Positions 1 through 64,000 of a stretch of 64,000 bases of DNA are shown piece by piece. Made by a program: the position numbers and the translations under genes. The stretch spans positions 980,001-1,044,000 of the forward strand of contig NZ_AP023212.1 in the NCBI RefSeq assembly GCF_016593255.1, in the 5' to 3' direction. Origin of the DNA: Hydrogenimonas urashimensis (GTDB lineage: Bacteria; Campylobacterota; Campylobacteria; Campylobacterales; Hydrogenimonadaceae). The notes below the pieces were generated by a model. The model was not told the DNA's origin, did not search any database, and saw nothing but the letters and a program-made list of their open reading frames with translations. How positions within the stretch are numbered: position 1 is the first letter of the stretch; each line of letters begins with the position of its first letter.

Positions 1-1654
1 AACAGTTCTCTTTAAGTTGAGCTATTTCATCTTTCAGGGAATCCACTTCGGCTTTGAGTTCTTTGACGGCGTTAACGAGGATCGGAATGAGTGACGTTTC
101 TTTCAACCCAAGTTTCTCTTTGTTATCCTTTTCAACTACCGGGCTATCCTCGATGCCAAGCTCTTCTTCGATCTCAAGGATGTCCTGCGAGATGAAACCC
201 CACATGAACTTCTCGTCTTTTTTGGAGCCGTCGGGTTCTTTGGATTTATCGATTGTGCCATCTTCTTTTTCGACCCAGTATCTGCTTCTGTCATCGAATC
301 GGAATTGTTTCGGCTGAAGGCGGGTGATGTAGTCGAGCCCATATTGAATTGGGGCTATGTCAGTTTTATCTCTTTCATCCGAAGTAACGGTCCAAGAAAC
401 TTTAATGTATGCGTTGGTGATGTCATTGTTACCTACTACAATTTTATTTGAATCACTTGATGAAAATTGATGTGGTGATGTGTCTGTACCTGCTTTATAA
501 CCTATTGCAGTATTGTTTGAACCTGTTTGTATATTGGCTCCAGCATTAAAACCTATGGCTGTATTGTGATCACCTGTTGTTAATGAAGTTAGTGTGTCAC
601 CACCACAGCCAGTATTGCTAATTCCTGATGTAATATGTTGTAAAGAAAATTCACCAAGTGCAACATTATTATATCCTGTAACAGCATTTGCTCCATCACC
701 AAAACTTGTTGATCCAATTGCTACATTTCTTGAATTGCCACTGCCAAGTTTTCGTGCACACCTATACCCAATATATACATTTTCATTGTTGGAACCAGAC
801 CCTGGATCAATAACACAATCTTTGCCAGCAACAAAAGATTGGACACTGATTCTTTGTCCAGCATTTCCGTCATGCCATGCAGTATGTCCATCTATTGTAA
901 TGTGTTCACCTGTGATTACTGTAGTTTTTACAGTGTAACCGCTTTGCCAGTTTGAGTGGGCAGAATCAGGTGTATTTACTGATAATCCACTTTCGGCATT
1001 CACATAGACATATTCATTAGTCTGTTCACTTACTTTTCCTTCACTCTCCCCAGCATTGAGAATTAGTTGTTGTCCAGTTCTACATGTAATTTGATCAATA
1101 TTCATACCTGCAAGAGCAGAAATGTGAGCAGGAATAGTAACAGTTTGTGTGTTGTTATATCCAATATAGAAATTGATAGGAGATGATGATGAATAATCAT
1201 AAGCACTTAATCTGTAAATTCCACTATTTACTGATATATAAAACTGTTTATTGCTATTATTTGGGTCATAAAGTATTAATTTACTTTCTGCATCACTGCC
1301 ATAAATTCCACATCTAATTGTTCCATCAGATAAACTGCTACTTGACCAATGAAACTCAGCAATATTACCATTACTGTTATTGCACCTTGTAGCAAACAGC
1401 GGCACACCACTATCTCTTCTGATCCAAATATATTGCCCATCTGTTCTATTATTAGCCCAAGTGATGCCTGCCAGTGTTTCCCATGCTGAACCATTCCACT
1501 TTTCAAATTTATGATTTGATGAGTTATATCTGATTGCGCCTGTTGGCTGATTTGAGCCATATGTCATTGTGGCTAAATCATCATCTCTTTCTTTTAGTTG
1601 ATTTAGAAAATCTGTATAGTTTGATGTTAGTGTAGGTAAATTCCAATCAGCCAT
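1..1654 (-). CDS. Phage tail fibre with S74 self-cleaving chaperone domain (3' end outside window)
   Basis: The frame is open from ATG 1654 to the left edge (551 codons visible), so the C-terminus is missing. The N-terminal part is a Thr/Ser/Asn/Gly-rich shaft. Around residues 330-410 there are repeated NNTAIG/NNVALG units like trimeric adhesin-head repeats. From about residue 424 the sequence TSDERDKTDI followed by GLDYITRLQPKQF matches the start of the peptidase S74 intramolecular chaperone, which trimerises phage fibres and then cuts itself off; the Ser-Asp of SDERDK (S425/D426) is the expected catalytic pair. It lies directly downstream of the J-like protein, as a receptor-binding fibre should. 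The end ELKAEVDSLKDEIAQLKEN is a coiled coil typical of the S74 C-terminus, so only a few residues are probably missing. Confidence 0.85.
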   Translation of the reverse strand, partial: MADWNLPTLTSNYTDFLNQLKERDDDLATMTYGSNQPTGAIRYNSSNHKFEKWNGSAWETLAGITWANNRTDGQYIWIRRDSGVPLFATRCNNSNGNIAEFHWSSSSLSDGTIRCGIYGSDAESKLILYDPNNSNKQFYISVNSGIYRLSAYDYSSSSPINFYIGYNNTQTVTIPAHISALAGMNIDQITCRTGQQLILNAGESEGKVSEQTNEYVYVNAESGLSVNTPDSAHSNWQSGYTVKTTVITGEHITIDGHTAWHDGNAGQRISVQSFVAGKDCVIDPGSGSNNENVYIGYRCARKLGSGNSRNVAIGSTSFGDGANAVTGYNNVALGEFSLQHITSGISNTGCGGDTLTSLTTGDHNTAIGFNAGANIQTGSNNTAIGYKAGTDTSPHQFSSSDSNKIVVGNNDITNAYIKVSWTVTSDERDKTDIAPIQYGLDYITRLQPKQFRFDDRSRYWVEKEDGTIDKSKEPDGSKKDEKFMWGFISQDILEIEEELGIEDSPVVEKDNKEKLGLKETSLIPILVNAVKELKAEVDSLKDEIAQLKENC

Positions 1655-1672
1655 AGTTTGCTCCTTTGTATA

Positions 1673-4600
1673 TTAAAATCCTCTTGCCTGCCAATTCACT
1701 TCCCCACTTTTCCTGCTTCCATTCTGGTCAAATAGGTAAATTTTGAACGATGTTGGATTTGGCGTATCCTGAAAATCGATGACAACGGTATACGGGTCGC
1801 TTCCTTTGTAAGTGCCGGTAATGCTGTCAACGTCGACAAACGAGACATTGAATTGCACTTCTGTTCCGTTTGCGTCGGATGCGTTTACAGTCGCACGCCC
1901 GCTGTCATTTTTGAGTTTGCTGTCGAGTAATGTTTCGATATTCTCTATAATGATTCCGTCGTCACCTGTTCCTCCAGACCATTCCAATCTGACTTTCACA
2001 TATCTGAATTCTGTTGCATAAACTTGATATACATCGGGATAGTCTGTCCAGGAACTACCATCCTGTGAAACAGAAATAGTGCATGTTTCATCGAGTTCCG
2101 GCGTCGTGTCTCCAACGATATTTTTCGTTACATTGATAGTTATTTTCGTCGCATGGATCGTGGCGCCATAATCGTGCGTCTCCTCATACGACGCAGTTGC
2201 CGAAAATGGTTCGATGTAAACAGGATATCCAGCGTCTATTTGATCCTGCGGGCTGTTCCAGCTGCGTGACGTAAAATGATCTTCATACGTTTCTGCGGTA
2301 TTGACTGGTAGAATCAGTTGAGTGCCGTCACTATACGCATTCGTTTTTGTTCCGCTGAAATCACTATCCCATTTCGCGTTGAGAATATAGTCAGGCGGCT
2401 GATTCACGTGCGCAACCTTGCTGACGGGATCGCTCACGTTTCCTGCGCTGTCAACAGCCGCTATCCAATATCTGTAATCACCGCTTTGACTTTCAAACAC
2501 GGTGGTAAACGTGCCCTTTTTGTATCCGATCGTTTCGGCAGTTTCCCATGTGTCTCCCTTTTTTCCGATCGTATTTATAACAGGCAGAGACCCCTGGGAC
2601 ACTTCCCACTGAAAGAGAACGTTGTTGTCGATTACCTGCAGATGAAACGATGTTATCTGTGGCGGGGTGATTGTAGACATATATTCACCGGCTTGTCCAA
2701 TGTTTCCAGATATATCAACCGCTTTTACAGAAAAACTTTTTGATTGCCATGTTATTGGAATATTCCATGCGCGGGTGTCAACGCGAATTGATTGAGAATC
2801 GTATTCGATCAGATAATGATCAATTTTCCACATAGATGATGGCTCAGTCCATTCGAGCCGCAGAATTGTGTCGTCGATATAGCCATGCACCTCCGGTGCC
2901 TCGATTGCTGAATAATCGACCGTGATCACAGCCATCGACTCACTCTCGTTTCCTGACGTGTCAACCGCCGTCACGCCAAATTCCGTCTGACCCGATATCG
3001 TCCCGCATTCATAAATATTTGTCGTCACCATTTTTCTAAATGGTGATCCGTTCTTGTAGATATTGTATCCAGCGAGATCGACGTCATCGCTCTCGTCCCA
3101 GCTCAGTATAATTCCAGCCGAGCTATCAACCGTATATGATACATTTGTAATATCATCTGGCGGCGCGGACTTTCCGAGATAGGCATGTGACGCTTTCGCC
3201 GCCTCGGATACCGGCTGCCTGCCGCTTATGTCGTTTACGACGAACGCGAACGTATATTCCCGCCCCTCCTCGAGATCGATGGCGTTCATCCGGTATTCCC
3301 CGCCTCGGATACCGGTCTGGGCATCGTTCCACGTCGTACCTCCGTCCGGGCTGATGAGCAGATCGACGATCGCCATTCTGTCGTCAGCGACGCGCCAGGC
3401 GAAATCGATAAACGGCACGATGGTTCCGTCGCTTCGCTTTTCCAAATGCTCCCCGATAGAGATATCCGTGATTTCGGCGAATCCCGTGATGTGCGACGGA
3501 CGCGCTATGTTGTCAGGCGTCGTCCAGTCGTCCAGGATGGTATCGTTATAGTCGATTGCCGTGATCTTTCTCGTCTGATCGCTTTTTCGCGTGATCGCCG
3601 CGACGCGAAGCTCGATGTACTCTTTGTTCACCTCCCCGAACGTGTAGATGTCGAATTTGGACGGAGCCGCGTCGAAATCCGTCACGACGGTGAAAGTGTC
3701 GAACGATCCGTCGCCGGGATTCTGCACGTCTCTTTCTTCGATCGTGTCGTCCTGATGCCGCACGACGACGCGATAGCTTTTAGCGACGTCGATATCAACG
3801 CTCCGATCGAGTGTGACAGTGTCTGTCGTGCCAGATGCGACCCTGCCGGAATATCCCCACGCCGGCACGTCGTGCGCGAACATGATGACGTCTCCAGGCT
3901 GGCAGGCGATGCTGTCGATGCCGGCTTCGAACTCCACGACCCTGCGCTGTTTGTCGTTGCATTGCAGCATGTATCTGCCGTGCCGGTACGCCTGGGACTG
4001 GTCGGTGCAACCTATCAGAGAGAGCGTCGTTTTCGCCCCTGTGTTGTCTCCGAGCGACACCGTGACGGCGTTTTTGCCGTATCCGGCCTTTGAGTCGACA
4101 TATTCGATGTCGATCTCCGTCGCGACGTCGTTTTTGCCGATATAGCGCGTTTTGTAGCTGCCTTTCACGATATTGCCCATCGAGAAAAGCTGGACCGGAT
4201 CGGCGGGCTTGTCGATGATGACTGAATATTTCGTGCCGACCATGACGGGAGCCGCGCGGCCGACGGAGCATATTTTCTGCAATGTCTCCCACATATTCGA
4301 CTGAAAATCAAGAACGCCGTTGAACTTTGCCCTCGGCTCTTCCCCGCCGAAGCCGTCAGGCACAGCCTGGTCGCACCATTCCGCCCACTCCGCAAACCGC
4401 GCGAAATCGACGGCGCTATACGGTTTTCCCATGCCATGTTTTCTGTTCGTTATCACGTCCCATGCGACCCACGCCGGATTGTCTGAGCGTTTGACACCCT
4501 GCGACGTGCCGTTTTCGTCGAACACCTCTATCCCGCCGCGTCGTACGAGCGTATTGATCGACGGCGCGGAGCCGGAAAGCTGTCCGTTGGCCTTGATTCT

Positions 4601-5956
4601 GATGGCAAGAAGCGCGATGCTAGGATAATAGAGCCTGTCGCTCGTCATTTCTGTCATGCCGCTCCAATAGAGCGTGTTGCGCTCGCGTGTCGTCTCCTTG
4701 TCCTCGGACAATTTCGTGAGGCGCACATGATATTGGCCTGGAGTCAGCCCTGTGATCGTGAACTGCCTGCGGATAGCTGACGTTTTGGCCGCGTCGATGG
4801 CGAAATAGTCGTACACGCGTTCTCCGACCACCCGCTTGCGCGATTTGCCGCTCTTCGACCATCCGCTGCCTGGTGACGACGCGGACCACTGATACTCATA
4901 GTCGTATGCCGTCAGATTGTACCGACGCCACTCGTATTCCGTCTCCGTGTATTCCGGGTAGACTCTCTGATGCAGCGTCCAGTTCGTGCCGTCTGACGAA
5001 TATTCGATCTTGAATTTGACCGTCCTGCTGTCGAGGCCGCCCTTGTCGTTCACGTAGAACAGTCCCTGCGGCATCGTGACTGAGATCGTGATGGAGTCCA
5101 CCGCGTTCCCGAGTGTGATTTTCTCTACGGTATTGTCGTATGTCAGTTCGGCGCTGAACGCGTTTGCGGTATCGACCTTGTCGAACCAGCCTATCGTCTT
5201 GCCGTCGTGCCATTTTTCGAACGCCATCTCGTCGGCAGTATTCGTTTGGGAGAGCGTTCCCTGCCGGTACGCGTATTCGACGTTGTCGTACGTGTCGAGG
5301 GGGTTGTTGTTGATCAGGATGTCGCCTGCCCAGATCGGCTCTATCTCTCCCTCGCAGAGCGCGAGGAGAGTGTAGAGGTATTCGTCGTCGCCTTCGTCTT
5401 TGATATACTGTCCGATGACGGACCCTGGCAGGCGCATCTGGCCGAACAGAACAGGGATGGGAGACCCTGGAGTAGGAAGCGTTCGCGTGCCGCTCCATCC
5501 GTAAACCGGGGAGCTTTCGAGAGACGATGACCCGATCTGTCCGAACGATGGGATTTGCGGCGGCAGCACAGCGTTGATGAGCATCGCGCCGCCGGCGACT
5601 GTCGCGGCCATGATCGTGTAATATCCCACGTTTCCGAGTGCGGCGGCCGTCTCCGCGCCCATAGCGAGAAACGCAACGTCCGCGGCGTATGGGGCGACAA
5701 CGGCAAGGGCGACGAAAGCCACGGCGCGCAGAATGTCTTTCCCGCCGCCTCCTCCGCGCAGCACAGGAGATACGATGATCTGACGATCTCCTGTCAGGAC
5801 CATGTCGTATTTCGTCGTGATCTCCCCATCCACCGCCACGACCACATCAGCGAATGGCGAGATGTATTCCGCGAGCGTCTTGCCTGGCTCCTTGAATGTG
5901 GTGACGCGGCTGTTGACCGGATCGAACGGGTTGCGGATCTCCGTTATGCAGACCAT
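1673..5956 (-). CDS. Tail tip / host specificity protein, lambda J-like (possibly I-J fusion)
   Basis: About 1427 residues (lambda J has 1132). The frame is open further upstream, but ATG 5956 is chosen because the product then begins MVCITEIRNPFDPVNSR and overlaps the preceding NlpC/P60 gene by only 13 bases. Residues 1-150 include a Gly-rich stretch (RGGGGGKD) and a hydrophobic segment like lambda tail protein I, which otherwise has no separate gene here. A long tail-hub region follows (GWSGTRTLPTPGSPIPVLFG; FQSNMWETLQKICSVGRA), then several fibronectin type III-like modules (for example YNIYKNGSPF) and a C-terminal beta-rich region. In siphophages this protein caps the tail tip and contacts the receptor. 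The J assignment is strong; the fusion with I is inference. Confidence 0.85.
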   Translation of the reverse strand: MVCITEIRNPFDPVNSRVTTFKEPGKTLAEYISPFADVVVAVDGEITTKYDMVLTGDRQIIVSPVLRGGGGGKDILRAVAFVALAVVAPYAADVAFLAMGAETAAALGNVGYYTIMAATVAGGAMLINAVLPPQIPSFGQIGSSSLESSPVYGWSGTRTLPTPGSPIPVLFGQMRLPGSVIGQYIKDEGDDEYLYTLLALCEGEIEPIWAGDILINNNPLDTYDNVEYAYRQGTLSQTNTADEMAFEKWHDGKTIGWFDKVDTANAFSAELTYDNTVEKITLGNAVDSITISVTMPQGLFYVNDKGGLDSRTVKFKIEYSSDGTNWTLHQRVYPEYTETEYEWRRYNLTAYDYEYQWSASSPGSGWSKSGKSRKRVVGERVYDYFAIDAAKTSAIRRQFTITGLTPGQYHVRLTKLSEDKETTRERNTLYWSGMTEMTSDRLYYPSIALLAIRIKANGQLSGSAPSINTLVRRGGIEVFDENGTSQGVKRSDNPAWVAWDVITNRKHGMGKPYSAVDFARFAEWAEWCDQAVPDGFGGEEPRAKFNGVLDFQSNMWETLQKICSVGRAAPVMVGTKYSVIIDKPADPVQLFSMGNIVKGSYKTRYIGKNDVATEIDIEYVDSKAGYGKNAVTVSLGDNTGAKTTLSLIGCTDQSQAYRHGRYMLQCNDKQRRVVEFEAGIDSIACQPGDVIMFAHDVPAWGYSGRVASGTTDTVTLDRSVDIDVAKSYRVVVRHQDDTIEERDVQNPGDGSFDTFTVVTDFDAAPSKFDIYTFGEVNKEYIELRVAAITRKSDQTRKITAIDYNDTILDDWTTPDNIARPSHITGFAEITDISIGEHLEKRSDGTIVPFIDFAWRVADDRMAIVDLLISPDGGTTWNDAQTGIRGGEYRMNAIDLEEGREYTFAFVVNDISGRQPVSEAAKASHAYLGKSAPPDDITNVSYTVDSSAGIILSWDESDDVDLAGYNIYKNGSPFRKMVTTNIYECGTISGQTEFGVTAVDTSGNESESMAVITVDYSAIEAPEVHGYIDDTILRLEWTEPSSMWKIDHYLIEYDSQSIRVDTRAWNIPITWQSKSFSVKAVDISGNIGQAGEYMSTITPPQITSFHLQVIDNNVLFQWEVSQGSLPVINTIGKKGDTWETAETIGYKKGTFTTVFESQSGDYRYWIAAVDSAGNVSDPVSKVAHVNQPPDYILNAKWDSDFSGTKTNAYSDGTQLILPVNTAETYEDHFTSRSWNSPQDQIDAGYPVYIEPFSATASYEETHDYGATIHATKITINVTKNIVGDTTPELDETCTISVSQDGSSWTDYPDVYQVYATEFRYVKVRLEWSGGTGDDGIIIENIETLLDSKLKNDSGRATVNASDANGTEVQFNVSFVDVDSITGTYKGSDPYTVVIDFQDTPNPTSFKIYLFDQNGSRKSGEVNWQARGF

Positions 5957-6339
5957 TCGTAAAATCCCTCGATGCGCTTTGCCCAGGCCGGACTGTCGAT
6001 GCTCTCGACGCATGTCGCCACGTTCTCCATCGTGTGGAGAAACCGCCTGTCGTCTATCATGACGCCGATGTGCCTGATAATGCCCCTGATGCGAAACAGC
6101 ACGACCGCTCCCGCCTTCGGAGCGCACGGCTTCCATTTGCTGATCTGCGTTCCAGCAGCGACGACCTCGACCATGAACGTCTGGGCCACTTCGATAGAAT
6201 TCGGATCGTCGTAGCGCCACATATCAGGTACGCTCTGACCGTATTCATGTTCGAGGACATGCAGCACGAGACCGATGCAATCGAATCCTTCCATGTCCCT
6301 GCCGTGCGCCCTGAACGGTACGCCGATGTATCGCTTCAT
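5944..6339 (-). CDS. NlpC/P60 cysteine peptidase, tail assembly protein K-like
   Basis: 131 residues starting at ATG 6339, chosen because MKRYIGVPFRAHGRD begins the typical domain and overlaps the L-like gene by only four bases. FDCIGLV carries the catalytic Cys (C21) and RHIGVMID the catalytic His of the NlpC/P60 fold. In lambda-type phages this peptidase sits at the tail tip and may open murein during DNA entry or process tail tip proteins. It consists of the peptidase domain alone; lambda K also has a JAB domain that is absent here. Its place between L- and J-like genes matches the lambda order. Confidence 0.85.
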   Translation of the reverse strand: MKRYIGVPFRAHGRDMEGFDCIGLVLHVLEHEYGQSVPDMWRYDDPNSIEVAQTFMVEVVAAGTQISKWKPCAPKAGAVVLFRIRGIIRHIGVMIDDRRFLHTMENVATCVESIDSPAWAKRIEGFYEWSA

Positions 6340-6980
6340 ATCTTGAACACCCCTCTTCCCGTTGGAATGCCAGGAAAGCCGACAAACGGCACATCCGAGT
6401 CGCCGAACTTGCTCTTGCAATCAGACAGCGTATAGTCGCACGTGTCGTCGCTTCCTGCATACGGACATCCGGTGTCGGATACCTTGAATTTCGCCTGGCA
6501 CTGGTTCGGGACAAATCGCCTGTATGGGAAAATGCGTCTAAGCGGATTTTCCATTCCGAGGGAAAAAACGCACCACGTCTCGTCGCACGATGCGCCAGAT
6601 GATACGAACGTCAGATGCAATTCCGCGTCCCTGTCCGTCGTCACGGTTCCGTCGACGGCCGGAGTCGGCTCGTAAACGACGAAGAGATCGACATCCCAGC
6701 CCGATCCGAAATCCTCGTCGTTTTCTACGTACCCCTGCATGATTCTCGTCACGTTCGATACTTTCAGCTGAAGGGACGGAAATTCCCCTTTGACGCCCTC
6801 TTTGTACTCTCCGATGTCGAACGGAAACGCCTGGTAGGTATCGCCCTTCCACACAACGTCGGCCGTGTTGTTCGTGACGCGCAGCGTGAGGTCCTGCTTC
6901 GGGCTGTAGATTTTCAGCAGCAAAAGCCACGCGCCGGTATCCGTCAGCGAGTTTTTGGCAGCTATCGCCTCGGGAGTCAT
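6336..6980 (-). CDS. Minor tail protein L-like, Cys-rich C-terminus
   Basis: 214 residues from ATG 6980, which overlaps the stop of the preceding gene in an ATGA. The C-terminal third has four cysteines (QCQAKF, GCPYAG, TCDYTL, DCKSKFG) followed by VPFVGFPGIP. This matches the end of lambda gpL, where the cysteines bind an iron-sulphur cluster and the CKxxFG...FGGFP signature is diagnostic. It works in the tail tip complex that nucleates tail assembly on the tape measure. Family assignment is strong; cluster binding is inferred from the conserved cysteines. Confidence 0.8.
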   Translation of the reverse strand: MTPEAIAAKNSLTDTGAWLLLLKIYSPKQDLTLRVTNNTADVVWKGDTYQAFPFDIGEYKEGVKGEFPSLQLKVSNVTRIMQGYVENDEDFGSGWDVDLFVVYEPTPAVDGTVTTDRDAELHLTFVSSGASCDETWCVFSLGMENPLRRIFPYRRFVPNQCQAKFKVSDTGCPYAGSDDTCDYTLSDCKSKFGDSDVPFVGFPGIPTGRGVFKI

Positions 6981-7312
6981 AGTTCTCTCATTTTCAGCGT
7001 GATCTCGTACCAGCCGGGCCACGCGCCGTCGACGACGTTTTTCGGCGCTTCGGTGTAGCGGACGGTGTACGTGTCGGACGATTCGGGGTCCGTCCAGTCG
7101 AACGACCCGCTCCCTCTCACGCTCTCATAGTGAGACAGAATCGCGTCGCGGTCGGCCGTCTCGACAAAATATTTCGCCGAAATCGTTCTGCGCGATCTCG
7201 TGTGGCGCTCCCGAGTCTGCTGATAGCCAGCCTCGAACGGCGTGGATATCGTGGAGAACTCGTCCTGGATCTCTACCTTGACGGGTTTTCTAGATAGCGA
7301 AGGAAAGCTCAT
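6977..7312 (-). CDS. Minor tail protein M-like
   Basis: 111 residues, with size, position (between tape measure and L) and sequence style of phage minor tail protein M. The pattern MSFPSLSRKPVKVEIQDEF near the start and DWTDPESSDTYTVRYTEAP near the end resembles the M/DUF2460 group of tail tip proteins. It overlaps the tape measure stop at its start and the L-like gene by ATGA at its end, so its translation is probably coupled to theirs. Its exact role in the tail tip is taken from lambda. Confidence 0.7.
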   Translation of the reverse strand: MSFPSLSRKPVKVEIQDEFSTISTPFEAGYQQTRERHTRSRRTISAKYFVETADRDAILSHYESVRGSGSFDWTDPESSDTYTVRYTEAPKNVVDGAWPGWYEITLKMREL

Positions 7313-9339
7313 TGTATCCCCATTATCTGTCTGAATTCAGGGTCGGTCTGGGCGTGACGAACGACCACGTCGATGATCTGCTGCCCGTTGTCGCCCCGCA
7401 TCTGGCCGATCTTCTCCATGTCGATCGGCAGGCCGGTCTCGTTTTTCACGTTGATGATGACGTTGGATGGAATGGCTTTTACCCCAAGATCGCCGTTGAT
7501 TCTGGTCAAGGGCATGATCGCCTCCGCCCCGGCCTCCCCCATCAGACCCATGCCGTTTGCCATCGGAAAGACGGTCGGCTGGCTGACGATGCCGCCGGAG
7601 GAGAACGCCTGGACCACCCCGCCCCTGGCGAACGGGAGCATGCCGGTCAACCCGCCGACAAGCGGATTGATGATCGTCGTGCGCATCATCTGCATGTAAA
7701 TCTCGTGCAAAACGTTTTCCACGAGATCGCCGAAGCGGAGGAATTTGTCGGACGTGTAGTCGAAAAAGCTTTCGAATGTGTCTTTCAGGTGTCGCTCCAT
7801 GCCCTTGAACGCTTCGTAAATAGCATTGGCGGTTTTCTCCGCATCGGGTACCATTTTCTCAAAATATGCCTTCCTGTGATTCTCAACAATCTTTTCGACA
7901 GCTGCCTGATCGAAACCGGCATATTTTTCCCTGATCTCATGCTCTTCAATGAGCCAGGCTTTTGAAATTTGCCCACTCTCTTCGTAAAACTGTTTAGTGA
8001 GCTTCAGCTGCTTGTCTTGACTCTCGTATAGAGATTTCAGCTGCTTCTCTTCACGTTTTTTCATGGCAGCTTCGTAGTACTTCATTTGCTGCTCCGCGTC
8101 GAGTTCCGACAGCGAAGCTATCTGATCACCAAGCTTTTTGTAGAATAGTGATTCTTTGTCAAGCATCATCGCGGAATATTTGTCATAGGCCGAAACAAAC
8201 CCTGAAATATTCGTTGTATCGCCTGGAGGCGCATTGTCATGCGTTTTGATAACTATGCTACTCTGTTCTGATGCAAGCTTTGAAGCGTTGGCATGCTGTC
8301 CAAGAAGCCTGATTTGCTGTTCGAGGAATTTTTTCTGCTGTTCAAGTTCCGCTTTCGTATTGCCTGTTCCGAACATTGAGCCCCATATGCTTACGCCATT
8401 TTTTAGTTTGTCCTGAACTTCGTTTAGCTTTTCTACAAGATCATTGTATTTGGCTATAATCTCCTGATCTTCTTTTACCTCGAAAATGCTTTTTGCAGCA
8501 GCCGACGCATTTTCAAAACTTTCTGTCAGATCATTTATCCACTCTGTTATCTTGTGGAATGTAGGTTTCAGTGATTCGAACGTTGATTCTGTAATCGTTC
8601 CGGTGAGATTGTCCCACGCATCCTGCATATTCGATATAGAACCATCCCAGCTGTCGGAAACTGCCTTGCCAGCATCAGCAAAATCTCCCAGTTTTCTCTT
8701 TAAAAACTCGAAGAGGTCGCCCTGCTTTTTGTGTGTCTTGATCTGCTCGTTCGTGATGCCTATGTTTTTCGCTACGACGCTGTTCATGTCGATTGTCCCG
8801 GAAACGACGGAACGCATCTCCTGTGCCAGCTGATTCATCGGCACACCCATTGCGCCTGCGGCCTGGGTCATAAGCTTCGTATATTCGACGGTCTGTTTTA
8901 TTGTCATTCCGGCCTTCAATGCCGGGCCGAGCGTGCTTTGAAAGCCTTCCGTCAGCTGTGTGAGAGTGGCAGACGTTTCGAGATTGGCCTTTTTGAGCAT
9001 CGCCATGACATCCGACGACATTTTCATCGCTTCTGCAAATTTGTTCACTCCGCTTTTGGCTTCGGTGTTGACGGATATCAGTGACGCTATCCCTATTTTC
9101 ATCGTTTCGATGCTTGCGTTGTACCGAAGGCCGTTTTGCACAATGGCGTCAAACGCTTTCGCTACGCCGTAAATGCCACCTGCAGAAGCTCCGATGGCGA
9201 TCAGGCTTTCTGTAAACGCTTTCGTTTTTGAAGCGGACACGTCAATGGTTTTTGCGAAACGCTTCAGATCGTTTTCTACGACGACAAGCTCTTTGGTGTC
9301 CTTGTCAAATTTGATCTTTATGCGCAATTCATTTTTCAC
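7309..9339 (-). CDS. Tail tape measure protein (lambda H-like)
   Basis: 676 residues, long helical heptad patterns and a hydrophobic stretch near residues 40-75. The C-terminus has the lambda-H-type signature GGLTGMLPFARGGVVQAFSSG and LMGEAGAEAIMPLTR. It sets tail length and leaves the tail with the DNA during ejection. The protein is short for the family, implying a short siphovirus tail (inference). It overlaps the end of the gpT frame by 11 bases, as in lambda, where G, G-T and H are adjacent. Confidence 0.92.
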   Translation of the reverse strand: MKNELRIKIKFDKDTKELVVVENDLKRFAKTIDVSASKTKAFTESLIAIGASAGGIYGVAKAFDAIVQNGLRYNASIETMKIGIASLISVNTEAKSGVNKFAEAMKMSSDVMAMLKKANLETSATLTQLTEGFQSTLGPALKAGMTIKQTVEYTKLMTQAAGAMGVPMNQLAQEMRSVVSGTIDMNSVVAKNIGITNEQIKTHKKQGDLFEFLKRKLGDFADAGKAVSDSWDGSISNMQDAWDNLTGTITESTFESLKPTFHKITEWINDLTESFENASAAAKSIFEVKEDQEIIAKYNDLVEKLNEVQDKLKNGVSIWGSMFGTGNTKAELEQQKKFLEQQIRLLGQHANASKLASEQSSIVIKTHDNAPPGDTTNISGFVSAYDKYSAMMLDKESLFYKKLGDQIASLSELDAEQQMKYYEAAMKKREEKQLKSLYESQDKQLKLTKQFYEESGQISKAWLIEEHEIREKYAGFDQAAVEKIVENHRKAYFEKMVPDAEKTANAIYEAFKGMERHLKDTFESFFDYTSDKFLRFGDLVENVLHEIYMQMMRTTIINPLVGGLTGMLPFARGGVVQAFSSGGIVSQPTVFPMANGMGLMGEAGAEAIMPLTRINGDLGVKAIPSNVIINVKNETGLPIDMEKIGQMRGDNGQQIIDVVVRHAQTDPEFRQIMGIQ

Positions 9340-9948
9340 GTTTCGTCCTCGCTATCGTAGATGCCCAGACCTGGCCCATTCTCATGACAACAGGCACCCA
9401 TCTTTTTGCATCCATCCCGGCCCATTCGAGATAGTCTTTGGTCGCATCGTATCTCTTGCCGACTGTGCCCGACATGCCATATTCCCACGGTATAGACAAA
9501 AAAATCCTGCTGATCGCAAAAAGTTCATCGTCGTCGTCCAGAAATATCACGCGAGAAGAATCGTTCGCGATCAAATCTGCGCGTTCGCTTGCGCTGATGG
9601 CGAGTTCTCCGGTCCCGCGCGCATTTTGCTCTGACCATTTTATTAGCCGTTCGACCCTTCGGCTTTGAGCTTTCCCAGCGCCTCGTCAAGCGTGACCTTG
9701 AACTTGTAGATATTCGCGTGTGTCGTCAGCTCAGCAATCATTTTTTCAATATCGTTTTCGTTCCCTGAAAGACAGGAGCGAAGCGCCTTTTTCGCATATT
9801 CCATTTTTTCTTTGACATCCGCGTCCCGAATGTCTATGCCTCCGTCGATCAACTCCGTCGTCGGCTCCATATATCTGAACGAAGCAGACGATCCGTCAAG
9901 ATACTCGTACTCGAACTCGATAAAAAGACGCTTCGCTTGAAGTTTCAT
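9329..9948 (-). CDS. Tail assembly chaperone gpG-T, made by programmed -1 frameshift
   Basis: The T frame is open through the end of G and lies in the -1 frame. If ribosomes slip at 9670-9676, the product is 93 residues of G followed by 113 residues of T, about 206 in all. The T part continues AQSRRVERLIKW and ends VWASTIARTKREK just inside the start of the tape measure gene. The downstream frame has no good start of its own at the junction. In lambda, G and G-T wrap the tape measure and recruit tail tube subunits; T is only made by this shift. Heptamer, frame and gene position all agree with lambda. Confidence 0.8.
9643..9948 (-). CDS. Tail assembly chaperone gpG-like (unshifted product)
   Basis: 101 residues, acidic and helical, located between tail tube and tape measure. 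It begins MKLQAKRLFIEFEYEYLDG and ends LGKLKAEGSNG. The slippery heptamer lies eight codons before its stop, as expected for the abundant, unshifted chaperone. It is not found in finished virions of lambda. Sequence similarity to lambda G is weak; the assignment rests on position, size and the frameshift site. Confidence 0.75.
   Translation of the reverse strand: MKLQAKRLFIEFEYEYLDGSSASFRYMEPTTELIDGGIDIRDADVKEKMEYAKKALRSCLSGNENDIEKMIAELTTHANIYKFKVTLDEALGKLKAEGSNG
9670..9676 (-). promoter_or_regulatory. -1 ribosomal slippery site GGGAAAG
   Basis: On the minus strand the zero frame reads ctG GGA AAG ctc. The heptamer GGGAAAG is the one lambda uses between G and T, in the same reading phase, and slipping back by one enters the open T frame (GGG AAA GCT). 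No stimulatory structure downstream was worked out. Confidence 0.8.
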
Positions 9949-10018
9949 TCCATATCCTTTGTGCAGTGATTTTGTGCAGCGATTTCACAGGGCGGCTCAC
10001 TGCACGAGGCCGCCATTA

Positions 10019-10939
10019 TCATTCATATTTGATTTCAAAATTGTCGCCACCGGCATTGCTCTCGCATCGGAAAGATCGCTCGATGACCACCTTGCCATTG
10101 TCGTCGCTTTCGTTTATGCCGGAATATTTGCAGTAATTTGCCGTGAATGTGACCTTTTCTCCGCTTGAGGAGCCAAGGCTGACGACGAATGCTTTGACGT
10201 TTTCGTTTTTGAGGTCTGTCCAGTGATCGATAGAGTCGCGCTGCTTTATTTCGTTGATGGTAATGGTAGGCATGAAATCCGTAATGACATACTCTTTTTT
10301 CCCAATAGCGTAGATTTCGTCGATCTGATTGCCAAGATCGAAATCTGCACTTGTCAGATTGATTGTTGCCCCGTCGATCGTCACTGCGGATACGCTCTTG
10401 ACAACAAAATTCGAATTGCCGTCGATCGTCGCCGATGGATTTGCCTCAAGGACTGGCTCGGCATCCGTGAACCCCTTTATGTCGAACGCTATTCTGACAA
10501 GCTCCCCGACCGTAAAATTGATCTTCAGGTTTGAAACGACACCTGTAATTGTGCGCTTCTCCCCATCGATATAGCTGATTATCTCCCCGGTTTGTCCCAT
10601 TTGCGTCATCGGCGTATATGTGACCTTTTCTTCTCCGGCAGTCGTGTCTATGGTTTCAGTCAAACCGCATATTTTGTACATCTCGGAAAGTTTCGGAGGT
10701 GTGCCGGCAGCCCCAGTCGCCTTCATGATCGCCGTAATCGTTCCGTCGGCAGCAGTCCAATCGGGAATCACGAATCCCTTTTCAGCTCCAAGCGCGCCAG
10801 TGCCTATTTCCTTGATGGTTCCATTCTTGATCGTGGTGTTGAAGAATGTGTTTTCTGCCAGCGTAACAACATCGGACGTTGTCGGGGTGCCTCCGTATTT
10901 AGCAAGCAGAACTTGTTTGTTTGTCAGCTGATAAGCCAT
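10019..10939 (-). CDS. Major tail tube protein
   Basis: 306 residues, beta-rich, starting MAYQLTNKQVLLAKYGG. The pattern of a conserved N-terminus, many Thr/Ile beta strands and a C-terminal extra domain suits siphovirus tail tube proteins (gpV-like); its place directly upstream of gpG is the expected one. It forms hexameric rings along the tape measure. A separate good ribosome binding site (AAGGAG) precedes ATG 10939, fitting high expression. Named from context and fold pattern rather than a strong motif. Confidence 0.75.
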   Translation of the reverse strand: MAYQLTNKQVLLAKYGGTPTTSDVVTLAENTFFNTTIKNGTIKEIGTGALGAEKGFVIPDWTAADGTITAIMKATGAAGTPPKLSEMYKICGLTETIDTTAGEEKVTYTPMTQMGQTGEIISYIDGEKRTITGVVSNLKINFTVGELVRIAFDIKGFTDAEPVLEANPSATIDGNSNFVVKSVSAVTIDGATINLTSADFDLGNQIDEIYAIGKKEYVITDFMPTITINEIKQRDSIDHWTDLKNENVKAFVVSLGSSSGEKVTFTANYCKYSGINESDDNGKVVIERSFRCESNAGGDNFEIKYE

Positions 10940-10948
10940 TTTTGCTCC

Positions 10949-11245
10949 TTATGGTGTCACTTTTGCCACAATTATCAATGTTTCAAAATCGAGATCTGAT
11001 ATCTCCCGCGTGGTGCCGCCAAATTCGAAAAGGCCGTCACTTTGTACGCAGAAATCATATACGTCTGATATGAACTGAGGATCGAATCCACCATCCTTGA
11101 TTATCACTGCATAATGAATCAGATATCCCCATTCCTGATCTGGATCTCGTCTCAATGGAGATATTTGATGCCCAGTCAATCGCTGCGAACAAAAATCGAT
11201 TATCTTCTGCGTCGCTTCAGCTTCTGTTTGCATCGCAATGGACAT
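10949..11245 (-). CDS. Putative tail terminator or completion protein (U-like position)
   Basis: 98 residues between the head-tail joining gene and the tail tube, the place of the tail terminator (gpU) in lambda. It is acidic and mixed alpha/beta, ending DFETLIIVAKVTP. No diagnostic motif was seen. The gene just touches the start of the upstream gene at 11245, so both are probably translated as one unit. Function is inferred from order only. Confidence 0.55.
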   Translation of the reverse strand: MSIAMQTEAEATQKIIDFCSQRLTGHQISPLRRDPDQEWGYLIHYAVIIKDGGFDPQFISDVYDFCVQSDGLFEFGGTTREISDLDFETLIIVAKVTP

Positions 11246-11547
11246 TATTCGACCCCTATGATGATCTCAAGGCCATCGCTCGTCCGCTTGGTGTTTGCGA
11301 CAGATACTATTCGCTCTCCGATCTCTTCGTTTTCGTCAGGTATGATGATAGTGTCGCCCTTTTGTATATTTTTCGCATCATCGTATGCGGCCCTATATGT
11401 TTCGTATTCATGGAGATCGATCTCGTAATTGTCGACGCGAACAAGATGCATGGTTTTTGAAACGCCTCCTATTATCGCCGTAACAGGAATACCGAGCGCG
11501 CTATACATGCTCGGCAATGCATCGTTCATCGCATCGACGAGGGCCAT
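11245..11547 (-). CDS. Putative head-tail joining protein (FII/Z-like position)
   Basis: 100 residues. The C-terminal half (KGDTIIIPDENEEIGERIVSVAN) looks like the small beta-barrel of phage head completion or attachment proteins, which often read as a buffer for the connector. It lies between the DUF2190 capsid gene and the putative tail terminator. Named mainly from position; it could also be a neck protein of another family. Confidence 0.55.
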   Translation of the reverse strand: MALVDAMNDALPSMYSALGIPVTAIIGGVSKTMHLVRVDNYEIDLHEYETYRAAYDDAKNIQKGDTIIIPDENEEIGERIVSVANTKRTSDGLEIIIGVE

Positions 11548-11550
11548 GCT

Positions 11551-11892
11551 TTATGCCGCGTTGATCTTGACGTAAACCGAACCGGTTGTGCTGGCGGCTT
11601 TCGCGCTTACCGCACGTCCCGCGCGCGTATTGTCCGTCGATGTCTTGGTGACGACCCCGTTTGTCGCGTCGAAGTAAAGCTCGTCCCCGACTGCGATCGC
11701 GTCGGCTGTGGCGGCGGCGATTTCATACACACCCTCGATTTTCAGCGCGATCGTCTCTCCGCTTACGCCGGAAACGGTTGCGATGCCTACCATTCCGTCT
11801 CCGAGCTCCACAATGTCGCCGACGTTTGTGTCGGCCGCGAGATCGTAATCGATCGTTTTACCTTCCTGGATTTCGACTGCTTGTTTTGCCAT
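11551..11892 (-). CDS. DUF2190-type capsid cement/decoration protein
   Basis: 113 residues, almost all small and beta-forming: MAKQAVEIQEGKTIDYDL at the start, GVYEIAAATADAIAVGDELY in the middle, and NTRAGRAVSAKAASTTGSVYV near the end. This is the pattern of DUF2190 proteins, which lie next to major capsid genes and are thought to stabilise the shell, as gpD does in lambda. It follows the capsid fusion gene by 10 bases. Confidence 0.8.
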   Translation of the reverse strand: MAKQAVEIQEGKTIDYDLAADTNVGDIVELGDGMVGIATVSGVSGETIALKIEGVYEIAAATADAIAVGDELYFDATNGVVTKTSTDNTRAGRAVSAKAASTTGSVYVKINAA

Positions 11893-11902
11893 TATCTACT
11901 CC

Positions 11903-13876
11903 TTATGCACCGGCGTTTTTGTAAAGTCCGCGGAAGTCTTCCGCAAAGAGTCCGAAGTCGAACACGCATTCGTAAGTCACATAGCGCAGGTTGCGCTCTT
12001 TTTCAGCGACGATGGGACGTCGGCCAGTTCCGGCGAGATATCCGACCTTGATGGTGCGCCGGCTCGCGGCAAGGTACCACGGATCGGCATCGAGCTCCGC
12101 ATCGACGACAATATCGAGTGCGCCGCGGAACGGGTTTACGACACCTGGGTTGTCTTGCCCCATTGCCGCTTCGCTCGTAAGAAGCTGCCTCACAAGGGTC
12201 TCGTTCTCCGGCGCTGCGATGATATACCGAGGGTTGATATTGAGCGCTGTTCCCGCGGCATCTTTCTGTCGGCGCATTTTGATTCGCCCCTGGGTCAGCG
12301 TGTCGATTGACGGCTGTGCGCCCGATGCGGCGACATTGTTGTGCGCTGCGTCGAAAATCGGTTTGCCGTCGGCCATTTTGTAGGAAGCGAATTCGCCCTT
12401 CTTCTGCAGCAGGTCGTAGACCAGCCCGTTGGCGGTGCGCTTTGCCATGCGCGCAAAATCCTGAACAAGGTCGGTGAACGCGCCAAGATCGTCGTTGATG
12501 ATCATTTCTCGGCTAAGCGTCACTTCGTCGCCATAGCTGTAAAGTCGCCAGCTTTCGGAATTCTCTTTCGACTCTTTCTTTTTCGTCTCTCCGTATTCCG
12601 TCAGCTTGCGCAATCGTCCAGCAAGGCGTCCACGACTTGCCTCTGTCCGTGTTTTGAAGTCGGGCAGTTCCGTCGATGCGGTCCAAATGTCAAATGTTCC
12701 CTCTGCCTCTTCGTAGGCTGCGGAAAGCACACGGTTCGCCACATTGCCGAGAAGAACGGGAAAATCGCTTGTGCTCATGGCGCGCTTGATCATCTCGTCA
12801 CGGCTGTATCCGTCATATCCCGTCACCGCCCGCATGATGTCGCTGAGATTTGCGGCCATGAACTCACGGCTGCCGTCGTGCGGATTGTCGAGTTTGACGC
12901 CGGAGCGAATGATCAATGCGTCGGTAGCTGCGCGCATGATCTCCTCTTTTTTGCTGTCGTCTCCTACCTGCACTCCCTGCATGTGCCCTGGGCTAACGTC
13001 TTTTGCGCTCTGTCTGTCGAGCAGATATCTGGCGAGATCGTCAGCGCTCTTGTTTTCGTAGTCGAGAAAACGCTGCAGTTCCTCTTCCGTCAGAATGTCG
13101 CCGTGCTTTGACGCGAGACTCTTGATCTCGTCGCGTCGCTTCAGATCGGCATTCTCTTTTTTGAACGCAGCGAGATCGCCTCCGATGGCCTCGATAGCCC
13201 GCGTGATCTCATCCATTTTGCGCTCGATCGCTTCTGCGTCGGCGCCACCCTTTCGCAATGCGGCAAGCTGCCGCTTCAGTTCTTCGATTTTGTCCATCGT
13301 CTCTCCTTCTTGTTGTTTTCTACCGATGCTAGCTGATGGATCGGCACCGATGTCGACCAAAGACGCTTCCTGGAATTCCCATCGCGTCACCTCTACGAGC
13401 GGCACATCGCCGTCGCGCTCCGTGATCCTGACCTCGCGTTTCACTCCCCCGACGGATATTTCAGTCAGCGTGCCCTCCTCCACCATGCGCCACAGCATGT
13501 CTGCGTCTGGGTTTACCGTGGAAAAAACTGCGTCGGCTCGAAGTTCTCGATTTTCAAGACGCACATTCTCGAGTCTGCCGATAGGAAGCTCCCCGTACCT
13601 GCCTGAGCCGTGCATCCAGCGCAATTTGGCTGAACCTGCCCTGGTGAGGTCTATGTTCTCTTCCCCGTGAAGAAGAACTTCATCGTATTTTTCGCCGCTC
13701 CACCAATCGGTGCGTCGGATTGGCGTTTCGGTTGATATCAGAATCGAAACGCGCCGGGTTTCTGTATCGATGGCGGTTTTGTCAATCGCGGCGCGTCTGT
13801 TCAACGTCCCGCCGACGATTTTTTCCGCATTTAGCTTGCGTCTCGGCATAGCGCTCCTTTTTTTCGTTTTAGCCAT
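11903..13876 (-). CDS. Fused prohead protease - scaffold - major capsid protein
   Basis: 657 residues from ATG 13876 (GTG 13882 is an alternative). Residues about 40-190 are an HK97/U35-type prohead protease: His in LRWMHGSG, Ser in LTEISVGG, and the closing motif EFQEASLVDIGADPSA. A charged coiled-coil (EELKRQLAALRKGGADAEAI) follows as the scaffold or delta domain. From about residue 330 the sequence is a major capsid protein (FPVLLGNVANRVLSAAYEE; NPRYIIAAPENETLVRQLL; LYKNAGA at the end). Protease and capsid are normally separate genes; here one gene supplies all three, and the protease must cut itself off the capsid part. Confidence 0.88.
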   Translation of the reverse strand: MAKTKKRSAMPRRKLNAEKIVGGTLNRRAAIDKTAIDTETRRVSILISTETPIRRTDWWSGEKYDEVLLHGEENIDLTRAGSAKLRWMHGSGRYGELPIGRLENVRLENRELRADAVFSTVNPDADMLWRMVEEGTLTEISVGGVKREVRITERDGDVPLVEVTRWEFQEASLVDIGADPSASIGRKQQEGETMDKIEELKRQLAALRKGGADAEAIERKMDEITRAIEAIGGDLAAFKKENADLKRRDEIKSLASKHGDILTEEELQRFLDYENKSADDLARYLLDRQSAKDVSPGHMQGVQVGDDSKKEEIMRAATDALIIRSGVKLDNPHDGSREFMAANLSDIMRAVTGYDGYSRDEMIKRAMSTSDFPVLLGNVANRVLSAAYEEAEGTFDIWTASTELPDFKTRTEASRGRLAGRLRKLTEYGETKKKESKENSESWRLYSYGDEVTLSREMIINDDLGAFTDLVQDFARMAKRTANGLVYDLLQKKGEFASYKMADGKPIFDAAHNNVAASGAQPSIDTLTQGRIKMRRQKDAAGTALNINPRYIIAAPENETLVRQLLTSEAAMGQDNPGVVNPFRGALDIVVDAELDADPWYLAASRRTIKVGYLAGTGRRPIVAEKERNLRYVTYECVFDFGLFAEDFRGLYKNAGA

Positions 13877-13908
13877 TTTCACAAAACCTCGATCCGTTTA
13901 ATAGTCGA

Positions 13909-15372
13909 CTAAACATCATCCGCCTGTATCCCGGCCTCTTTGAGCATCCTGATCTCCTCTTTGCGTTGAGCGATCAAGTCCTCCAAATCCTCCCCGCGGC
14001 TTCCGGCCACCTGTTTGAGCGTGGTGATGCCAAGGTTCAGTTCGGCTTCGATCGCCTTGATGTCCTTGAGCGGATCGACCCACTCCCGCTTTGGCGGTAT
14101 CCAAACAGGCGCAAAATCATCGCGGTTGTTTTCCAGGCTTACCGCGCTCAGCCCCTCTATGTTTCCTGCGTAGACATTGCGCATCAGCCACTCGTTGAAG
14201 ATGGGGCGCAAAACATAGGTGACCAGATGCACCTGCTCGTGGGAGAAGCGCTTGTGGTCCTGGATGATGGAGGCCCTTGCGCTGGAGAAGTTGACCTGCG
14301 AATAGTCCCTGAAGGCCAGCTCGTAACTGACTTGACGGCTGACGGCGATGAGTCGAACCGCGCTCTTGACGAAACGCTCGTGATCGTCGCCGTTCATATT
14401 CGCTGCCAGCAAATGGGGCTTTTCGCCCGGAGATAGGTACTCGACGATAATATCGTTGATATCCTCGATCGGGTCGCCGTCAAGCCCGGCGTCTTTGGCG
14501 GCCAGCCTCGCCTCAAGGTCGGCGGTCTCGATGAAATAGGCCACGTTCGCACGCGCCCGTGCTGCTTTGATAAATGCGCTCTGATACCCAGCGAAGTTGC
14601 GCAGGTCGATGATGCTTTGGCGATATTCGGAGATGCCGCGATACTGGGTGGCGCGATTTGTTATCTTGAAGTAGTGGATAATGTTGGCGGCTGGGATCTC
14701 TTTGCTCTTGAAATTCTCCTGACGGATAACATAGCGCTTGGGCGCGCCGTCTTTGTCGAGAATGATGCCGTCGGCATAGATGCCGTCGGCGTCGTTATAG
14801 TTTTGCAGCGTCGAGTCGATGCGGTCAGCTTCAACAAGCTGAAGACGAAATGGGTTTTTCCTGTCTTTCGGATACCGTTTTGCGACAATGATTTCCCCGT
14901 CCATCATACGTTGCGCGAGAATAACGCGCTGCATATCGCCAAAATGAAGTCGGCGCGTCATATCGCAAAACTCTTTTTCGCACCAGCGCTCCCACAATTT
15001 TTCGATGCGGCGGTTGAGATTTTTATCTTCGCTTTTGATCTGCAGCTTCAAGCCGTTGCCAACGGTGTTGTTGACTATTGCGGCGTCGATGTTTGCCATG
15101 ATGCCGTTGTTTTCGTGCAGCCACCTGGCGCGGGCCCGCATCGTGTCGCGGTCCATTGCAGCGGTCGCCTCGAACGGAGCATTGACGGAATTGTTGAAGT
15201 CGCGGTTGGTGGTGCGTTTGCCGCCCTCGTAGTAACTTCTTACGATTTTTGCGGCCTGCCTTGCGATGAACCTTCTGAGTGAATCACGAAAAGACAATGC
15301 GAGCCTTTCTTGGAAGAGGTCCTGTGGATGATCCTGGGATGTGATCACGTCCGTATTTGGCGATCTTGTCAA
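13909..15372 (-). CDS. Portal protein, lambda B family
   Basis: 487 residues if TTG 15372 is used; GTG 15348 is another possible start and the true one is unclear. Conserved lambda-portal features include DAAIVNNTVGNGLKLQ, LILAQRMMDGEIIV-like text, IHYFKITNRATQYRGIS and VNFSSARASIIQDHKRF. It forms the dodecameric ring at the capsid vertex through which DNA enters. It is overlapped at its start by the gpW-like gene and followed by the capsid fusion. Two copies of a 13-bp sequence flank the portal/gpW pair (see findings). Confidence 0.9.
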   Translation of the reverse strand: MTRSPNTDVITSQDHPQDLFQERLALSFRDSLRRFIARQAAKIVRSYYEGGKRTTNRDFNNSVNAPFEATAAMDRDTMRARARWLHENNGIMANIDAAIVNNTVGNGLKLQIKSEDKNLNRRIEKLWERWCEKEFCDMTRRLHFGDMQRVILAQRMMDGEIIVAKRYPKDRKNPFRLQLVEADRIDSTLQNYNDADGIYADGIILDKDGAPKRYVIRQENFKSKEIPAANIIHYFKITNRATQYRGISEYRQSIIDLRNFAGYQSAFIKAARARANVAYFIETADLEARLAAKDAGLDGDPIEDINDIIVEYLSPGEKPHLLAANMNGDDHERFVKSAVRLIAVSRQVSYELAFRDYSQVNFSSARASIIQDHKRFSHEQVHLVTYVLRPIFNEWLMRNVYAGNIEGLSAVSLENNRDDFAPVWIPPKREWVDPLKDIKAIEAELNLGITTLKQVAGSRGEDLEDLIAQRKEEIRMLKEAGIQADDV

Positions 15373-15532
15373 TCAGGTATGCTTCACGTTCCTGAAGTTT
15401 CGAGAGCGAAACATGCTCGATGCTTTTGTCGCCAATTTCCATCCTGTGGCCTTTCAGCGAAGCAGTTATGGCTGCCTGCACTTCATCAAGTTGTTCGCCA
15501 AGTGTTTGCGCCAAAATCGCCCCTTTTTTCAT
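15284..15532 (-). CDS. gpW-like head-tail connector
   Basis: 82 residues just upstream of and overlapping the portal gene, the location of gpW in lambda (68 residues). The middle, LDEVQAAITASLKGHRMEIG followed by LSKLQEREAYLIDKIAKYGR, has the small helix-hairpin-helix pattern of gpW/DUF6148 proteins, which join the portal to the tail. Either family name would fit. Confidence 0.6.
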   Translation of the reverse strand: MKKGAILAQTLGEQLDEVQAAITASLKGHRMEIGDKSIEHVSLSKLQEREAYLIDKIAKYGRDHIPGSSTGPLPRKARIVFS

Positions 15533-15577
15533 ATGCTGATGAAATTGTGGCAGTTTCGAGAAAAGATTTATAGTCGA

Positions 15578-15775
15578 CTAAAGTATGCCGTTCTTTTTCA
15601 ATTCTTCGTATTTTTGTTTAAATGGAGGGCTCTCCTTCAAAAGCATCTCCAAAATCTTGCTCTTTGTGGCCTCATTCTCTTTCGCAAGTTCGAAAAGCAC
15701 GCGATTCGTGCGTTCTTTTACCGTCAAATGCAAAGTGAGTGAGGAGTCCAAAACATCTTTTCTGCGCCCAGCCAT
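15578..15775 (-). CDS. Small ribbon-helix-helix-like protein in the head operon
   Basis: 65 residues. The sequence SSLTLHLTVKERTNRVLFEL then NEATKSKILEMLLKE looks like the beta strand plus two helices of Arc/MetJ-type DNA-binding proteins. It lies between terminase and the gpW-like gene, an odd position for a regulator; it may control late genes or act in packaging. The fold is predicted by eye only. Its stop codon lies in a repeated palindrome TAGTCGACTA. Confidence 0.55.
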   Translation of the reverse strand: MAGRRKDVLDSSLTLHLTVKERTNRVLFELAKENEATKSKILEMLLKESPPFKQKYEELKKNGIL

Positions 15776-15784
15776 GATTCCCCT

Positions 15785-17584
15785 TTAAATGATGTCACCC
15801 CAATTGTCTGTTTGCCTGCGTTTTTTTCTTTTTGGCCTATTGATACCGTTTTTATGCCGATGCGCCACCGCCTTGTAGTTTGGGTTGAGTATCCGCACCG
15901 CCGCAAGCGCATAGACGTTGATGTCCAGCGCTTCGTTGCGGGCGCGCGTTTTGACCCACTCTCTGCGCTGAAAGCCTTTGTGGTAGCGCGTTACGACCTT
16001 CTCGGCGGTCAGCTGCGCGAAATATTCCGCGTCGTACCGATCGCTGAAGTGGTAATAGCCTGGTGAGTGCTCTTCGATTTTCAGCCTGGCATAGATGAGC
16101 TCTTTGGCGGTATCGGTGCCGACCATGAAGAGCTTCACGCCGTATTTGTTCGATGTCGACGGGCGCGACACGATCGGTTTGCCTGGCGTGGAAGAGCCCT
16201 TGACGGCATAGACGCGCCGCATGGCGTGCCGCTTGCAAAACTTGTACACCTCGTCGGTGAAGTGGCCGCCTGAGTCGATGCAGGTGCAAGAAACCGGCAG
16301 CTTCACGCCAAGCTCGCTGTCGTATTCGTCGAAGATGATATCCTCCAATTGTTGCCACGTGCTATCGAGCGCCGGGCTGCCGTGGATAACGAAGGGTTTG
16401 ATGCCCCAGCTCTCCTCACCCTCTCCGAAAGCTTTGATCTCCCCTTCCAGGCGATCGTCCTGCACATCCACTCCCGCGACCAGCACGGCGGCCTTTGCCG
16501 GCACCTTTTCGTAATCGGAGACATGCTGCGAAAAGTCGATGTCGTCCACCCCCTCGCCCTGGTCCTCCTCCCACGTCTCGCCCAATGAGGTGTTGACGAA
16601 GGTTTTGAGGGTGTGGGGGCTCTTTTTGGCTTCCAGGAAGTTGGCCGCCATTTCGGAGAGCTTCACCCACGGGCTGTAGATTTCGTTCAGCCAAAATCCC
16701 GCCACTCCGTTGGTCTCTCTATCGGCGATCCACCGCCCTTTTGTTACCGCGCCCCATCTTTGCGCGTCCGACCATAGCGACCCGCACGCTTCGCAGGCAT
16801 ACGCTGCGGTGAACGGGTCATCATTTTCCCACACGACGTTGCTCCACTTCAGCACCTGCGTTTTGCCACACTGCGGGCATGGCACGTGAAATTTGCGCTT
16901 GTCGCTCTCTTCGTAAGCCATCTCAATGCGCGACAGGCCTTTGATAGTCGGGGTTGAGACAAGCATCCGCTTTTTGTTCCAAAAGGTCGTGGAACGCTTG
17001 AAGGCCAGGTTGACAGGGTCGCCCTCCGCACCGGCGCTTGGAGGATAGCGATCGATCTCGTCGCAAAGCACGATGCGCACCGGTCTTGAAGCCAGCGAAG
17101 CCGGAGAGTTCGCTCCCGCCATCGTGATATGGCCCCCGGGAAAGGTTTTGTGCAGAATCGTGTTTCCGCTTGCACGCGCCTTGTAGTCGATGAGCCCGTG
17201 CAATGCTTTGGTATCTCGAATCATCGGGGCCAGACGGTCTTTTGAGAAGGTTTGCGCCATTTCAAGCGTAGGCTGAAGCATCAAGATTGGCGACGGGTCT
17301 TGAGAGATGAAATAGCCGATAATATTGAGCAGCTGCTCCGTTTTGCCAGTCTGGGCGCTCGACATCCAAACGATGGTGTGGATGGACGGATCGACGAAAG
17401 CGTCCATTATGTCACGCTGGTATTCCGCTCTGCTCGTGTCCCACCGACCGGGCTCCGCACTCGCTTCGGCGGACAACATACGGTACCTATCGGCCCATTC
17501 ACTTACTTTCAGTTTCGGCGGCGGGGCCATCACCGCCATGGCTTTCCGCCAGACGTTTTCGATACGATTCAGGTAGTCCGTCAT
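15785..17584 (-). CDS. Terminase large subunit (GpA family)
   Basis: 599 residues, close to lambda gpA (641). Walker A-like SSAQTGKTEQ lies near residue 75, IVLCDEIDRYP is Walker B, and a zinc-binding set CPQCGKTQVLKW...CEACG occurs mid-protein. The C-terminal nuclease contains VLVAGVDVQDDRLEG and CTCIDSGGHFTDEV, the acidic metal-binding residues of the RNase H-like fold. It cuts concatemeric DNA at cos and pumps it into proheads. Its start overlaps the small subunit gene by 86 bases. Confidence 0.95.
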   Translation of the reverse strand: MTDYLNRIENVWRKAMAVMAPPPKLKVSEWADRYRMLSAEASAEPGRWDTSRAEYQRDIMDAFVDPSIHTIVWMSSAQTGKTEQLLNIIGYFISQDPSPILMLQPTLEMAQTFSKDRLAPMIRDTKALHGLIDYKARASGNTILHKTFPGGHITMAGANSPASLASRPVRIVLCDEIDRYPPSAGAEGDPVNLAFKRSTTFWNKKRMLVSTPTIKGLSRIEMAYEESDKRKFHVPCPQCGKTQVLKWSNVVWENDDPFTAAYACEACGSLWSDAQRWGAVTKGRWIADRETNGVAGFWLNEIYSPWVKLSEMAANFLEAKKSPHTLKTFVNTSLGETWEEDQGEGVDDIDFSQHVSDYEKVPAKAAVLVAGVDVQDDRLEGEIKAFGEGEESWGIKPFVIHGSPALDSTWQQLEDIIFDEYDSELGVKLPVSCTCIDSGGHFTDEVYKFCKRHAMRRVYAVKGSSTPGKPIVSRPSTSNKYGVKLFMVGTDTAKELIYARLKIEEHSPGYYHFSDRYDAEYFAQLTAEKVVTRYHKGFQRREWVKTRARNEALDINVYALAAVRILNPNYKAVAHRHKNGINRPKRKKRRQTDNWGDII

Positions 17585-18017
17585 TCGCCAATTCCTTCAA
17601 TGCTTCATGAATGTGATCCGTCAAGATTTCCTCTATGACGCTCGTTTCGGTTTCGCTTACCAGTTTCCCCGCCGCCTTGGTCGGAATGGTTAGCAGCTTG
17701 CCGCGCGCGTTAGCGGTATATGCCTGCCACGTCTCGATAACAAGTGGCGTTCGAATCAATTCGCCACGCAACTCCTTGACGATCAGCTCGCGCTCGTCCG
17801 CCTGCGCCGCCGTAAGCCTGATCTTCTCACGCTCAAGCGGCTTTTCGTCGCCTGTTTTGAGATGGTCGATATACTGCTGAATCGACTTTTTGATCGGCGT
17901 GCCGCTGCCACGCTTTTTTGGCGGCAAAATCCCATCATCGCGGTACCGCTTGACCGTCTGCGGCGAAATACCAAGAAAATCGCCAAGATCGGCGTCAGAC
18001 CCGTACAGCTCTGCCAT
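17499..18017 (-). CDS. Terminase small subunit (Nu1-like)
   Basis: 172 residues with an N-terminal winged-helix/excisionase-like DNA-binding domain (LGDFLGISPQTVKRYRDDGI) and a helical C-terminus, as in lambda Nu1 (181 residues). It recognises the cos site and recruits the large subunit. It begins about 40 bases from the putative cos region and overlaps the large subunit gene. Confidence 0.88.
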   Translation of the reverse strand: MAELYGSDADLGDFLGISPQTVKRYRDDGILPPKKRGSGTPIKKSIQQYIDHLKTGDEKPLEREKIRLTAAQADERELIVKELRGELIRTPLVIETWQAYTANARGKLLTIPTKAAGKLVSETETSVIEEILTDHIHEALKELANDGLPESYRKRLAESHGGDGPAAETESK

Positions 18018-18039
18018 ATCTCACCTTTTTAATTTTCGC

Positions 18040-18101
18040 TTCAGCTAAAAAAAGATCGGGGCCGCCACTACCCGCACCGCCATCATGCCAGGAAGGACCC
18101 G
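18040..18101 (-). other. Putative cos packaging site
   Basis: The only noncoding gap upstream of the terminase genes. On the minus strand it holds GGGTCCTTCCTGG, then GGTGCGGGTAGTGGCGG and CCCCGATC followed by a T tract. The GC-rich text directly upstream of Nu1 resembles the region before GpA-type terminase genes in other proteobacterial prophages and occupies the position of lambda cos. The exact nick is not known; no virion-end data can be seen here. Confidence 0.45.
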
Positions 18102-18833
18102 TCACCATCCCATCTCCTTCCGCTTTGCCATCGCCCTGGCGAACGCTTCGGAGAAATGCTTCTGCCCTCTTCGCTCGATAACCTTTCGCACGATTGCCAC
18201 GTCATGCAGCCTCTTCTGATAGTTGGGCTTATCGGCTATGCGCAACATGCAGACAGGATGGTTTATGCCTGGCACTCTCGCATAGACTCCTGGGTGCATA
18301 TGCCCTGAGGAATGCCACGGGATTGCGAAATACCTCACGCCTTTCTTTCTCAGTCTCTCCCTTCTTTTTCTGCTCGCCTTCGTTTCGTTCGCCATGAACC
18401 CTGCCTTGTAGAACAGCTTTAGCTGGCTCATCATCTCAACATAGGTATGCGGCTTGATCTTTACGCCAGGCGGTGGTGTGAGTATCTGATCCTGACGCAT
18501 CAATCCCATGTGGATCATCGCTTTCTCCATTCCCTTTCGCGCGCGGTCGCCGCCTGTGTAGTGATGCTTCAGCACTTTGTACTGCCAGCTCCATTCATCG
18601 ACGTACAGTTCTGCGTATGGCTTCGCTTTGGTCGCTTTTTTGACACGCCACGCGGATGGTATTGATTTTCCCTTGATATTGAGTTTCGCACCGATCTCTT
18701 TTTTGATCGTGCCAAGCGCGTCGAATGCGATGTTGTTCATCGCAACCATCGTCGCGTACGGGATGTCATTGCTGGCTATTTTCCCAAACGCTTTGATGTA
18801 CTGTCTGATGTTCGACCTGATGTCTATGTTCAT
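18102..18833 (-). CDS. Phage protein of unknown function (possible minor tail Z-like)
   Basis: 243 residues from ATG 18833, which overlaps the DUF3310 stop as ATGA. It is very basic: KKATKAKPYAELYVD, SRKRRERLRKKGVRYF and a basic tail. The N-terminal FDALGTIKKEIGAKLNIK and the later text resemble phage head-tail proteins of the minor tail Z / gp10 type, but those normally lie after the capsid, whereas this is upstream of cos. It would be the last gene before the packaging site. I do not assign a function. Confidence 0.7.
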   Translation of the reverse strand: MNIDIRSNIRQYIKAFGKIASNDIPYATMVAMNNIAFDALGTIKKEIGAKLNIKGKSIPSAWRVKKATKAKPYAELYVDEWSWQYKVLKHHYTGGDRARKGMEKAMIHMGLMRQDQILTPPPGVKIKPHTYVEMMSQLKLFYKAGFMANETKASRKRRERLRKKGVRYFAIPWHSSGHMHPGVYARVPGINHPVCMLRIADKPNYQKRLHDVAIVRKVIERRGQKHFSEAFARAMAKRKEMGW

Positions 18834-19093
18834 CTTCTCTCCAGCCTTTCGATCTCGTGCTGAAGATACCATGCCGCCTTCTTCAGATCCTCGATGCCGT
18901 TCTTGCGCTTGTGCCTGCTGACGTATTTGATGACGTTCATGATGGCCCAGCTCCATCCTTCCTTTTCGTTCGCCTCGATGTATTCCAGCGGGCTGATTGC
19001 CATTTCTGTGTAGTGCTTCGGTTCGATCGGATTGTCTTGGTCTTTGTTTCCAATGGCGTCGATCACCGCCATAATCCCGTCCGCTTGTGTCAT
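18830..19093 (-). CDS. DUF3310 family protein
   Basis: 87 residues from ATG 19093, joined to the RusA-like gene by an ATGA overlap. The text PIEPKHYTEMAISPLEYIEA and FIMNVIKYVSRHKRK-like pattern (AIMNVIKYVSRHKRKNGIED, LKKAAWYLQHEIERLE) is the DUF3310 signature found in many phages, sometimes annotated as nucleotide-kinase-like. The biochemical role is not established. Confidence 0.85.
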   Translation of the reverse strand: MTQADGIMAVIDAIGNKDQDNPIEPKHYTEMAISPLEYIEANEKEGWSWAIMNVIKYVSRHKRKNGIEDLKKAAWYLQHEIERLERR

Positions 19094-19473
19094 GCCACCT
19101 CCTTTATGTCGATTTCGACGCGCTCCGGCCCGATGCCTCCGTATTCGAACGAAATGGCCGTGATATTTCGCTGGCAGTCGTCCGGGATGATCTTCGCGTC
19201 CACCAGTGCGTCGCTGAAGAATTTGTCGATGACCGCTCCTACGTTGCCTATGTCTTTTCGGTGATTCGTCTCGAAAAAGATCGTGTAGTGGATATGGACG
19301 CGGTCGTAATGTTTGCGGCGGTGTGGTCGTAGGTGTGCCCATGCAATCTCTTTGTACGTCCGTTTCGCTTCAGCGGATACGCGGTAGTGGATGTTGCGGT
19401 AGTCGTTCATCGTCAGCAGCTTCTGCCGTCCTGCTTTGACGTAGGTCGGGAGCGGGAGCGTCAATCGGATCAC
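19090..19473 (-). CDS. RusA-like Holliday junction resolvase
   Basis: 127 residues starting at GTG 19473, preceded by AAAGGAG; the GTGA overlap with the upstream stop supports it. The family motif is visible as HRKDIGNVGAVIDKFFSDAL followed by AKIIPDD: RusA proteins carry acidic residues here that bind the metal and cut four-way junctions. It would resolve recombination intermediates before packaging. ATG 19395 inside the domain is too late to be the start. Confidence 0.85.
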   Translation of the reverse strand: MIRLTLPLPTYVKAGRQKLLTMNDYRNIHYRVSAEAKRTYKEIAWAHLRPHRRKHYDRVHIHYTIFFETNHRKDIGNVGAVIDKFFSDALVDAKIIPDDCQRNITAISFEYGGIGPERVEIDIKEVA

Positions 19474-19871
19474 ATCATCTCCTTTGACGGAAACGGCACG
19501 TGAATACCGAATTTTTCTCCAAGCAATCTGTTCATCACGTCGTACACCTTGTCTATCTCCTCTTTTTTGAGCTTCGTGGTGCTCTCTTTGCCAAGCATCG
19601 CCTTTTGCAACCGCTTCCACATCACCTCTTTGACGCTTGACGGGCTCCACGGCACGTCGGCTTTGATCACCTGCTTCATGTCAAGCCCCGCTTCGTTGAG
19701 CGCGTCTGCCACCATCGTGAAGTAAAGATGCATCGCCGCGTTTTGTTTGATCGTGCGGTAGTCCATGTTCGTGATCTTGACCTGGTAGTATCCGTCGTTG
19801 AGCGATTCGAGTACGTCGCGATCTTTGAAGATCGGCTGTCCGTTGATGACCTGCATTGTGACGATCGGCAT
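19470..19871 (-). CDS. Phage recombination/Nin-region protein, NinB-like
   Basis: 133 residues from ATG 19871 (a TAATG overlap with the HNH gene). It contains MDYRTIKQNAAMHLYFTMVA, WSPSSVKEVMWKRLQKAM and a C-terminal EKFGIHVPFPS. The arrangement of an aromatic, Trp-rich middle with a short basic segment resembles NinB and related recombination proteins of lambda's nin region, which also sit beside RusA (Rap) homologues. Similarity is weak, so treat the name as a suggestion. Confidence 0.55.
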   Translation of the reverse strand: MPIVTMQVINGQPIFKDRDVLESLNDGYYQVKITNMDYRTIKQNAAMHLYFTMVADALNEAGLDMKQVIKADVPWSPSSVKEVMWKRLQKAMLGKESTTKLKKEEIDKVYDVMNRLLGEKFGIHVPFPSKEMM

Positions 19872-20203
19872 TACAGCATCTCCTCCACGATATACCGCTC
19901 GTAATTCTTCTCGCCGATCCTCTCCACGTCCTCCCGACTCACACCAAGCGCCGCATAGCCGTCTTTGCCGTGGTGGATTTCGTAGTGGCATGGATGGCAG
20001 AGCGCCACCAGCGTGCGGTCGTCCTTGTCGGCTCCGCTGCGACCGTATTTGGCGTGGTGTGCTTCGCATGAGGCGTGGCTTCCGCATATCTGGCATGTCG
20101 GGAATGTCAGGAAGAGCCATGAGCGGAAGGCCTGCAGGTGCTCCGGCGACATGCGCTTTAGGCTCTTTGGCTTGTTCCATCGGGTCTGTTCGGCTTTTGT
20201 CAT
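19871..20203 (-). CDS. HNH endonuclease-like protein
   Basis: 110 residues from ATG 20203. It has CQICGSHASCEAHHAKYG and LCHPCHYEIHHG: two CxxC-type zinc pairs with the HH and H of the HNH nuclease, close to phage NinG/DUF968-type proteins. It could act on recombination intermediates or packaging substrates. It is translated in series with the neighbours (TAATG). Confidence 0.85.
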   Translation of the reverse strand: MTKAEQTRWNKPKSLKRMSPEHLQAFRSWLFLTFPTCQICGSHASCEAHHAKYGRSGADKDDRTLVALCHPCHYEIHHGKDGYAALGVSREDVERIGEKNYERYIVEEML

Positions 20204-20204
20204 C

Positions 20205-20447
20205 TCACCACTCCAAAAAAACCTCAATCGGTAAATCATCGCGCCCGATGGCGTCATAGACCCTCTTTTGCAACTCGTAATCCTGTGGCGACGCCTCATG
20301 GATGTTGACTAAGATCGTCCAGTCGTCGTCTAACAGACTGGCGCACATTTTGATGTCGCCGACGAAAGCGTTTGGCGCCTCTTTCTCCAGCATCGTCTCG
20401 ATCTTCTCTTTCCATGCCTTCGCTTCTTCTCGCAGTTTCTCGTTCAT
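20205..20447 (-). CDS. Small hypothetical phage protein
   Basis: 80 residues from ATG 20447, which overlaps the methyltransferase stop as ATGA. It is charged and helical at the N-terminus (EKLREEAKAWKEKIETMLEK) and ends PIEVFLEW. No family recognised. Its coupling to the methyltransferase gene is the main evidence that it is real. Confidence 0.65.
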   Translation of the reverse strand: MNEKLREEAKAWKEKIETMLEKEAPNAFVGDIKMCASLLDDDWTILVNIHEASPQDYELQKRVYDAIGRDDLPIEVFLEW

Positions 20448-21148
20448 CCCATCGCCTCCCGCATCAAAATTCTCCATGCCATCGCCACCACTCTCGGAAC
20501 CTGTCCGTTTCCAAGGGCTTTAAGTCGGTGTGTCCGATGGGCCAAGCCATCAACCACTCGACCCACTCCGGGTTCAGGCGGCCACCTACGGCAGTCGCCA
20601 ACCCAGTCCCGCTGTTCGTCCCGTCTTTCGGTCTGTTGTAATTCCCGCATACCGTCGGCGTAGGCCAATATCCACAATCTCTTTCTACGGTGTGAAGCGC
20701 CGGCGTCGTCCGCTCCCACAACTCCCCATACCGCATTAAGCCGAAGCGCGGCAAGGTCGGCAAGCACTCGATCGAGTCCCCTGGAAACAAGCATCGGTGA
20801 GTTTTCCACGAAGACGTATCTGGGTCGTACTTCACCGATAATTCTCGCCATTTCCGACCAGAGCCCGCTTCGCTCTCCTTCAAGTCCTTTTCCTTTTCCG
20901 GCGATGGAGATGTCCTGGCACGGGAAGCCTCCCGAAACCACGTCAACAATGCCTCTCCACGGTCTTCCGTCAAACGTTCGCACGTCATCCCATATCGGGA
21001 ACGGGTCGAACGTTCCGTCGTTCTGACGTGCGACGAGTACATGTCTGGCATACTCGTCGATCTCGACCGCACAGACCGTTCGCCAATCGAGGATTTTGCC
21101 GCCAAGTATGCCTCCGCCAGCGCCCGCGAATAAAGCCAACTCATTCAC
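20444..21148 (-). CDS. DNA (cytosine-5) methyltransferase
   Basis: 234 residues from GTG 21148 with GGAGG upstream; GTGA overlaps the previous stop. All core C5-methylase motifs are present: ALFAGAGGG (SAM site), VEIDEYARHVL, GGFPCQDIS with the catalytic Cys, FVENSPML, RRKRLWILAYADG and LGNGQVPRVVA. The target-recognition region is very short, so specificity may be simple or shared with another protein. It probably protects phage DNA against host restriction. A second open frame runs through almost the whole gene. Confidence 0.93.
   Translation of the reverse strand: MNELALFAGAGGGILGGKILDWRTVCAVEIDEYARHVLVARQNDGTFDPFPIWDDVRTFDGRPWRGIVDVVSGGFPCQDISIAGKGKGLEGERSGLWSEMARIIGEVRPRYVFVENSPMLVSRGLDRVLADLAALRLNAVWGVVGADDAGASHRRKRLWILAYADGMRELQQTERRDEQRDWVGDCRRWPPEPGVGRVVDGLAHRTHRLKALGNGQVPRVVAMAWRILMREAMG
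20464..21144 (-). CDS. Overprinted frame inside the methyltransferase gene
   Basis: 226 residues, +1 relative to the methyltransferase and open over its whole length. ATG 21144 lies 4 nt after the methyltransferase GTG and 8 nt after the same GGAGG, so one binding site could start both. The C-terminal half reads YDPDTSSWKT, LPTLPRFGLMRYGELWER, YWPTPTVCGNYNR and LNPEWVEWLMAWPIGHTDLK, which I recognise as text repeatedly seen as protein in phage methyltransferase loci. The N-terminal third looks less protein-like. Function unknown; it may supply specificity to the methylase. It could still be a chance open frame maintained by codon bias. Confidence 0.45.
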   Translation of the reverse strand: MSWLYSRALAEAYLAAKSSIGERSVRSRSTSMPDMYSSHVRTTERSTRSRYGMTCERLTEDRGEALLTWFREASRARTSPSPEKEKDLKESEAGSGRKWRELSVKYDPDTSSWKTHRCLFPGDSIECLPTLPRFGLMRYGELWERTTPALHTVERDCGYWPTPTVCGNYNRPKDGTNSGTGLATAVGGRLNPEWVEWLMAWPIGHTDLKPLETDRFREWWRWHGEF

Positions 21149-21342
21149 ATCGCCTCCAATTCCTCTTTTGACCGGCTCATCATCATCCGGTGATCGTTGA
21201 CGACGATCAACGCGCCGCACCTGTCGCAGATGTCTGGCATATCGCTCAAATCCTCGCTCTCCCATACTCGCTTGCAGTGTGCGCACATCGCGGTGAAGCG
21301 GAAGGTTGGTCTTTCCTGATTTTGGTTTCGTTTTCTGCTCAT
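21145..21342 (-). CDS. Small zinc-ribbon protein
   Basis: 65 residues from ATG 21342, overlapping the stop of the 30-residue peptide as ATGA. MCAHCKRVWES and DICDRCGALIV are two CxxC pairs, a typical zinc ribbon. It may bind nucleic acid or a partner such as RNA polymerase or the adjacent methyltransferase; the sequence does not show which. Confidence 0.75.
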   Translation of the reverse strand: MSRKRNQNQERPTFRFTAMCAHCKRVWESEDLSDMPDICDRCGALIVVNDHRMMMSRSKEELEAM

Positions 21343-21431
21343 CGCGTTAACTCCCAAATTCTCGCCAAAATATTTACGATAATCTCCTTCAGCCTGGTTC
21401 CGTCCGTCAGCCTCAAAATCCATGCGATCAT
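21339..21431 (-). CDS. 30-residue peptide in the early operon
   Basis: Starts at ATG 21431, preceded by AGGAG at normal spacing, overlaps the primase-like stop as ATGA and the zinc-ribbon start as ATGA. The peptide begins MIAWILRLTDGTRLKEI and ends ARIWELTR: amphipathic, basic. The double start-stop overlap and binding site are the reason to call it. No known family. Confidence 0.55.
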   Translation of the reverse strand: MIAWILRLTDGTRLKEIIVNILARIWELTR

Positions 21432-22249
21432 GCCGATCTCCTGAAGTGGTACTTGAACAGCTGCCTCAATTCACGATCTGGCAGTGGATCGCCGCTTGAG
21501 TGCACCAAATCTGTGACGAACCGCTCTATCGTCCCGTAATCCACGCCCTCCTTTTTGCCCCATAGTATGATGTCGGCGACGGCGTTGTTTCGGTTGCCGG
21601 TTTCGTAAATTCTGTTGAACCGCGCCTTCATCGCTTTGAATATGTCGCCATCACGCTCTTTCGCGCTCAAGGCTTTGTGCTTCTGCTCCTGCGCCCACCG
21701 CGCCAGCTCGATACGCTGTTTCGCCCGTTCCAAAAACGGCTCCCAGTCGAAAAACTCCCCGTACAAAAACTCGGTCTGCGCTTCGGGGTTGCCGGCGTAT
21801 GCCCGCGCCGCGTCTTTGCATCCTGTGTCCACGCCTGGGAAATGGCGGTAAATCTCCTCCATCGTCATCGAGTATTCGTCATTCGGGATGTCCATCGCCG
21901 TCAGCAGCGGAACGATGGCGCGAAAGCGGTCGCACACTTTGCCGTTCTTCTCCTTCCGATGGCTCTTGGTCGTGCCGATGAACGCCGCATTGGGATAGAT
22001 GCGTTTTTTGAACTCCTCGATGCTCATGCCGTCGTCGAAGTCGAGTACGATGGCATTGGTGCTGTCGGCGATCCTGTTTTCGCCTTTGCGGTAATCGCCC
22101 ATGAACCAGAATGGACTGTACCGCCCACGCATCTTCAGAACCCGCACAAAATCGTCGAACATGACGGAATACGGCTTGAATCCTTCGGCCACCGCCATAC
22201 TTGGGTCATTTGTAGCTGAAATGTTGATATTGCAATCCGCAAAACTCAT
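21428..22249 (-). CDS. Primase/polymerase-like protein (AEP superfamily)
   Basis: 273 residues. IVLDFDDGMSIEEF has the metal-binding DxD-type acidic pair and FIGTTKSHRKEKNG plus DRFRAIVPL the nucleotide-binding SxH/R region of archaeo-eukaryotic primases found in phages and plasmids. A helical C-terminal part (PDRELRQLFKYHF) resembles the PriCT helper domain. It lies directly after the RepA-like ATPase gene (ATGA overlap), as part of a replication set. It probably primes phage replication. Confidence 0.72.
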   Translation of the reverse strand: MSFADCNINISATNDPSMAVAEGFKPYSVMFDDFVRVLKMRGRYSPFWFMGDYRKGENRIADSTNAIVLDFDDGMSIEEFKKRIYPNAAFIGTTKSHRKEKNGKVCDRFRAIVPLLTAMDIPNDEYSMTMEEIYRHFPGVDTGCKDAARAYAGNPEAQTEFLYGEFFDWEPFLERAKQRIELARWAQEQKHKALSAKERDGDIFKAMKARFNRIYETGNRNNAVADIILWGKKEGVDYGTIERFVTDLVHSSGDPLPDRELRQLFKYHFRRSA

Positions 22250-23058
22250 GCCACATTCTCCGGGAAGTCGATCACGACCATGCCTTCGGTTTTAGGTTCA
22301 GGTCGATGCATCGGTGTGGCGATTTTGATTTCGAAATGGTCTTTGCCGTCCGTCAGCTTCCAAAGATGCTTCCGTACGCCCCAGTTGTCCTTTTTGAGCG
22401 CGCACTTTCGATAACCCATCTCCAGCTTGTCTATGTCTGGTTCCCCTTCGTCGTCAACGATGAACGACAATTCGTACCGCGCCCTCACGCCATCGTGAAA
22501 CGCCGTCGCGCCCCTGCTGGCTCCGTCTTTGTTGGCGTGGTGGATAATGAGCGTCGTGATCTGAGACGCTTTCGCCCATTCCGCGAACGCCTGGATGAAT
22601 ACACGCGCTTCGGAGTTGTCGTTTTCGTTCCCGCCATAAAATGCCAGCAGCGGATCGAATACCACGAACCTCGCGCCAATGTCGATGAGCCTGTCGCCGA
22701 TCTTTTGGATTTCGTCGTAGTTGGCCTTGAAAAGCCCCATTTCCCGCTTCGCCAATTGCGGCGGCGCGTCAAGTATCAGCGCCATCTTCGGCAATGCGTC
22801 GGGATTGACCAGGCCGTCTGCCGCCATTGCGTTGAAAATCGCCCGCACTTGCCCGGGATAGTCTTCCGTCAGCCACAACGCGCTGACCTCCCCGGTCTCC
22901 ATGACGTGCCTGGCCGCCATGATGAGCGCAAGCCTCGTCTTTCCAACACCCCCGGCAGACGACAGCAGCGTCACGGCATTGCGCGGGATCGGCATGAAGC
23001 TTGTAAGAATGAACGACGCTTCGGACGGTTCGATGGAGGAGAGCATCTCGATCTTCAT
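22246..23058 (-). CDS. RepA-like replicative ATPase/helicase (AAA_25)
   Basis: 270 residues from ATG 23058 (TGATG overlap; GTG 23061 is an alternative). Walker A LLSSAGGVGKTRLAL is at about residue 35, Walker B RFVVFDPLLAF and the following HHANKDGASRG match RecA-fold helicases of the IncQ RepA / AAA_25 type. It would unwind phage DNA at the origin as a hexamer. Neighbours are an iteron-bearing initiator gene and a primase-like gene. Confidence 0.85.
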   Translation of the reverse strand: MKIEMLSSIEPSEASFILTSFMPIPRNAVTLLSSAGGVGKTRLALIMAARHVMETGEVSALWLTEDYPGQVRAIFNAMAADGLVNPDALPKMALILDAPPQLAKREMGLFKANYDEIQKIGDRLIDIGARFVVFDPLLAFYGGNENDNSEARVFIQAFAEWAKASQITTLIIHHANKDGASRGATAFHDGVRARYELSFIVDDEGEPDIDKLEMGYRKCALKKDNWGVRKHLWKLTDGKDHFEIKIATPMHRPEPKTEGMVVIDFPENVA

Positions 23059-23954
23059 CACATCACCTCGACGTAGTTTTTGCGCTTTTTGGCCGGTTTC
23101 GCGCTGGCGACGTAGTCAGCCATGAAATTGACGAGCTTCATCGCGTAACGCCCTTTTTCGGCGATATGCGCTTTAAACGCCTGGACGAATCGCTTTGGGT
23201 CGTCTATCTTCAGCGCGTACTCCAAAGCGTTCAGGTACTCGTTTTGCGGCAGCCGCCCCTTGGCCCCCATGTGGAAGCATTCGGCCTTGATGACATTCAG
23301 CACGCCGGTGGCTTTGGCGCGGTCGGCGGCTTCGCGTGCGCGCGCGGTAATCCCCGGGTTATTTTCTCCGGCTAAGGAAGAATGCTCCTTTTGGTCTGTT
23401 TTGCATTCAGTGCTTTTGGGACGTGTGGAGCTTTCGGTGTTGTTTCGTTCGTCACCGGTTGGCTTTGCTGTTTTCCTATGCTGAACATCTTCAACGGAAA
23501 AATCACACTCTCTCCAGCCGCTTTGCCCGTCCTGTTTGGCTGTTCCTTGCTGAGAGGGTATGGTGTGTGGTTCTCTTACGGGTTCAGTAATTACAGGTTC
23601 GGGTGTAGCTCCTACACTACCCCCTGGTGTAGCTCCTACACTACCCTGGTGTACGTCCTCCACTACCCCCCCCGCGTCTTTAACTACCCCGTTCATGTTT
23701 ATTTGGTAGTGATTTGGAAGGGATGTTCCGTCCTTTGTTCTATGAATAATTCTTATAAAGCCGTCAGCTTCAAGCTCTTTCAGATACTTGATAACGGTCT
23801 TTTTTGAAAGTTCAGAATCGGCAACGATTCTGTTCAATGACGGCCAACAGTAGCCATCGTCATTCGACCGATCCGCAAGCAGTAAAAGCAGCAGTTTTTT
23901 TTGTGGTTTTCCAGTCTTTTGTTTCGATGCCCAAGATAATGCGTCCCAGCTCAT
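23058..23954 (-). CDS. Replication initiator-like HTH protein carrying internal iterons
   Basis: 298 residues. The N-terminus is a winged helix: WPSLNRIVADSELSKKTVIKYLKELEADGF. A low-complexity middle (VGATPGGSVGATP) is encoded by the iteron DNA. The C-terminal domain has AFKAHIAEKGRYAMKLVNFM. In lambda, O also has a DNA-binding N-terminus, the origin iterons in the middle of its own gene and a C-terminal partner domain; the same layout suggests an origin-binding initiator that loads the downstream ATPase. Confidence 0.75.
   Translation of the reverse strand: MSWDALSWASKQKTGKPQKKLLLLLLADRSNDDGYCWPSLNRIVADSELSKKTVIKYLKELEADGFIRIIHRTKDGTSLPNHYQINMNGVVKDAGGVVEDVHQGSVGATPGGSVGATPEPVITEPVREPHTIPSQQGTAKQDGQSGWRECDFSVEDVQHRKTAKPTGDERNNTESSTRPKSTECKTDQKEHSSLAGENNPGITARAREAADRAKATGVLNVIKAECFHMGAKGRLPQNEYLNALEYALKIDDPKRFVQAFKAHIAEKGRYAMKLVNFMADYVASAKPAKKRKNYVEVM
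23601..23671. other. Putative phage replication origin: iterons in the initiator gene
   Basis: Three repeats with period 24 and 22 bases: the first two share GTGTAGCTCCTACAC, a hyphenated palindrome (GTGTAG-CTC-CTACAC) followed by TACCC. The third differs at a few positions (GTGTACGTCCTCCAC) and a degenerate fourth ends AACTACCCC. The arrangement, inside the initiator gene, is that of lambda ori, whose iterons are also hyphenated palindromes bound by O. Confidence 0.6.
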
Positions 23955-24184
23955 GCCGCCACATCCTTAATCCGTTCAATTTCATCTTTCGGCATCCAGT
24001 ACCGCGCGAATCGCTTGCCTGTCGCTTTGTTCTCGACCATTTCTGTGCGGATGTCGTAGCCGTCGTTTCGCAGCTCGTCAATCCGTGCCGCCAGACGAAA
24101 GCAGCCAAAGTCGTTGAGCGCTTCGATGGCGCTTATCGATTTGCCGTCAAGCAGATGATGTAGGATCATTTCACACTGGCTCAT
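23951..24184 (-). CDS. Small helix-turn-helix protein
   Basis: 77 residues. It reads SQCEMILHHLLDGKSISAIE then ARIDELRNDGYDIRTEM, with a terminal KRFARYWMP: the winged-helix pattern of the small HTH domain (PF14090-like) common in phage early operons. ATGA overlaps join it to both neighbours. Probably an early regulator or replication accessory. Confidence 0.75.
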   Translation of the reverse strand: MSQCEMILHHLLDGKSISAIEALNDFGCFRLAARIDELRNDGYDIRTEMVENKATGKRFARYWMPKDEIERIKDVAA

Positions 24185-24678
24185 TTCAGCATCTCCTCAA
24201 GCTCCCTGATCGCTTTGCGCAGATTGAACGTCGCTTTTCTGATCGCTTCGCTCTCGTCTTCGTCGATGGTCCCGTCCTCCAACGCTTCGAAGAGCGTTTT
24301 CGCGAGATCGCCGTGAACGCTGTCGATGCCGAGCGTCATTTGCAGGACGTGAATGGTGTCAGCTTCTGTCTGTGGCGCGTCTGGCGCCTTGCAGAGGTTG
24401 TAGCCGTACTCGTCGAGAATGGCGCTCAAGACATCTTCCCTGCCCTCTTCGTCGAGTTCGTAAAGCAGCACGGCGAGCTGATCGACGCTCATGCGCTTGG
24501 GATTGGCCGGGTTGTATGTGGTGCAGTTGAGCATGGACGATACCTGGATGTGGCCGTTCGGCCCCCGGTATCCGAGAAGCGGCGCGAAATGCGCGCGCGC
24601 CTGAAGGTGGTGGCGGTTTCCGAAACCCTCGACGGCTTCGGCGACCGCTTTGTAGATGAAGCGGTGTTTTTGGATCAT
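24181..24678 (-). CDS. CII-like phage regulatory protein
   Basis: 165 residues from ATG 24678, first gene of the leftward early operon. It has YKAVAEAVEGFGNRHHLQAR, LGYRGPNGHIQVSSMLNC and RMSVDQLAVLLYELDEEGRE, resembling phage regulatory CII (CP76-type) proteins, which help choose lysogeny. The leader before it contains two interleaved inverted repeats, one of which covers its weak GGGGG binding site. The family name is tentative; the position is right for a Cro/CII gene. Confidence 0.65.
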   Translation of the reverse strand: MIQKHRFIYKAVAEAVEGFGNRHHLQARAHFAPLLGYRGPNGHIQVSSMLNCTTYNPANPKRMSVDQLAVLLYELDEEGREDVLSAILDEYGYNLCKAPDAPQTEADTIHVLQMTLGIDSVHGDLAKTLFEALEDGTIDEDESEAIRKATFNLRKAIRELEEMLK

Positions 24679-24681
24679 GAT

Positions 24682-24770
24682 ATCCCCCACGGATATTGCC
24701 TTTTCAATGCCTGCCGGCCCCCACAATCCGTGGGGGGGGATTTTTCACTCAGGGCCGGCATTGAAAAAGG
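24682..24770 (-). promoter_or_regulatory. Leader with two interleaved inverted repeats, possible RNA switch
   Basis: Repeat A pairs 24682-24694 with 24726-24741 (CCCCCACGGAT with ATCCGTGGGGG); A's proximal arm covers the ribosome binding site. Repeat B pairs 24699-24720 with 24752-24770 (GCCGGCCC / GGGCCGGC plus CAATG / CATTG). In the leftward transcript their order is B, A, B, A, so they would either exclude each other or form a pseudoknot. Confidence 0.6.
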
Positions 24771-24886
24771 AGTGAAGCGCTTCAGTGAAGTTTTGTTATC
24801 ATTGGAGCGCACCTCGGTGTTTTTCCGATCCCTAAACTTTGGTCGGTGGCTGGATCGGATGCATAGGTTAATCAACCTATTAGTTG

Positions 24887-24916
24887 ATTATAAACTAATT
24901 GGTAGATATATGTCAA
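24887..24916 (-). promoter_or_regulatory. Leftward early promoter with operator-like repeats
   Basis: TTGACA (24911-24916) and TATAAT (24887-24892) with an 18-base spacer, on the minus strand. The -10 lies in an inverted repeat with arms ATTAGTT (24879-24885) and AACTAAT (24893-24899). GGTTAATCAACC lies just downstream (24866-24877). The 13-mer GTTTATAATCAAC recurs at the rightward promoter, as expected for repressor control of both. Confidence 0.85.
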
Positions 24917-24932
24917 GGAAAGGAGTATGGTT

Positions 24933-25502
24933 ATGGGCTCGATCGGATTTTGGTTGGCATTTTTTGTGTTTTGCTTTCTGGTAGCAATGTATGCAGAAAA
25001 ACTCCACAGGAGCGGGATTGCTTATTTCATAGCATCTATTTTCTTTTCGCCGTTGATAGTTTTTCTATATCTTTTGATAGCAGGTGACGCACAAAAAACA
25101 GGAGACAATAAGAACAATGGCAATACTTTTAATGACAAAAACGTTTCGATCCCTATTAGTAGCGAGGACGAATGGGAAAAATTGAAGTTTGATATTAGAA
25201 AATTATTTCCGTCTCTTGATAGTATTGAGGTAGATGACCAATTTAGATTTATCGCGACAGACGGGAACGCGAAGATTGTAGCAAATAGGCAGCGCGATCT
25301 TGCAAAAATTTTGTTTTACTCTATTGATTCAACTCCGCTGCTTGAAAAATACAAAATAAATAAATCTTCTTCAACACAAAAAGGAACTTCAGAGAAGGAA
25401 ACGATAGAAGCATTGGAAAAACTATCAAATCTTTACGAAAAGGGAGTGTTGACCGAAGAAGAATTTAATAACAAAAAAGAGAAGCTATTAAGCAGAATAT
25501 AA
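24933..25502 (+). CDS. Membrane protein with C-terminal SHOCT-type domain
   Basis: 189 residues. ATG 24933 is preferred over 24927 because AGGAG then lies at normal spacing. Two membrane helices (about residues 5-23 and 28-50) are followed by a hydrophilic region and a C-terminus ALEKLSNLYEKGVLTEEEFN plus NKKEKLL, the SHOCT short-helix motif. Clearly AT-rich compared with the structural genes and in the opposite direction to the early operon: a likely lysogenically expressed accessory gene. Role unknown; membrane position suggests exclusion or stress sensing. Confidence 0.75.
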   Translation: MGSIGFWLAFFVFCFLVAMYAEKLHRSGIAYFIASIFFSPLIVFLYLLIAGDAQKTGDNKNNGNTFNDKNVSIPISSEDEWEKLKFDIRKLFPSLDSIEVDDQFRFIATDGNAKIVANRQRDLAKILFYSIDSTPLLEKYKINKSSSTQKGTSEKETIEALEKLSNLYEKGVLTEEEFNNKKEKLLSRI

Positions 25503-25504
25503 AA

Positions 25505-25894
25505 TTGAATAAATTCACAAAATTCATATTGTTGCTTGTTGTAATTTCGCTAACTAACAGTTTCGCCCACTCCACACACCACGAAAAACACTATCAGCGC
25601 ATCTTCTGCGAAAAGGTGCACGGCAAGATGGAGTATCGGCTAAAAGACGGCACGCGCGTGGACTGCCAGACGCCTACCTATTCGTTCGAAGTGGATTTCG
25701 GGCACAAAGCGTTCGAGAGCGTCGGCCAGGCGCTTTACTATGCGATGATGACGGGCAAGCGTCCTGGGATTGTGCTGATCAGTGAAACGCCGAAGGACGA
25801 CCGCTACATAGGGCGCATCAAGGCGTTGGCGAAGAGGTATGGAATTTATCTGTTCGTGATAGACGAGATGGGAAGGATCAGGGCGATTAAATAA
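25505..25894 (+). CDS. Exported protein with nuclease-like core
   Basis: 129 residues starting TTG 25505, with a signal peptide (KFILLLVVISLTNSFAHS, cut probably after FAHS). The mature part has YRLKDGTRVDCQTPTYSFEV, DFGHKAFESVGQALYYAMM and IALAKRYGIYLFVID-like text, reminiscent of PD-(D/E)XK nuclease-fold proteins (D...ExD with a QALYYA helix). Two bases after the SHOCT gene, so probably cotranscribed. Its end overlaps the convergent peptidase gene by 8 bases. The nuclease idea is inference. Confidence 0.65.
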   Translation: MNKFTKFILLLVVISLTNSFAHSTHHEKHYQRIFCEKVHGKMEYRLKDGTRVDCQTPTYSFEVDFGHKAFESVGQALYYAMMTGKRPGIVLISETPKDDRYIGRIKALAKRYGIYLFVIDEMGRIRAIK

Positions 25895-26450
25895 TATTCA
25901 ATGTTTTTAATCTAATCTCCATTGCCTGCTCAGATACTTCAAATTTTTTTGCCATTATTTTTATAAACAAATCTCTTGGTATTTTTTCTTTTTTTTCAGA
26001 TTCTCTATACTCTTCAAGGATTTTTGATCCAATATCTATAATCATCGTTTCAGGCATCAACAAATTTGCTGCATATCTATTGGCAACCACCTCTTTTAAA
26101 TCACGAGTTGCGCCACGTCTTAATGTTGTATAATCATCTTTTATTGGGTCTTTGAATTTGTCAATATTTGGTATAACATCATAAACGAGATGACCTATTT
26201 CATGGGCAAGAGTAAATTTTCGCCGATTTATATGATCGGTAGGATTGATCCAAATCTCAGGACAACCTGTTTTAGATAAATATATCTCTCCATCATATGT
26301 TAATTTATCCCAATCTAACGACTCATCGACTTTTATTCCGATTTTTTCCGCGATTAAATAAGGGTCTACTGGAGGCTTAACTATACCGGATATTTCTAAT
26401 AATTTATTTGGACTAATTTTTGATATTTTTTCGAAATCAATTCCACACAT
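25887..26450 (-). CDS. ImmA/IrrE-family metallopeptidase
   Basis: 187 residues with GGAG at a proper distance from ATG 26450. The zinc motif is RKFTLAHEIGHLVYD, the HExxH of ImmA/IrrE proteins; the later LKEVVANRYAANLLMPETMI supplies the third ligand region (E in EVVANRYA). ImmA-type peptidases inactivate phage or ICE repressors, often after DNA damage. It is the third gene of a repressor - membrane protein - peptidase set, so its target could be the neighbour repressor or a host factor. Confidence 0.85.
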   Translation of the reverse strand: MCGIDFEKISKISPNKLLEISGIVKPPVDPYLIAEKIGIKVDESLDWDKLTYDGEIYLSKTGCPEIWINPTDHINRRKFTLAHEIGHLVYDVIPNIDKFKDPIKDDYTTLRRGATRDLKEVVANRYAANLLMPETMIIDIGSKILEEYRESEKKEKIPRDLFIKIMAKKFEVSEQAMEIRLKTLNII

Positions 26451-26452
26451 GC

Positions 26453-26875
26453 TTATTCTCCTATCCCTTTCTTGAGCGTCTCCTTTACTTTTTCGCCTAC
26501 AACTTTTTTTACCATATCTTCTTTTACCATATCCTTTAGTTTATTATCAAGTTTATCATTCACACTTGCATCTATCAATGCATTAAATTTTTCTTTAAAT
26601 TCTTCATCTCCAAGAATAGACGCAATTAATGAGTCTTTTATTTCGTTATTTTTTGATATTTGTTCTACAACTTTTGCTACTGCCTCTGTAATTTGTTTTT
26701 TCTTGTCTCTTGCAAGAAACACTTGAAGTATAATAGTTACAATCACTGTTAGAATGGTAATTATTCCTAAATATATAGTCAATACGCTGTCAGAATGGGA
26801 AAGAACATCCCCTGCAAGCGTTAACATATTGTTAGTTGATGTAAGTATGTCAGCAAGTGAAATATTTGCATCCAT
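26453..26875 (-). CDS. Single-pass membrane coiled-coil protein
   Basis: 140 residues from ATG 26875. A membrane helix (TIYLGIITILTVIVTIILQVFL, about 30-52) is followed by a lysine/glutamate-rich helix to the C-terminus (KKQITEAVAKVVEQISKNNE; VKEDMVKKVVGEKVKETLKK). It lies two bases downstream of the repressor stop and three bases before the peptidase ATG region, so the three genes form one operon. AT-rich. No family recognised; it may anchor or regulate the peptidase. Confidence 0.75.
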   Translation of the reverse strand: MDANISLADILTSTNNMLTLAGDVLSHSDSVLTIYLGIITILTVIVTIILQVFLARDKKKQITEAVAKVVEQISKNNEIKDSLIASILGDEEFKEKFNALIDASVNDKLDNKLKDMVKEDMVKKVVGEKVKETLKKGIGE

Positions 26876-26877
26876 AA

Positions 26878-27552
26878 TCAATACTTCCTCACCCCGCCAA
26901 CAACGCGCCCGACGATGATGCAGTCATCCAGCTCGTCGCCTGTGATCCGCTCATCCCCAACGTTGCTGTTGTCGCTATGCAGGACGATCACCTTGTCAGC
27001 CGGCTTGATGTATACCCTCTTCACCAGCACGCCCATCGGGGTTTGAATGACATAGATGCCGCCGTCTCTCAACTGGCCGCCGTCCTGCTCATAATTGAGC
27101 ACATAGAGCCGGTCGCCACTCTCTATCGTCGGGCTCATGCTGTCGCCGACCGCAGTGATGAGATGCAGCCCTTCATACGACGGCAGGCCGAGGATTTCGG
27201 TGATGAACTCTATGGATACTGGCACTTTTTTCGGCGCGGTGTCGTAATTGTACGCGCCGCCGCCAGCTGAAGCGTAGATATCGGGGTAGAATGGGATGGA
27301 TACGGTATTGGAAGGAGCACTGGATAACTGTTTATTGCCAAACATATCTCCAGCGCCGTATTCAAGCCACGGTAGATAGATGCCCTTCTCTGCGGCGATC
27401 CGTTTCATATTATCAGTCAATTTTTTTGCTTTTTTGAATTTGCTGACAGCCTGCGGGCTTATTCCATACTCATTTGCAATTATATTTCCATATCTATCTG
27501 TTCCATAGACTTTCGTCATCGCTTCATGAAATCTTTTGCCAATTTCTGTCAT
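26878..27552 (-). CDS. Phage repressor, LexA/CI type with S24 peptidase domain
   Basis: 224 residues from ATG 27552 (GTG 27564 alternative). N-terminal HTH: YGNIIANEYGISPQAVSKFK. C-terminal self-cleavage domain: the cut site is probably Ala-Gly in YASAGGGAY, the catalytic Ser in AVGDSMSPTIESGD and the Lys in GVLVKRVYIKP. It keeps the prophage silent and is lost by RecA-stimulated self-cleavage (family knowledge). It is divergent from the HTH gene at 27672, and the shared upstream region carries the operator-like repeats. Confidence 0.92.
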   Translation of the reverse strand: MTEIGKRFHEAMTKVYGTDRYGNIIANEYGISPQAVSKFKKAKKLTDNMKRIAAEKGIYLPWLEYGAGDMFGNKQLSSAPSNTVSIPFYPDIYASAGGGAYNYDTAPKKVPVSIEFITEILGLPSYEGLHLITAVGDSMSPTIESGDRLYVLNYEQDGGQLRDGGIYVIQTPMGVLVKRVYIKPADKVIVLHSDNSNVGDERITGDELDDCIIVGRVVGGVRKY

Positions 27553-27568
27553 ATTATCCACCAAATGC

Positions 27569-27598
27569 TTGACATTTATCTACCTTTTGGTTTATAAT
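27569..27598 (+). promoter_or_regulatory. Rightward early promoter
   Basis: TTGACA (27569-27574), 18-base spacer, TATAAT (27593-27598). Over 34 bases it is nearly identical to the leftward promoter at 24887-24916, including TATCTACC in the spacer and GTTTATAATCAAC over the -10. It drives the recombination/integration operon. Confidence 0.85.
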
Positions 27599-27613
27599 CA
27601 ACCTAACAGTTTA

Positions 27614-27634
27614 TTTACATTCCCATAATGTAAA
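27614..27634. promoter_or_regulatory. Operator-like palindrome
   Basis: TTTACATT and AATGTAAA separated by five bases, perfect 8-base arms, between the repressor gene and the rightward HTH gene. Position suggests a binding site for the repressor or for the small HTH protein at 27672. Confidence 0.6.
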
Positions 27635-27671
27635 CAATTATAACAAGACATCTTGAAAGAAAGGTAGGTTC

Positions 27672-27896
27672 GTGACGAAGACATTAAACCTGTCAAGCTG
27701 GCAACGGTTCAAACATGAGCTTTATAAAACAGGCAGATGCGCGGAAATGGCGGCAGAAGAGATCGGCACTACCGAGATGGCGCTTCGACAACGCATTTAC
27801 GCCGGGCTGAAGCGCCCGGACGGAAAACGAACTCCGCTCGACGAGAAGATCGTCAAATTCATCGAAGAGAACAAGCTGGACTTCGACGTTTCATAG
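27672..27896 (+). CDS. Small helix-turn-helix protein, Cro-like position
   Basis: 74 residues starting GTG 27672 with GAAAGG upstream. A helix-turn-helix is visible in AEMAAEEIGTTEMALRQRIY. It is the first gene of the rightward early operon and divergent from the repressor, the place of a Cro- or antirepressor-type regulator. Named from position and HTH only. Confidence 0.7.
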   Translation: MTKTLNLSSWQRFKHELYKTGRCAEMAAEEIGTTEMALRQRIYAGLKRPDGKRTPLDEKIVKFIEENKLDFDVS

Positions 27897-27900
27897 GGCG

Positions 27901-28040
27901 GCCCGCGGGCTTCCCTATTGAGCCGTCGGCTCTGATCTATCACAACCCAGCCGGTGCCAGGCAACCGGCTAAGAGACTCCCGAGCGAGGCAGAGAGGGAG
28001 AAGAGCGTTCCACCACGGCCATATCAGTTGTGGCCGTGCA
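27901..28040 (+). other. Noncoding stretch with five hairpins or palindromes
   Basis: GCCCGCGGGC (27901-27910), GAGCC/GGCTC (27920-27932), AGCCGGT/ACCGGCT (27949-27970), CTCCC/GGGAG (27977-28000) and CACGGCCA/TGGCCGTG (28014-28038) follow each other between two genes of the rightward operon. No run of Ts follows, so this is not a plain terminator; it may be a leader, an RNA or an antitermination site. Confidence 0.5.
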
Positions 28041-28060
28041 GAGCACTCAAAGGAGCCACC

Positions 28061-28168
28061 ATGATCACGATTGTGAGAAAAGGGATTGACAAGTACGCGG
28101 CGGCGACCATCTACGGGTTCATCTACAACGTCAAGTGGATAAGGAGGTGGAAATGGATGCGGACATAA
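28061..28168 (+). CDS. 35-residue basic peptide
   Basis: ATG 28061 is preceded by AAAGGAG. The product begins MITIVRKGIDKYAAATIYG and ends KWIRRWKWMRT, with aromatic and basic residues. It overlaps the start of the next gene by 16 bases. No family recognised. The binding site and operon position support it. Confidence 0.5.
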   Translation: MITIVRKGIDKYAAATIYGFIYNVKWIRRWKWMRT

Positions 28169-28365
28169 GGGACGAGATTGAAACGATCCATGCGCTGACC
28201 AGTCGGCTTCGGACGCATTTGGACACGCTGCAGGCGTCAATCACGCATGTTGCGGCAACGACACTGCAGCAGATCGAACATCTCGAATTTATCAACAAGC
28301 GGCTAAAAGCCGAAAATGAGGCACTCAAGGAGAAACTTAATGAAAACAATGGTCATGATTGGTGA
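28153..28365 (+). CDS. Small coiled-coil protein
   Basis: 70 residues from ATG 28153 (AAGGAGG upstream). Helical throughout, with a heptad-rich C-terminus INKRLKAENEALKEKLNEN. No known family; a small early phage protein. Confidence 0.65.
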   Translation: MDADIRDEIETIHALTSRLRTHLDTLQASITHVAATTLQQIEHLEFINKRLKAENEALKEKLNENNGHDW

Positions 28366-28477
28366 TATAGGACAGGCTGCGCTCGTCACCAGCGCGTTGA
28401 TCTTGGCCGGTCGCGCGCTGGTGGCAGGCATCAAAAATGAATACGTCGAAATTATAACATACTGGAGAAACCGATGA
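28340..28477 (+). CDS. 45-residue hydrophobic peptide
   Basis: ATG 28340 is preceded by AAGGAG and its stop overlaps the next start as ATGA. The product has a hydrophobic segment MIGDIGQAALVTSALILAG and ends IITYWRNR, so it could insert in the membrane. Unassigned. Confidence 0.55.
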   Translation: MKTMVMIGDIGQAALVTSALILAGRALVAGIKNEYVEIITYWRNR

Positions 28478-28659
28478 AGATCACGATCGACATCAACGAC
28501 TTCGACGCGCTCGTGGACAACCTGGCCGCAAGCGTCCTTCGGGCGTATGACCGCTCGGAAAACAGCCCGAAATCGAAAGTGATGAAGGATATATACAGGC
28601 AAAAAGCAAAGCTGCTGGAAAAGATGCGTGACGAACGCATTAAACAGACAGGAAAGTGA
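28474..28659 (+). CDS. Small acidic/helical phage protein
   Basis: 61 residues. MKITIDINDFDALVDNLAAS then KSKVMKDIYRQKAKLLEKMR. ATGA overlap with the preceding gene. No family seen. Confidence 0.6.
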   Translation: MKITIDINDFDALVDNLAASVLRAYDRSENSPKSKVMKDIYRQKAKLLEKMRDERIKQTGK

Positions 28660-28660
28660 A

Positions 28661-28795
28661 ATGGAAACAATTCTCGTGACGACAGTTTTTCTAATCGTGC
28701 TTGCCTGATTGTGCAACATCGAAAGGATCAAGAAAAAGAGCGGCGATGTCGTGTATCGCAACGTCGCAGGAAAATGGATAAAGGTGGAGTTATGA
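28661..28795 (+). pseudogene. Small membrane protein gene with in-frame TGA
   Basis: One frame runs from ATG 28661 to a stop at 28793-28795, which overlaps the next ATG (ATGA), but is broken by TGA at 28706-28708. Before it: METILVTTVFLIVLA, a membrane helix; after it: LCNIERIKKKSGDVVYRNVA, a basic tail. Together they would be an ordinary 44-residue single-pass protein. TTG 28709 could restart the second half. Confidence 0.5.
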
Positions 28796-29676
28796 GCAAT
28801 ATTATCGAACTGAAGCAAAAACCGATCATCGCCTACGACCTGATCGAAGCAAAGGGCAAAGAGATCGCCCAACGCATCGCAACCCTGGATATTGACAATA
28901 TCGAGGCGAACGAAAACAATTTAAAAATTATCAAATCTACCAGAGCGGAGCTATCGAGGGAGTTCAAAGACCTCGAAGAAAAGCGCAAAATGGTCAAAGA
29001 CATGATCCTGAAGCCGTATAACGACTTCGAGGCTGCCTACAAAGAGCATATCGCCTGCCTGTTCAAAGATGCAGATGCGACACTGAAAGAAAAGGTGGCA
29101 GCGGTTGAGAGCGAAATCTTGCAGCGAAAAATCGAAGCGATCAAAACCTACTTCGATGAGCACAGCAAACACGAATGGCTAACCTTCGACGATATCGGTC
29201 TTAATATTATCCGCTCCAAATCCGACAAATTCTACAAAGATCAGATTGATGAATACTTGGGCCGCGTCGAAGCGGACTTGCAGACCATTGAGACGCTGGA
29301 GCACAAAGAACGCGTCCTGGCCAAATACCAGCGCATCAAAGACCTGGCCGCCGCCATCGCGGAAGTGAATATCGAGATCCAGCGCGAAGAGGCGATCAGA
29401 AAGCAGCGTGAAGAACAGGAGCGTTTGAAAAAAGAGCGCGAAGAGGCAAGTCAAAAGAAAGAAGCCGAACAGGATCGCGCCTACGTCGAGACCGTCGCAC
29501 CACAAATGGCCGCGACACAAGCGTCCATCCAACAGCCCGAACCGCAGATAGAGATGAATCTGCAACCGTCCAAACGCTACCGCGCCACCTTCACCATCAC
29601 GGCAACGATGGAACAGATGGCGGAACTAAAACAATTTATGCAACAAAAAGGAATCACTTATGAGTCAGTTAAATGA
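28792..29676 (+). CDS. DUF1351 protein, partner of RecT
   Basis: 294 residues from ATG 28792. Helical, with STRAELSREFKDLEEKRKMV and LKPYNDFEAAYKEHIACLF near the N-terminus and a long charged coiled coil (REEAIRKQREEQERLKKERE). DUF1351 proteins are regularly encoded beside RecT/Bet in phages; their role is not settled, perhaps linking recombinase to DNA. It overlaps the recT start by 17 bases. Confidence 0.8.
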   Translation: MSNIIELKQKPIIAYDLIEAKGKEIAQRIATLDIDNIEANENNLKIIKSTRAELSREFKDLEEKRKMVKDMILKPYNDFEAAYKEHIACLFKDADATLKEKVAAVESEILQRKIEAIKTYFDEHSKHEWLTFDDIGLNIIRSKSDKFYKDQIDEYLGRVEADLQTIETLEHKERVLAKYQRIKDLAAAIAEVNIEIQREEAIRKQREEQERLKKEREEASQKKEAEQDRAYVETVAPQMAATQASIQQPEPQIEMNLQPSKRYRATFTITATMEQMAELKQFMQQKGITYESVK

Positions 29677-30361
29677 AAAAGCGGTCGTCCGATACAACAT
29701 CGGCGATACAGAAATCAAACTCACTCCGAAAATCGTAACAGATTACCTAACCAATGGCGCCAATATCACCATGCCGGAGTTCAAACTCTTCACCGAACTC
29801 TGCAAGGCCCGAAAACTGAATCCGTTTCTGAAAGAGGCGTACATCATCAAATACGGCAACAACCCCGCCCAAATCGTCGTCGGTAAAGACGCGATCCTCA
29901 AACGCGCCATCAATCACCCGCAGTTTGACGGACGCGAACAGGGCATCATCGTACAAAAGCCGGACGGCACCATCGAGGAGCGTCGCGGAACGTTCCATTT
30001 GCCCGACGAAGCACTTGTAGGCGGTTGGGCAAAAGTCTACCGAAAGGACTGGCATCATCCCACCTATATCACCGTTTCATTCGACGAAGTGGCGCAACGA
30101 AAAGGCAACGGCGAACTCAACTCCAACTGGGCCACAAAAGGTGCGACGATGGTCGAAAAGGTCGCATTGGTGAGGGCATTGAGAGAAACATTTGTCGAAG
30201 ACCTCGGTGGCATGATCGACGAAGACGAAGCCTGGAAAGAGGATGCCGCACCACACAAACAGTCGGAACAGCATGCCGTATCGCAGCCAGACCCGTTCCA
30301 ACAGGCTGCCCCAATCGATGCCGAAATAGAAGAAATCGACATGAACGATGTACCGGCATGA
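29660..30361 (+). CDS. RecT/Bet single-strand annealing recombinase
   Basis: 233 residues. The family core is visible: FTELCKARKLNPFLKEAYII, YGNNPAQIVVGKDAILKRA, FDGREQGIIV, GGWAKVYRKDWHHPTYITVS, and WATKGATMVEKVALVRALRE. It anneals single strands during phage recombination and replication. Downstream is a metallo-beta-lactamase-fold hydrolase (ATGA overlap) where other phages have an exonuclease. Confidence 0.92.
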   Translation: MSQLNEKAVVRYNIGDTEIKLTPKIVTDYLTNGANITMPEFKLFTELCKARKLNPFLKEAYIIKYGNNPAQIVVGKDAILKRAINHPQFDGREQGIIVQKPDGTIEERRGTFHLPDEALVGGWAKVYRKDWHHPTYITVSFDEVAQRKGNGELNSNWATKGATMVEKVALVRALRETFVEDLGGMIDEDEAWKEDAAPHKQSEQHAVSQPDPFQQAAPIDAEIEEIDMNDVPA

Positions 30362-31032
30362 AAATCGACATAATCAACACCGGTTCTGACGGCAACGCCA
30401 TCTTGATCGACGACCGTCTACTCATCGATGCTGGCGTGTCCTATGCGATGCTCAAGGATTATGATATCGAAACTGTATTGCTCACCCATATCCACGGAGA
30501 CCATTTCAACCCTTCGACCATCCGAAAGCTGGCGGTCGAAAAGGAGTGCCTTTTCGTCTGCGGGGATTTCCTGCGCGAAAGGCTCGCATCGATGGGCATG
30601 CCGCAGGAGCAGATACTCACCATCAGCGAAATGGCCAAACTTCCATCCGGCCACTACGTCGTGCCTGTGACGCTCTACCACGACGTGCAAAACATAGGAT
30701 GGCGCATCAGACGTGGAGATCATCTACACTTCCACGCCACCGACACCGCCCATCTAAACGGCATCACGGCGATGGATTACGATACGGCCACGATCGAGTG
30801 CAATTACGAAATGCAGCTGGCAAACGCCATCATCGAAGAGGCGAAGTTCCACGGCGAATATACCCATCTCGCAAGGGCTGTCGAAACGCACCTCTCCGTC
30901 CAACAGACCGTCCGCTTCGTCCAGGAAAACCGTATCAGGCGACTCATCCCAGTACACATCGGCAACTCCACCAAAGAGGCGGTACTGGAGTACCTGAAAA
31001 ATAATTGCGAAAGGGCAAGATATGTTCAATAA
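30358..31032 (+). CDS. Metallo-beta-lactamase-fold hydrolase, probable nuclease
   Basis: 224 residues. The metal-binding motif is LLTHIHGDHFNPSTI (HxHxDH) with further ligands in HFHATDTAHLNGI and VHIGNSTKE; the start is DIINTGSDGNAILIDDRLLI. Such proteins accompany RecT in many phages and may supply the 5' resection needed for annealing. ATGA overlap with recT and 11-base overlap with ssb show one translation unit. The nuclease role is inferred from context. Confidence 0.8.
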   Translation: MKIDIINTGSDGNAILIDDRLLIDAGVSYAMLKDYDIETVLLTHIHGDHFNPSTIRKLAVEKECLFVCGDFLRERLASMGMPQEQILTISEMAKLPSGHYVVPVTLYHDVQNIGWRIRRGDHLHFHATDTAHLNGITAMDYDTATIECNYEMQLANAIIEEAKFHGEYTHLARAVETHLSVQQTVRFVQENRIRRLIPVHIGNSTKEAVLEYLKNNCERARYVQ

Positions 31033-31576
31033 AATCATCCTGGTAGGCAACCTCACCCGCCAAATAGAGCTACGCTACACCCCAAGCGGCCAAGCGGTAG
31101 CCAAAGGCGGCATCGCCACAAACCGCAAATGGAAGGACCAGAGCGGCCAGCAGAAAGAGGAGGTGATGTTCATCGACTTCACCATCTGGGGGCGCAGTGC
31201 GGAGATCGCAAACCAGTATCTCCACAAAGGCTCCAAAGTCCTGCTGGAAGGCCGCCTGAGCCTGGAGCAGTGGACAGACCAAAGCGGACAGAAACGCTCC
31301 AAGCACGTCGTGACTGTCGAAAACCTCAAGATGCTGGACGGCAAGGGCCAAGCTGGGGGACAAGATCCACAGCAGGGCGGCCAAGATCCACAGCAGGGCG
31401 GCCAAGATCCACAGCAGGGCGGCCAAGATCCACAGCAGACACCACCGCAACAACAACAGCAACAGCAACAGGCTCCGCAACAGGCGCAAATGCCGCCCAT
31501 TGAGTACGACGATAGTGACATCCCATTTGCCTACATCGGACTCTCCGAAGGCAAACAATATATCCATGTTATCTAA
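31022..31576 (+). CDS. ssb: Single-stranded DNA-binding protein with unusual tail
   Basis: 184 residues. Residues 1-105 are the OB fold (MFNKIILVGNLTRQIELRYT; DFTIWGRSAEIANQYLHKGS). A linker has four GGQDPQQ repeats (residues 112-139) and eight Gln. The acidic DDSDIPF motif that normally ends SSB is at 163-169, followed by 15 more residues (AYIGLSEGKQYIHVI), so partner recruitment through a free C-terminus may be altered. It protects single strands in phage replication/recombination. Confidence 0.92.
   Translation: MFNKIILVGNLTRQIELRYTPSGQAVAKGGIATNRKWKDQSGQQKEEVMFIDFTIWGRSAEIANQYLHKGSKVLLEGRLSLEQWTDQSGQKRSKHVVTVENLKMLDGKGQAGGQDPQQGGQDPQQGGQDPQQGGQDPQQTPPQQQQQQQQAPQQAQMPPIEYDDSDIPFAYIGLSEGKQYIHVI
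31361..31438 (+). repeat. 21-bp tandem repeat in ssb
   Basis: Nearly four in-frame copies of a 21-base unit beginning CAAGATCCACAGCAGGG, encoding GGQDPQQ. A CAA/CAG run follows (31447-31475). Copy number could change by slippage without loss of frame. Confidence 0.9.
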
Positions 31577-31588
31577 GGGAGATGAAAG

Positions 31589-32191
31589 ATGAAAAGATGC
31601 TTTAAATGCAATGAAATAAAGCCACTTTCATCATTTTATAGACACAAAAAGATGAAAGATGGCCACTTGAACAAATGCAAAGAATGCACAAAAATAGATG
31701 TTAGGAAAAATTATGGAAAATACGACAATACAGAGAAAGGCGTTATTCGTATAATTTATAAAACACAGAAATCAAACTCAAAGCAAAGAAAGATGCCACT
31801 ACCACAATATTCAAAAAAAGAATTTACAGAATGGTTGTATAGAAATGGGTTTCGTGAGCTTTATGACAATTGGGTTAAACACGGCTACAAAAAAGACCTC
31901 AAGCCGTCCGTAGATAGGATAGATGATTTTAAACCATATTCCTTTGACAATATTCGTCTTGTTACATGGAAAGAAAACAGAGAACATCAGATAAACGATA
32001 TTGTGAACGGAAAAGGGACAAGCGGAAAAATATGTAAGCCTGTTTTGTGCCTTAATGGTGATCGCAAGTTAATAAAGAAATATGTTTCATTCAGAAGTGC
32101 AGTACGAGATATTGGGTATTCAATGCGGCGTTCATTAAAAACTGGTTGTCCTGACAGGGTTAATGGCTATTACTGGAAATTTGCATCTTGA
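31589..32191 (+). CDS. HNH-type homing endonuclease-like protein
   Basis: 200 residues, AT-rich compared with neighbours. An N-terminal zinc motif CFKCNEIKPLSSFYRHKKMK ... CKECTK is followed by LKPSVDRIDDFKPYSFDNIR and LVTWKENREHQ, the phage HNH signature (DRI...N...W). A C-terminal part (FRSAVRDIGYSMRRSLKTGC) resembles a DNA-binding NUMOD-like repeat. It separates ssb from the following small genes and looks inserted into the early operon. Confidence 0.8.
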   Translation: MKRCFKCNEIKPLSSFYRHKKMKDGHLNKCKECTKIDVRKNYGKYDNTEKGVIRIIYKTQKSNSKQRKMPLPQYSKKEFTEWLYRNGFRELYDNWVKHGYKKDLKPSVDRIDDFKPYSFDNIRLVTWKENREHQINDIVNGKGTSGKICKPVLCLNGDRKLIKKYVSFRSAVRDIGYSMRRSLKTGCPDRVNGYYWKFAS

Positions 32192-32204
32192 TACGGAGGC
32201 AACC

Positions 32205-32384
32205 ATGACCGAAGAAACCTACTGCGCACAACTCGCATGCGACAAGAAAGAGCATTGCCGCCATTACCAGCGCGCAAAAGAGATCGCGCCTGACAAGGCG
32301 TTCATGATGCGCGCCATCGAGGAGAGCCAATGCTCGCCAAAAAACGGCTGGCTCAAATACCTGCCGTCAAAAGGAAAACGATGA
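32205..32384 (+). CDS. Small cysteine-containing protein
   Basis: 59 residues from ATG 32205. Four cysteines (CAQLACDKKEHCRHYQ, and SQCSPKNGW) could bind zinc. It overlaps the next gene start as ATGA (32381-32384). No family recognised. Confidence 0.65.
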   Translation: MTEETYCAQLACDKKEHCRHYQRAKEIAPDKAFMMRAIEESQCSPKNGWLKYLPSKGKR

Positions 32385-32866
32385 AGAGCAAAAAGAGCAG
32401 CGCGAGAACCGTCGAACGCGAACTGGCATGCATCATCATCGCCCATGACGCCATCGAGCAGGTGCTTGAAAAAACCACGACGCTGAAAGACCTGGGCATT
32501 TACGATCGCATGATCGTCCAGGCGTACAACACGATGAAATTCCTGATGAATATGTATCGCGGTTCAAAGACCATGCGAAACGCGGCAAAAATAGCTCTCA
32601 ACGCCTACGAGAGAGAAGGACGCGAGAGGCCGAACGCTATGATCTTCGCGTTATCGATAATCGGAAATTCATACGATAAAAGCGGAATGAAAAGATTCCC
32701 GGTCGCAAAAATCATGGACGTTTGCGATATGTTCGATGCCGTTGCGCTTTATGTGGATGACAGAGACATCATAAAAGCAGCTGTCGATTACGCAGAAAAG
32801 ATCGTCAATCGCGTCTACAAGAGCGACGCGGCGCATATCGACGACAAGATTTTGCATGTGGCGTAA
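32381..32866 (+). CDS. Helical protein of unknown function
   Basis: 161 residues. Helical, basic, with TLKDLGIYDRMIVQAYNTMK and VYKSDAAHIDDKILHVA. Between the small Cys protein and a short early gene. No family or motif recognised. Confidence 0.65.
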   Translation: MKSKKSSARTVERELACIIIAHDAIEQVLEKTTTLKDLGIYDRMIVQAYNTMKFLMNMYRGSKTMRNAAKIALNAYEREGRERPNAMIFALSIIGNSYDKSGMKRFPVAKIMDVCDMFDAVALYVDDRDIIKAAVDYAEKIVNRVYKSDAAHIDDKILHVA

Positions 32867-32875
32867 GGAGAAACA

Positions 32876-33133
32876 ATGGCATACACGCTCGACGACATCT
32901 ATGGCTGCACCATCGACGAATACGCCAAGGCCCTCGGCAAAACCGTCGATGGGCTGATAGAAGAGAAGTACCGCGAAATCGAACTGCTGGAAAAGCATGT
33001 GGATGATCTCATGCCGCAGCGAGACAGGAGCATGAACGCGACGAACCTCATTCGTCATATCCACGGCGTGATCCACTCCAAGCGCAAAAAGATCGATAGG
33101 TTCGAAAAATGGAAAAGGAGACGCAATGGTTGA
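32876..33133 (+). CDS. Small hypothetical phage protein
   Basis: 85 residues. Contains CTIDEYAKALGKTVDGLIEE and a basic C-terminus (VIHSKRKKIDRFEKWKRRRN). Good ribosome binding site (AAGGAG) before ATG 32876. It ends 8 bases after the start of the next short gene. Confidence 0.65.
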   Translation: MAYTLDDIYGCTIDEYAKALGKTVDGLIEEKYREIELLEKHVDDLMPQRDRSMNATNLIRHIHGVIHSKRKKIDRFEKWKRRRNG

Positions 33134-33251
33134 CCTTGCAGACAGCGCGCATGTGCTGGAAGAGAAGGCGAAAAAGATCGCACTCAACACAAAAGGAACA
33201 GACGCAATTATTGAAAACTACGCAAAAAGGAATGATATGACATTTGAATAA
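33126..33251 (+). CDS. 41-residue peptide
   Basis: ATG 33126 is preceded by AAAAGGAG. It starts MVDLADSAHVLEEKAKKIA and ends TAA 33249-33251. It is in the same frame as the HTH gene that follows, and its last residues MTFE could be the start of that protein (see next entry). Low but reasonable confidence as a separate gene. Confidence 0.45.
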   Translation: MVDLADSAHVLEEKAKKIALNTKGTDAIIENYAKRNDMTFE

Positions 33252-33545
33252 GCAGCGAAAGCATTGGGATACAAGAACGAGACAGGCGTTCGCAACATGA
33301 TCAACAAAGGCTACCTGAAAGGCGATATCAAGGCAAAAATCGTCGATGATGCTTCGGTTGAGGCATTGGCCAAGAAAAGGAATCAAACAACAGTCAAACA
33401 AAAACAGCTCAATGAGATCACGACCGATGACGACGACAGCACAATCATCGTCACGACAAAAGGCGAACTGAAAGAGGCGTTTCGACGATGGCTGCATAGC
33501 CAGAAGCGAGTCACGGTCGAGGAGATTTTGGAAATCGTAGCGTGA
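33237..33545 (+). pseudogene. HTH-type gene broken by an early stop
   Basis: ATG 33237 with AAAAGGA upstream begins MTFE, then TAA (33249-33251), then AAKALGYKNETGVRNMINKG. Without the stop the protein would read MTFE-x-AAKALGYK, a standard helix-turn-helix beginning. The rest (KRVTVEEILEIVA at the end) is intact. Translation could restart at TTG 33264. Whether this is a mutation or two genes in one frame cannot be settled here. Confidence 0.5.
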
Positions 33546-33556
33546 AGGAAGATGCC

Positions 33557-33772
33557 ATGTTGATAGGAGAGGATGTTTTAAGTAAACAGTGGGGTGTGAG
33601 CAAAGAGTACCTTCAGAAACTCCGCGCCACAGAATTGAAAGAGGGCACTCATTATTTTAAGCCGACGGCCCGTACAATACTCTATGACGAGGATGCCGTC
33701 GAAGCGTGGGTAAGGAGCAAGTATGAGAATTTACACGCGAAACGGCACGCTTTACGTCGATTTACGGGCTGA
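33557..33772 (+). CDS. Excisionase-like small DNA-binding protein
   Basis: 71 residues from ATG 33557 (GAAGGA upstream). Winged-helix text LIGEDVLSKQWGVSKEYLQK followed by TILYDEDAVEAWVRSKY is typical of phage excisionases and MerR-like architectural proteins. It overlaps the integrase start by 50 bases, the usual xis-int arrangement. It would bend attachment DNA and bias integrase to excision. Confidence 0.75.
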   Translation: MLIGEDVLSKQWGVSKEYLQKLRATELKEGTHYFKPTARTILYDEDAVEAWVRSKYENLHAKRHALRRFTG

Positions 33773-34760
33773 AGGTCTTGGAAGAACGTCTACCGGGCTG
33801 AAAGATACGCCGTACAACAGGCGAATCGTTGAGTCTGAATACGCAGACTACCGTCCTGCTAAAGACTTTGGCTATTTTGCCAGAATGTACCTTCGGAACA
33901 AAGAAATCGAGGTGAAGCCGAGTTCTTTTCAAAAATATGCCAGGATCGTATCATCTGTATGCGCAAAGTTTGGAGACATGCCAATAGGCGACATCAAAGT
34001 ATCCAATCTTTCAAAATGGCTTGATTCGCTCGATGTATCGCCAAAGACGGAACGAGACTACCATACCGTTTTGCGCGGCATCTTCCAGGAAGCCGTCTAT
34101 GATGACGAGATCACTGATAACCCCGCGAAAAAACTTCGCAAACCGAAGCTGAAAAAACCGGAGATAGAGCCGTTCACGCCAAGCGAAATGGAACGCATCA
34201 TCGCAACGGCCGATGGATGGTTCAAAAACCTCGTAATGCTTGGATTCTACACCGGTATGCGCACCGGGGAGATCGCCGGGCTGAAATGGGACGATATCGA
34301 CTTCAACGCGAAAACCATTCATGTCCGCAGAACGAGACGGAAGGGAATGAACGGTGATACCAAAACCGATGGAAGCAGGCGCATCATTCCGATACTTCCG
34401 TCGCTTGAACCAGCGCTTCGTAACCAGTATGGGTTGACTGGGCTTCGCAATGGATACGTTTTCATGAAAGATGGCAAACCGTTACCGGATACGTTGCGAT
34501 TGAACGAGTCAGAATGGAAGTCAACGTTGCGACGGGCTGGTGTGCCATACAGACGAATGTACAACATGCGCCACACATTCATAGTAACGATGCTCAATAG
34601 CGGGCACTATCCAGTCATGACCATTGCGAAATGGGTCGGGCATACGTCACCGCAGATGATATTTAACTGCTATGCGAAGCATGTGAAGTCAGAGTTGATA
34701 AATGCTGATTTTGATCCGTTTGGAGATGATTTTGGCACACTTTTGGCACAAAGTGGCTGA
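33723..34760 (+). CDS. int: Tyrosine recombinase, phage integrase
   Basis: 345 residues. Catalytic set: first Arg in LGFYTGMRTGEIAGLKW, Lys in TKTDGSRRIIPI region, the second box YNMRHTFIVTML (Tyr replaces the usual His, seen in other phages), His in WVGHTSPQMIF and nucleophilic Tyr in NCYAKHV. The N-terminus has an arm-type DNA-binding region. It ends 14 bases from the 3' end of a tRNA-Leu gene, so it integrates into that tRNA. Confidence 0.95.
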   Translation: MRIYTRNGTLYVDLRAEGLGRTSTGLKDTPYNRRIVESEYADYRPAKDFGYFARMYLRNKEIEVKPSSFQKYARIVSSVCAKFGDMPIGDIKVSNLSKWLDSLDVSPKTERDYHTVLRGIFQEAVYDDEITDNPAKKLRKPKLKKPEIEPFTPSEMERIIATADGWFKNLVMLGFYTGMRTGEIAGLKWDDIDFNAKTIHVRRTRRKGMNGDTKTDGSRRIIPILPSLEPALRNQYGLTGLRNGYVFMKDGKPLPDTLRLNESEWKSTLRRAGVPYRRMYNMRHTFIVTMLNSGHYPVMTIAKWVGHTSPQMIFNCYAKHVKSELINADFDPFGDDFGTLLAQSG

Positions 34761-34774
34761 AAATACCGAAGTTA

Positions 34775-34820
34775 TGGTGCGCAGAGCGAGACTTGAACTC
34801 GCACGGCCGAAGCCACTGCC
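34775..34820 (-). other. Predicted attR core at the tRNA-Leu 3' end
   Basis: The integrase stop is followed within 15 bases by the 3' half of the tRNA gene, a common tyrosine-integrase target. The phage end restores a complete tRNA, so the tRNA 3' sequence should be repeated at the other prophage end, outside this window. Exact core length is unknown. Confidence 0.55.
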
Positions 34821-34859
34821 CCCTCAAGACAGCGTGTCTACCGATTCCACCACCTGCGC
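34775..34859 (-). tRNA. tRNA-Leu (anticodon GAG)
   Basis: 85 nt including encoded CCA. Acceptor arm GCGCAGG with CTCTGCGC, D-loop GGTGGAATCGGTAGACACG, anticodon stem-loop CTGTCTTGAGGGGGCAG with anticodon GAG, a long variable arm (TGGCTTCGGCCG) and T-arm GTTCAAGTC. All features are those of a class II leucine tRNA. Confidence 0.95.
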
Positions 34860-34902
34860 ATCTGTCGATAGGTAGTTGTTGTTAAGAGGCCGAAATTTTA
34901 GC

Positions 34903-34937
34903 AAAAAAAAATGGCCGCGTCAAGAGTGACGCGACCG
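34903..34937 (-). terminator. Intrinsic terminator after atpE
   Basis: On the minus strand: CGCGTCA-CTCT-TGACGCG with further GG/CC pairing, followed by a run of nine T. It closes the atpE transcript before the tRNA gene. Confidence 0.88.
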
Positions 34938-34955
34938 TTTTGAAAAATCCTGCTA

Positions 34956-35261
34956 TTATCCGAGGAACGGGTTTGCATAAAGTGCGATCAGGGCGATGAC
35001 GAGAGTATAGATGACCTGTGCTTCGATCATCGCGAGGGCGATGAACATTGTAGTCATCAGCTTGCCACCGAGGCCTGGGTTGCGTGCCGTACCCGCGATT
35101 GTCGCTGCAGCAGTATTACCCATACCAAGGGCACCACCGGCAGCTGCAAGACCGAGGCCCACACCTGCTGCTACGACACTGTACGCCTGAATCATGGACT
35201 CACCTTCGCCTGCAAATGCAAACCCTGCAAATGCAACCATCAAAAGAAAAAACTTTTTCAT
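34956..35261 (-). CDS. atpE: ATP synthase F0 subunit c
   Basis: 101 residues, longer than the usual 75-80 because of an N-terminal segment (MKKFFLLMVAFAGFAFAGEG) that looks like a signal peptide, as in other Campylobacterota. Two membrane helices follow; the loop is NTAAATIAGTARNPGLGGKL and the essential carboxylate is the Glu in FIALAMIEAQVIY. It forms the proton-driven (or sodium-driven) rotor ring. A terminator follows directly. Confidence 0.95.
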   Translation of the reverse strand: MKKFFLLMVAFAGFAFAGEGESMIQAYSVVAAGVGLGLAAAGGALGMGNTAAATIAGTARNPGLGGKLMTTMFIALAMIEAQVIYTLVIALIALYANPFLG

Positions 35262-35390
35262 CGAAAAGCTCCTGTGAAATTTTGTTTCCGGAAAACGGCG
35301 CTCCGGCTGCGCTGCAAAGTCCGTTCGGCTTGCGTATCCCTACTTATCACTTTGCGGGCAAATTATAGCCCCTCTTTTGTAAAATTACGA

Positions 35391-37604
35391 TTAATCCAAG
35401 GGTTTCGCCAATGCCAGTTCGATTTTGTGGCCTTTTTGAGATTTGACGAGAACATCGATCTCCTGCCCCTCATGGAGCAGATCGCTCGGGTGGGCGATGT
35501 GGCCTCTTGAGATTTTGGAGATATGCAAAAGGCCGTCCACACCTCCGGGCAACTCGACAAAGGCTCCGAAATCCACGAGTTTTTTCACTTTGCCCTTCAT
35601 GGGTTTGTCCATTTCAAATTGCGGCACCTCTTTTTTCGCGCGTGCCCCCTCCGCAATGCTTCTGATATGATCACACGCCGCTTTGACTTTCGCTTTGCTG
35701 GGGCCTGTTACTTTCACTTCGCCCTGTTTTTTGTCCAGATCGACACTCACTTCGAACTTCTCGATGATTTCGCGAATCGTTTTTCCGGCCTGACCGATGA
35801 TATCGGCAATCTTGTGCGGTTCGATATGGAAAATTTCGGTACTCGGAAGCACCTCTTCATTAATTTCGATGGCGTTGGCCGCTTCATGCATGATGCCAAG
35901 AATGTGCAACCGCGCCTCTTTCGCCTGTGTCAGTGCTTTTTCGAGCAGATCGAGACCGATGCCGCCGAGTTTGATATCCATCTGCAGAGCGGTGATTCCC
36001 TCTTCGGTTCCTGCTACTTTGAAATCCATGTCGCCGTCGTGGTCTTCGAGTCCCATGATGTCGGTGAGAATGACATACTTCTCCCCTTCCATCACAAGAC
36101 CCATCGCAACACCCGCAACGAGTTTTAGAAGCGGCACGTCCGCCGCCTTGAGCGCCAGAGAACCGCCGCAGACAGTCGCCATCGACGAAGAGCCGTTGGA
36201 TTCGAGAATTTCCGAAACGAGGCGGACGATCGCATCGAGCTGCGTCTTGTCCAACGTGGGTTCGAGTGCGCGTTTGGCCAGATTGCCGTGACCGAGCTCA
36301 CGTCGGCCCGGAGGTCCGATGCGAGACGCCTCCCCAACGCTGAATCCGGGGAAATTGTAATGGACCATGAACTCTTCGTAGCTGGCGCTCTTGCCGGTGA
36401 TGCGCTCGAACATCTGCGCATCCTGCCGACTGCCGAGAGTACAGGTTACCAGTGCTTGGGTCTCCCCGCGGGTAAAGAGGCAGGAGCCGTGAACGCTGGG
36501 AAGGATGTTGGTTTCGATGGAGATGGGCCGCACCTCCTCGGGCCGTCTGCCATCAGCACGCCTTCCCTCTTCCAAAATCATGGAGCGGACGCGTTCGCGT
36601 TTCACTTCGCCGACTGCCGCTTTGACCTGCTCTTCTGTCCACTCTTCCGTTTTCGCAATCTCATCTTCGAGCAGTTTTTCTACGATCGCCTTGATCTCCG
36701 AACCCCGTTCGCTCTTGGCCATGCCATCAAGCGCCCGGTTGATCTCGTCCATGTAGAACTCTTTGACATAGGTGACGATAGAAGGGTCCGCTTTCACTTC
36801 AAAAAGCGGAACATCTTTTAAAGGTTTGGCGGCCTCGACGAAGACCTTCTCATACTCCGCCGCCGCCACTGAAATCGCCTTCTGCGCCACTGAAATCGCT
36901 TCAATCAGTTCTTCTTCTTTGAGCTCGTTGACATGGGGAATCTGGATTATTTCCTCGGCCAGCATCGGGTCGATCATCGGATCGACGGCCACGGTGGGCT
37001 CTATCTCCACTTCGACCGTTCCTATGGCGCGCATCTCGATCATCAGAAGATCCTCTTTCGTTCCGGAGACGAAAAGATCGAGGGTCCCCTCTTCCAGTTC
37101 GTCCAGTGTCGGATTGACGACAAACTGCCCCTCTTTTCGCCCGATGCGCACACCCGCGACACACCGGTTGACCGGAATGTCCGACAGATACAGCGCGGCG
37201 GATGCCGCATCGAGTGCGAGCGATTGCAGATCGGCCTCTTCGCCGACACTCAGCAGCAGCACCGTGATCTGCACGGGATTGAAAAATCCTTTGGGAAAGA
37301 GCGGGCGGAGGGAGCGGTCGATGAGTCGGGATGTAAGTGTTTCGAAATCTCCCGGTTTCGTCTCGCGTTTGACAAATCCGCCCGGAATCTTGCCGGCGGC
37401 GTAACTCTTCTCGATATACTGAACCGTCAAGGGCAGAAAATGATCTTCGATTGGCTTGTCGTCCATCACCGCCGTCGCCAGCAGGACGGTTTTGCCGCTT
37501 CTTAAAATCACCGAACCGTTGGCCTGCCTGGCGACCTTGCCCGTTTCGACCGTCACGGTGCGGTTGTTCATCTCAAATTCGAATGTACATGCCATATCTT
37601 TCAT
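35391..37604 (-). CDS. pnp: Polyribonucleotide nucleotidyltransferase
   Basis: 737 residues, near the usual 700. Two RNase PH domains (GSVILRSGKTVLLATAVM; RPISIETNILPSVHGSCLF and MGLVMEGEKYVILTDIMGLE), a KH domain (FHIEPHKIADIIGQAGKTIR) and a C-terminal S1 domain (GKVKKLVDFGAFVELPGGVD). It degrades RNA 3' to 5' with phosphate. ATG 37595 (MACTFEFEM) is an alternative start. Confidence 0.97.
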   Translation of the reverse strand: MKDMACTFEFEMNNRTVTVETGKVARQANGSVILRSGKTVLLATAVMDDKPIEDHFLPLTVQYIEKSYAAGKIPGGFVKRETKPGDFETLTSRLIDRSLRPLFPKGFFNPVQITVLLLSVGEEADLQSLALDAASAALYLSDIPVNRCVAGVRIGRKEGQFVVNPTLDELEEGTLDLFVSGTKEDLLMIEMRAIGTVEVEIEPTVAVDPMIDPMLAEEIIQIPHVNELKEEELIEAISVAQKAISVAAAEYEKVFVEAAKPLKDVPLFEVKADPSIVTYVKEFYMDEINRALDGMAKSERGSEIKAIVEKLLEDEIAKTEEWTEEQVKAAVGEVKRERVRSMILEEGRRADGRRPEEVRPISIETNILPSVHGSCLFTRGETQALVTCTLGSRQDAQMFERITGKSASYEEFMVHYNFPGFSVGEASRIGPPGRRELGHGNLAKRALEPTLDKTQLDAIVRLVSEILESNGSSSMATVCGGSLALKAADVPLLKLVAGVAMGLVMEGEKYVILTDIMGLEDHDGDMDFKVAGTEEGITALQMDIKLGGIGLDLLEKALTQAKEARLHILGIMHEAANAIEINEEVLPSTEIFHIEPHKIADIIGQAGKTIREIIEKFEVSVDLDKKQGEVKVTGPSKAKVKAACDHIRSIAEGARAKKEVPQFEMDKPMKGKVKKLVDFGAFVELPGGVDGLLHISKISRGHIAHPSDLLHEGQEIDVLVKSQKGHKIELALAKPLD

Positions 37605-37645
37605 ATCCTTTTGTCGTCTTCTTTGAATTTTACCCTATTCATCGA

Positions 37646-37915
37646 TCAAAACCGAAATCGCTTCGCATGGCTATCCTCGGGAAACTGCCGCGCGATCTCC
37701 TCTTCACTGAAGGAAAAACGGTAATTCTCTATATAGGTTTTCAGTATTTTATAGGCTTCGTTGATCCGTGCCATCTCTTCGGTTTCGCCCCCGACGTCGG
37801 GATGCTTGCCCGACGCGAGATACCGGTACCGGTCGGTGATCTCTTTGAGGCTCACACGTGTAGGAAGCCCGAGAATGTCAAGCGCTTCGTGGATTTTGTC
37901 GTAAGCCTTGCTCAT
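37646..37915 (-). CDS. Short J-domain protein
   Basis: 89 residues. The J domain has the HPD motif in LASGKHPDVGGETEEMARIN, plus NEAYKILKTYIE. Such short J proteins activate an Hsp70 partner on one target. It overlaps the MCE gene start (ATGA) and may serve envelope assembly with it; that is inference. Confidence 0.85.
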   Translation of the reverse strand: MSKAYDKIHEALDILGLPTRVSLKEITDRYRYLASGKHPDVGGETEEMARINEAYKILKTYIENYRFSFSEEEIARQFPEDSHAKRFRF

Positions 37916-39369
37916 TTTGCGGCACTGACACCGGCCCCGGCCCCGGCCCCAAGCAGATATTTCATCCTATCGTCTTCGAAGCGGATGCCAAGACCGAAAA
38001 AGATGTTGTCGGCATCGGAGTTGAGAAAATTGTCGTATCCGATGTAGGCGTTGATGAATTTGTAGAACCGGTATCTCGCCGTCGCGCGCAGGTGGACATT
38101 GTCTCCCCGTATATCGTTGACGGCATTGAAATCGTAGGCATCGAGCGAGAGTTTCAGCCTGTCGTGATAGGCATAGTAGTCGATTCCGGCACCCGCGGTG
38201 CTTTCGATGATACCCCCGCGCACCATGAAATCGCGGTACCGTTTCCCAATCTGGGCGGAGACATACCAGTTGCCTTTTTCATGCTTTTTGTCGCCATCGT
38301 AAACGCATTCGCCGTTTTCCATCGAACACTTTTCGTAATCGGGGGAGGAGATGACATCGATCATGTAATGCCTCGAATAATAAGGCATGTAGTCGACATG
38401 CAGGCCGCCTTTGAAATTGTCGTCTTGCGCCAGGTAGAAGGCGTCCATACCCAGCTCCAGCCGTGTCTGCGTCACCGCATCAAGATAGTTGTTGAGTTTC
38501 ACCATCGTGCTTTCACCCTTGGTGAAAAAGGTGTTGACGGACGTGAGGGCGTCGTTGAGCGGTTTTTTGTTCTCTTTGATCACGTCGTTGAGCTGATCTT
38601 CGAGCGATTCGAATTTTTCCGCCAGTGAGGGAAGCTTTTCGTCCAGTGTCTGGCCCGCCCCTCTGTAGGCGTCGATGGTCTCCTGCAGTTTGGCCATGAG
38701 ACCGGGAAGATCGGCATTGATCGTATCGGCGCTTGTGGAAAACTTTTCCGACATCTTCGCGAACTTTTCGGCCGCGTTGTTGATGTTGGCAATTAGTTTG
38801 TCCATATTTTCCCTGTTTTTTACAACAATCTCTTTCATGTCCCGAGTCAAAACCTCGAGATTGGCGAATGTCTTCTTGAGTCGGGACCGGCTCTCCTTGT
38901 CAAGCGTCTCTCTTAGTTCGTGAATGAAGTGTTTCAGCTCTTCGGCCGCCGACGTTACGCTCGTTCCCATCTCTTCGAACGACGACATCGGCTTCTGGCG
39001 GCTGATGACTCCGTTTTCCCCAAGATAGGCGTGCGAGCTTCCGGGAATGATGTTGATGTATTTGCTGCCGAGCATCGACTCCTGTGTCAGCAGCACTTCG
39101 GAGTCGGCGGGGATTTTGGCGTTTTTGTAGATGAAAAGGGTCACGACAACTTTCGTACCCGAGAGCGCTATGTCTTTGACGTAACCGACTTCGACCCCTT
39201 TCATTTTGACCTTGGCGTGCTTTTCGAGGCCGCTGGCATCGTTGATGATCGCTTCGACTTCGTATCCCTTTTTCCCGACACCCTGAAATTTGTTGACCTG
39301 GGTGCTCAGCAGAAAAAGGAGAATCAATCCGATCGTGACAAAAAGGCCGACTTTTGCTTCCGTTTTCAT
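37912..39369 (-). CDS. MCE/MlaD-type lipid transport protein with long C-terminal extension
   Basis: 485 residues. Residues 1-30 are a signal anchor (VGLFVTIGLILLFLLSTQV), 36-115 the MCE domain (GLEKHAKVKMKGVEVGYVKD), about 130-280 a coiled coil, and 290-485 a beta-rich region that may form an outer-membrane-facing barrel or domain (FKGGLHVDYMPYYSRHYMID; ATARYRFYKFINAYIGYDNF). MCE proteins shuttle phospholipids across the periplasm. No MlaE/F neighbours are seen here; lptD lies next to it. Confidence 0.82.
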   Translation of the reverse strand: MKTEAKVGLFVTIGLILLFLLSTQVNKFQGVGKKGYEVEAIINDASGLEKHAKVKMKGVEVGYVKDIALSGTKVVVTLFIYKNAKIPADSEVLLTQESMLGSKYINIIPGSSHAYLGENGVISRQKPMSSFEEMGTSVTSAAEELKHFIHELRETLDKESRSRLKKTFANLEVLTRDMKEIVVKNRENMDKLIANINNAAEKFAKMSEKFSTSADTINADLPGLMAKLQETIDAYRGAGQTLDEKLPSLAEKFESLEDQLNDVIKENKKPLNDALTSVNTFFTKGESTMVKLNNYLDAVTQTRLELGMDAFYLAQDDNFKGGLHVDYMPYYSRHYMIDVISSPDYEKCSMENGECVYDGDKKHEKGNWYVSAQIGKRYRDFMVRGGIIESTAGAGIDYYAYHDRLKLSLDAYDFNAVNDIRGDNVHLRATARYRFYKFINAYIGYDNFLNSDADNIFFGLGIRFEDDRMKYLLGAGAGAGVSAAK

Positions 39370-41493
39370 TTATAATTCCTGCTCGAATGCATGTTCATAT
39401 TCACCAAAAGGCACAAGGTTGATCCGGAAATAGAACGTGATATTGTGAATCGAATCGGCTTGCGCCGATGTCAGAATCGGTTTCATCTCATCCCTGATTC
39501 CGATATCCAGATCCCAGCAGTGCCTGTAAAAATGGGCACCTATCCCCCATCGGTTCATACGCCGGTTCAGGTTGTCGTACGAGATGTTGGCATAGTAGTC
39601 GTGCCCCGCTTCGCTTCTGTAAGTGCCGTTTAGATTGAAAAAATCGGATGTTTTTTCTACGTTTTTTTCGTCGTTCAACCGCTGCTTGATGAAATGGTTT
39701 ACCATTATATCAAATTTGGGTTGGCTGATTTTGAAATAGGAGGTCGCCGCGGAGACGGTGTGGAGGTAGTAGGAGAAGAAAATATCGGTGTATATCTCGT
39801 AATGATCCAAAAAACGGTATCGGATCTCGTTTTCCAGGTCTCCGTAACGGTTGTACTTTCCGCCGCTTTCCTCGGCAGGCTCGTAGAGGATCGGCTGGGC
39901 GATCCGGTAGTAGAGAAACTCCTTATCCCGGGCATCGTAGAGATAGTTGATGACACTCATCATCAGATTTTCCCGGGGGGAACGCAAAACGGAGATCTCT
40001 TCGATCGTCGCCCCCTTTTCGCTGCTGAAACTGGGTTTGTTGTAGGTTACCCGAAGCTGCATCGTGTGGAAATTTTCTCCGTAGCTTCGCGCCAGATCGC
40101 TGTAAAGATCGATTCTGTGGTAGTTTCTAAAGAGCGAATAATAGTCGTTTTCGACACCATTCTTCTTTAGGACATCTTCCATGTTTTTGTAGGCCGAATA
40201 AGAGTAGTAGAGATTTTCCGAAATCGAGAACTTCAAGTAGTCATCGAAAAACGAGGTATAGAAGGTCAAAGGAAGGTTGATTTCCTGAAATTCGATATGT
40301 TTTCCCGATTCGGTGAAAAAGTGGTTGAAACGGTAGTCGGCCGAATATTGAAGACTGTTGAACCCCAAAAGAGCGTTTTGGTAATGGTGCAGCTGGATGA
40401 TCGGAATATTCTGGAAGGTCTCTCTCCTCTCTTCATCGGAAAGCGCCGTGTCGATAAAGTATTTCCCGTAGATACCGGCGTAGTTGTCCTGCGTATTGTA
40501 GTAGTAGTTGATACGCGACTGCACCTGCGAACTGTCCGCCAATTCCGCGTTGGTTCTTGCCTGCAGATTGATATAATCCGGGTCGTTGAGATAGGTGATA
40601 TCGGCATAGAAGCCGTCTCGTGAGTCGCCTCCCAAAGGTGAGAAAAGTCTCGTTCTCTCGTATCGGAGTTCCATACCGTAATGGGAGCTGTTTTTCAGAT
40701 CATACTTTTCGACGTAACTCTTTTTCGTCTTGAAATAGCCCGCTTTGATATGCCCTTTCGAGTAGGGTGAGTCGACAAACCGGAAGAGCGCGTAGGCGCC
40801 GATACCCCTGTCCACCCTGTATTGGGGCGTAATCTGCAGATCCCACTGGGGGTCGATGGCGAGATAGAAGGGCTGCTCGTAGATAAAGCCGTCCCTGTCG
40901 GAAATGCCGAAATTGGGACGCAAAAGACCGCTTTTGCGCTCTTTTTCCGTCGAAACCCCCAGATAGGGGAGGTAGAAAACAGGCATATCCTTGATGTAAA
41001 AGCGGGGATTCCAGATATTCATCCACTTGGTCGTCATGTTGTAGTCGACGGACCTGAATTCGATATGCCAGTCGGGGCATGTCACGTCACAGCTGGAGAG
41101 CAGCGCCTTTTGCAAAGATATCTCCTCCTTGTGCCTTTCGGCTTTTTTCCCGCGTGCCCAGAGCTGTGTTTCGAAACCGGCGAGGAAGTAGTTTTCGAAG
41201 ATATCGTGATCGTTTTTCAGATCGAGGTAGACATAGTCGCCAAGCAGCGCGTACTCCATCCCTTTCATCAGCGTGACATTGCCGAAAAATTCCATGATGG
41301 AGCGGTTCGTATCGTAAAGCGCCCTGTCGGCCTGTAGAATCATGTCCTTGTAGTAGACGACGACACTCTCCTGTGCGCTTAAAACGGTCGCATTTCTCTC
41401 CACTTTCGAAGCCAGTATCTGCACCTGCGACATCTCTTCGGAGGCGGCAAGCATAAAGGTGACCGCAAAAAGAAGGAAGAGCAGATTACGCAT
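39370..41493 (-). CDS. lptD: LPS assembly outer membrane protein LptD
   Basis: 707 residues from ATG 41493 (TTG 41499 alternative). Signal peptide FLLFAVTFMLAASEE; N-terminal OstA/jellyroll (AQESVVVYYKDMILQADRAL and MEFFGNVTLMKG) and a large beta barrel (KSGLLRPNFGISDRDGFIYE; LDIGIRDEM). One base separates it from the MCE gene, giving an envelope operon. It inserts LPS in the outer leaflet. Confidence 0.92.
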   Translation of the reverse strand: MRNLLFLLFAVTFMLAASEEMSQVQILASKVERNATVLSAQESVVVYYKDMILQADRALYDTNRSIMEFFGNVTLMKGMEYALLGDYVYLDLKNDHDIFENYFLAGFETQLWARGKKAERHKEEISLQKALLSSCDVTCPDWHIEFRSVDYNMTTKWMNIWNPRFYIKDMPVFYLPYLGVSTEKERKSGLLRPNFGISDRDGFIYEQPFYLAIDPQWDLQITPQYRVDRGIGAYALFRFVDSPYSKGHIKAGYFKTKKSYVEKYDLKNSSHYGMELRYERTRLFSPLGGDSRDGFYADITYLNDPDYINLQARTNAELADSSQVQSRINYYYNTQDNYAGIYGKYFIDTALSDEERRETFQNIPIIQLHHYQNALLGFNSLQYSADYRFNHFFTESGKHIEFQEINLPLTFYTSFFDDYLKFSISENLYYSYSAYKNMEDVLKKNGVENDYYSLFRNYHRIDLYSDLARSYGENFHTMQLRVTYNKPSFSSEKGATIEEISVLRSPRENLMMSVINYLYDARDKEFLYYRIAQPILYEPAEESGGKYNRYGDLENEIRYRFLDHYEIYTDIFFSYYLHTVSAATSYFKISQPKFDIMVNHFIKQRLNDEKNVEKTSDFFNLNGTYRSEAGHDYYANISYDNLNRRMNRWGIGAHFYRHCWDLDIGIRDEMKPILTSAQADSIHNITFYFRINLVPFGEYEHAFEQEL

Positions 41494-41935
41494 CGACAAC
41501 CAGGGTGGAGGCTACTTTGTCATGCCATGTCTGGCGAAGAGGGTCGAAAAAGGCCCAGGCAAAACCAAGATAGAAGACCATGCCGCTGATGACACGGAAT
41601 ATGGCGCGATTGAAAGCGACGGAGAAACGGGGCCTTTGCATTGTCCCTGTCTCGACCACGACCATTTTCATCGCGATTTTCCCGAGTGTCGCGCCATACT
41701 GCCAGACAAACCATGTATGGTAGATAATGTGCGCCGTCGCAATCAGCAGCCAGACGCTGTTGATGACGGCTGCAACCTCCTGCGGCCCCTGTGCCATCGA
41801 AATCGGCTGCCACAGGAGTATTATAAAGATTATACTGATCAACATATCGTCGATGGCGAAAGCGACGCTTCGCCTGCCAAGCGGAGCGGGTTGCAGACCG
41901 CTCTTGCGCAGGCGGTTTTCTATCGGCTCATCCAT
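41486..41935 (-). CDS. RDD-family membrane protein
   Basis: 149 residues from ATG 41935, overlapping purD by 8 bases. RDD features: [20 protein letters not shown] (Arg, Asp, Asp), two membrane helices and [17 protein letters not shown]. Function of RDD proteins is mostly unknown, some act in ion or osmotic stress transport. Confidence 0.85.
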
Positions 41936-43208
41936 CCGTCTGACGCAGCGCCTGATAGGCGATGTCGCTTCGGCACTGTTTGCCGGCAAAATGGACCTGC
42001 CCGCAGAGCATGTAGGCGTTGTCCCGGGCTTCTTTGATCGAATCGCCGAGCCCGACACATACGAGTACCCGGCCGCCGGTCGCCATCAGTTTCCCGTCGA
42101 TGAGGGAGACACCGGCGAAATCGATGTGCGCTTTTTCGGCCAGTTCGGTATGAACGATCCTGTCGATGATGATCTCCGCCGGCTCGCTGCTTTTGTAGGG
42201 GTAGTTGCGGCTTGCCATGACGACACCTACGGCATATTTGTCCATGAACGCCACATCGAGCTCCTTAAGTCTTCCGGATGCGGCTTTGTCAAACAGCTCT
42301 CCCGCCGGCGTCTTCAGAAGCGGCATCAGCACTTCACACTCGGGATCGCCGAAGCGCACATTGAATTCGAGGGTATAGGGTTCGTTGTCGACGATCATCA
42401 GGCCGGCAAAAAGGACACCTTCAAAAGGCATCCCTTCCTCCGCCATTCCGTCGACGGTGGGCTTGATGATGCGCGCCTCGATCTTGCGGTAGAGTTCGTC
42501 GTTGATCAGCGGCGTCGGGGCGTAGGCTCCCATCCCCCCCGTATTGGGCCCTTCGTCATTGTCGAGAAGACGCTTGTGGTCCTGCGCCGCGGGCAGCAGC
42601 ACGTAGTCTCTGCCGTCGCAGATGGCAAAAAGTGAAAGTTCATACCCATTAAGAAACTCTTCCACGACGATCTTGGTCCCGGCTTCGCCGAACGCTTTGC
42701 CGCTGAGCATTTCCGAGGCGGCCTTTTTCGCTTCGTCGCGGCTTTTGGCGATAATGACACCCTTGCCGGCACAAAGCCCGTCCGCTTTTACGACAATCGG
42801 TTCGGTTAGCGAATCGATGAACCCGAAAGCCTCCTCGATGCTCTCCGTCTCGACATAGCGGGCCGTCGGAATGTTATGGCGCGCCAGAAAGTTTTTCATG
42901 AAAATTTTGCTGCCTTCCAGCTGTGCCGCCTTCTTCGAAGGCCCGAAAATCTTCAGTCCCCGTGCCTTGAAAATATCGACGATCCCTCCGACAAGCGGCG
43001 CTTCGGGACCCACGATCGTCAGCTCAATCCCCTCTTTTTCCACATAGTCGGCCAGCGCTTCGTAGTCGCTGATATCGACATTTTCTCCCATCTGCGGCGT
43101 CGCCCCGTTACCCGGTGCGAAGTAGATCTTCTCCACCGCCGGATCTTTGTGCAAAGCACGCCCTATCGCATATTCACGTCCACCGCTTCCCACGACCATC
43201 ACTCTCAT
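41928..43208 (-). CDS. purD: Phosphoribosylamine-glycine ligase
   Basis: 426 residues, full length for GARS. N-domain [23 protein letters not shown]-grasp with [11 protein letters not shown] and [20 protein letters not shown], and [20 protein letters not shown]. It makes glycinamide ribonucleotide in purine synthesis. The 380-base upstream region is noncoding and structured (see separate entry). Confidence 0.97.
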
Positions 43209-43233
43209 ACCGAAGACCCTTTTTTAACAAAAA

Positions 43234-43327
43234 ATTAAAAACTAAAAATTGTAGTGAGCTGCTGACGCAGAGAATATATACAATTGGAAAAAGCAGACCG
43301 TTGGGTAAAATTTTTAGTTTTTAACTT
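43234..43327. repeat. AT-rich inverted repeat pair upstream of purD
   Basis: AATTAAAAACTAAAAATT (43233-43250) has its inverted copy AATTTTTAGTTTTTAA at about 43309-43324, with a further TTTTAGTTTTG downstream. Arms of about 16 bases, 60 bases apart. Function unknown; they flank the purD promoter region. Confidence 0.6.
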
Positions 43328-43343
43328 TTAGTTTTGTTGGATT

Positions 43344-43560
43344 GTGACCGAGCGGGCGTTCACGCGTGAGTGTGGTCCATCAATAGACCAACGGTGCAGG
43401 AGGGAGATGCGCTTTAGGCGGCAGCTTCTCGCCGTTGGCTCCGGCTCGAACGAAGTTACCGACACACCACGCATCTACGCCAATCCCGCGATATCAAAGT
43501 GTTGGACCCCCGATATGCGGGTAGCGCACCGCTCAGTCACCCTGACGGCCGGAAGGCCGT
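43344..43560 (+). ncRNA. Unidentified structured RNA candidate
   Basis: Stems read from the plus strand: P1 GTGACCGAGCGG (43344-43355) with CCGCTCAGTCAC (43529-43540), one mismatch; P2 43364-43374 with 43463-43472, ten pairs and a bulged A; P3 TGGTC/GACCA; P4 CCAACGG/CCGTTGG (43388-43394, 43432-43438); P6 43485-43495 with 43512-43521, ten pairs and a bulged G; P7 ACGGCC-GGAA-GGCCGT, a GNRA loop. I do not recognise a known RNA class. A possible promoter TTGGAA-16-TAAAAT lies at 43284-43311. Strand is favoured by the GNRA loop, not proven. Confidence 0.45.
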
Positions 43561-43589
43561 ACAGCTAATTCAATTATACTCCAAATTGC

Positions 43590-44294
43590 TTAATCGGGGA
43601 CTAAATTTTTCGAAAAACGGATCGCTTCGTCGATGGATGTGGAGGGAGAAATTGCCGGTTTGACGCCATTTGGGAATGCTTGTGCCGTTTTGTTGCCGAT
43701 GGCCACCGCCTTCCAGCTTTCGTCCCAGTCGAAATTTTCGAAGAAACATTTGACGATGGAAGGAGCAGTGAAAATGAGAACGGCGCCCGCTTCCGGTCTC
43801 TGCTTTCGTTCGTAATGACTGCAGGAGGTTTCGTAAACGACCGCCTCTTCCACTTCGATGCCCGCTTCTTGCAGCTCTTTGGCGATTTTTGAGACCACCA
43901 CCCTGGGACGGGCATAGAGCCAACGCAGTTTTTTGAAACGCTTCGCCAGCTCTTTCGCCAATACATCGCCGTAGGCTTTGGACGCGACGTAAATCACTTT
44001 CCCTCCCCGCGCTTGCGCTTCCGCCGCCGTCTGCTTTCCGATGGCCGCCACCGGCAGCCTTTTCCACGCCCCGCCAGAAACCTCATCCAAAGCGACAATC
44101 CCTTGCCTTGAGGTAAGAATTATGGCGTCGAACCTGGAAAAATCGATGGTTTGTGGCAGCAGCGTAAAACGGATCATCGGAAGGTGCTTCGCCTCCGGCC
44201 GGGAGGTGGGGGAGAGAAGGTAGATTCGGGTGGGTGTTGCGTGTCGGGTGTCGGGCTTCTCGGCGGCCCGCACCGCTTCTTTCTTGTTTCTCAT
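43590..44294 (-). CDS. hemD: Uroporphyrinogen-III synthase
   Basis: 234 residues from ATG 44294; the true start is uncertain because residues 1-25 look non-conserved. FSRFDAIILTSRQGIVALDE, PVAAIGKQTAAEAQARGGKV, RWLYARPRVVV and AVLIFTAPSIVKCFFENFDW match HemD, which closes and inverts ring D of the tetrapyrrole. It follows guaA by 31 bases. Confidence 0.82.
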   Translation of the reverse strand: MRNKKEAVRAAEKPDTRHATPTRIYLLSPTSRPEAKHLPMIRFTLLPQTIDFSRFDAIILTSRQGIVALDEVSGGAWKRLPVAAIGKQTAAEAQARGGKVIYVASKAYGDVLAKELAKRFKKLRWLYARPRVVVSKIAKELQEAGIEVEEAVVYETSCSHYERKQRPEAGAVLIFTAPSIVKCFFENFDWDESWKAVAIGNKTAQAFPNGVKPAISPSTSIDEAIRFSKNLVPD

Positions 44295-44325
44295 TTCACC
44301 GTTCACGCCGCGGCAACGCTTTGCC

Positions 44326-45876
44326 TCACTCCCACTCGATCGTCGCCGGCGGTTTGGAGCTGATGTCGTAGACGACCCGGTTAATGCCGTCGACTTCGTT
44401 GATGATCCGCCGGCTGATGCGCTCGAGCAGATCGTGGGGGAGGTGGGCGAAGGTGGCGGTCATGCCGTCCACGGCTTCGACGACACGCACACAGACCGTG
44501 TTGTCGTAGGTGCGGTTGTCTCCCATGACACCCACACTCTTGACGTTGAGCAGCACCGCGAACGCCTGCCATGTCTTGTTGTAGTAACCGCTCGCTTTCA
44601 GCTCCTCGAGAAGAATCACGTCCGCTTCCCTCAGAAGATCGAGATCGTAGATGTTCACCTCCCCCATGATGCGGATCGCCAGGCCGGGTCCCGGGAAGGG
44701 GTGACGGTACACCAGCGACTCGGGCAGCCCCAGCTCCAGCCCCAGTTTTCGCACCTCATCCTTGAAGAGTTCCCGAAGCGGCTCGATCAGTTCGAAATCC
44801 ATCCACTCGGGAAGGCCGCCCACATTATGGTGCGACTTGATCGTCTCGCTGGGCCCCTTGACCGAAACCGATTCGATGACGTCGGGGTAGAGGGTGCCCT
44901 GGGCCAGGAATCTGATCCCTTCGTGCTTTTTCGCTTCCTCTTCGAAGACCTCGATGAAGGTGTGGCCGATGATTTTGCGCTTCTGTTCCGGATCGGTGAC
45001 GCCCGCCAGTTTCACCAGAAAATGTTCGCTGGCATCGACGGTGATCAGTGGTACCTTCAAATGGACCTTGAATACGCTTTCGACCTGCTCGCGCTCCCCT
45101 TTTCTCAAGAGGCCGTTGTCGACAAAGACCGGTATAAGCTGATCGCCGATCGCTTCATAAAGCAGCGCCGCCACGACGGAAGAGTCGACCCCGCCGGAGA
45201 GGGCACAGAGCACCTTCCCGTCGCCGACCTGCTCCCGGATCTTTTTGATCTGCTCCTTGAGGAAATGTCCCATGTCCCACTTTTCGCTCACCCCGCAGAT
45301 GGTGCGGGCGAAATTGCGCAGCATGATGTGCCCCTCTTCGGAGTGGTGAACTTCCGGGTGGAACTGGAGGGCGTAAATTTTTCTCGTCTCGTCCGCGATG
45401 GCGGCGTAGGGGGAGTTGTCACTGTAGGCGATCGGCTTGAAGCCTTCCGGAAGTTTTTCGACCCTGTCGGAGTGGCTCATCCAGACGACGGTGCCGTCGT
45501 GACACCCTTCAAAAAGCGGCGAAGTATGCCCATGCTCTTCGTGGAAATGGAGTTCCGCTTTGCCGTATTCGTGATGACTGGAGCGAACAACCGACCCCCC
45601 GAAATCGACGGCGATGCGCTGCATGCCGTAACAGATGCCAAGTATCGGAAGTCCCAGATCGTAGACCGCTTTGTCGACTTCGTAGGCATCCTTGTCGTAT
45701 ACCGAGGCAGGGCCGCCGCTGAGGATAATGCCTTTGGGGTTTTTCGCACGAATCTCTTCGACTTTCGTGAAATAGGGAACGATTTCGCAATAGACCTTCT
45801 CTTCCCGCAGCCTTCTTGCGATGAGCTGGGTGTACTGCGATCCGAAATCGAGAACGATGATGCTGACGTCTTTCAA
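44326..45876 (-). CDS. guaA: GMP synthase, glutamine-hydrolysing
   Basis: 516 residues. N-terminal glutaminase with the Cys in [15 protein letters not shown] and His/Glu in [18 protein letters not shown]-loop [21 protein letters not shown]-terminal dimer domain (TIEWE end). It converts XMP to GMP. Next to hemD and downstream-facing to nhaD. Confidence 0.97.
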
Positions 45877-45997
45877 AATGGAATCCTTGGAAATTTATTG
45901 ATCGTATTTTAGCGAAAAAGGGTTGAGTGCGATATGAAGAGGAGTATGGAAGCCGCGAAAGCGGCATCCACGGTTTTTCAAAGATTCTTGTTTGGGT

Positions 45998-47308
45998 TCA
46001 ATACAGTCCCATCATCTCGAACTGGATGTACCACAGTACCATGCCGAGCGCATAGCCGGCCAGGACGGTCCACGCGAGTTTGATGTGGGCGTTGAAGGTG
46101 TAGATACCGCGAAGGCGTCCCATAACGCCCACACCCGCGGCGGAACCGAAACTGATGAGACTGCCGCCGATACCGGCTGTCAGCGTCACCAGCAGCCACT
46201 GATCGATGCCCATTTCCGGACTCGCCTTCAAAATCGCGCTCATGACCGGCACGTTGTCGACGATCGCGGAGATGAAACCGACGCCGATGTTGGCAGCGGT
46301 CGGTCCGACGATGCCGTAAAGATCGTGGATATAGTCGAGATACCCCAGAAAGTGGAGCGCTCCCACGGCAGAGAGGATGCCGAAGAAAAAGAGGAGCGTG
46401 TCGTTTTCGACCTTCTTCATGTTGACAAAGACATCATACCCTTCCGCCGTGGTACTGTGCTGAAGCTTGTAGGAGTGGAGTTTCAGCAGCGAGAGACCGA
46501 ACATCATGCCCCACATGGCGGGAAAGTGGAAAAACTGGTGTCCCAGCACCGCGATGGCGATCGTGAAAACTCCCAGCCAGATGACGGTTTTTCCCCCGTC
46601 TTTCATGGTCGGAATCTCCTCGGCCTCCACATTGAAATGGGGCTCTCCGTCCGGCACATAGCGGGCAAGAAGCCATCCGGTCAGAAGCCAACTGGCGATG
46701 GAGGGTATGAAAAGATAGAGAAAATCGACAAATTCGCCTTTGCCGGCCGTCCATGCCATCAGGGTCGTGATGTCGCCGAAGGGACTCCAGGCACCCCCCG
46801 CATTGGCGGCGACGACAATGTTGATGGCACCGGCCACGAGGAAATCTTTGTTGTTTTTGTCGATCGTGAAAAGAACGGTCGAGAGTATCAGTGCCGTCGT
46901 CAGGTTGTCGGCCACCGGAGAGATGAAGAAGGCCAGCAGGCCCGTCAGCCAGAAGAGTTTTTTGTAACTGTACCCTTTCGAAACCAGTTTGTATTTGAGC
47001 ACATCGAAAACACGGCGTTCGATCAATGTTTCGATGAATGTCATCGCCACGAAGAGAAAGAAGAAGATTTCGGCGATTTCCAGTATCAGCTTGCTCATCT
47101 CGTGATGGAGCGGGTCGGGGTCCATCCCGTTGAGTGTAAAATAGATGCCGATGAGCATAAACATGAAGGTACCGGCAAACAGCGCGGGCTTGGCTTTGTT
47201 GATTTCATACTTCTCTTCGGTCGCTACGAAGTAGTAGGCCAGCAAAAAGATCGCCAGGTCGATGATGCCGACCCAGGTGGTCGTCAGATGAAACGTCGCT
47301 TCGTGCAT
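45998..47308 (-). CDS. nhaD: Na+/H+ antiporter, NhaD family
   Basis: 436 residues from ATG 47308 (GAAAGGAAA upstream). Eleven or more membrane helices; the family motif is VADNLTTALILSTVLF and AANAGGAWSPFGDITTLM, plus FISAIVDNVPVMSAI, which hold acidic residues for ion exchange. It exports Na+ and may suit a marine or saline habitat. Confidence 0.93.
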   Translation of the reverse strand: MHEATFHLTTTWVGIIDLAIFLLAYYFVATEEKYEINKAKPALFAGTFMFMLIGIYFTLNGMDPDPLHHEMSKLILEIAEIFFFLFVAMTFIETLIERRVFDVLKYKLVSKGYSYKKLFWLTGLLAFFISPVADNLTTALILSTVLFTIDKNNKDFLVAGAINIVVAANAGGAWSPFGDITTLMAWTAGKGEFVDFLYLFIPSIASWLLTGWLLARYVPDGEPHFNVEAEEIPTMKDGGKTVIWLGVFTIAIAVLGHQFFHFPAMWGMMFGLSLLKLHSYKLQHSTTAEGYDVFVNMKKVENDTLLFFFGILSAVGALHFLGYLDYIHDLYGIVGPTAANIGVGFISAIVDNVPVMSAILKASPEMGIDQWLLVTLTAGIGGSLISFGSAAGVGVMGRLRGIYTFNAHIKLAWTVLAGYALGMVLWYIQFEMMGLY

Positions 47309-47449
47309 TGTTTTCCTTTCTGTAATGACATAACGTTGCGCAAGCGGCGCAAAATCACGTCGTTGATATTCGCTCAATACGACGATCGAGCAGATCGCGC
47401 CCGACCGGGCGCCGCATCTGCTTTCCATCGATTTGAGTAAATATCGGTA

Positions 47450-48907
47450 CTATTCGTTGATTATGTAATGCGCTCCCACCGATTCTTTGCGGGCAAGCGC
47501 CGATTCGATAATTTTTCTGGCGGTTTTAAGACGCAAAGCAAGCAGACGGCCGATGGTCAGATGCTGGACGTCGTCGACGAAATCGAGGGCACGTTCGAGC
47601 CCCGAGCGGGTTCTGACGATGCCCACCTCCTGCCACATCGTCCGCCGCAGGCGCTGTTTGAGAATCGTATCGTCCTTTTCGACCAGTTTGCCCTTGAACT
47701 CGGCGAAAGCGGGTTTGTGGCTCCAGGAGAAACGTTTTTCGACCAGGTGGATCGCGGCGCGACGGCCAAAAACGAGTCCCTCCAGCAGCGAATTGCTCGC
47801 CAGCCTGTTGGCCCCGTGAACCCCGGTACTCGCCGCTTCGCCGACGACATAGAGGTTTTCGAGCCCCGGCACCACGCCGTCGAGGTCGCAGACGATGCCG
47901 CCGATCGCGTAGTGGAAAGCCGGCGAGATGGGCACCCAGTCTTTGGGCAGATTGAAGCCGACCGAGGCGAGGGACTTCTTGATGTTGGGAAAGCGGTGGG
48001 CGAAAAACTCTTCGTCGAACATGTCCATCTTCAGATAGACTTTGGTGCCCCGGCGCTTTTGATAGTCGAAAATCGCCCGGCTGACGATATCCCTCGAGGC
48101 CAGCTCTCCCCGCTCGTCGTAGTCGAAAAGAAAGCGGCGCCCCTCTTCGTCTACGATTTCGGCACCCTCCCCCCTGAGAGCTTCGGTCAGAAGCTGTTTT
48201 CTCGCCCAGGGGTTGTCCACATAGACGGTGGGATGAAACTGCATCATCTCCATCATGTCGAGGCGAATGCCCCGTTCGAGGCCGATGCCATGGATGTCGG
48301 AGCTGATGGTGCGGGAGTTGGTGTGGTAGGCGTAAAGGCTTCCCACACCGCCGCTGGCGATGATGATCGCATCGGCGTAAAGTTCCTTGATCTCGTCGTT
48401 GATCAATGCACGCAGCCCGTAGCAGGTATCGCCCGAACGCAGAAGGTCGAAGACCCGGACATTGTAGACAAAGGGGTGGGGGTTGGCCTCCATGAGAAAC
48501 TGGTGAAGGTAGCGCCCCGTCGCGTCGCCGCCGGCATGGAGAATGCGCGGTCGGCTGTGGGCGGCCTCCTTCGTGTAAAGAAGATTGCCCTTTTCGTCAC
48601 GGTCGAACAGAAATCCGCGTCGGACGAGATCGGGAATCACGTCAAGGCTCTCTTTGACCATCACCTCCACCGCTTCGCGGTTGCACAGGCCCGCGCCTGC
48701 GTTGAGCGTATCTTCGATATGGGCTTCGACATCGCTTTCATCCACGGCAGCAGCCACGCCACCCTGGGCGTAGAAAGTGTTGCACTCCCACGGAATATCC
48801 TTGCACAAAATCAGAACGCGCTTCTGTTTGGGAATATGAAGTGCCGCGTAGAGCCCGGCGATTCCCGCGCCGATTATGATGACATCGTATTTGCTGTCGG
48901 TTTTCAT
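47450..48907 (-). CDS. nadB: L-aspartate oxidase
   Basis: 485 residues. FAD-binding VIIIGAGIAGLYAALHIPKQ, ARPRILHAGGDATGRYL, AYHYAIGGIVCDLDG-like text (FHYAIGGIVCDLDGVVPGLE) and NSLLEGLVFGRRAA. It oxidises aspartate to iminoaspartate for NAD synthesis. Confidence 0.96.
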   Translation of the reverse strand: MKTDSKYDVIIIGAGIAGLYAALHIPKQKRVLILCKDIPWECNTFYAQGGVAAAVDESDVEAHIEDTLNAGAGLCNREAVEVMVKESLDVIPDLVRRGFLFDRDEKGNLLYTKEAAHSRPRILHAGGDATGRYLHQFLMEANPHPFVYNVRVFDLLRSGDTCYGLRALINDEIKELYADAIIIASGGVGSLYAYHTNSRTISSDIHGIGLERGIRLDMMEMMQFHPTVYVDNPWARKQLLTEALRGEGAEIVDEEGRRFLFDYDERGELASRDIVSRAIFDYQKRRGTKVYLKMDMFDEEFFAHRFPNIKKSLASVGFNLPKDWVPISPAFHYAIGGIVCDLDGVVPGLENLYVVGEAASTGVHGANRLASNSLLEGLVFGRRAAIHLVEKRFSWSHKPAFAEFKGKLVEKDDTILKQRLRRTMWQEVGIVRTRSGLERALDFVDDVQHLTIGRLLALRLKTARKIIESALARKESVGAHYIINE

Positions 48908-48961
48908 GATGGTTTCATCTCTCCCTTTGCGTATCGTTCCCTCCGGCCTTTTCCCTAAACT

Positions 48962-49081
48962 TTAGTGGCCGCTCTTCTCTTTGGGGTAGTAGGGCGGCGC
49001 CTTGTGGCCGCAGCCTCCAAGGCCTGCCAGAAGTGATGCTATAATAAGTATATGAAAAAGATTGATACTGTTCTTCATCAT
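48962..49081 (-). CDS. Small lipoprotein (LptM-like)
   Basis: 39 residues from ATG 49081. Signal peptide HILIIASLLAGLGGC with lipobox LGGC, then GHKAPPYYPKEK. Short lipoproteins with GCGxKxPxY are known to help LptD mature (LptM/YifL type); the match is inferred. Its start overlaps the divergent start of the DciA-like gene by 30 bases. Confidence 0.75.
   Translation of the reverse strand: MMKNSINLFHILIIASLLAGLGGCGHKAPPYYPKEKSGH
49037..49045 (+). promoter_or_regulatory. Extended -10 promoter of the dciA-like/uvrC unit
   Basis: TGCTATAAT ends 6 bases before the ATG at 49052, so transcription would start at or next to the start codon, giving a leaderless messenger. No good -35 is seen, as usual for extended -10 promoters. 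Confidence 0.55.
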
Positions 49082-49498
49082 CTCGTTTCCCAACCCATCT
49101 ATGCCCGACTGCGGGAGCGGGAGTGTTTTCGGCGCATCAAAGCCGCCCTTCCCGAACCGATGCGGCGCGGCATTCTTTTTATGTATATCAAAAACCGGAC
49201 ACTCTTCTTCGTGGTGAAACACCCGGCCTTCAAAATGGAGTTCGATTATAAGCTCTCTTTAATTAAGAACCTATTAAGCTCTCTTCCGCCGGTAAAGGAG
49301 GCGTGCATCGATGACGAAATCACCGAAATCAGGGCTTTCGTTTCGAAGTTCTCACCGGCACCGAAACCCCCCGTGGATACAGAACCGAGGTATCGTGAAC
49401 GGGCACGGGGCACGTTCGACGCCGATTCGGCCGATCCATCGATCAAAGAGGTTTTCGCACAGATAAAAAAGAGTATAGAACACAACCTGAGACGATGA
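49052..49498 (+). CDS. DciA/DUF721-like protein
   Basis: 148 residues. MKKIDTVLHHLVSQPIYARL and LFFVVKHPAFKMEFDYKL, LIKNLLSSLPPVKEACIDDE resemble DUF721/DciA, the ancestral helicase loader of bacteria lacking DnaC. The C-terminal half is disordered. It shares ATGA with uvrC. Function by family resemblance only. Confidence 0.65.
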   Translation: MKKIDTVLHHLVSQPIYARLRERECFRRIKAALPEPMRRGILFMYIKNRTLFFVVKHPAFKMEFDYKLSLIKNLLSSLPPVKEACIDDEITEIRAFVSKFSPAPKPPVDTEPRYRERARGTFDADSADPSIKEVFAQIKKSIEHNLRR

Positions 49499-51315
49499 TA
49501 GAGCGTTTGAAAAACCTTCCCGACACGCCGGGTGTTTACCAGTATTTCGATAAAGAGGGGCGGCTTCTGTATGTCGGCAAAGCCAAAAGCCTGAAAAAAC
49601 GTGTCAAAAGCTATTTCAGGTTTACGCCCACGCTGGCCCCCGCGCCGAACCTTGGTCCACGCATCTACCAGATGATCGCCCAGGCCGCACGCATCAAAAC
49701 GATCGTCACCCCCACCGAAAGCGATGCGCTCCTGCTGGAAAACTCCCTTATAAAGCAGCTCAAACCCAAATACAACATACTGCTCAGAGACGACAAAACC
49801 TATCCCTACATCTACATCGACATGAGCGAGCCTTTCCCCCGCTTCGAACTGACACGCAAGGTAGTCAGAGGCAGAAAAGTGAAATATTTCGGCCCCTTCC
49901 CCCACGGTGCCAGGGCCATTCTCGACTCCTTGTACGAACTGGTGCCGCTGGTTCAGAAAAAGGGGTGCCTCAAAGGCAAGAAAGCGTGCCTTTTCCACCA
50001 GATCGGCCGCTGCGAGGCTCCCTGCGAAGGGAAAATCGACGAAACCGCCTACAAAACCCTCATCAAAGAGGCCCTCTCCTACATCCACAACCGGCAGAAG
50101 ATAAAAAAAGCGCTCGAGCGGCGCATGCAGCAGTATGCCCAGTCGCTCCGGTTCGAAGAGGCGGCACAGATTCGCGACCGCATCGACGCGATCGACAAGA
50201 TCGAGGAGTTTTCCAGTGCCGACCTGGCCAAGCTCGAGGACCTCGACATCTTCGCCGTCGATTTCGGCGAGGAGGGAGGTGTCCTGGTCAGACTCTTCAT
50301 GCGGGAGGGCAAAATCGTGGCTTCGAGCCATACATGGCTCAATCTGCATGACGAGTCGGACATCGGCGAAGTCTATCGCCGCAGCATCCTCGAATTCTAC
50401 AGTGCCGAAACCCCCTTCACGGCCCGCGCCATACTCACCGCCCATCCCTTCGAAGAGCAGGAGGAGCTGGCCGCGCTTCTTGCGAAACGTCTTGGGAAAA
50501 AGGTCGCCATCGCGACACCCAGGCGGGGAGACAAAAAACGGCTCGTCGCGCTGGGCATGCAAAACGCCAAAGAGCTGCTCAGACAAAAAAGGGATCGTCC
50601 GAAATCCGACGTTTCCGAGCAGATCCGCGATCTCCTGGATCTTGCGGAGCCGCCGGAGCGGATCGAGATTTTCGACAACTCCCATCTTGCCGGCAAAGCG
50701 CCGGTGGGCGCGATGGTCGTCTTTAATGGCGGAAAATGGGAAAAATCCTCCTACCGCCACTACAATCTCGCCGCAAAAGACGAATACCACCAGATGGAGG
50801 AGATGCTCACACAGCGCATCGCCTCTTTTAAAAAATCGCCACCCCCCGACCTGTGGGTCATCGACGGGGGGGAGACCCTGCGCGCACTAGCATCTGGACT
50901 GCTCAAAAAGTTCGGAACGAACCTGCCTGTTGTCGGCATCGCGAAGGAGAAGATCGACGCCAAAGCCCACCGGGCGAAAGGATCGGCCAGGGATCTTCTC
51001 TACACCGAAAAGGGCGCGATGCGCCTGATGCCAAGCGACCGGCGACTTCAGTGGTTCCAGCGCCTGCGCGACGAAGCCCACCGTTTCGCCATCGCCTACC
51101 ACAAAAAACAGCGCCTCAAGGAGGACAAGAAGATCTCCCTGCTGGAGGCCAGGGGCATCGGTCCGGCCAAAGTGAAACGGCTGATCGACTATTTCAGCTC
51201 CTTCGAAGCGATCAGGGAGGCCGATATGCAGACACTGGCGAAGGTACTAAACAAAACCGATGCCGTGTCGATAATTAGGTATCTTCAAAACGCCCGTGAA
51301 AAAGAGCAGGATTGA
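49495..51315 (+). CDS. uvrC: Excinuclease ABC subunit C
   Basis: 606 residues. GIY-YIG nuclease (DTPGVYQYFDKEGRLLYVGK), UVR motif (RFEEAAQIRDRIDAIDKIEE), RNase H-like nuclease (IEIFDNSHLAGKAPVGAMVV) and helix-hairpin-helix (LEARGIGPAKVKRLIDYFSS). It cuts both sides of damage in nucleotide excision repair. Confidence 0.97.
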   Translation: MIERLKNLPDTPGVYQYFDKEGRLLYVGKAKSLKKRVKSYFRFTPTLAPAPNLGPRIYQMIAQAARIKTIVTPTESDALLLENSLIKQLKPKYNILLRDDKTYPYIYIDMSEPFPRFELTRKVVRGRKVKYFGPFPHGARAILDSLYELVPLVQKKGCLKGKKACLFHQIGRCEAPCEGKIDETAYKTLIKEALSYIHNRQKIKKALERRMQQYAQSLRFEEAAQIRDRIDAIDKIEEFSSADLAKLEDLDIFAVDFGEEGGVLVRLFMREGKIVASSHTWLNLHDESDIGEVYRRSILEFYSAETPFTARAILTAHPFEEQEELAALLAKRLGKKVAIATPRRGDKKRLVALGMQNAKELLRQKRDRPKSDVSEQIRDLLDLAEPPERIEIFDNSHLAGKAPVGAMVVFNGGKWEKSSYRHYNLAAKDEYHQMEEMLTQRIASFKKSPPPDLWVIDGGETLRALASGLLKKFGTNLPVVGIAKEKIDAKAHRAKGSARDLLYTEKGAMRLMPSDRRLQWFQRLRDEAHRFAIAYHKKQRLKEDKKISLLEARGIGPAKVKRLIDYFSSFEAIREADMQTLAKVLNKTDAVSIIRYLQNAREKEQD

Positions 51316-51454
51316 CGGGCGTGAAGATCCAAGAAAAATGTAGAGAGCATTGTGCTATGATAGAAAAGAATTAGACGTCAGGTGTGTCAGATGATCCGAA
51401 CTTTCCGATGGGCCATGTTCTGCAGAATCGGCAAAAAGCACTTTTTTCATCCCG

Positions 51455-51483
51455 GTTTTTCCGGATTTTCCGAAAAACCGCAC
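51455..51483. other. Inverted repeat between uvrC and the PAS gene
   Basis: CGGTTTTT and AAAAACCG form 8-base arms about 12 bases apart, near 51457-51482. It could end the uvrC transcript or mark the PAS promoter region; there is no T tract after it. Confidence 0.4.
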
Positions 51484-51536
51484 CACCCCGTCTCTTTTCG
51501 CGGCGACAATGCGCAATATCATATTTTGGAGTGTCC

Positions 51537-51953
51537 ATGAAGCGGCCCGAACCGATTGACGAAGAGTACACATTCGCCGATGGCGTCATCATCAGCGAAA
51601 CCGATCTGAAGGGAATCATCACATACGCGAACCGCAAATTCATAGAGATTTCAGGCTATTCCAAAGAGGAGCTTGTCGGCAAGCCCCACAGCATCATCCG
51701 GCACCCGGACATGCCGAAAGCGGCCTTTAAACAGATGTGGGATACCATAGAAAACGACAAAGAGTGGCAGGGCATCGTTAAAAATCTTCGCAAAGATGGC
51801 CGATATTACTGGGTAGATACCTATATCAAACCTGTCTACAAAGACGGCAAAAAGGTCGGATACATCGCCGCCAGGCATCCGGCAAAACAGATCGATGTCC
51901 TGTCCATCAAAAACACTTACGCCCAGATGCTTGAAGACGAGAGAAAAGGATAA
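51537..51953 (+). CDS. PAS domain protein (Aer-like sensor)
   Basis: 138 residues from ATG 51537. PAS core: ADGVIISETDLKGIITYANR, FIEISGYSKEELVGKPHSII, RHPDMPKAAFKQMWDTIEND, KPVYKDGKKVGYIAARHPAK. It resembles the flavin-binding PAS of Aer/energy taxis and MCP-linked sensors but has no output domain. It starts the five-gene signalling set that ends at 57570; with the HPt and kinase genes it may sense redox state. Confidence 0.85.
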   Translation: MKRPEPIDEEYTFADGVIISETDLKGIITYANRKFIEISGYSKEELVGKPHSIIRHPDMPKAAFKQMWDTIENDKEWQGIVKNLRKDGRYYWVDTYIKPVYKDGKKVGYIAARHPAKQIDVLSIKNTYAQMLEDERKG

Positions 51954-51955
51954 AC

Positions 51956-53596
51956 GTGTTAATCTACAGAAACGACGGAAAACTGCACAGCATCTCCAAA
52001 AAAGCTCTGAAAATCGCAGGCTATCACGATATCGCCCAGTTTCTGGGTGACCACAATGATTACAGCGAGCTTTTTGTCAAAAAACCCGGCTATATCTACA
52101 ATTTCGAAAACTTTTCCTGGCTGAGTTTTCTAAGAAATGCCACAACCCAGCAGAAAAAGGTTCTCATCGCGACTAACGACAAAGCCACCTACGAGTGCGA
52201 ACTCGAGCTCGAGACTCTTTTTCCCGTGACATTCGATCAGAACACACCGGAGTTTTATTACCAGATCACTTTCAAAAACATGCGCCTTTTGGCGGGCAGC
52301 GGCGACAGCGCACTCTCCATTGATCTTACCGGTTTTGAAACGGAAACGGTCGAAGAGGAGATTCAACCCGCTATCACCGAAGCGCCGGCTGCCGCCGCGC
52401 CGGCCGAAACAATGGCACAGGGTCCCGAAGAGGAGAGCGAAATGATCCTCTTCGGCGAATCTCCAGCCGAAGAGAAAGAAAGCGAAACCGACGAATTTGA
52501 AATAGTTCTGAAAGAGACACCTCCCGAAACGCCGGCCCCCTCCCTTTCCGCCCAAAAAGAGGAGGCGCTGGAGCTGGTCGACTTCTCGTTCGAAGACGAA
52601 AAAGCGCCGGCGGCCGAACCGGCCGTTACCGAAGAAGAGCTTCCCCTGGGCGCCGAACGTGTCCAAGAGGAGATGGTCCCCGAAATCGGCCTCAAAGAAG
52701 AGCCCACTGAAGCGTCCATTGAAGCGCCGGCTTTTGAAGAAGAACCAAAACCCGCAGAAAGCACGGAGCCCAAAGGAGAAAAAGCCGAACTCTCCATCGA
52801 GATGCCTGACATCCGAAAAGTTTCCGGAACGCTCGGACTGCCTGAGACGATGGTCAAGGCTTTCATCCGGGAATTTGTCGACACCTATTTCAACGACCTT
52901 GACGAAGTGAAAGCGGCCATCGGAGCCGAGAAGCCGGACATCGTCAGAAAAGAGGCGATGAAACTCAAAGGCATCGCCGCCAATCTGATGATGTCGCCCC
53001 TGGTGCAGATTCTCGAAGAGGTCCTCTCGGCAAAAGAGCAGAGCGGTATCGAGTCGGCCTGGAACGGGATCGACCGCTACATGAAAGAGCTCGCGGCGCT
53101 CTACGCTTCCCCTATCACCCAACCGCCGAGTGGCGAACCGATCGCGGAAACGGCAGTGGCGGAAGAGGCGGAGGAGTCCAAAGCAACAAAAACCTCGAAG
53201 GCGGAGGAGACGGCGCAGCCGGGCGAGACGGCCAAAAAACTACGGCTGGATATGACAGAAGGCGAAGAGACGATAGAGTTCGATCCCTCCGAGGCGGCCA
53301 ACGCCCTGGGGCTGCCAGAGTCTCTGATCGTCGAATTCGTCAACGACTTCATCCAGCAGGCGAAAGAGGAGAAGGCCAATTTCGAAAAACATTTCGAAAT
53401 GGACGACATCAAAACGATCAACGAAATCGCCCACAAACTCAAAGGAGTCGCCGCGAATCTGCGTATCGAGGATATGCGGCAGCTGATGGAGAACGCGCAG
53501 CACGCCAAAACGCCCGAAGAGGTCGAAAAGAGCCTGAGAGTATTCTACAGGAAACTGGCAGCGCTGACGAAATCGATGGCAAAGGAATATGCATGA
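51956..53596 (+). CDS. Double HPt-domain phosphotransfer protein
   Basis: 546 residues from GTG 51956. N-terminal domain (1-120) resembles a PAS/adaptor. A long acidic linker of Glu/Pro/Ala follows (130-280). Two HPt domains close the protein: the second has H493 in IAHKLKGVAANLRI; in the first the aligned residue is M335 (AMKLKGIAANLMM), so it cannot accept phosphate. It probably relays phosphate from the hybrid kinase to CheY-like regulators. Confidence 0.85.
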   Translation: MLIYRNDGKLHSISKKALKIAGYHDIAQFLGDHNDYSELFVKKPGYIYNFENFSWLSFLRNATTQQKKVLIATNDKATYECELELETLFPVTFDQNTPEFYYQITFKNMRLLAGSGDSALSIDLTGFETETVEEEIQPAITEAPAAAAPAETMAQGPEEESEMILFGESPAEEKESETDEFEIVLKETPPETPAPSLSAQKEEALELVDFSFEDEKAPAAEPAVTEEELPLGAERVQEEMVPEIGLKEEPTEASIEAPAFEEEPKPAESTEPKGEKAELSIEMPDIRKVSGTLGLPETMVKAFIREFVDTYFNDLDEVKAAIGAEKPDIVRKEAMKLKGIAANLMMSPLVQILEEVLSAKEQSGIESAWNGIDRYMKELAALYASPITQPPSGEPIAETAVAEEAEESKATKTSKAEETAQPGETAKKLRLDMTEGEETIEFDPSEAANALGLPESLIVEFVNDFIQQAKEEKANFEKHFEMDDIKTINEIAHKLKGVAANLRIEDMRQLMENAQHAKTPEEVEKSLRVFYRKLAALTKSMAKEYA

Positions 53597-53994
53597 AACA
53601 GAAGCTATTGCCTTTTATACTGATTTTTCCGTTACTGAGTGTTGCCAGTTACTTTTCCGACGGTATGCGTGCATACAAGCAGGGAAACTACAAAGAGGCG
53701 AAAGCCCAGTTCGAACAGGCGATCGAAGAAGAGGGCTCCGAACAGGCCAACTTCTTTCTGGGCCTGCTCTATCTTAAAGGGATGGGAGTCGAACGGGATA
53801 TTTCCGCCGCGAAACGGTTTCTCGCCAAAGCCGCGGAAGCCGGCAACGCGCGCGCAAAATGTTATCTGGCGGAAGCCTATCTGCTCCAGAACCAATCGGA
53901 CAAGCAGGTGGCGCTCAAACTCCTCAAAGAGGGGAAAAACGCCGGGGCCAGCGAGTGCCTGGAAATCGCAACAACATACAAAATTCCACTATAA
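53593..53994 (+). CDS. Exported Sel1-repeat protein
   Basis: 133 residues. Signal peptide MKQKLLPFILIFPLLSVASY; Sel1/TPR-like repeats: AQFEQAIEEEGSEQANFFLG, LLYLKGMGVERDISAAKRF, LAKAAEAGNARAKCYLAEAY. It overlaps the end of the HPt gene by four bases (ATGA). A periplasmic Sel1 protein in a signalling operon could hold a ligand-binding partner near the kinase's sensor domain. Confidence 0.85.
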   Translation: MKQKLLPFILIFPLLSVASYFSDGMRAYKQGNYKEAKAQFEQAIEEEGSEQANFFLGLLYLKGMGVERDISAAKRFLAKAAEAGNARAKCYLAEAYLLQNQSDKQVALKLLKEGKNAGASECLEIATTYKIPL

Positions 53995-54008
53995 TATCGA
54001 GGTGACGC

Positions 54009-57000
54009 ATGCAAGTAGGTATTCGAAGTAAACTCAAACTGATATCACTGATTCCCATCCTGCTTCTGTTGGGATTTGCGAGTTATTTTCTCTATCAGTC
54101 CTCCACCAACTATTTCAAAGGGCAGACATTCAACGAAAGGATGGTCTACAGCTCCATCATCAACGACCTGGCCACGCAGCTGGCCAAAGAGCGGGGCATG
54201 ACATCCATCTACATCGCTTCCAACGGGAAAAAAATCAAAGAGTCCCTGGCCAGCCAGAGAAAAGAGGTGGACAAGGTCGCCGGCCGGCTCAAAAGCTACC
54301 TCTCCCAGCATCCAGAAATCGCCCCGAAGAAACTGATTACGATGCTGCTGGGCATTCTCCACAAAAAGCGCCAGCAGATCGATACGCTGGAGATCACGTT
54401 CGACGAAGCCTTCTTCAACTACTACTCCGTCCTGATCAAGGCGCTGCTGGACGAAATCGACGCGGTGAGTTCGACGGGACCCGACAGCGAGATCACCAAC
54501 GAAGCGAAAGCCTTCATCAGCTTCGCCAAGGCGAAAGAGGCGAGCGGCATCGAACGCGGATTCATGTCCTACATCCTCACGCGCTATACGAAAATGAGCG
54601 ACGAAGAGCTGCAGAAATGGATCCACTACATCGGCAAGGCCGATACGTACGAATACAGCTTCATCGGGGATGAAAACCTCAGAAAGAGGATCCGGACAAT
54701 CCTGGAGAACGACGAGGCCAAAGAGATCTTCGACGAACTGGCGCAGGCACGCACCGAAATTCTCCACTCCATCAACGACGGATACTATACGATCGACCCG
54801 ACACTGTGGTTCAACCTCAACACCGAAAAGATCTCCATCCTCGTCAACGCCCAGAAGGTGATCATGAAGGAGATGAACCGCAAGACGGCCGAAACGCTGC
54901 AGGAGCAGATGTATATCGCCGTCGCGTCGGGCGCGCTCTGGATCATCTCCATCATCCTGGCGATCATCGGCTTCATCGTCAGCCGAGAAATTACGCAGAA
55001 CATCAAAAACCTCGAAACCATTCTGCAGAACGTGGCGGAATCGACCAATCAGAAAGTGGATATCAACCTCGACACGCCGGAAGGCACGGCGAAAGCCTAC
55101 GCGCTGCTGCAGGCGATCATCGAAGAGACGCGCCGCGAACAGCAGCGCGCCGAAGAGGCGAGCGAAGCGAAATCGCTCTTTCTTGCGAACATGTCCCACG
55201 AAATCCGCACGCCTCTTAACGGTATCGTCGGCTTTACCGAGCTGCTGAAAAACACCGAGCTTAAAGGGGAGCAGAAAGAGTTCGTCAGCATCATCGAAAA
55301 GAGCTCGGAAAACCTTCTGGAGATCATCAACAACATTCTCGACCTCTCCAAGATCGAGAGCAACAAGGTCGAGATCGAAAACATCGTCTTCAACCCGATC
55401 GAAGAGTTCGAGAGCGCCGTCGAAATCTACGCCGTCAAAGCGGCCGAAAAGCACGTCAACCTCGCCTGTTTCATCGATCCCCGTCTGAACCAGCCCATCA
55501 AGGGCGACCCGACGAAGATCAAGGAAATCCTGATCAACCTGATGAGCAACGCCGTCAAGTTCACGAACCAGGGCGGATCGATCAATGTGGAGATCCGCAA
55601 GGTCCACGCCAGCGATCCCGAAAAGTGCGCCATCAGCTTCAGTGTCGAAGATACCGGCATCGGTATCTCGCCGGACAAGAAAGCGCACATCTTCGAAGCC
55701 TTCTCCCAGGCCGACACGAGCGTCACACGCAAATTCGGCGGCACGGGTCTTGGCCTGACTATCTCCGCACGTTACGCGGAACTGATGGGGGGCAAACTCG
55801 ACCTCGAGAGTGAGCTGGGCAAAGGGACGAAATTCTTCTTCACGATCGAGTTCGAAGAACTCCCGCAGATGAACGAAGATCTCAGAGACCACTTCACCAA
55901 CGTCTCCGTCGCCTTCTTCACTTCGCCCTCACAGAGCAAGAAGCAGGACGAGTACATCAAGGAGTACCTGGACTACTTCGGCGCGCAGTTCATTCCTTTC
56001 AGCGCGCCCGAAGAGCTCATAAAACTCGCCACGGAGAAGAAGGCGCAATCCGCGCTCATCGACGCGGACTACGCCTCCGACAGCGATCTGAGGAAAATGG
56101 GCAAAACGCCGATTCACTGCAACGTCATCATCAAATCGACCCAGCAGAAACGGATCGAGGCACTGAGGCTCCACTGCGAAAAGATCATCTACGAACCGGT
56201 CAACGTGACGAAAATGATCTCGCTGCTGAAAGCGGCGACCTCCGAAGTGACCAAAGAGGCGAGACGTCCGCTTCTGGACATCGACCACATCGGATTCAGC
56301 GCCAAGGCGCTCGTGGCCGAGGACAATACGATCAACCAGAAACTCATCAAGCGGACCCTCGAAGACCTGGGGCTGACCGTCGAACTGGCGGACAATGGTC
56401 TCGAAGCTTTCGAAAAGCGCAGAAACGGCGATTACGACATCATCTTCATGGATATCTCGATGCCGGTGATGGACGGGGTGGAAGCGACCCACGAGATTCT
56501 CGACTACGAAGAGGACGAAGACATTCCCCACGTGCCCATCATCGCCCTGACGGCCAACGCACTCAAAGGCGACAGGGAGAGGTTCCTGGCGGAGGGTCTC
56601 GACGAATACACGACCAAACCGCTCATTAGAGAAGAGATCGTCTCCATCCTGAAAAAGTTCCTCGGCGACAAAATGTACACCAAAGAGCCTACCGAAAGCG
56701 CGGCAAAACGGATGGAAAAGAGCAAGAAGGCGGCAGCCGCCGCGACGGCACCGCAGGAGAGCGTAAGTTTCGACGAGGTGCAAGAGGCCGCTTTGGCGAC
56801 CGAGGAAACGGCGGCTCCCGGCGACACAGCGAAAGCCGATACGATCCTTGTCTTGAAAAAAAGTCCGTTAGAGGGTAAAATTTTCGCCAATCTTTTGCAT
56901 CAGCTCGGTTACAAAGTCGACATGGCGGAATCACCCAAGGAGCTCGGGGACAAACTGAACGAGAATGTCGCCATCGTCTTTGTCGACAAGGAGACGGAGG

Positions 57001-57191
57001 GGCTGGCACTCGAACCCCTCAGCCGCGAAGTGAAGATGAGCGCGCCCCAGGCGGCACTCATCCTCATGACCGACCCGGCGACGCAGGTGGACGAAAACGA
57101 GCGCCGCTTCTGCGACGAAGTGATCATCAACCTCGTCAACCGGGACCTGATACGACTGATCATCGAAAAATTTATGAAACACGAAGGATAA
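54009..57191 (+). CDS. NIT-domain hybrid sensor histidine kinase
   Basis: 1060 residues. TM helix 10-30; periplasmic NIT (nitrate/nitrite-sensing) domain about 45-300 ([20 protein letters not shown]); TM 302-325; HAMP-like; HisKA with H397 in [18 protein letters not shown]; HATPase ([23 protein letters not shown]); a receiver-like domain lacking the phospho-acceptor (about 635-760); a true receiver ([26 protein letters not shown]) at about 765-890; a degenerate receiver at the C-terminus. It would relay to the HPt protein and CheY-like protein next to it. Confidence 0.92.
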
Positions 57192-57195
57192 CCGA

Positions 57196-57570
57196 ATGGG
57201 CAAAATCAAAGTGCTGGTTGTCGATGACGATATGATCAACAGGAAGCTCATGGCAGCCATGCTCAAGAAGCATCCCAATATCGGCGAGATCATCGAAGCG
57301 GCCGACGGTCAGGAAGCGATCACGCTCCTGCGCGATCTCGATGATATCGACGTGGTACTGCTCGATATCATCATGCCGATCATGGACGGTATCTCCGTCC
57401 TGCAGATCATGAATTCCGACCCGAAACTTCAGAACATCCCCGTCATCGTCCTGACGACCGACGAGTCGAAAAAGACCGAAGCGCTCAACAGCGGCGCCAA
57501 CGACTTCATCGCCAAACCGGTCCGCGAACAGGATATCGTCGGCAAGATCGAACGCCTCACCTCCCTTTGA
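57196..57570 (+). CDS. Single-domain response regulator (CheY-like)
   Basis: 124 residues. VLVVDDDMINRKLM acidic pair, VVLLDIIMPIMDG with the phosphate-accepting Asp, VLTTDESK Thr and FIAKPVR Lys: all receiver residues present, no output domain. Last gene of the phosphorelay operon, 4 bases after the kinase, so probably the relay end point. Confidence 0.95.
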   Translation: MGKIKVLVVDDDMINRKLMAAMLKKHPNIGEIIEAADGQEAITLLRDLDDIDVVLLDIIMPIMDGISVLQIMNSDPKLQNIPVIVLTTDESKKTEALNSGANDFIAKPVREQDIVGKIERLTSL

Positions 57571-57575
57571 AACAA

Positions 57576-57599
57576 AAAAGGCGGAAAAAACCGCCTTTT
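57576..57599. terminator. Bidirectional intrinsic terminator
   Basis: AAAAGGCGG-AAAAAA-CCGCCTTTT between the convergent response-regulator and lon genes. On the minus strand six T follow the stem, so it closes lon well; on the plus strand the T run is TTTTGGTTT. Confidence 0.85.
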
Positions 57600-57639
57600 G
57601 GTTTCCCCCGCCCTCTCTTCTTGGCCCATGACGGCGCCG

Positions 57640-60063
57640 TCATTCGATAATCAACGCCTCTTTGAGCACCTCTTCCACATGTGAAACGGGAACGATCCGC
57701 AATGCGTCTTTGACCACGTCCGGGATATCGTCGAGATCCCTTTTGTAGTTTTTGGCGGGAATGAGCACCGTTTTCATCTTCGCCTTGTAAGCGGCGATCA
57801 GCTTCTCCTTCAGCCCGCCGATCGGCAGCACTTTGCCCGTCAGCGTCAGCTCGCCCGTCATCGCCACGTCAGGACGCACCCTGTACTCGCCAAAGATCGA
57901 CGCGATCGCCGTCGCCATCGTGATGCCGGCACTCGGCCCGTCTTTTGGCGTCGCCCCTTCGGGCACGTGGATATGCAGATCGTACCGCTTGTAGACTTCG
58001 CTCGGCTCCACCTTGATCTTCTCTTCCCGCTCTTTGGCGGTTTTGGGAATGATCCGCTCGTCGATCTTCAGTTTGCCCTGGTCGATCAGCGTCTTGACCA
58101 CGCTGAGCGCGATGCGCGCCGACTCCTTCATGACGTCGCCGAGGCTTCCTGTCAGCTGCAGCCCTCCCTTGCCCTTGATCTTGATGGTCTCGATCTTCAG
58201 TACGTCGCCTCCCACCGCCGTCCAGGCGAGGCCGTTGACGACGCCGACCGTCGGAACCTTGTCGCTCTGGTCGATCTCGAATATCGGCTTGTCGAGGAAC
58301 TCCTGCAGATTCTTCACGTTCACCGTCACTTTTTGGATAGTCGGATCGCTGAGAATCTCTTTGGCGGCTTTTCGGATCATGTCGGCGATACGCCGGCGGA
58401 GATTGCGCACGCCCGCCTCTCTTGTATAGTTCTCGATCACCATCTCCAGCGCCGCTTTCGTAATCGAGAACTCGCTCTTTTTCAGCGCGTGCTTACGAAG
58501 CTCCTGGGGAATCAGATAGCGCTTCGCGATCTCGTACTTCTCCTGGGGCGTGTAGCTGCTGAGAAAGATGAACTCCATCCGGTCGCGCAGCGGTCCCGGA
58601 ATGGATGCCACGTCGTTTGCCGTGGCGATGAAGATCACCTGGCTCAGATCGATGTTGAAGTTGAGATAGTAGTCCCTGAAGGCACTGTTTTGTTCGGGGT
58701 CGAGAATCTCCAGCAGCACCGACGTCGGGTCGCCCCGCATGCTTCGCCCCACTTTGTCGATTTCGTCCAGAACCATCACGGGGTTCATTTCGCCCGCGTC
58801 GATGAGCCCCTGCACGATTCGCCCCGGCATCGCGCCGATGTAGGTACGCCGGTGGCCACGCAGTTCGTTGACATCTTCCAGCCCGCCCAGGGCGATGCGA
58901 ACCAGCTTGCGCTTGAGCGCCTTGGAGATGGAGTTGGCCAAAGAGGTTTTGCCGATGCCCGGAGGTCCGGCGAAACAGAGGATTGCCCCTTTGATCTGGC
59001 TGTCGGCCACCCCCCGAAGCTCCGCCAGTTCGCGGACCGAAAAGTATTCGACGATCCGCTCTTTCGGTTTTTTGAGCCCGTAGTGGTCCTTGTCGAGCTG
59101 TCTTTGGACATCCTCGATCTTCAGGTGCTTCCTGGCCATTTTCCCGAAAGGGATCTCAAGCACCCAATCAAGCCACCCCTGGATCATGTTGGCGTCGGCC
59201 GAGTCGGGATGCATCCGCGAAAAACGGTCGATCTGCTTCTTGATCTCTTTGTAGGCGTCCTCGTTCATATGGGGCTTTTTGGCCTCGAGTTTTTTGTAGT
59301 ACTCCTCGATCTCCTCTTCCCGCTGGGTGTCGGTGCCGAGTTCTTGCTGAATCTGCTTGAGCTGCTCTTTTAGGAAATACTCCTTGTTCACCTGCTCGAT
59401 GCGGCTGTGGACCTTGGAACGGATCTCCTTCTGCAGCTTGCTCGCCTCGATTTCGGCACTGATGAGATCGATAAGAAGCAAAAGCCGCTGCTCCACGTCC
59501 TCTTCGATGAAGAGTTCGTAAGCTTCCGGCTTTTTGATCTTGATCGTGCTCGAGATCAGATCGGCGATGCGGTTGGGTTCATGGTTCTCTTCGATGGTGC
59601 GGACAAGATCGGGCGGGAACTGGTTGCTCACCTGCGAAAGCTGCCTGAGCTTTTCCCTGAGCACCTCCATAAGCGCCTCGATCTTCAGTTCGTTGTAGGG
59701 TTTCGCGTGGATCACGTCCACCTTCGCTATCAGCGGCGAGCGGCTGACCTCTTCGATGATGCGCCCCCGAGCGAGCCCCTGGAAAAGAACTTTGATCCGT
59801 CCATCAGGCAGCGTCACCTTCCGCATGATCGAACCGATGACGCCGGCATTGTAGATGGCGTCGAAGCTTCTCTCCCCCTCGTGCCCCGGTTTGGTCGGGC
59901 AGACCATGACCAAAGAGTTGGTCTCGACCGCTTCCACGGCCGCCTGGACGTTTTTCTCGTCGCTGAGGAATATCGGGGAAATCATAAAGGGATACAAAAA
60001 GAGGTCATCTTCGACGATCACCGGAATATCGGCGGGAAAAGCGCTGTAATCGCTAAGTTGCAT
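57640..60063 (-). CDS. lon: ATP-dependent protease Lon
   Basis: 807 residues. N-domain [23 protein letters not shown]+ Walker [18 protein letters not shown] and Walker [13 protein letters not shown]; protease Ser in [18 protein letters not shown] and Lys in [16 protein letters not shown]. It degrades damaged and regulatory proteins in the cytoplasm. Confidence 0.98.
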
Positions 60064-60120
60064 ATAAAAATCCTTTTTTATGAAAAATCTGTTCTAAATA
60101 TGTCGATAATCTGGGCAAAG

Positions 60121-60308
60121 GCCGCTTTGGCGGCACTTTTATTTTCCTGTAAGTTTATATATTTTTTTGTTCCGTTTGTCAAGGCCGCTCTAATGCGTCG
60201 GCATGCCGTCACATTTGCGTCACCTCCTCCATCCGCTCTCAACGGATGGTATGCAAAGCATGAGCGAAGTCACGCTTTGGCGGAGGGGTGTCCGTCTCCG
60301 TCACCCCT
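60121..60308. other. Hairpin-rich gap between lon and bamD
   Basis: Four hairpins in 190 bases: GCCGC-TTTG-GCGGC (60121-60134, followed by TTTTATTTT), CATCCG/CGGATG (60230-60248), CAAAGC/GCTTTG (60254-60279), AGGGGTG/CACCCCT (60284-60308). It could be the lon leader, the bamD 3' end or a small RNA. No gene is seen in 60064-60363. Confidence 0.45.
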
Positions 60309-60363
60309 GAGGCTGTAAAACCGAAGAATGCAAGATAACGTTTGGCCTGTTACCTCGCGTGGG

Positions 60364-61035
60364 TCATTCAAACAGCCAACCGAACCATCCGCCGGAGGGA
60401 GGCTCGATGTCGTCGGCTTTTATCCAGCTCGCTTCGTTGCGTTTGCGGTAGATGGCCGCCGCTTTGGGTTTGTCGCGGCGGTCGTAGAGCCGGGCGATCT
60501 TTTCGTTGAGCAGGAAGCGGGTCATCTCCAGCCGCACCTCCATCGTGTGGACCATCGGCGTGAACTCACCTTTCGGATAGGTGACGATGTAGTTTCTCGC
60601 CCGAATCAGCGTGTCGGAGATGAGCTTCTGGTCGCGCTGGGGCGAATGAAGGCCGTAGAAAGCGGCTTTGATCTGTATGAATTCGGCCAGTTCCCGGTTC
60701 TTGAAGCTGCCGTAGCGTTTCATGTACTCTTCAAGATAGAAGTTGGCCAGCAGATACTCCTCGTTGTCTATGTGGGCCTGCATCAAAATCAACATCGCCT
60801 GGGGAATGAGGGGGGAGCTGATATGTTCGCTCTCCAGTGACGTGAAGATGTTGTCCGCCTTCTCCAGGTTCCCCGACGCGATCTTTTTCATCATCTTCTG
60901 GTACCAGTAAAGAGCCGGTTTTTCGTACTCCTCTTCGCTTTTCGCGCCGCAGCCGGCCCAAAACACCATCGTCAAAACTCCCGTCACGAATATCAGAGCG
61001 ATTCGCTGCATCGATTGCCTTTTCAGTATTGTCAT
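60364..61035 (-). CDS. bamD: Outer membrane assembly lipoprotein BamD
   Basis: 223 residues (ATG 61011 is an alternative start). Signal peptide with lipobox VLTMVFWAGCG, then TPR-like repeats: KALYWYQKMMKKIASGNLEK-like text (PALYWYQKMMKKIASGNLEK), IPQAMLILMQAHIDNEEYLL, FYLEEYMKRYGSFKNRELA. It helps BamA insert beta-barrels. In Campylobacterota bamD sits beside fliW and proC, as here. Confidence 0.92.
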   Translation of the reverse strand: MTILKRQSMQRIALIFVTGVLTMVFWAGCGAKSEEEYEKPALYWYQKMMKKIASGNLEKADNIFTSLESEHISSPLIPQAMLILMQAHIDNEEYLLANFYLEEYMKRYGSFKNRELAEFIQIKAAFYGLHSPQRDQKLISDTLIRARNYIVTYPKGEFTPMVHTMEVRLEMTRFLLNEKIARLYDRRDKPKAAAIYRKRNEASWIKADDIEPPSGGWFGWLFE

Positions 61036-61108
61036 AGGTTGTCTGGAATAAACTATAGATCGATTTTAGCCGATATATTATTACTACCGCATTAAAGGAT
61101 GCCTCTCC

Positions 61109-61513
61109 ATGGATTTCAAAGTGGTCCTGCCTATACTGGGTTTCGACACTCTCGAAGAGGTCGAACTTGAACCGATCGACGAAATATTCTACACTCTAAG
61201 GAACAAGCGGGGCGAAACGCCCGCCTTCACCCTGATACAGCCCGGCGCGCTGCGCGGCGACTATGTTTTCGAGCTCCCCGAAAGCGCCGAAAAGAAACTG
61301 GCGCTCGAAAAGGAGGAGGACGCGATGGTGCTGAACATCATGATCGTCGATACGCCGTTGGAGAACTCCCATGTCAACTTCATCGCCCCCCTCGTATTCA
61401 ACAAAACGAAAGGGACGATGGGGCAGGTGGTTCTTGATTCCGCCAACTATTCCGACTACGGGCTCGCCGAGCCGCTGAAACACTATCTCGAATCCGCGGA
61501 GAGTGAAAAATGA
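61109..61513 (+). CDS. fliW: Flagellar assembly factor FliW
   Basis: 134 residues. LPILGFDTLEEVELEPIDEI, FTLIQPGALRGDYVFELPES, AMVLNIMIVDTPLENSHVNF and IAPLVFNKTKGTMGQVVL are FliW patterns. It binds CsrA and flagellin to control flagellin translation. ATGA overlap with proC; divergent from bamD. Confidence 0.95.
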   Translation: MDFKVVLPILGFDTLEEVELEPIDEIFYTLRNKRGETPAFTLIQPGALRGDYVFELPESAEKKLALEKEEDAMVLNIMIVDTPLENSHVNFIAPLVFNKTKGTMGQVVLDSANYSDYGLAEPLKHYLESAESEK

Positions 61514-62259
61514 GACTGACAATCGTCGGCCCGGGAAAGATGGCCCTCGCCCTGGCCAAAGGCCTCGAGAAAGAGCACGAACTCACCATCGTCGGACGTG
61601 ACGGCGAAAAGCTCCTCCACTTCACGCGGCAGCTGGCCAGACACGCCAAAACGGCCCTGCTTGAAAAGTACGAAACGGAAGGGCAGACCCTCATTCTATG
61701 CGTCAAGCCCCACGCCCTCAAAGAGGTCGCCAAAGAGCTCAGAGGCAAAGCGGCGGCCATCTACTCCATCCTCGCCGGCACCGATATCGAAACGCTGAAA
61801 AAGGCGCTGAAAGCGGAAAGCTACATCCGGGCCATGCCCAATCTCGCCGCCGAGTATTTCGCCTCCATGACCACCCTCACGGGCGAGAAAAACAAAAAAG
61901 AGGAGGCCAAGACCCTTTTCGCCTCCATCGGAAACACCCTCTGGGTCGAGAGCGAAAAGGAGCTCGATATCGCCACCGCCGTCGCCGGCAGCGGCCCGGC
62001 CTACCTGGCGCTGGTAGCCGAAGCGCTTGCCGACGGCGCCGTCAAAGAGGGTCTTGGGCGCGCCGACGCGATGAAGCTGGTCGAAGGCCTCTTCGCCGGT
62101 TTCGCACCGCTTATCGCCCACAGTCATCCCGCCCTCATAAAAGACGCCGTCATGAGCCCCGGGGGCACCACCGCCGCGGGATACGGGGCGCTGGAAGCCG
62201 CAGGCGCCCGTGACGCCTTTATCGAAGCCGTCGAAAAAGCCTACAAAAAGACCCTCTGA
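61510..62259 (+). CDS. proC: Pyrroline-5-carboxylate reductase
   Basis: 249 residues, slightly short. TIVGPGKMALALAKGLEKEH (NAD(P) site), LILCVKPHALKEVAKEL, SILAGTDIETLKKAL, SYIRAMPNLAAEYFASMTTL and VMSPGGTTAAGYGALEAAG, the last typical of ProC. It makes proline. Confidence 0.96.
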   Translation: MRLTIVGPGKMALALAKGLEKEHELTIVGRDGEKLLHFTRQLARHAKTALLEKYETEGQTLILCVKPHALKEVAKELRGKAAAIYSILAGTDIETLKKALKAESYIRAMPNLAAEYFASMTTLTGEKNKKEEAKTLFASIGNTLWVESEKELDIATAVAGSGPAYLALVAEALADGAVKEGLGRADAMKLVEGLFAGFAPLIAHSHPALIKDAVMSPGGTTAAGYGALEAAGARDAFIEAVEKAYKKTL

Positions 62260-62264
62260 CTTCA

Positions 62265-62289
62265 CCGGCTTCATATGCCGGCTTTTTTT
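62265..62289 (+). terminator. Intrinsic terminator after proC
   Basis: CCGGC-TTCATAT-GCCGG followed by seven T, a few bases after the proC stop. Confidence 0.9.
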
Positions 62290-62455
62290 GCGGATATTTT
62301 TTTCGAAATACCCTAAAGCTTTTCAATTTTGTGCCGATACTCTTTCCGTAATGGGACAGTAGACACAAATTCCCGTCCACTGTTCAAGGTCGTTAACATT
62401 AAGAAGCATTTTACCGCCATGCGGTTAAAATAGATATCAAGGTGGGTGGTTGGGA

Positions 62456-62505
62456 TGCATAAATTACACAACAATACGCTATTTTTATGCACTTCTCTTT
62501 TTTTT
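62456..62505 (+). promoter_or_regulatory. Terminator-like hairpin in the leader of the DUF11 gene
   Basis: TGCATAAA (62456-62463) with TTTATGCA (62484-62491) then a T-rich run (62497-62505). It lies 30 bases before the gene, where it could act as an attenuator. The rest of 62290-62534 shows no gene. Confidence 0.45.
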
Positions 62506-62534
62506 CCCGCCCTCAAGAGCCGAAGGGGACAAGA

Positions 62535-64000
62535 ATGAAGACAAAGAGTCTTTTAAAACAGATATTCTCACTGATTTTGGGTATATTATTCGTACAAACA
62601 TGGGTGTACGGCGGAGTATCCGGTAAACCGGATATCGAAATCACCTCTTTGACGGACTCGCCAGACCCGGTATCGGCAGGCGGAGACATAACCTATACTG
62701 TCAATATAAAAAATTCGAGCGCGGACGTTTCTGCCTTCAATGTTTATGTCGATTTCTCTTCCTCTTCCTCTCTTTCTCTTACCAAAATTTCAGGAAGCGG
62801 CTGGAGCTGCTCCAGCAATCACTGCACTTACGCTTCACCTCTTCCCGCGGGTACATCGGCGACAACCCTGAAAGTCAAAAGAACAGCCCCCAACAGCGGC
62901 GGAACCATCAATCTGACAGCCCACGCAGATTCCGACACCACAGACGGTGACACAAGCAACAATGTCAAAACCGTCACAACGACCGTAGAAGCCCCCAAAG
63001 AACCCAAACTGAAAATCACCAAAACAGCCAACACGACCGACATGAATGTCAACGATTCGGTCACATTCACACTCAAAGCCCAAAACACGGGGGATGCCAC
63101 TGCGACAGGAACGAAGATAACCGACACCGTTCCTTCCATTTTCGACATCACCTCTTACTCTTCGGGATGCTCGAAAAGCGGTCAAAAGGTGACATGCACC
63201 ATTGGCAACCTGAATGCGGGCGCAAGCAAGACATTCAGAATCTACGCCAAAGCAAAAGAGCCGGGCGATGCCACAAACACCGCCAAAATAACGGCTGACA
63301 ATGCCAGCAGCAAAACCAGCAGTGTCAGCCTGCATGTCAGAGGGGTCAAACTTCAGGCTAATACCGTGTCGGCGTACAGTGTCGCAAGTGGTGAAAAAAC
63401 CACGTTCAAATACCGCGTCAAAAACAACGGAGACGCAACAGCCCAAAACACCTATCTTTATATCGATCTCGATGATGCGTTCACCATCACGTCAAACGGC
63501 GGATGCACCACTCTAAGCGGGAAAAAACTCAAATGCGGTCCCTATACGCTCAATGCGGGAAGCTACTCACCCACAATAACAGTCGAAGCACGGGCACCGG
63601 AAGTAAGCAGCAGCCGTTCATACAAAACCGTTTTCAGTGCCCAAACCACTTCAGCGGGCAATCCTTCCGATATCTCTTCATCGAGATGGAAAACCATTTA
63701 TGCTGTCAATCTGTCGATTAGCAAAAACGTCAGTCCGACCGAAGTGGGTCCCGGAGACGACGCAACGTTCACCATTCGTGTCACCAACAAGACAGGGGCC
63801 ACGGTATCCGGCGTCAAGATGGAAGATACCCTTCCTTCCGGTTTTTCCATCAGTAGTCTCTCGCCTTCAGAATGCAGCAAAAGCGGACGCAAAGTCACTT
63901 GTAATTTTTCTTCGCTGAGCAACAATGCCCATAAAGATATCACAGTCCATGTCAAAGCTCCGACTTCATTGGGCACCTACACGAATACCGCAGAGACAAC
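62535..64000 (+). CDS. Large secreted DUF11-repeat surface protein (C-terminus outside window)
   Basis: 488 residues visible from ATG 62535 (GGGGACAAGA upstream). Signal peptide (QIFSLILGILFVQTWVYGG). Repeating beta-sandwich units: ITSLTDSPDPVSAGGDITYT; LKITKTANTTDMNVNDSVTF; LSISKNVSPTEVGPGDDATF. Each holds the T/S-K-x-V/T...V-x-x-GD...T-x-x-N of DUF11 (Ig-like) domains, with paired cysteines (SGCSKSGQKVTC). Such proteins are surface stalks or adhesins. Confidence 0.88.
   Translation, partial: MKTKSLLKQIFSLILGILFVQTWVYGGVSGKPDIEITSLTDSPDPVSAGGDITYTVNIKNSSADVSAFNVYVDFSSSSSLSLTKISGSGWSCSSNHCTYASPLPAGTSATTLKVKRTAPNSGGTINLTAHADSDTTDGDTSNNVKTVTTTVEAPKEPKLKITKTANTTDMNVNDSVTFTLKAQNTGDATATGTKITDTVPSIFDITSYSSGCSKSGQKVTCTIGNLNAGASKTFRIYAKAKEPGDATNTAKITADNASSKTSSVSLHVRGVKLQANTVSAYSVASGEKTTFKYRVKNNGDATAQNTYLYIDLDDAFTITSNGGCTTLSGKKLKCGPYTLNAGSYSPTITVEARAPEVSSSRSYKTVFSAQTTSAGNPSDISSSRWKTIYAVNLSISKNVSPTEVGPGDDATFTIRVTNKTGATVSGVKMEDTLPSGFSISSLSPSECSKSGRKVTCNFSSLSNNAHKDITVHVKAPTSLGTYTNTAET

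Follow-up and report, generated by a model that had tools for sequence, protein, structure and literature searches.

Genomic context of the RNA upstream of purD

The stretch of Hydrogenimonas DNA analysed here (64 kb, hereafter the window) carries on its minus strand, in the direction of reading, hemD, a TATAAT box, a structured RNA and purD (Table 1), and guaA lies further upstream, beyond hemD. The position of the RNA upstream of purD, noted in an initial annotation of the DNA, was borne out by the Pfam domains of the downstream gene. The encoded PurD protein is 93% identical to PurD of the metagenome-assembled genome Hydrogenimonas sp. MAG GMC4.metabat2.119. Judged from the −10 box, transcription of the RNA would be expected to start near position 43566 of the minus strand. 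A TATAAT-like box was found upstream of the RNA 5′ end in 68 out of 69 loci scanned; in the remaining one (L048) it is located further upstream owing to an insert of its own. Between the RNA and purD we also observed a very A+T-rich inverted repeat with 28-nt arms (43226–43253 and 43306–43333), which are 89% complementary and separated by 52 nt. As its 16-nt core has no second occurrence in the genome, the repeat is not a dispersed element.

Table 1. Coordinates of the features at the hemD–purD locus, given as positions in the window.
Feature	Position	Strand	Basis
purD, downstream of the RNA	41928..43208	-	Pfam GARS_A, GARS_N, GARS_C
6S RNA core, ~197 nt, closing stem to closing stem	43344..43540	-	match of full-length model R1
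P1 closing stem, 3′ strand	43344..43358	-	covariation; included in RF01069, unpaired there
Release-type hairpin, 3′ central bubble (second hairpin of RF01069)	43372..43391	-	pairing in homologues
GGACC, 3′ strand common to P2 and the release-type hairpin	43374..43378	-	pairing in homologues
Apical arm, three stacked stems	43405..43476	-	agreement with RF01069 structure; pairing in homologues
5′ side of central bubble, presumed product-RNA start zone	43490..43503	-	position between P2 and apical arm
P2 5′ strand GGUCC, closing-stem side of central bubble	43504..43508	-	pairing; absent from RF01069
P1 closing stem, 5′ strand, one conserved bulged base (43528)	43525..43540	-	pairing and covariation
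Extra 5′ hairpin ACGGCC-UUCC-GGCCGU, between promoter and 6S core	43545..43560	-	sequence; two nearest relatives
Putative promoter of the RNA, -10 box TATAAT	43573..43578	-	sequence
hemD, upstream, ends just before the RNA promoter	43590..44306	-	Pfam HEM4

Relation to the Rfam families RF01069 and RF00013

The initial annotation had described the region as a multi-branched RNA of unknown family. A search against Rfam instead assigned it to RF01069, the "purD RNA motif", which matched positions 43478–43346 of the minus strand along the complete model (positions 1–125 of 125) with 80.3 bits, compared with a gathering score of 41. This was the sole gathering-level Rfam match across the window, and at the same level none of the known purine riboswitch families gave a covariance-model match there. 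Within the phylum, RF01069 was detected in 376 of 397 Campylobacterota genomes, representing 61 of 68 genera, and it was absent from all 14 control genomes.

RF01069 is a 5′-truncated 6S RNA that comprises the 3′ two thirds of the molecule. The model leaves out roughly the first 60 nt of the RNA and with them the 5′ strands of the closing stem (P1) and of the adjacent helix P2; the 3′ strand of P1 is contained in the model, yet left unpaired. Rfam assigns the family to the class Cis-reg. Since an entry labelled "purD, Cis-reg" is part of a 6S RNA, Campylobacterota genomes may carry an annotated riboswitch candidate and no 6S RNA.

The Rfam 6S model, RF00013, gave 10 weak matches in the 397 Campylobacterota genomes (E ≤ 0.1; best 45.5 bits). 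All of them coincided with RF01069 in locus and strand and covered model positions 1–187 (for L106 the overlap was judged from coordinates alone), reaching about 60 nt further in the 5′ direction and 5 nt further in the 3′ direction than RF01069. Two additional RF00013 matches fell on this RNA in genomes that RF01069 had missed, which gives 12 full-model copies in total, the best of the two sets scoring 45.5 and 45.7 bits, respectively. No Campylobacterota match attained the RF00013 gathering score of 46.4, a threshold set for curation that does not define 6S RNA in biological terms. The window's own RNA gave no match to RF00013 even at E ≤ 1, and it is thus connected with E. coli 6S RNA by way of its more conservative Campylobacterota relatives. 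In G000, the complete genome to which the window belongs, a single RF01069 match was accompanied by no RF00013 match anywhere, leaving no other candidate for 6S RNA.

Folding, strand and covariation of the RNA

The minus strand of the region (43578–43340) folds at −107.6 kcal/mol, compared with −83.9 ± 4.8 kcal/mol for 200 shuffled sequences (z = −4.9), and none of the 200 was as stable. The stems listed in the initial annotation are therefore present beyond chance, and its view of the region as a functional structured RNA was supported by fold stability together with covariation among homologues. For the latter, we aligned 64 homologues with the 5′ extension by sequence alone, and evaluated covariation against a tree-based null of 40 simulated alignments, in which E values below 0.025 are not resolvable.

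The top covarying pair of the whole alignment, 43531–43353, falls within the closing stem (E < 0.025, tree-based null). In P1, 96.6% of the cells were paired in the 64 homologues and two-sided changes occurred at 8 of the 13 counted pairs, so the compensatory changes that the initial annotation had proposed to look for in 43344–43355/43529–43540 do exist. The outermost pairs, 43540–43344 and 43539–43345, are unconserved. The mismatch described earlier in this stem is real on the plus strand, as a C·A opposition at 43349/43535, but read on the minus strand the two bases form a U·G pair, which all 64 homologues share. The stems of the apical arm were 91.6–94.8% paired in the same set, with many two-sided changes. 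For the whole rod we obtained 94.5% pairing and 478 cells with a two-sided change vs. 76.1% and 140 in shuffles, and sliding the partners as a control lowered the pairing to about 45% or less. The result is a rod of about 185–200 nt with a covarying closing stem, a central bubble and an apical arm, as is characteristic of 6S RNA. The minimum-energy fold of the window copy also contains hairpin A (43482–43521), which was considered as a further conserved element and rejected, being paired in 38.6% of the homologue cells.

The G·U count of the rod discriminated clearly between the strands: 398 cells fit the minus strand only, vs. 31 (A·C-only) that fit the plus strand only. Together with the strand of the RF01069 match and the TATAAT-like box, this places the gene on the minus strand, and not on the plus strand preferred by the initial annotation on account of a GNRA loop in what is a lineage-specific hairpin.

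From the 64 homologues, window copy included, a full-length covariance model (R1) was built, which matched the window at 43545–43343 of the minus strand with 171 bits. R1 recovered the RNA, in some cases weakly, in 18 of the 20 listed genomes of the phylum missed by RF01069, and in named contigs of Hydrogenimonas, Sulfurovum, Nitratifractor and Nitratiruptor it likewise located the RNA ahead of purD. E. coli ssrS was not recognised by R1; homology to the E. coli RNA consequently rests on the bridge that RF00013 forms via the divergent Campylobacterota copies. Five draft assemblies (G012, G013, G018, G187, and G369) had neither an RF01069 nor an R1 match, owing either to loss of the RNA or to missing sequence. 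Another draft, G004, contained two RF01069 matches of equal score (C104:285-417 and C111:2687-2819), which perhaps represent a duplicated contig end and not two genes.

The RNA as 6S RNA of the Campylobacterota

6S RNA is a regulator known to bind RNA polymerase and block it. In Campylobacter jejuni, a 185-nt RNA encoded ahead of purD is surpassed in abundance only by rRNA and tRNA among the non-coding RNAs; it adopts a 6S-like fold, gives rise to a 13-nt antisense product RNA, and its 5′ end lies upstream of the place where Weinberg et al. 2007 had predicted a "purine riboswitch" (PMC3847290). The 6S RNA of Helicobacter pylori likewise lies upstream of purD, and a product RNA was reported for the 6S RNAs of both species (PMC3847290). 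The paper on 104 candidate RNAs contains no mention of purD (PMC2864571).

In the light of these data, we conclude with a probability of about 0.93 that the RNA at 43344–43540 in Hydrogenimonas is the Campylobacterota 6S RNA (ssrS), encoded on the minus strand after hemD and provided with a putative TATAAT promoter of its own. The initial annotation had found no match to 6S RNA; the coincidence of all ten RF00013 matches with this locus, the covariation of the rod and the reports on C. jejuni and H. pylori (PMC3847290) indicate that the RNA is nevertheless the 6S RNA of the phylum. That Campylobacterota possess 6S RNA is already known, and what is new here is the copy in another species.

The window copy agrees with the 6S RNAs of C. 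jejuni and H. pylori (PMC3847290) in its place upstream of purD and on the purD strand, in a length near 185–200 nt, in the succession of closing stem, central bubble and apical arm, and in a 5′ end that lies ahead of the earlier "riboswitch" prediction. It differs from them in that a further 5′ hairpin separates promoter and core and no U-run follows the closing stem; a product RNA is here presumed. With E. coli-type 6S RNA as described by RF00013 it shares a homologous rod, a P2-like helix beside the bubble and an E. coli-type release hairpin, whereas its sequence falls below detection by that model and the 12 Campylobacterota copies that span the full model are all sub-gathering.

Mutually exclusive helices at the central bubble

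Helix P2 (43508–43504 with 43374–43378) was paired in 319 of 320 cells (99.7%), with two-sided changes at four of its five pairs, and it has a counterpart in RF00013, the GAgCC/GGuUC helix. Single P2 pairs are too conserved to reach significance in the tree-based null; the support for P2 thus comes from near-perfect pairing maintained through independent two-sided changes and from the RF00013 counterpart. The release-type hairpin (43391–43385 with 43378–43372) was paired in 84.6% of the cells, with two-sided changes at five of seven pairs. As both helices use the same 3′ strand, 43374–43378, they are mutually exclusive. When either P2 or the hairpin was forced in the 64 homologues, the mean difference between the two folds was 0.2 kcal/mol (sd 4.4). 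In the minimum-energy fold of the window copy the hairpin is formed and not P2, the P2 fold being 4.8 kcal/mol less stable, and the 5′ side of the bubble makes a hairpin of its own.

In E. coli and other gamma-proteobacteria, synthesis of the product RNA unwinds the bubble-adjacent helix of 6S RNA, and the freed 3′ strand makes a hairpin in the 3′ side of the bubble which drives release (PMC8876501). The 6S RNAs of Bacillus subtilis and Aquifex undergo a different rearrangement (PMC8876501): B. subtilis 6S-1 and Aquifex aeolicus 6S RNA share with the window RNA the rod with a central bubble and the general promoter mimicry (PMC8876501, PMC4227106), but they form a central bubble collapse helix, whereas in the window RNA the hairpin is built from the 3′ strand of P2, as in E. 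coli. In its architecture the conserved pair of P2 and hairpin is that of an E. coli-type 6S release switch, in which the hairpin would have the role in release that it has in E. coli.

By analogy with E. coli, C. jejuni and H. pylori, from which its polymerase binding, product RNA and release are predicted, Hydrogenimonas 6S RNA, whose transcript ends are also predicted, would work as follows. The rod, consisting of P1, P2 (GGUCC/GGACC), the central bubble and the apical arm, would mimic an open promoter and would bind and hold the housekeeping RNA polymerase holoenzyme. When nucleotides return, the polymerase would begin a short product RNA at the 5′ side of the bubble, probably at about C43501 as placed by position against U44 of E. 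coli, and would read back through P2. Once free, GGACC could then pair with GGUCU beside it, giving the hairpin 43391–43372, which would lead to release. We give slightly better than even odds to the combined reading, according to which Campylobacterota 6S RNA has an E. coli-type switch made of two co-evolving helices of near-equal stability and a Hydrogenimonas subclade has acquired a 5′-extended 6S RNA through a hairpin, fast in sequence change but self-complementary throughout, placed between promoter and core. The competition between P2 and the hairpin makes the E. coli release mechanism testable in Campylobacter and Helicobacter.

Association with purD and alternative interpretations

In 65 of the 69 loci, purD followed downstream on the same strand at a distance of at most 500 bases. 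On the other hand, six genomes, five of family f12 (L108–L112) and one of family f8 (L114), kept the RNA with purD absent within 1.5 kb downstream. In L108–L112, guaA and a hemD-like gene are still found ahead of the RNA, and the downstream neighbour varies: L108 has a hydrogenase-like gene there, L109 an HD-GYP-like gene, L110 a convergent tRNA, L111 a gene for a LysE-like transporter and L112 one for a sensor-like protein. In L114 the RNA is preceded by a fragment of guaA plus one further gene, and a convergent lipoprotein-like gene follows it (in all six loci, gene names, tRNA excepted, were read off translations). The next gene is hence on the opposite strand in two of the six loci (L110 and L114).

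The frequent association in the phylum raises the question of whether the 6S RNA doubles as a 5′ leader of purD by read-through, 6S being cut from a longer transcript. No terminator of the window RNA was found in the region (one chance-level match lies elsewhere). The window copy has no U-run behind P1, so read-through into purD, which starts about 135 bases further on, is possible in this species; of the 69 loci, only 28 had TTTT no more than 10 bases from the RNA 3′ end. Against this, in C. jejuni the RNA builds up as a transcript of its own (PMC3847290), and some lineages without purD at the site still keep the RNA. We consider such a double role conceivable, but less likely than not. It would in any case add to the 6S explanation and does not exclude it.

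Much less can be said for a cis-acting, riboswitch-like leader that senses a metabolite and controls purD. The original CMfinder proposal reportedly implied such a leader, as does the Cis-reg label under which Rfam files RF01069, and the same-strand purD in most loci speaks for it. A leader should, however, always precede purD or another controllable gene, and L108–L112 and L114 keep the RNA before unrelated or convergent genes. Because six genomes retain it without purD, the RNA is not primarily a purD riboswitch, and a trans-acting RNA fits the data where a leader does not; purine riboswitch or purD leader was rejected as its main function on these grounds. The separate, very abundant 185-nt transcript of C. 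jejuni (PMC3847290), the agreement of the architecture with 6S RNA and the lack of a match to any known purine riboswitch family in the window also argue against a leader, which we regard as very improbable.

The reading as a plus-strand RNA of uncharacterised type, with the GNRA hairpin, has a negligible chance of being correct and was rejected on the Rfam strand and the G·U count given above; the GNRA hairpin, moreover, is unconserved. In favour of this reading, the plus strand of 43340–43578 also outfolds most shuffles (z = −3.2), its loop at 43551–43554 reads GGAA and a weak promoter-like match lies on it at 43284–43311 (1 found vs. 0.6 expected).

The extra 5′ hairpin of a Hydrogenimonas subclade

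With the RNA taken as minus-strand 6S RNA, the hairpin at 43545–43560 is a lineage-specific 5′ addition outside the conserved 6S core. The GNRA hairpin that the initial annotation had included in its RNA is thus present in the sequence but not part of the conserved molecule, and its loop reads UUCC on the minus strand. The genome contains a single exact copy of this palindrome, and its interpretation as a dispersed repeat was considered and rejected, as four copies with two mismatches were found vs. one in the reversed control.

Hairpins at the same site, different in sequence but self-complementary, were found only in the two nearest relatives, G009 (L048) and G004 (L042). These two and the window species have about 25–30 extra bases between the −10 box and the closing stem, and the three insert hairpins are strong, with energies of −14.6, −16.7, and −10.9 kcal/mol. 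In other Hydrogenimonas the −10 box directly adjoins the closing stem and core. The insert region corresponds in the window to 43545–43572, and among the three sisters its sequence changes while its self-complementarity is kept.
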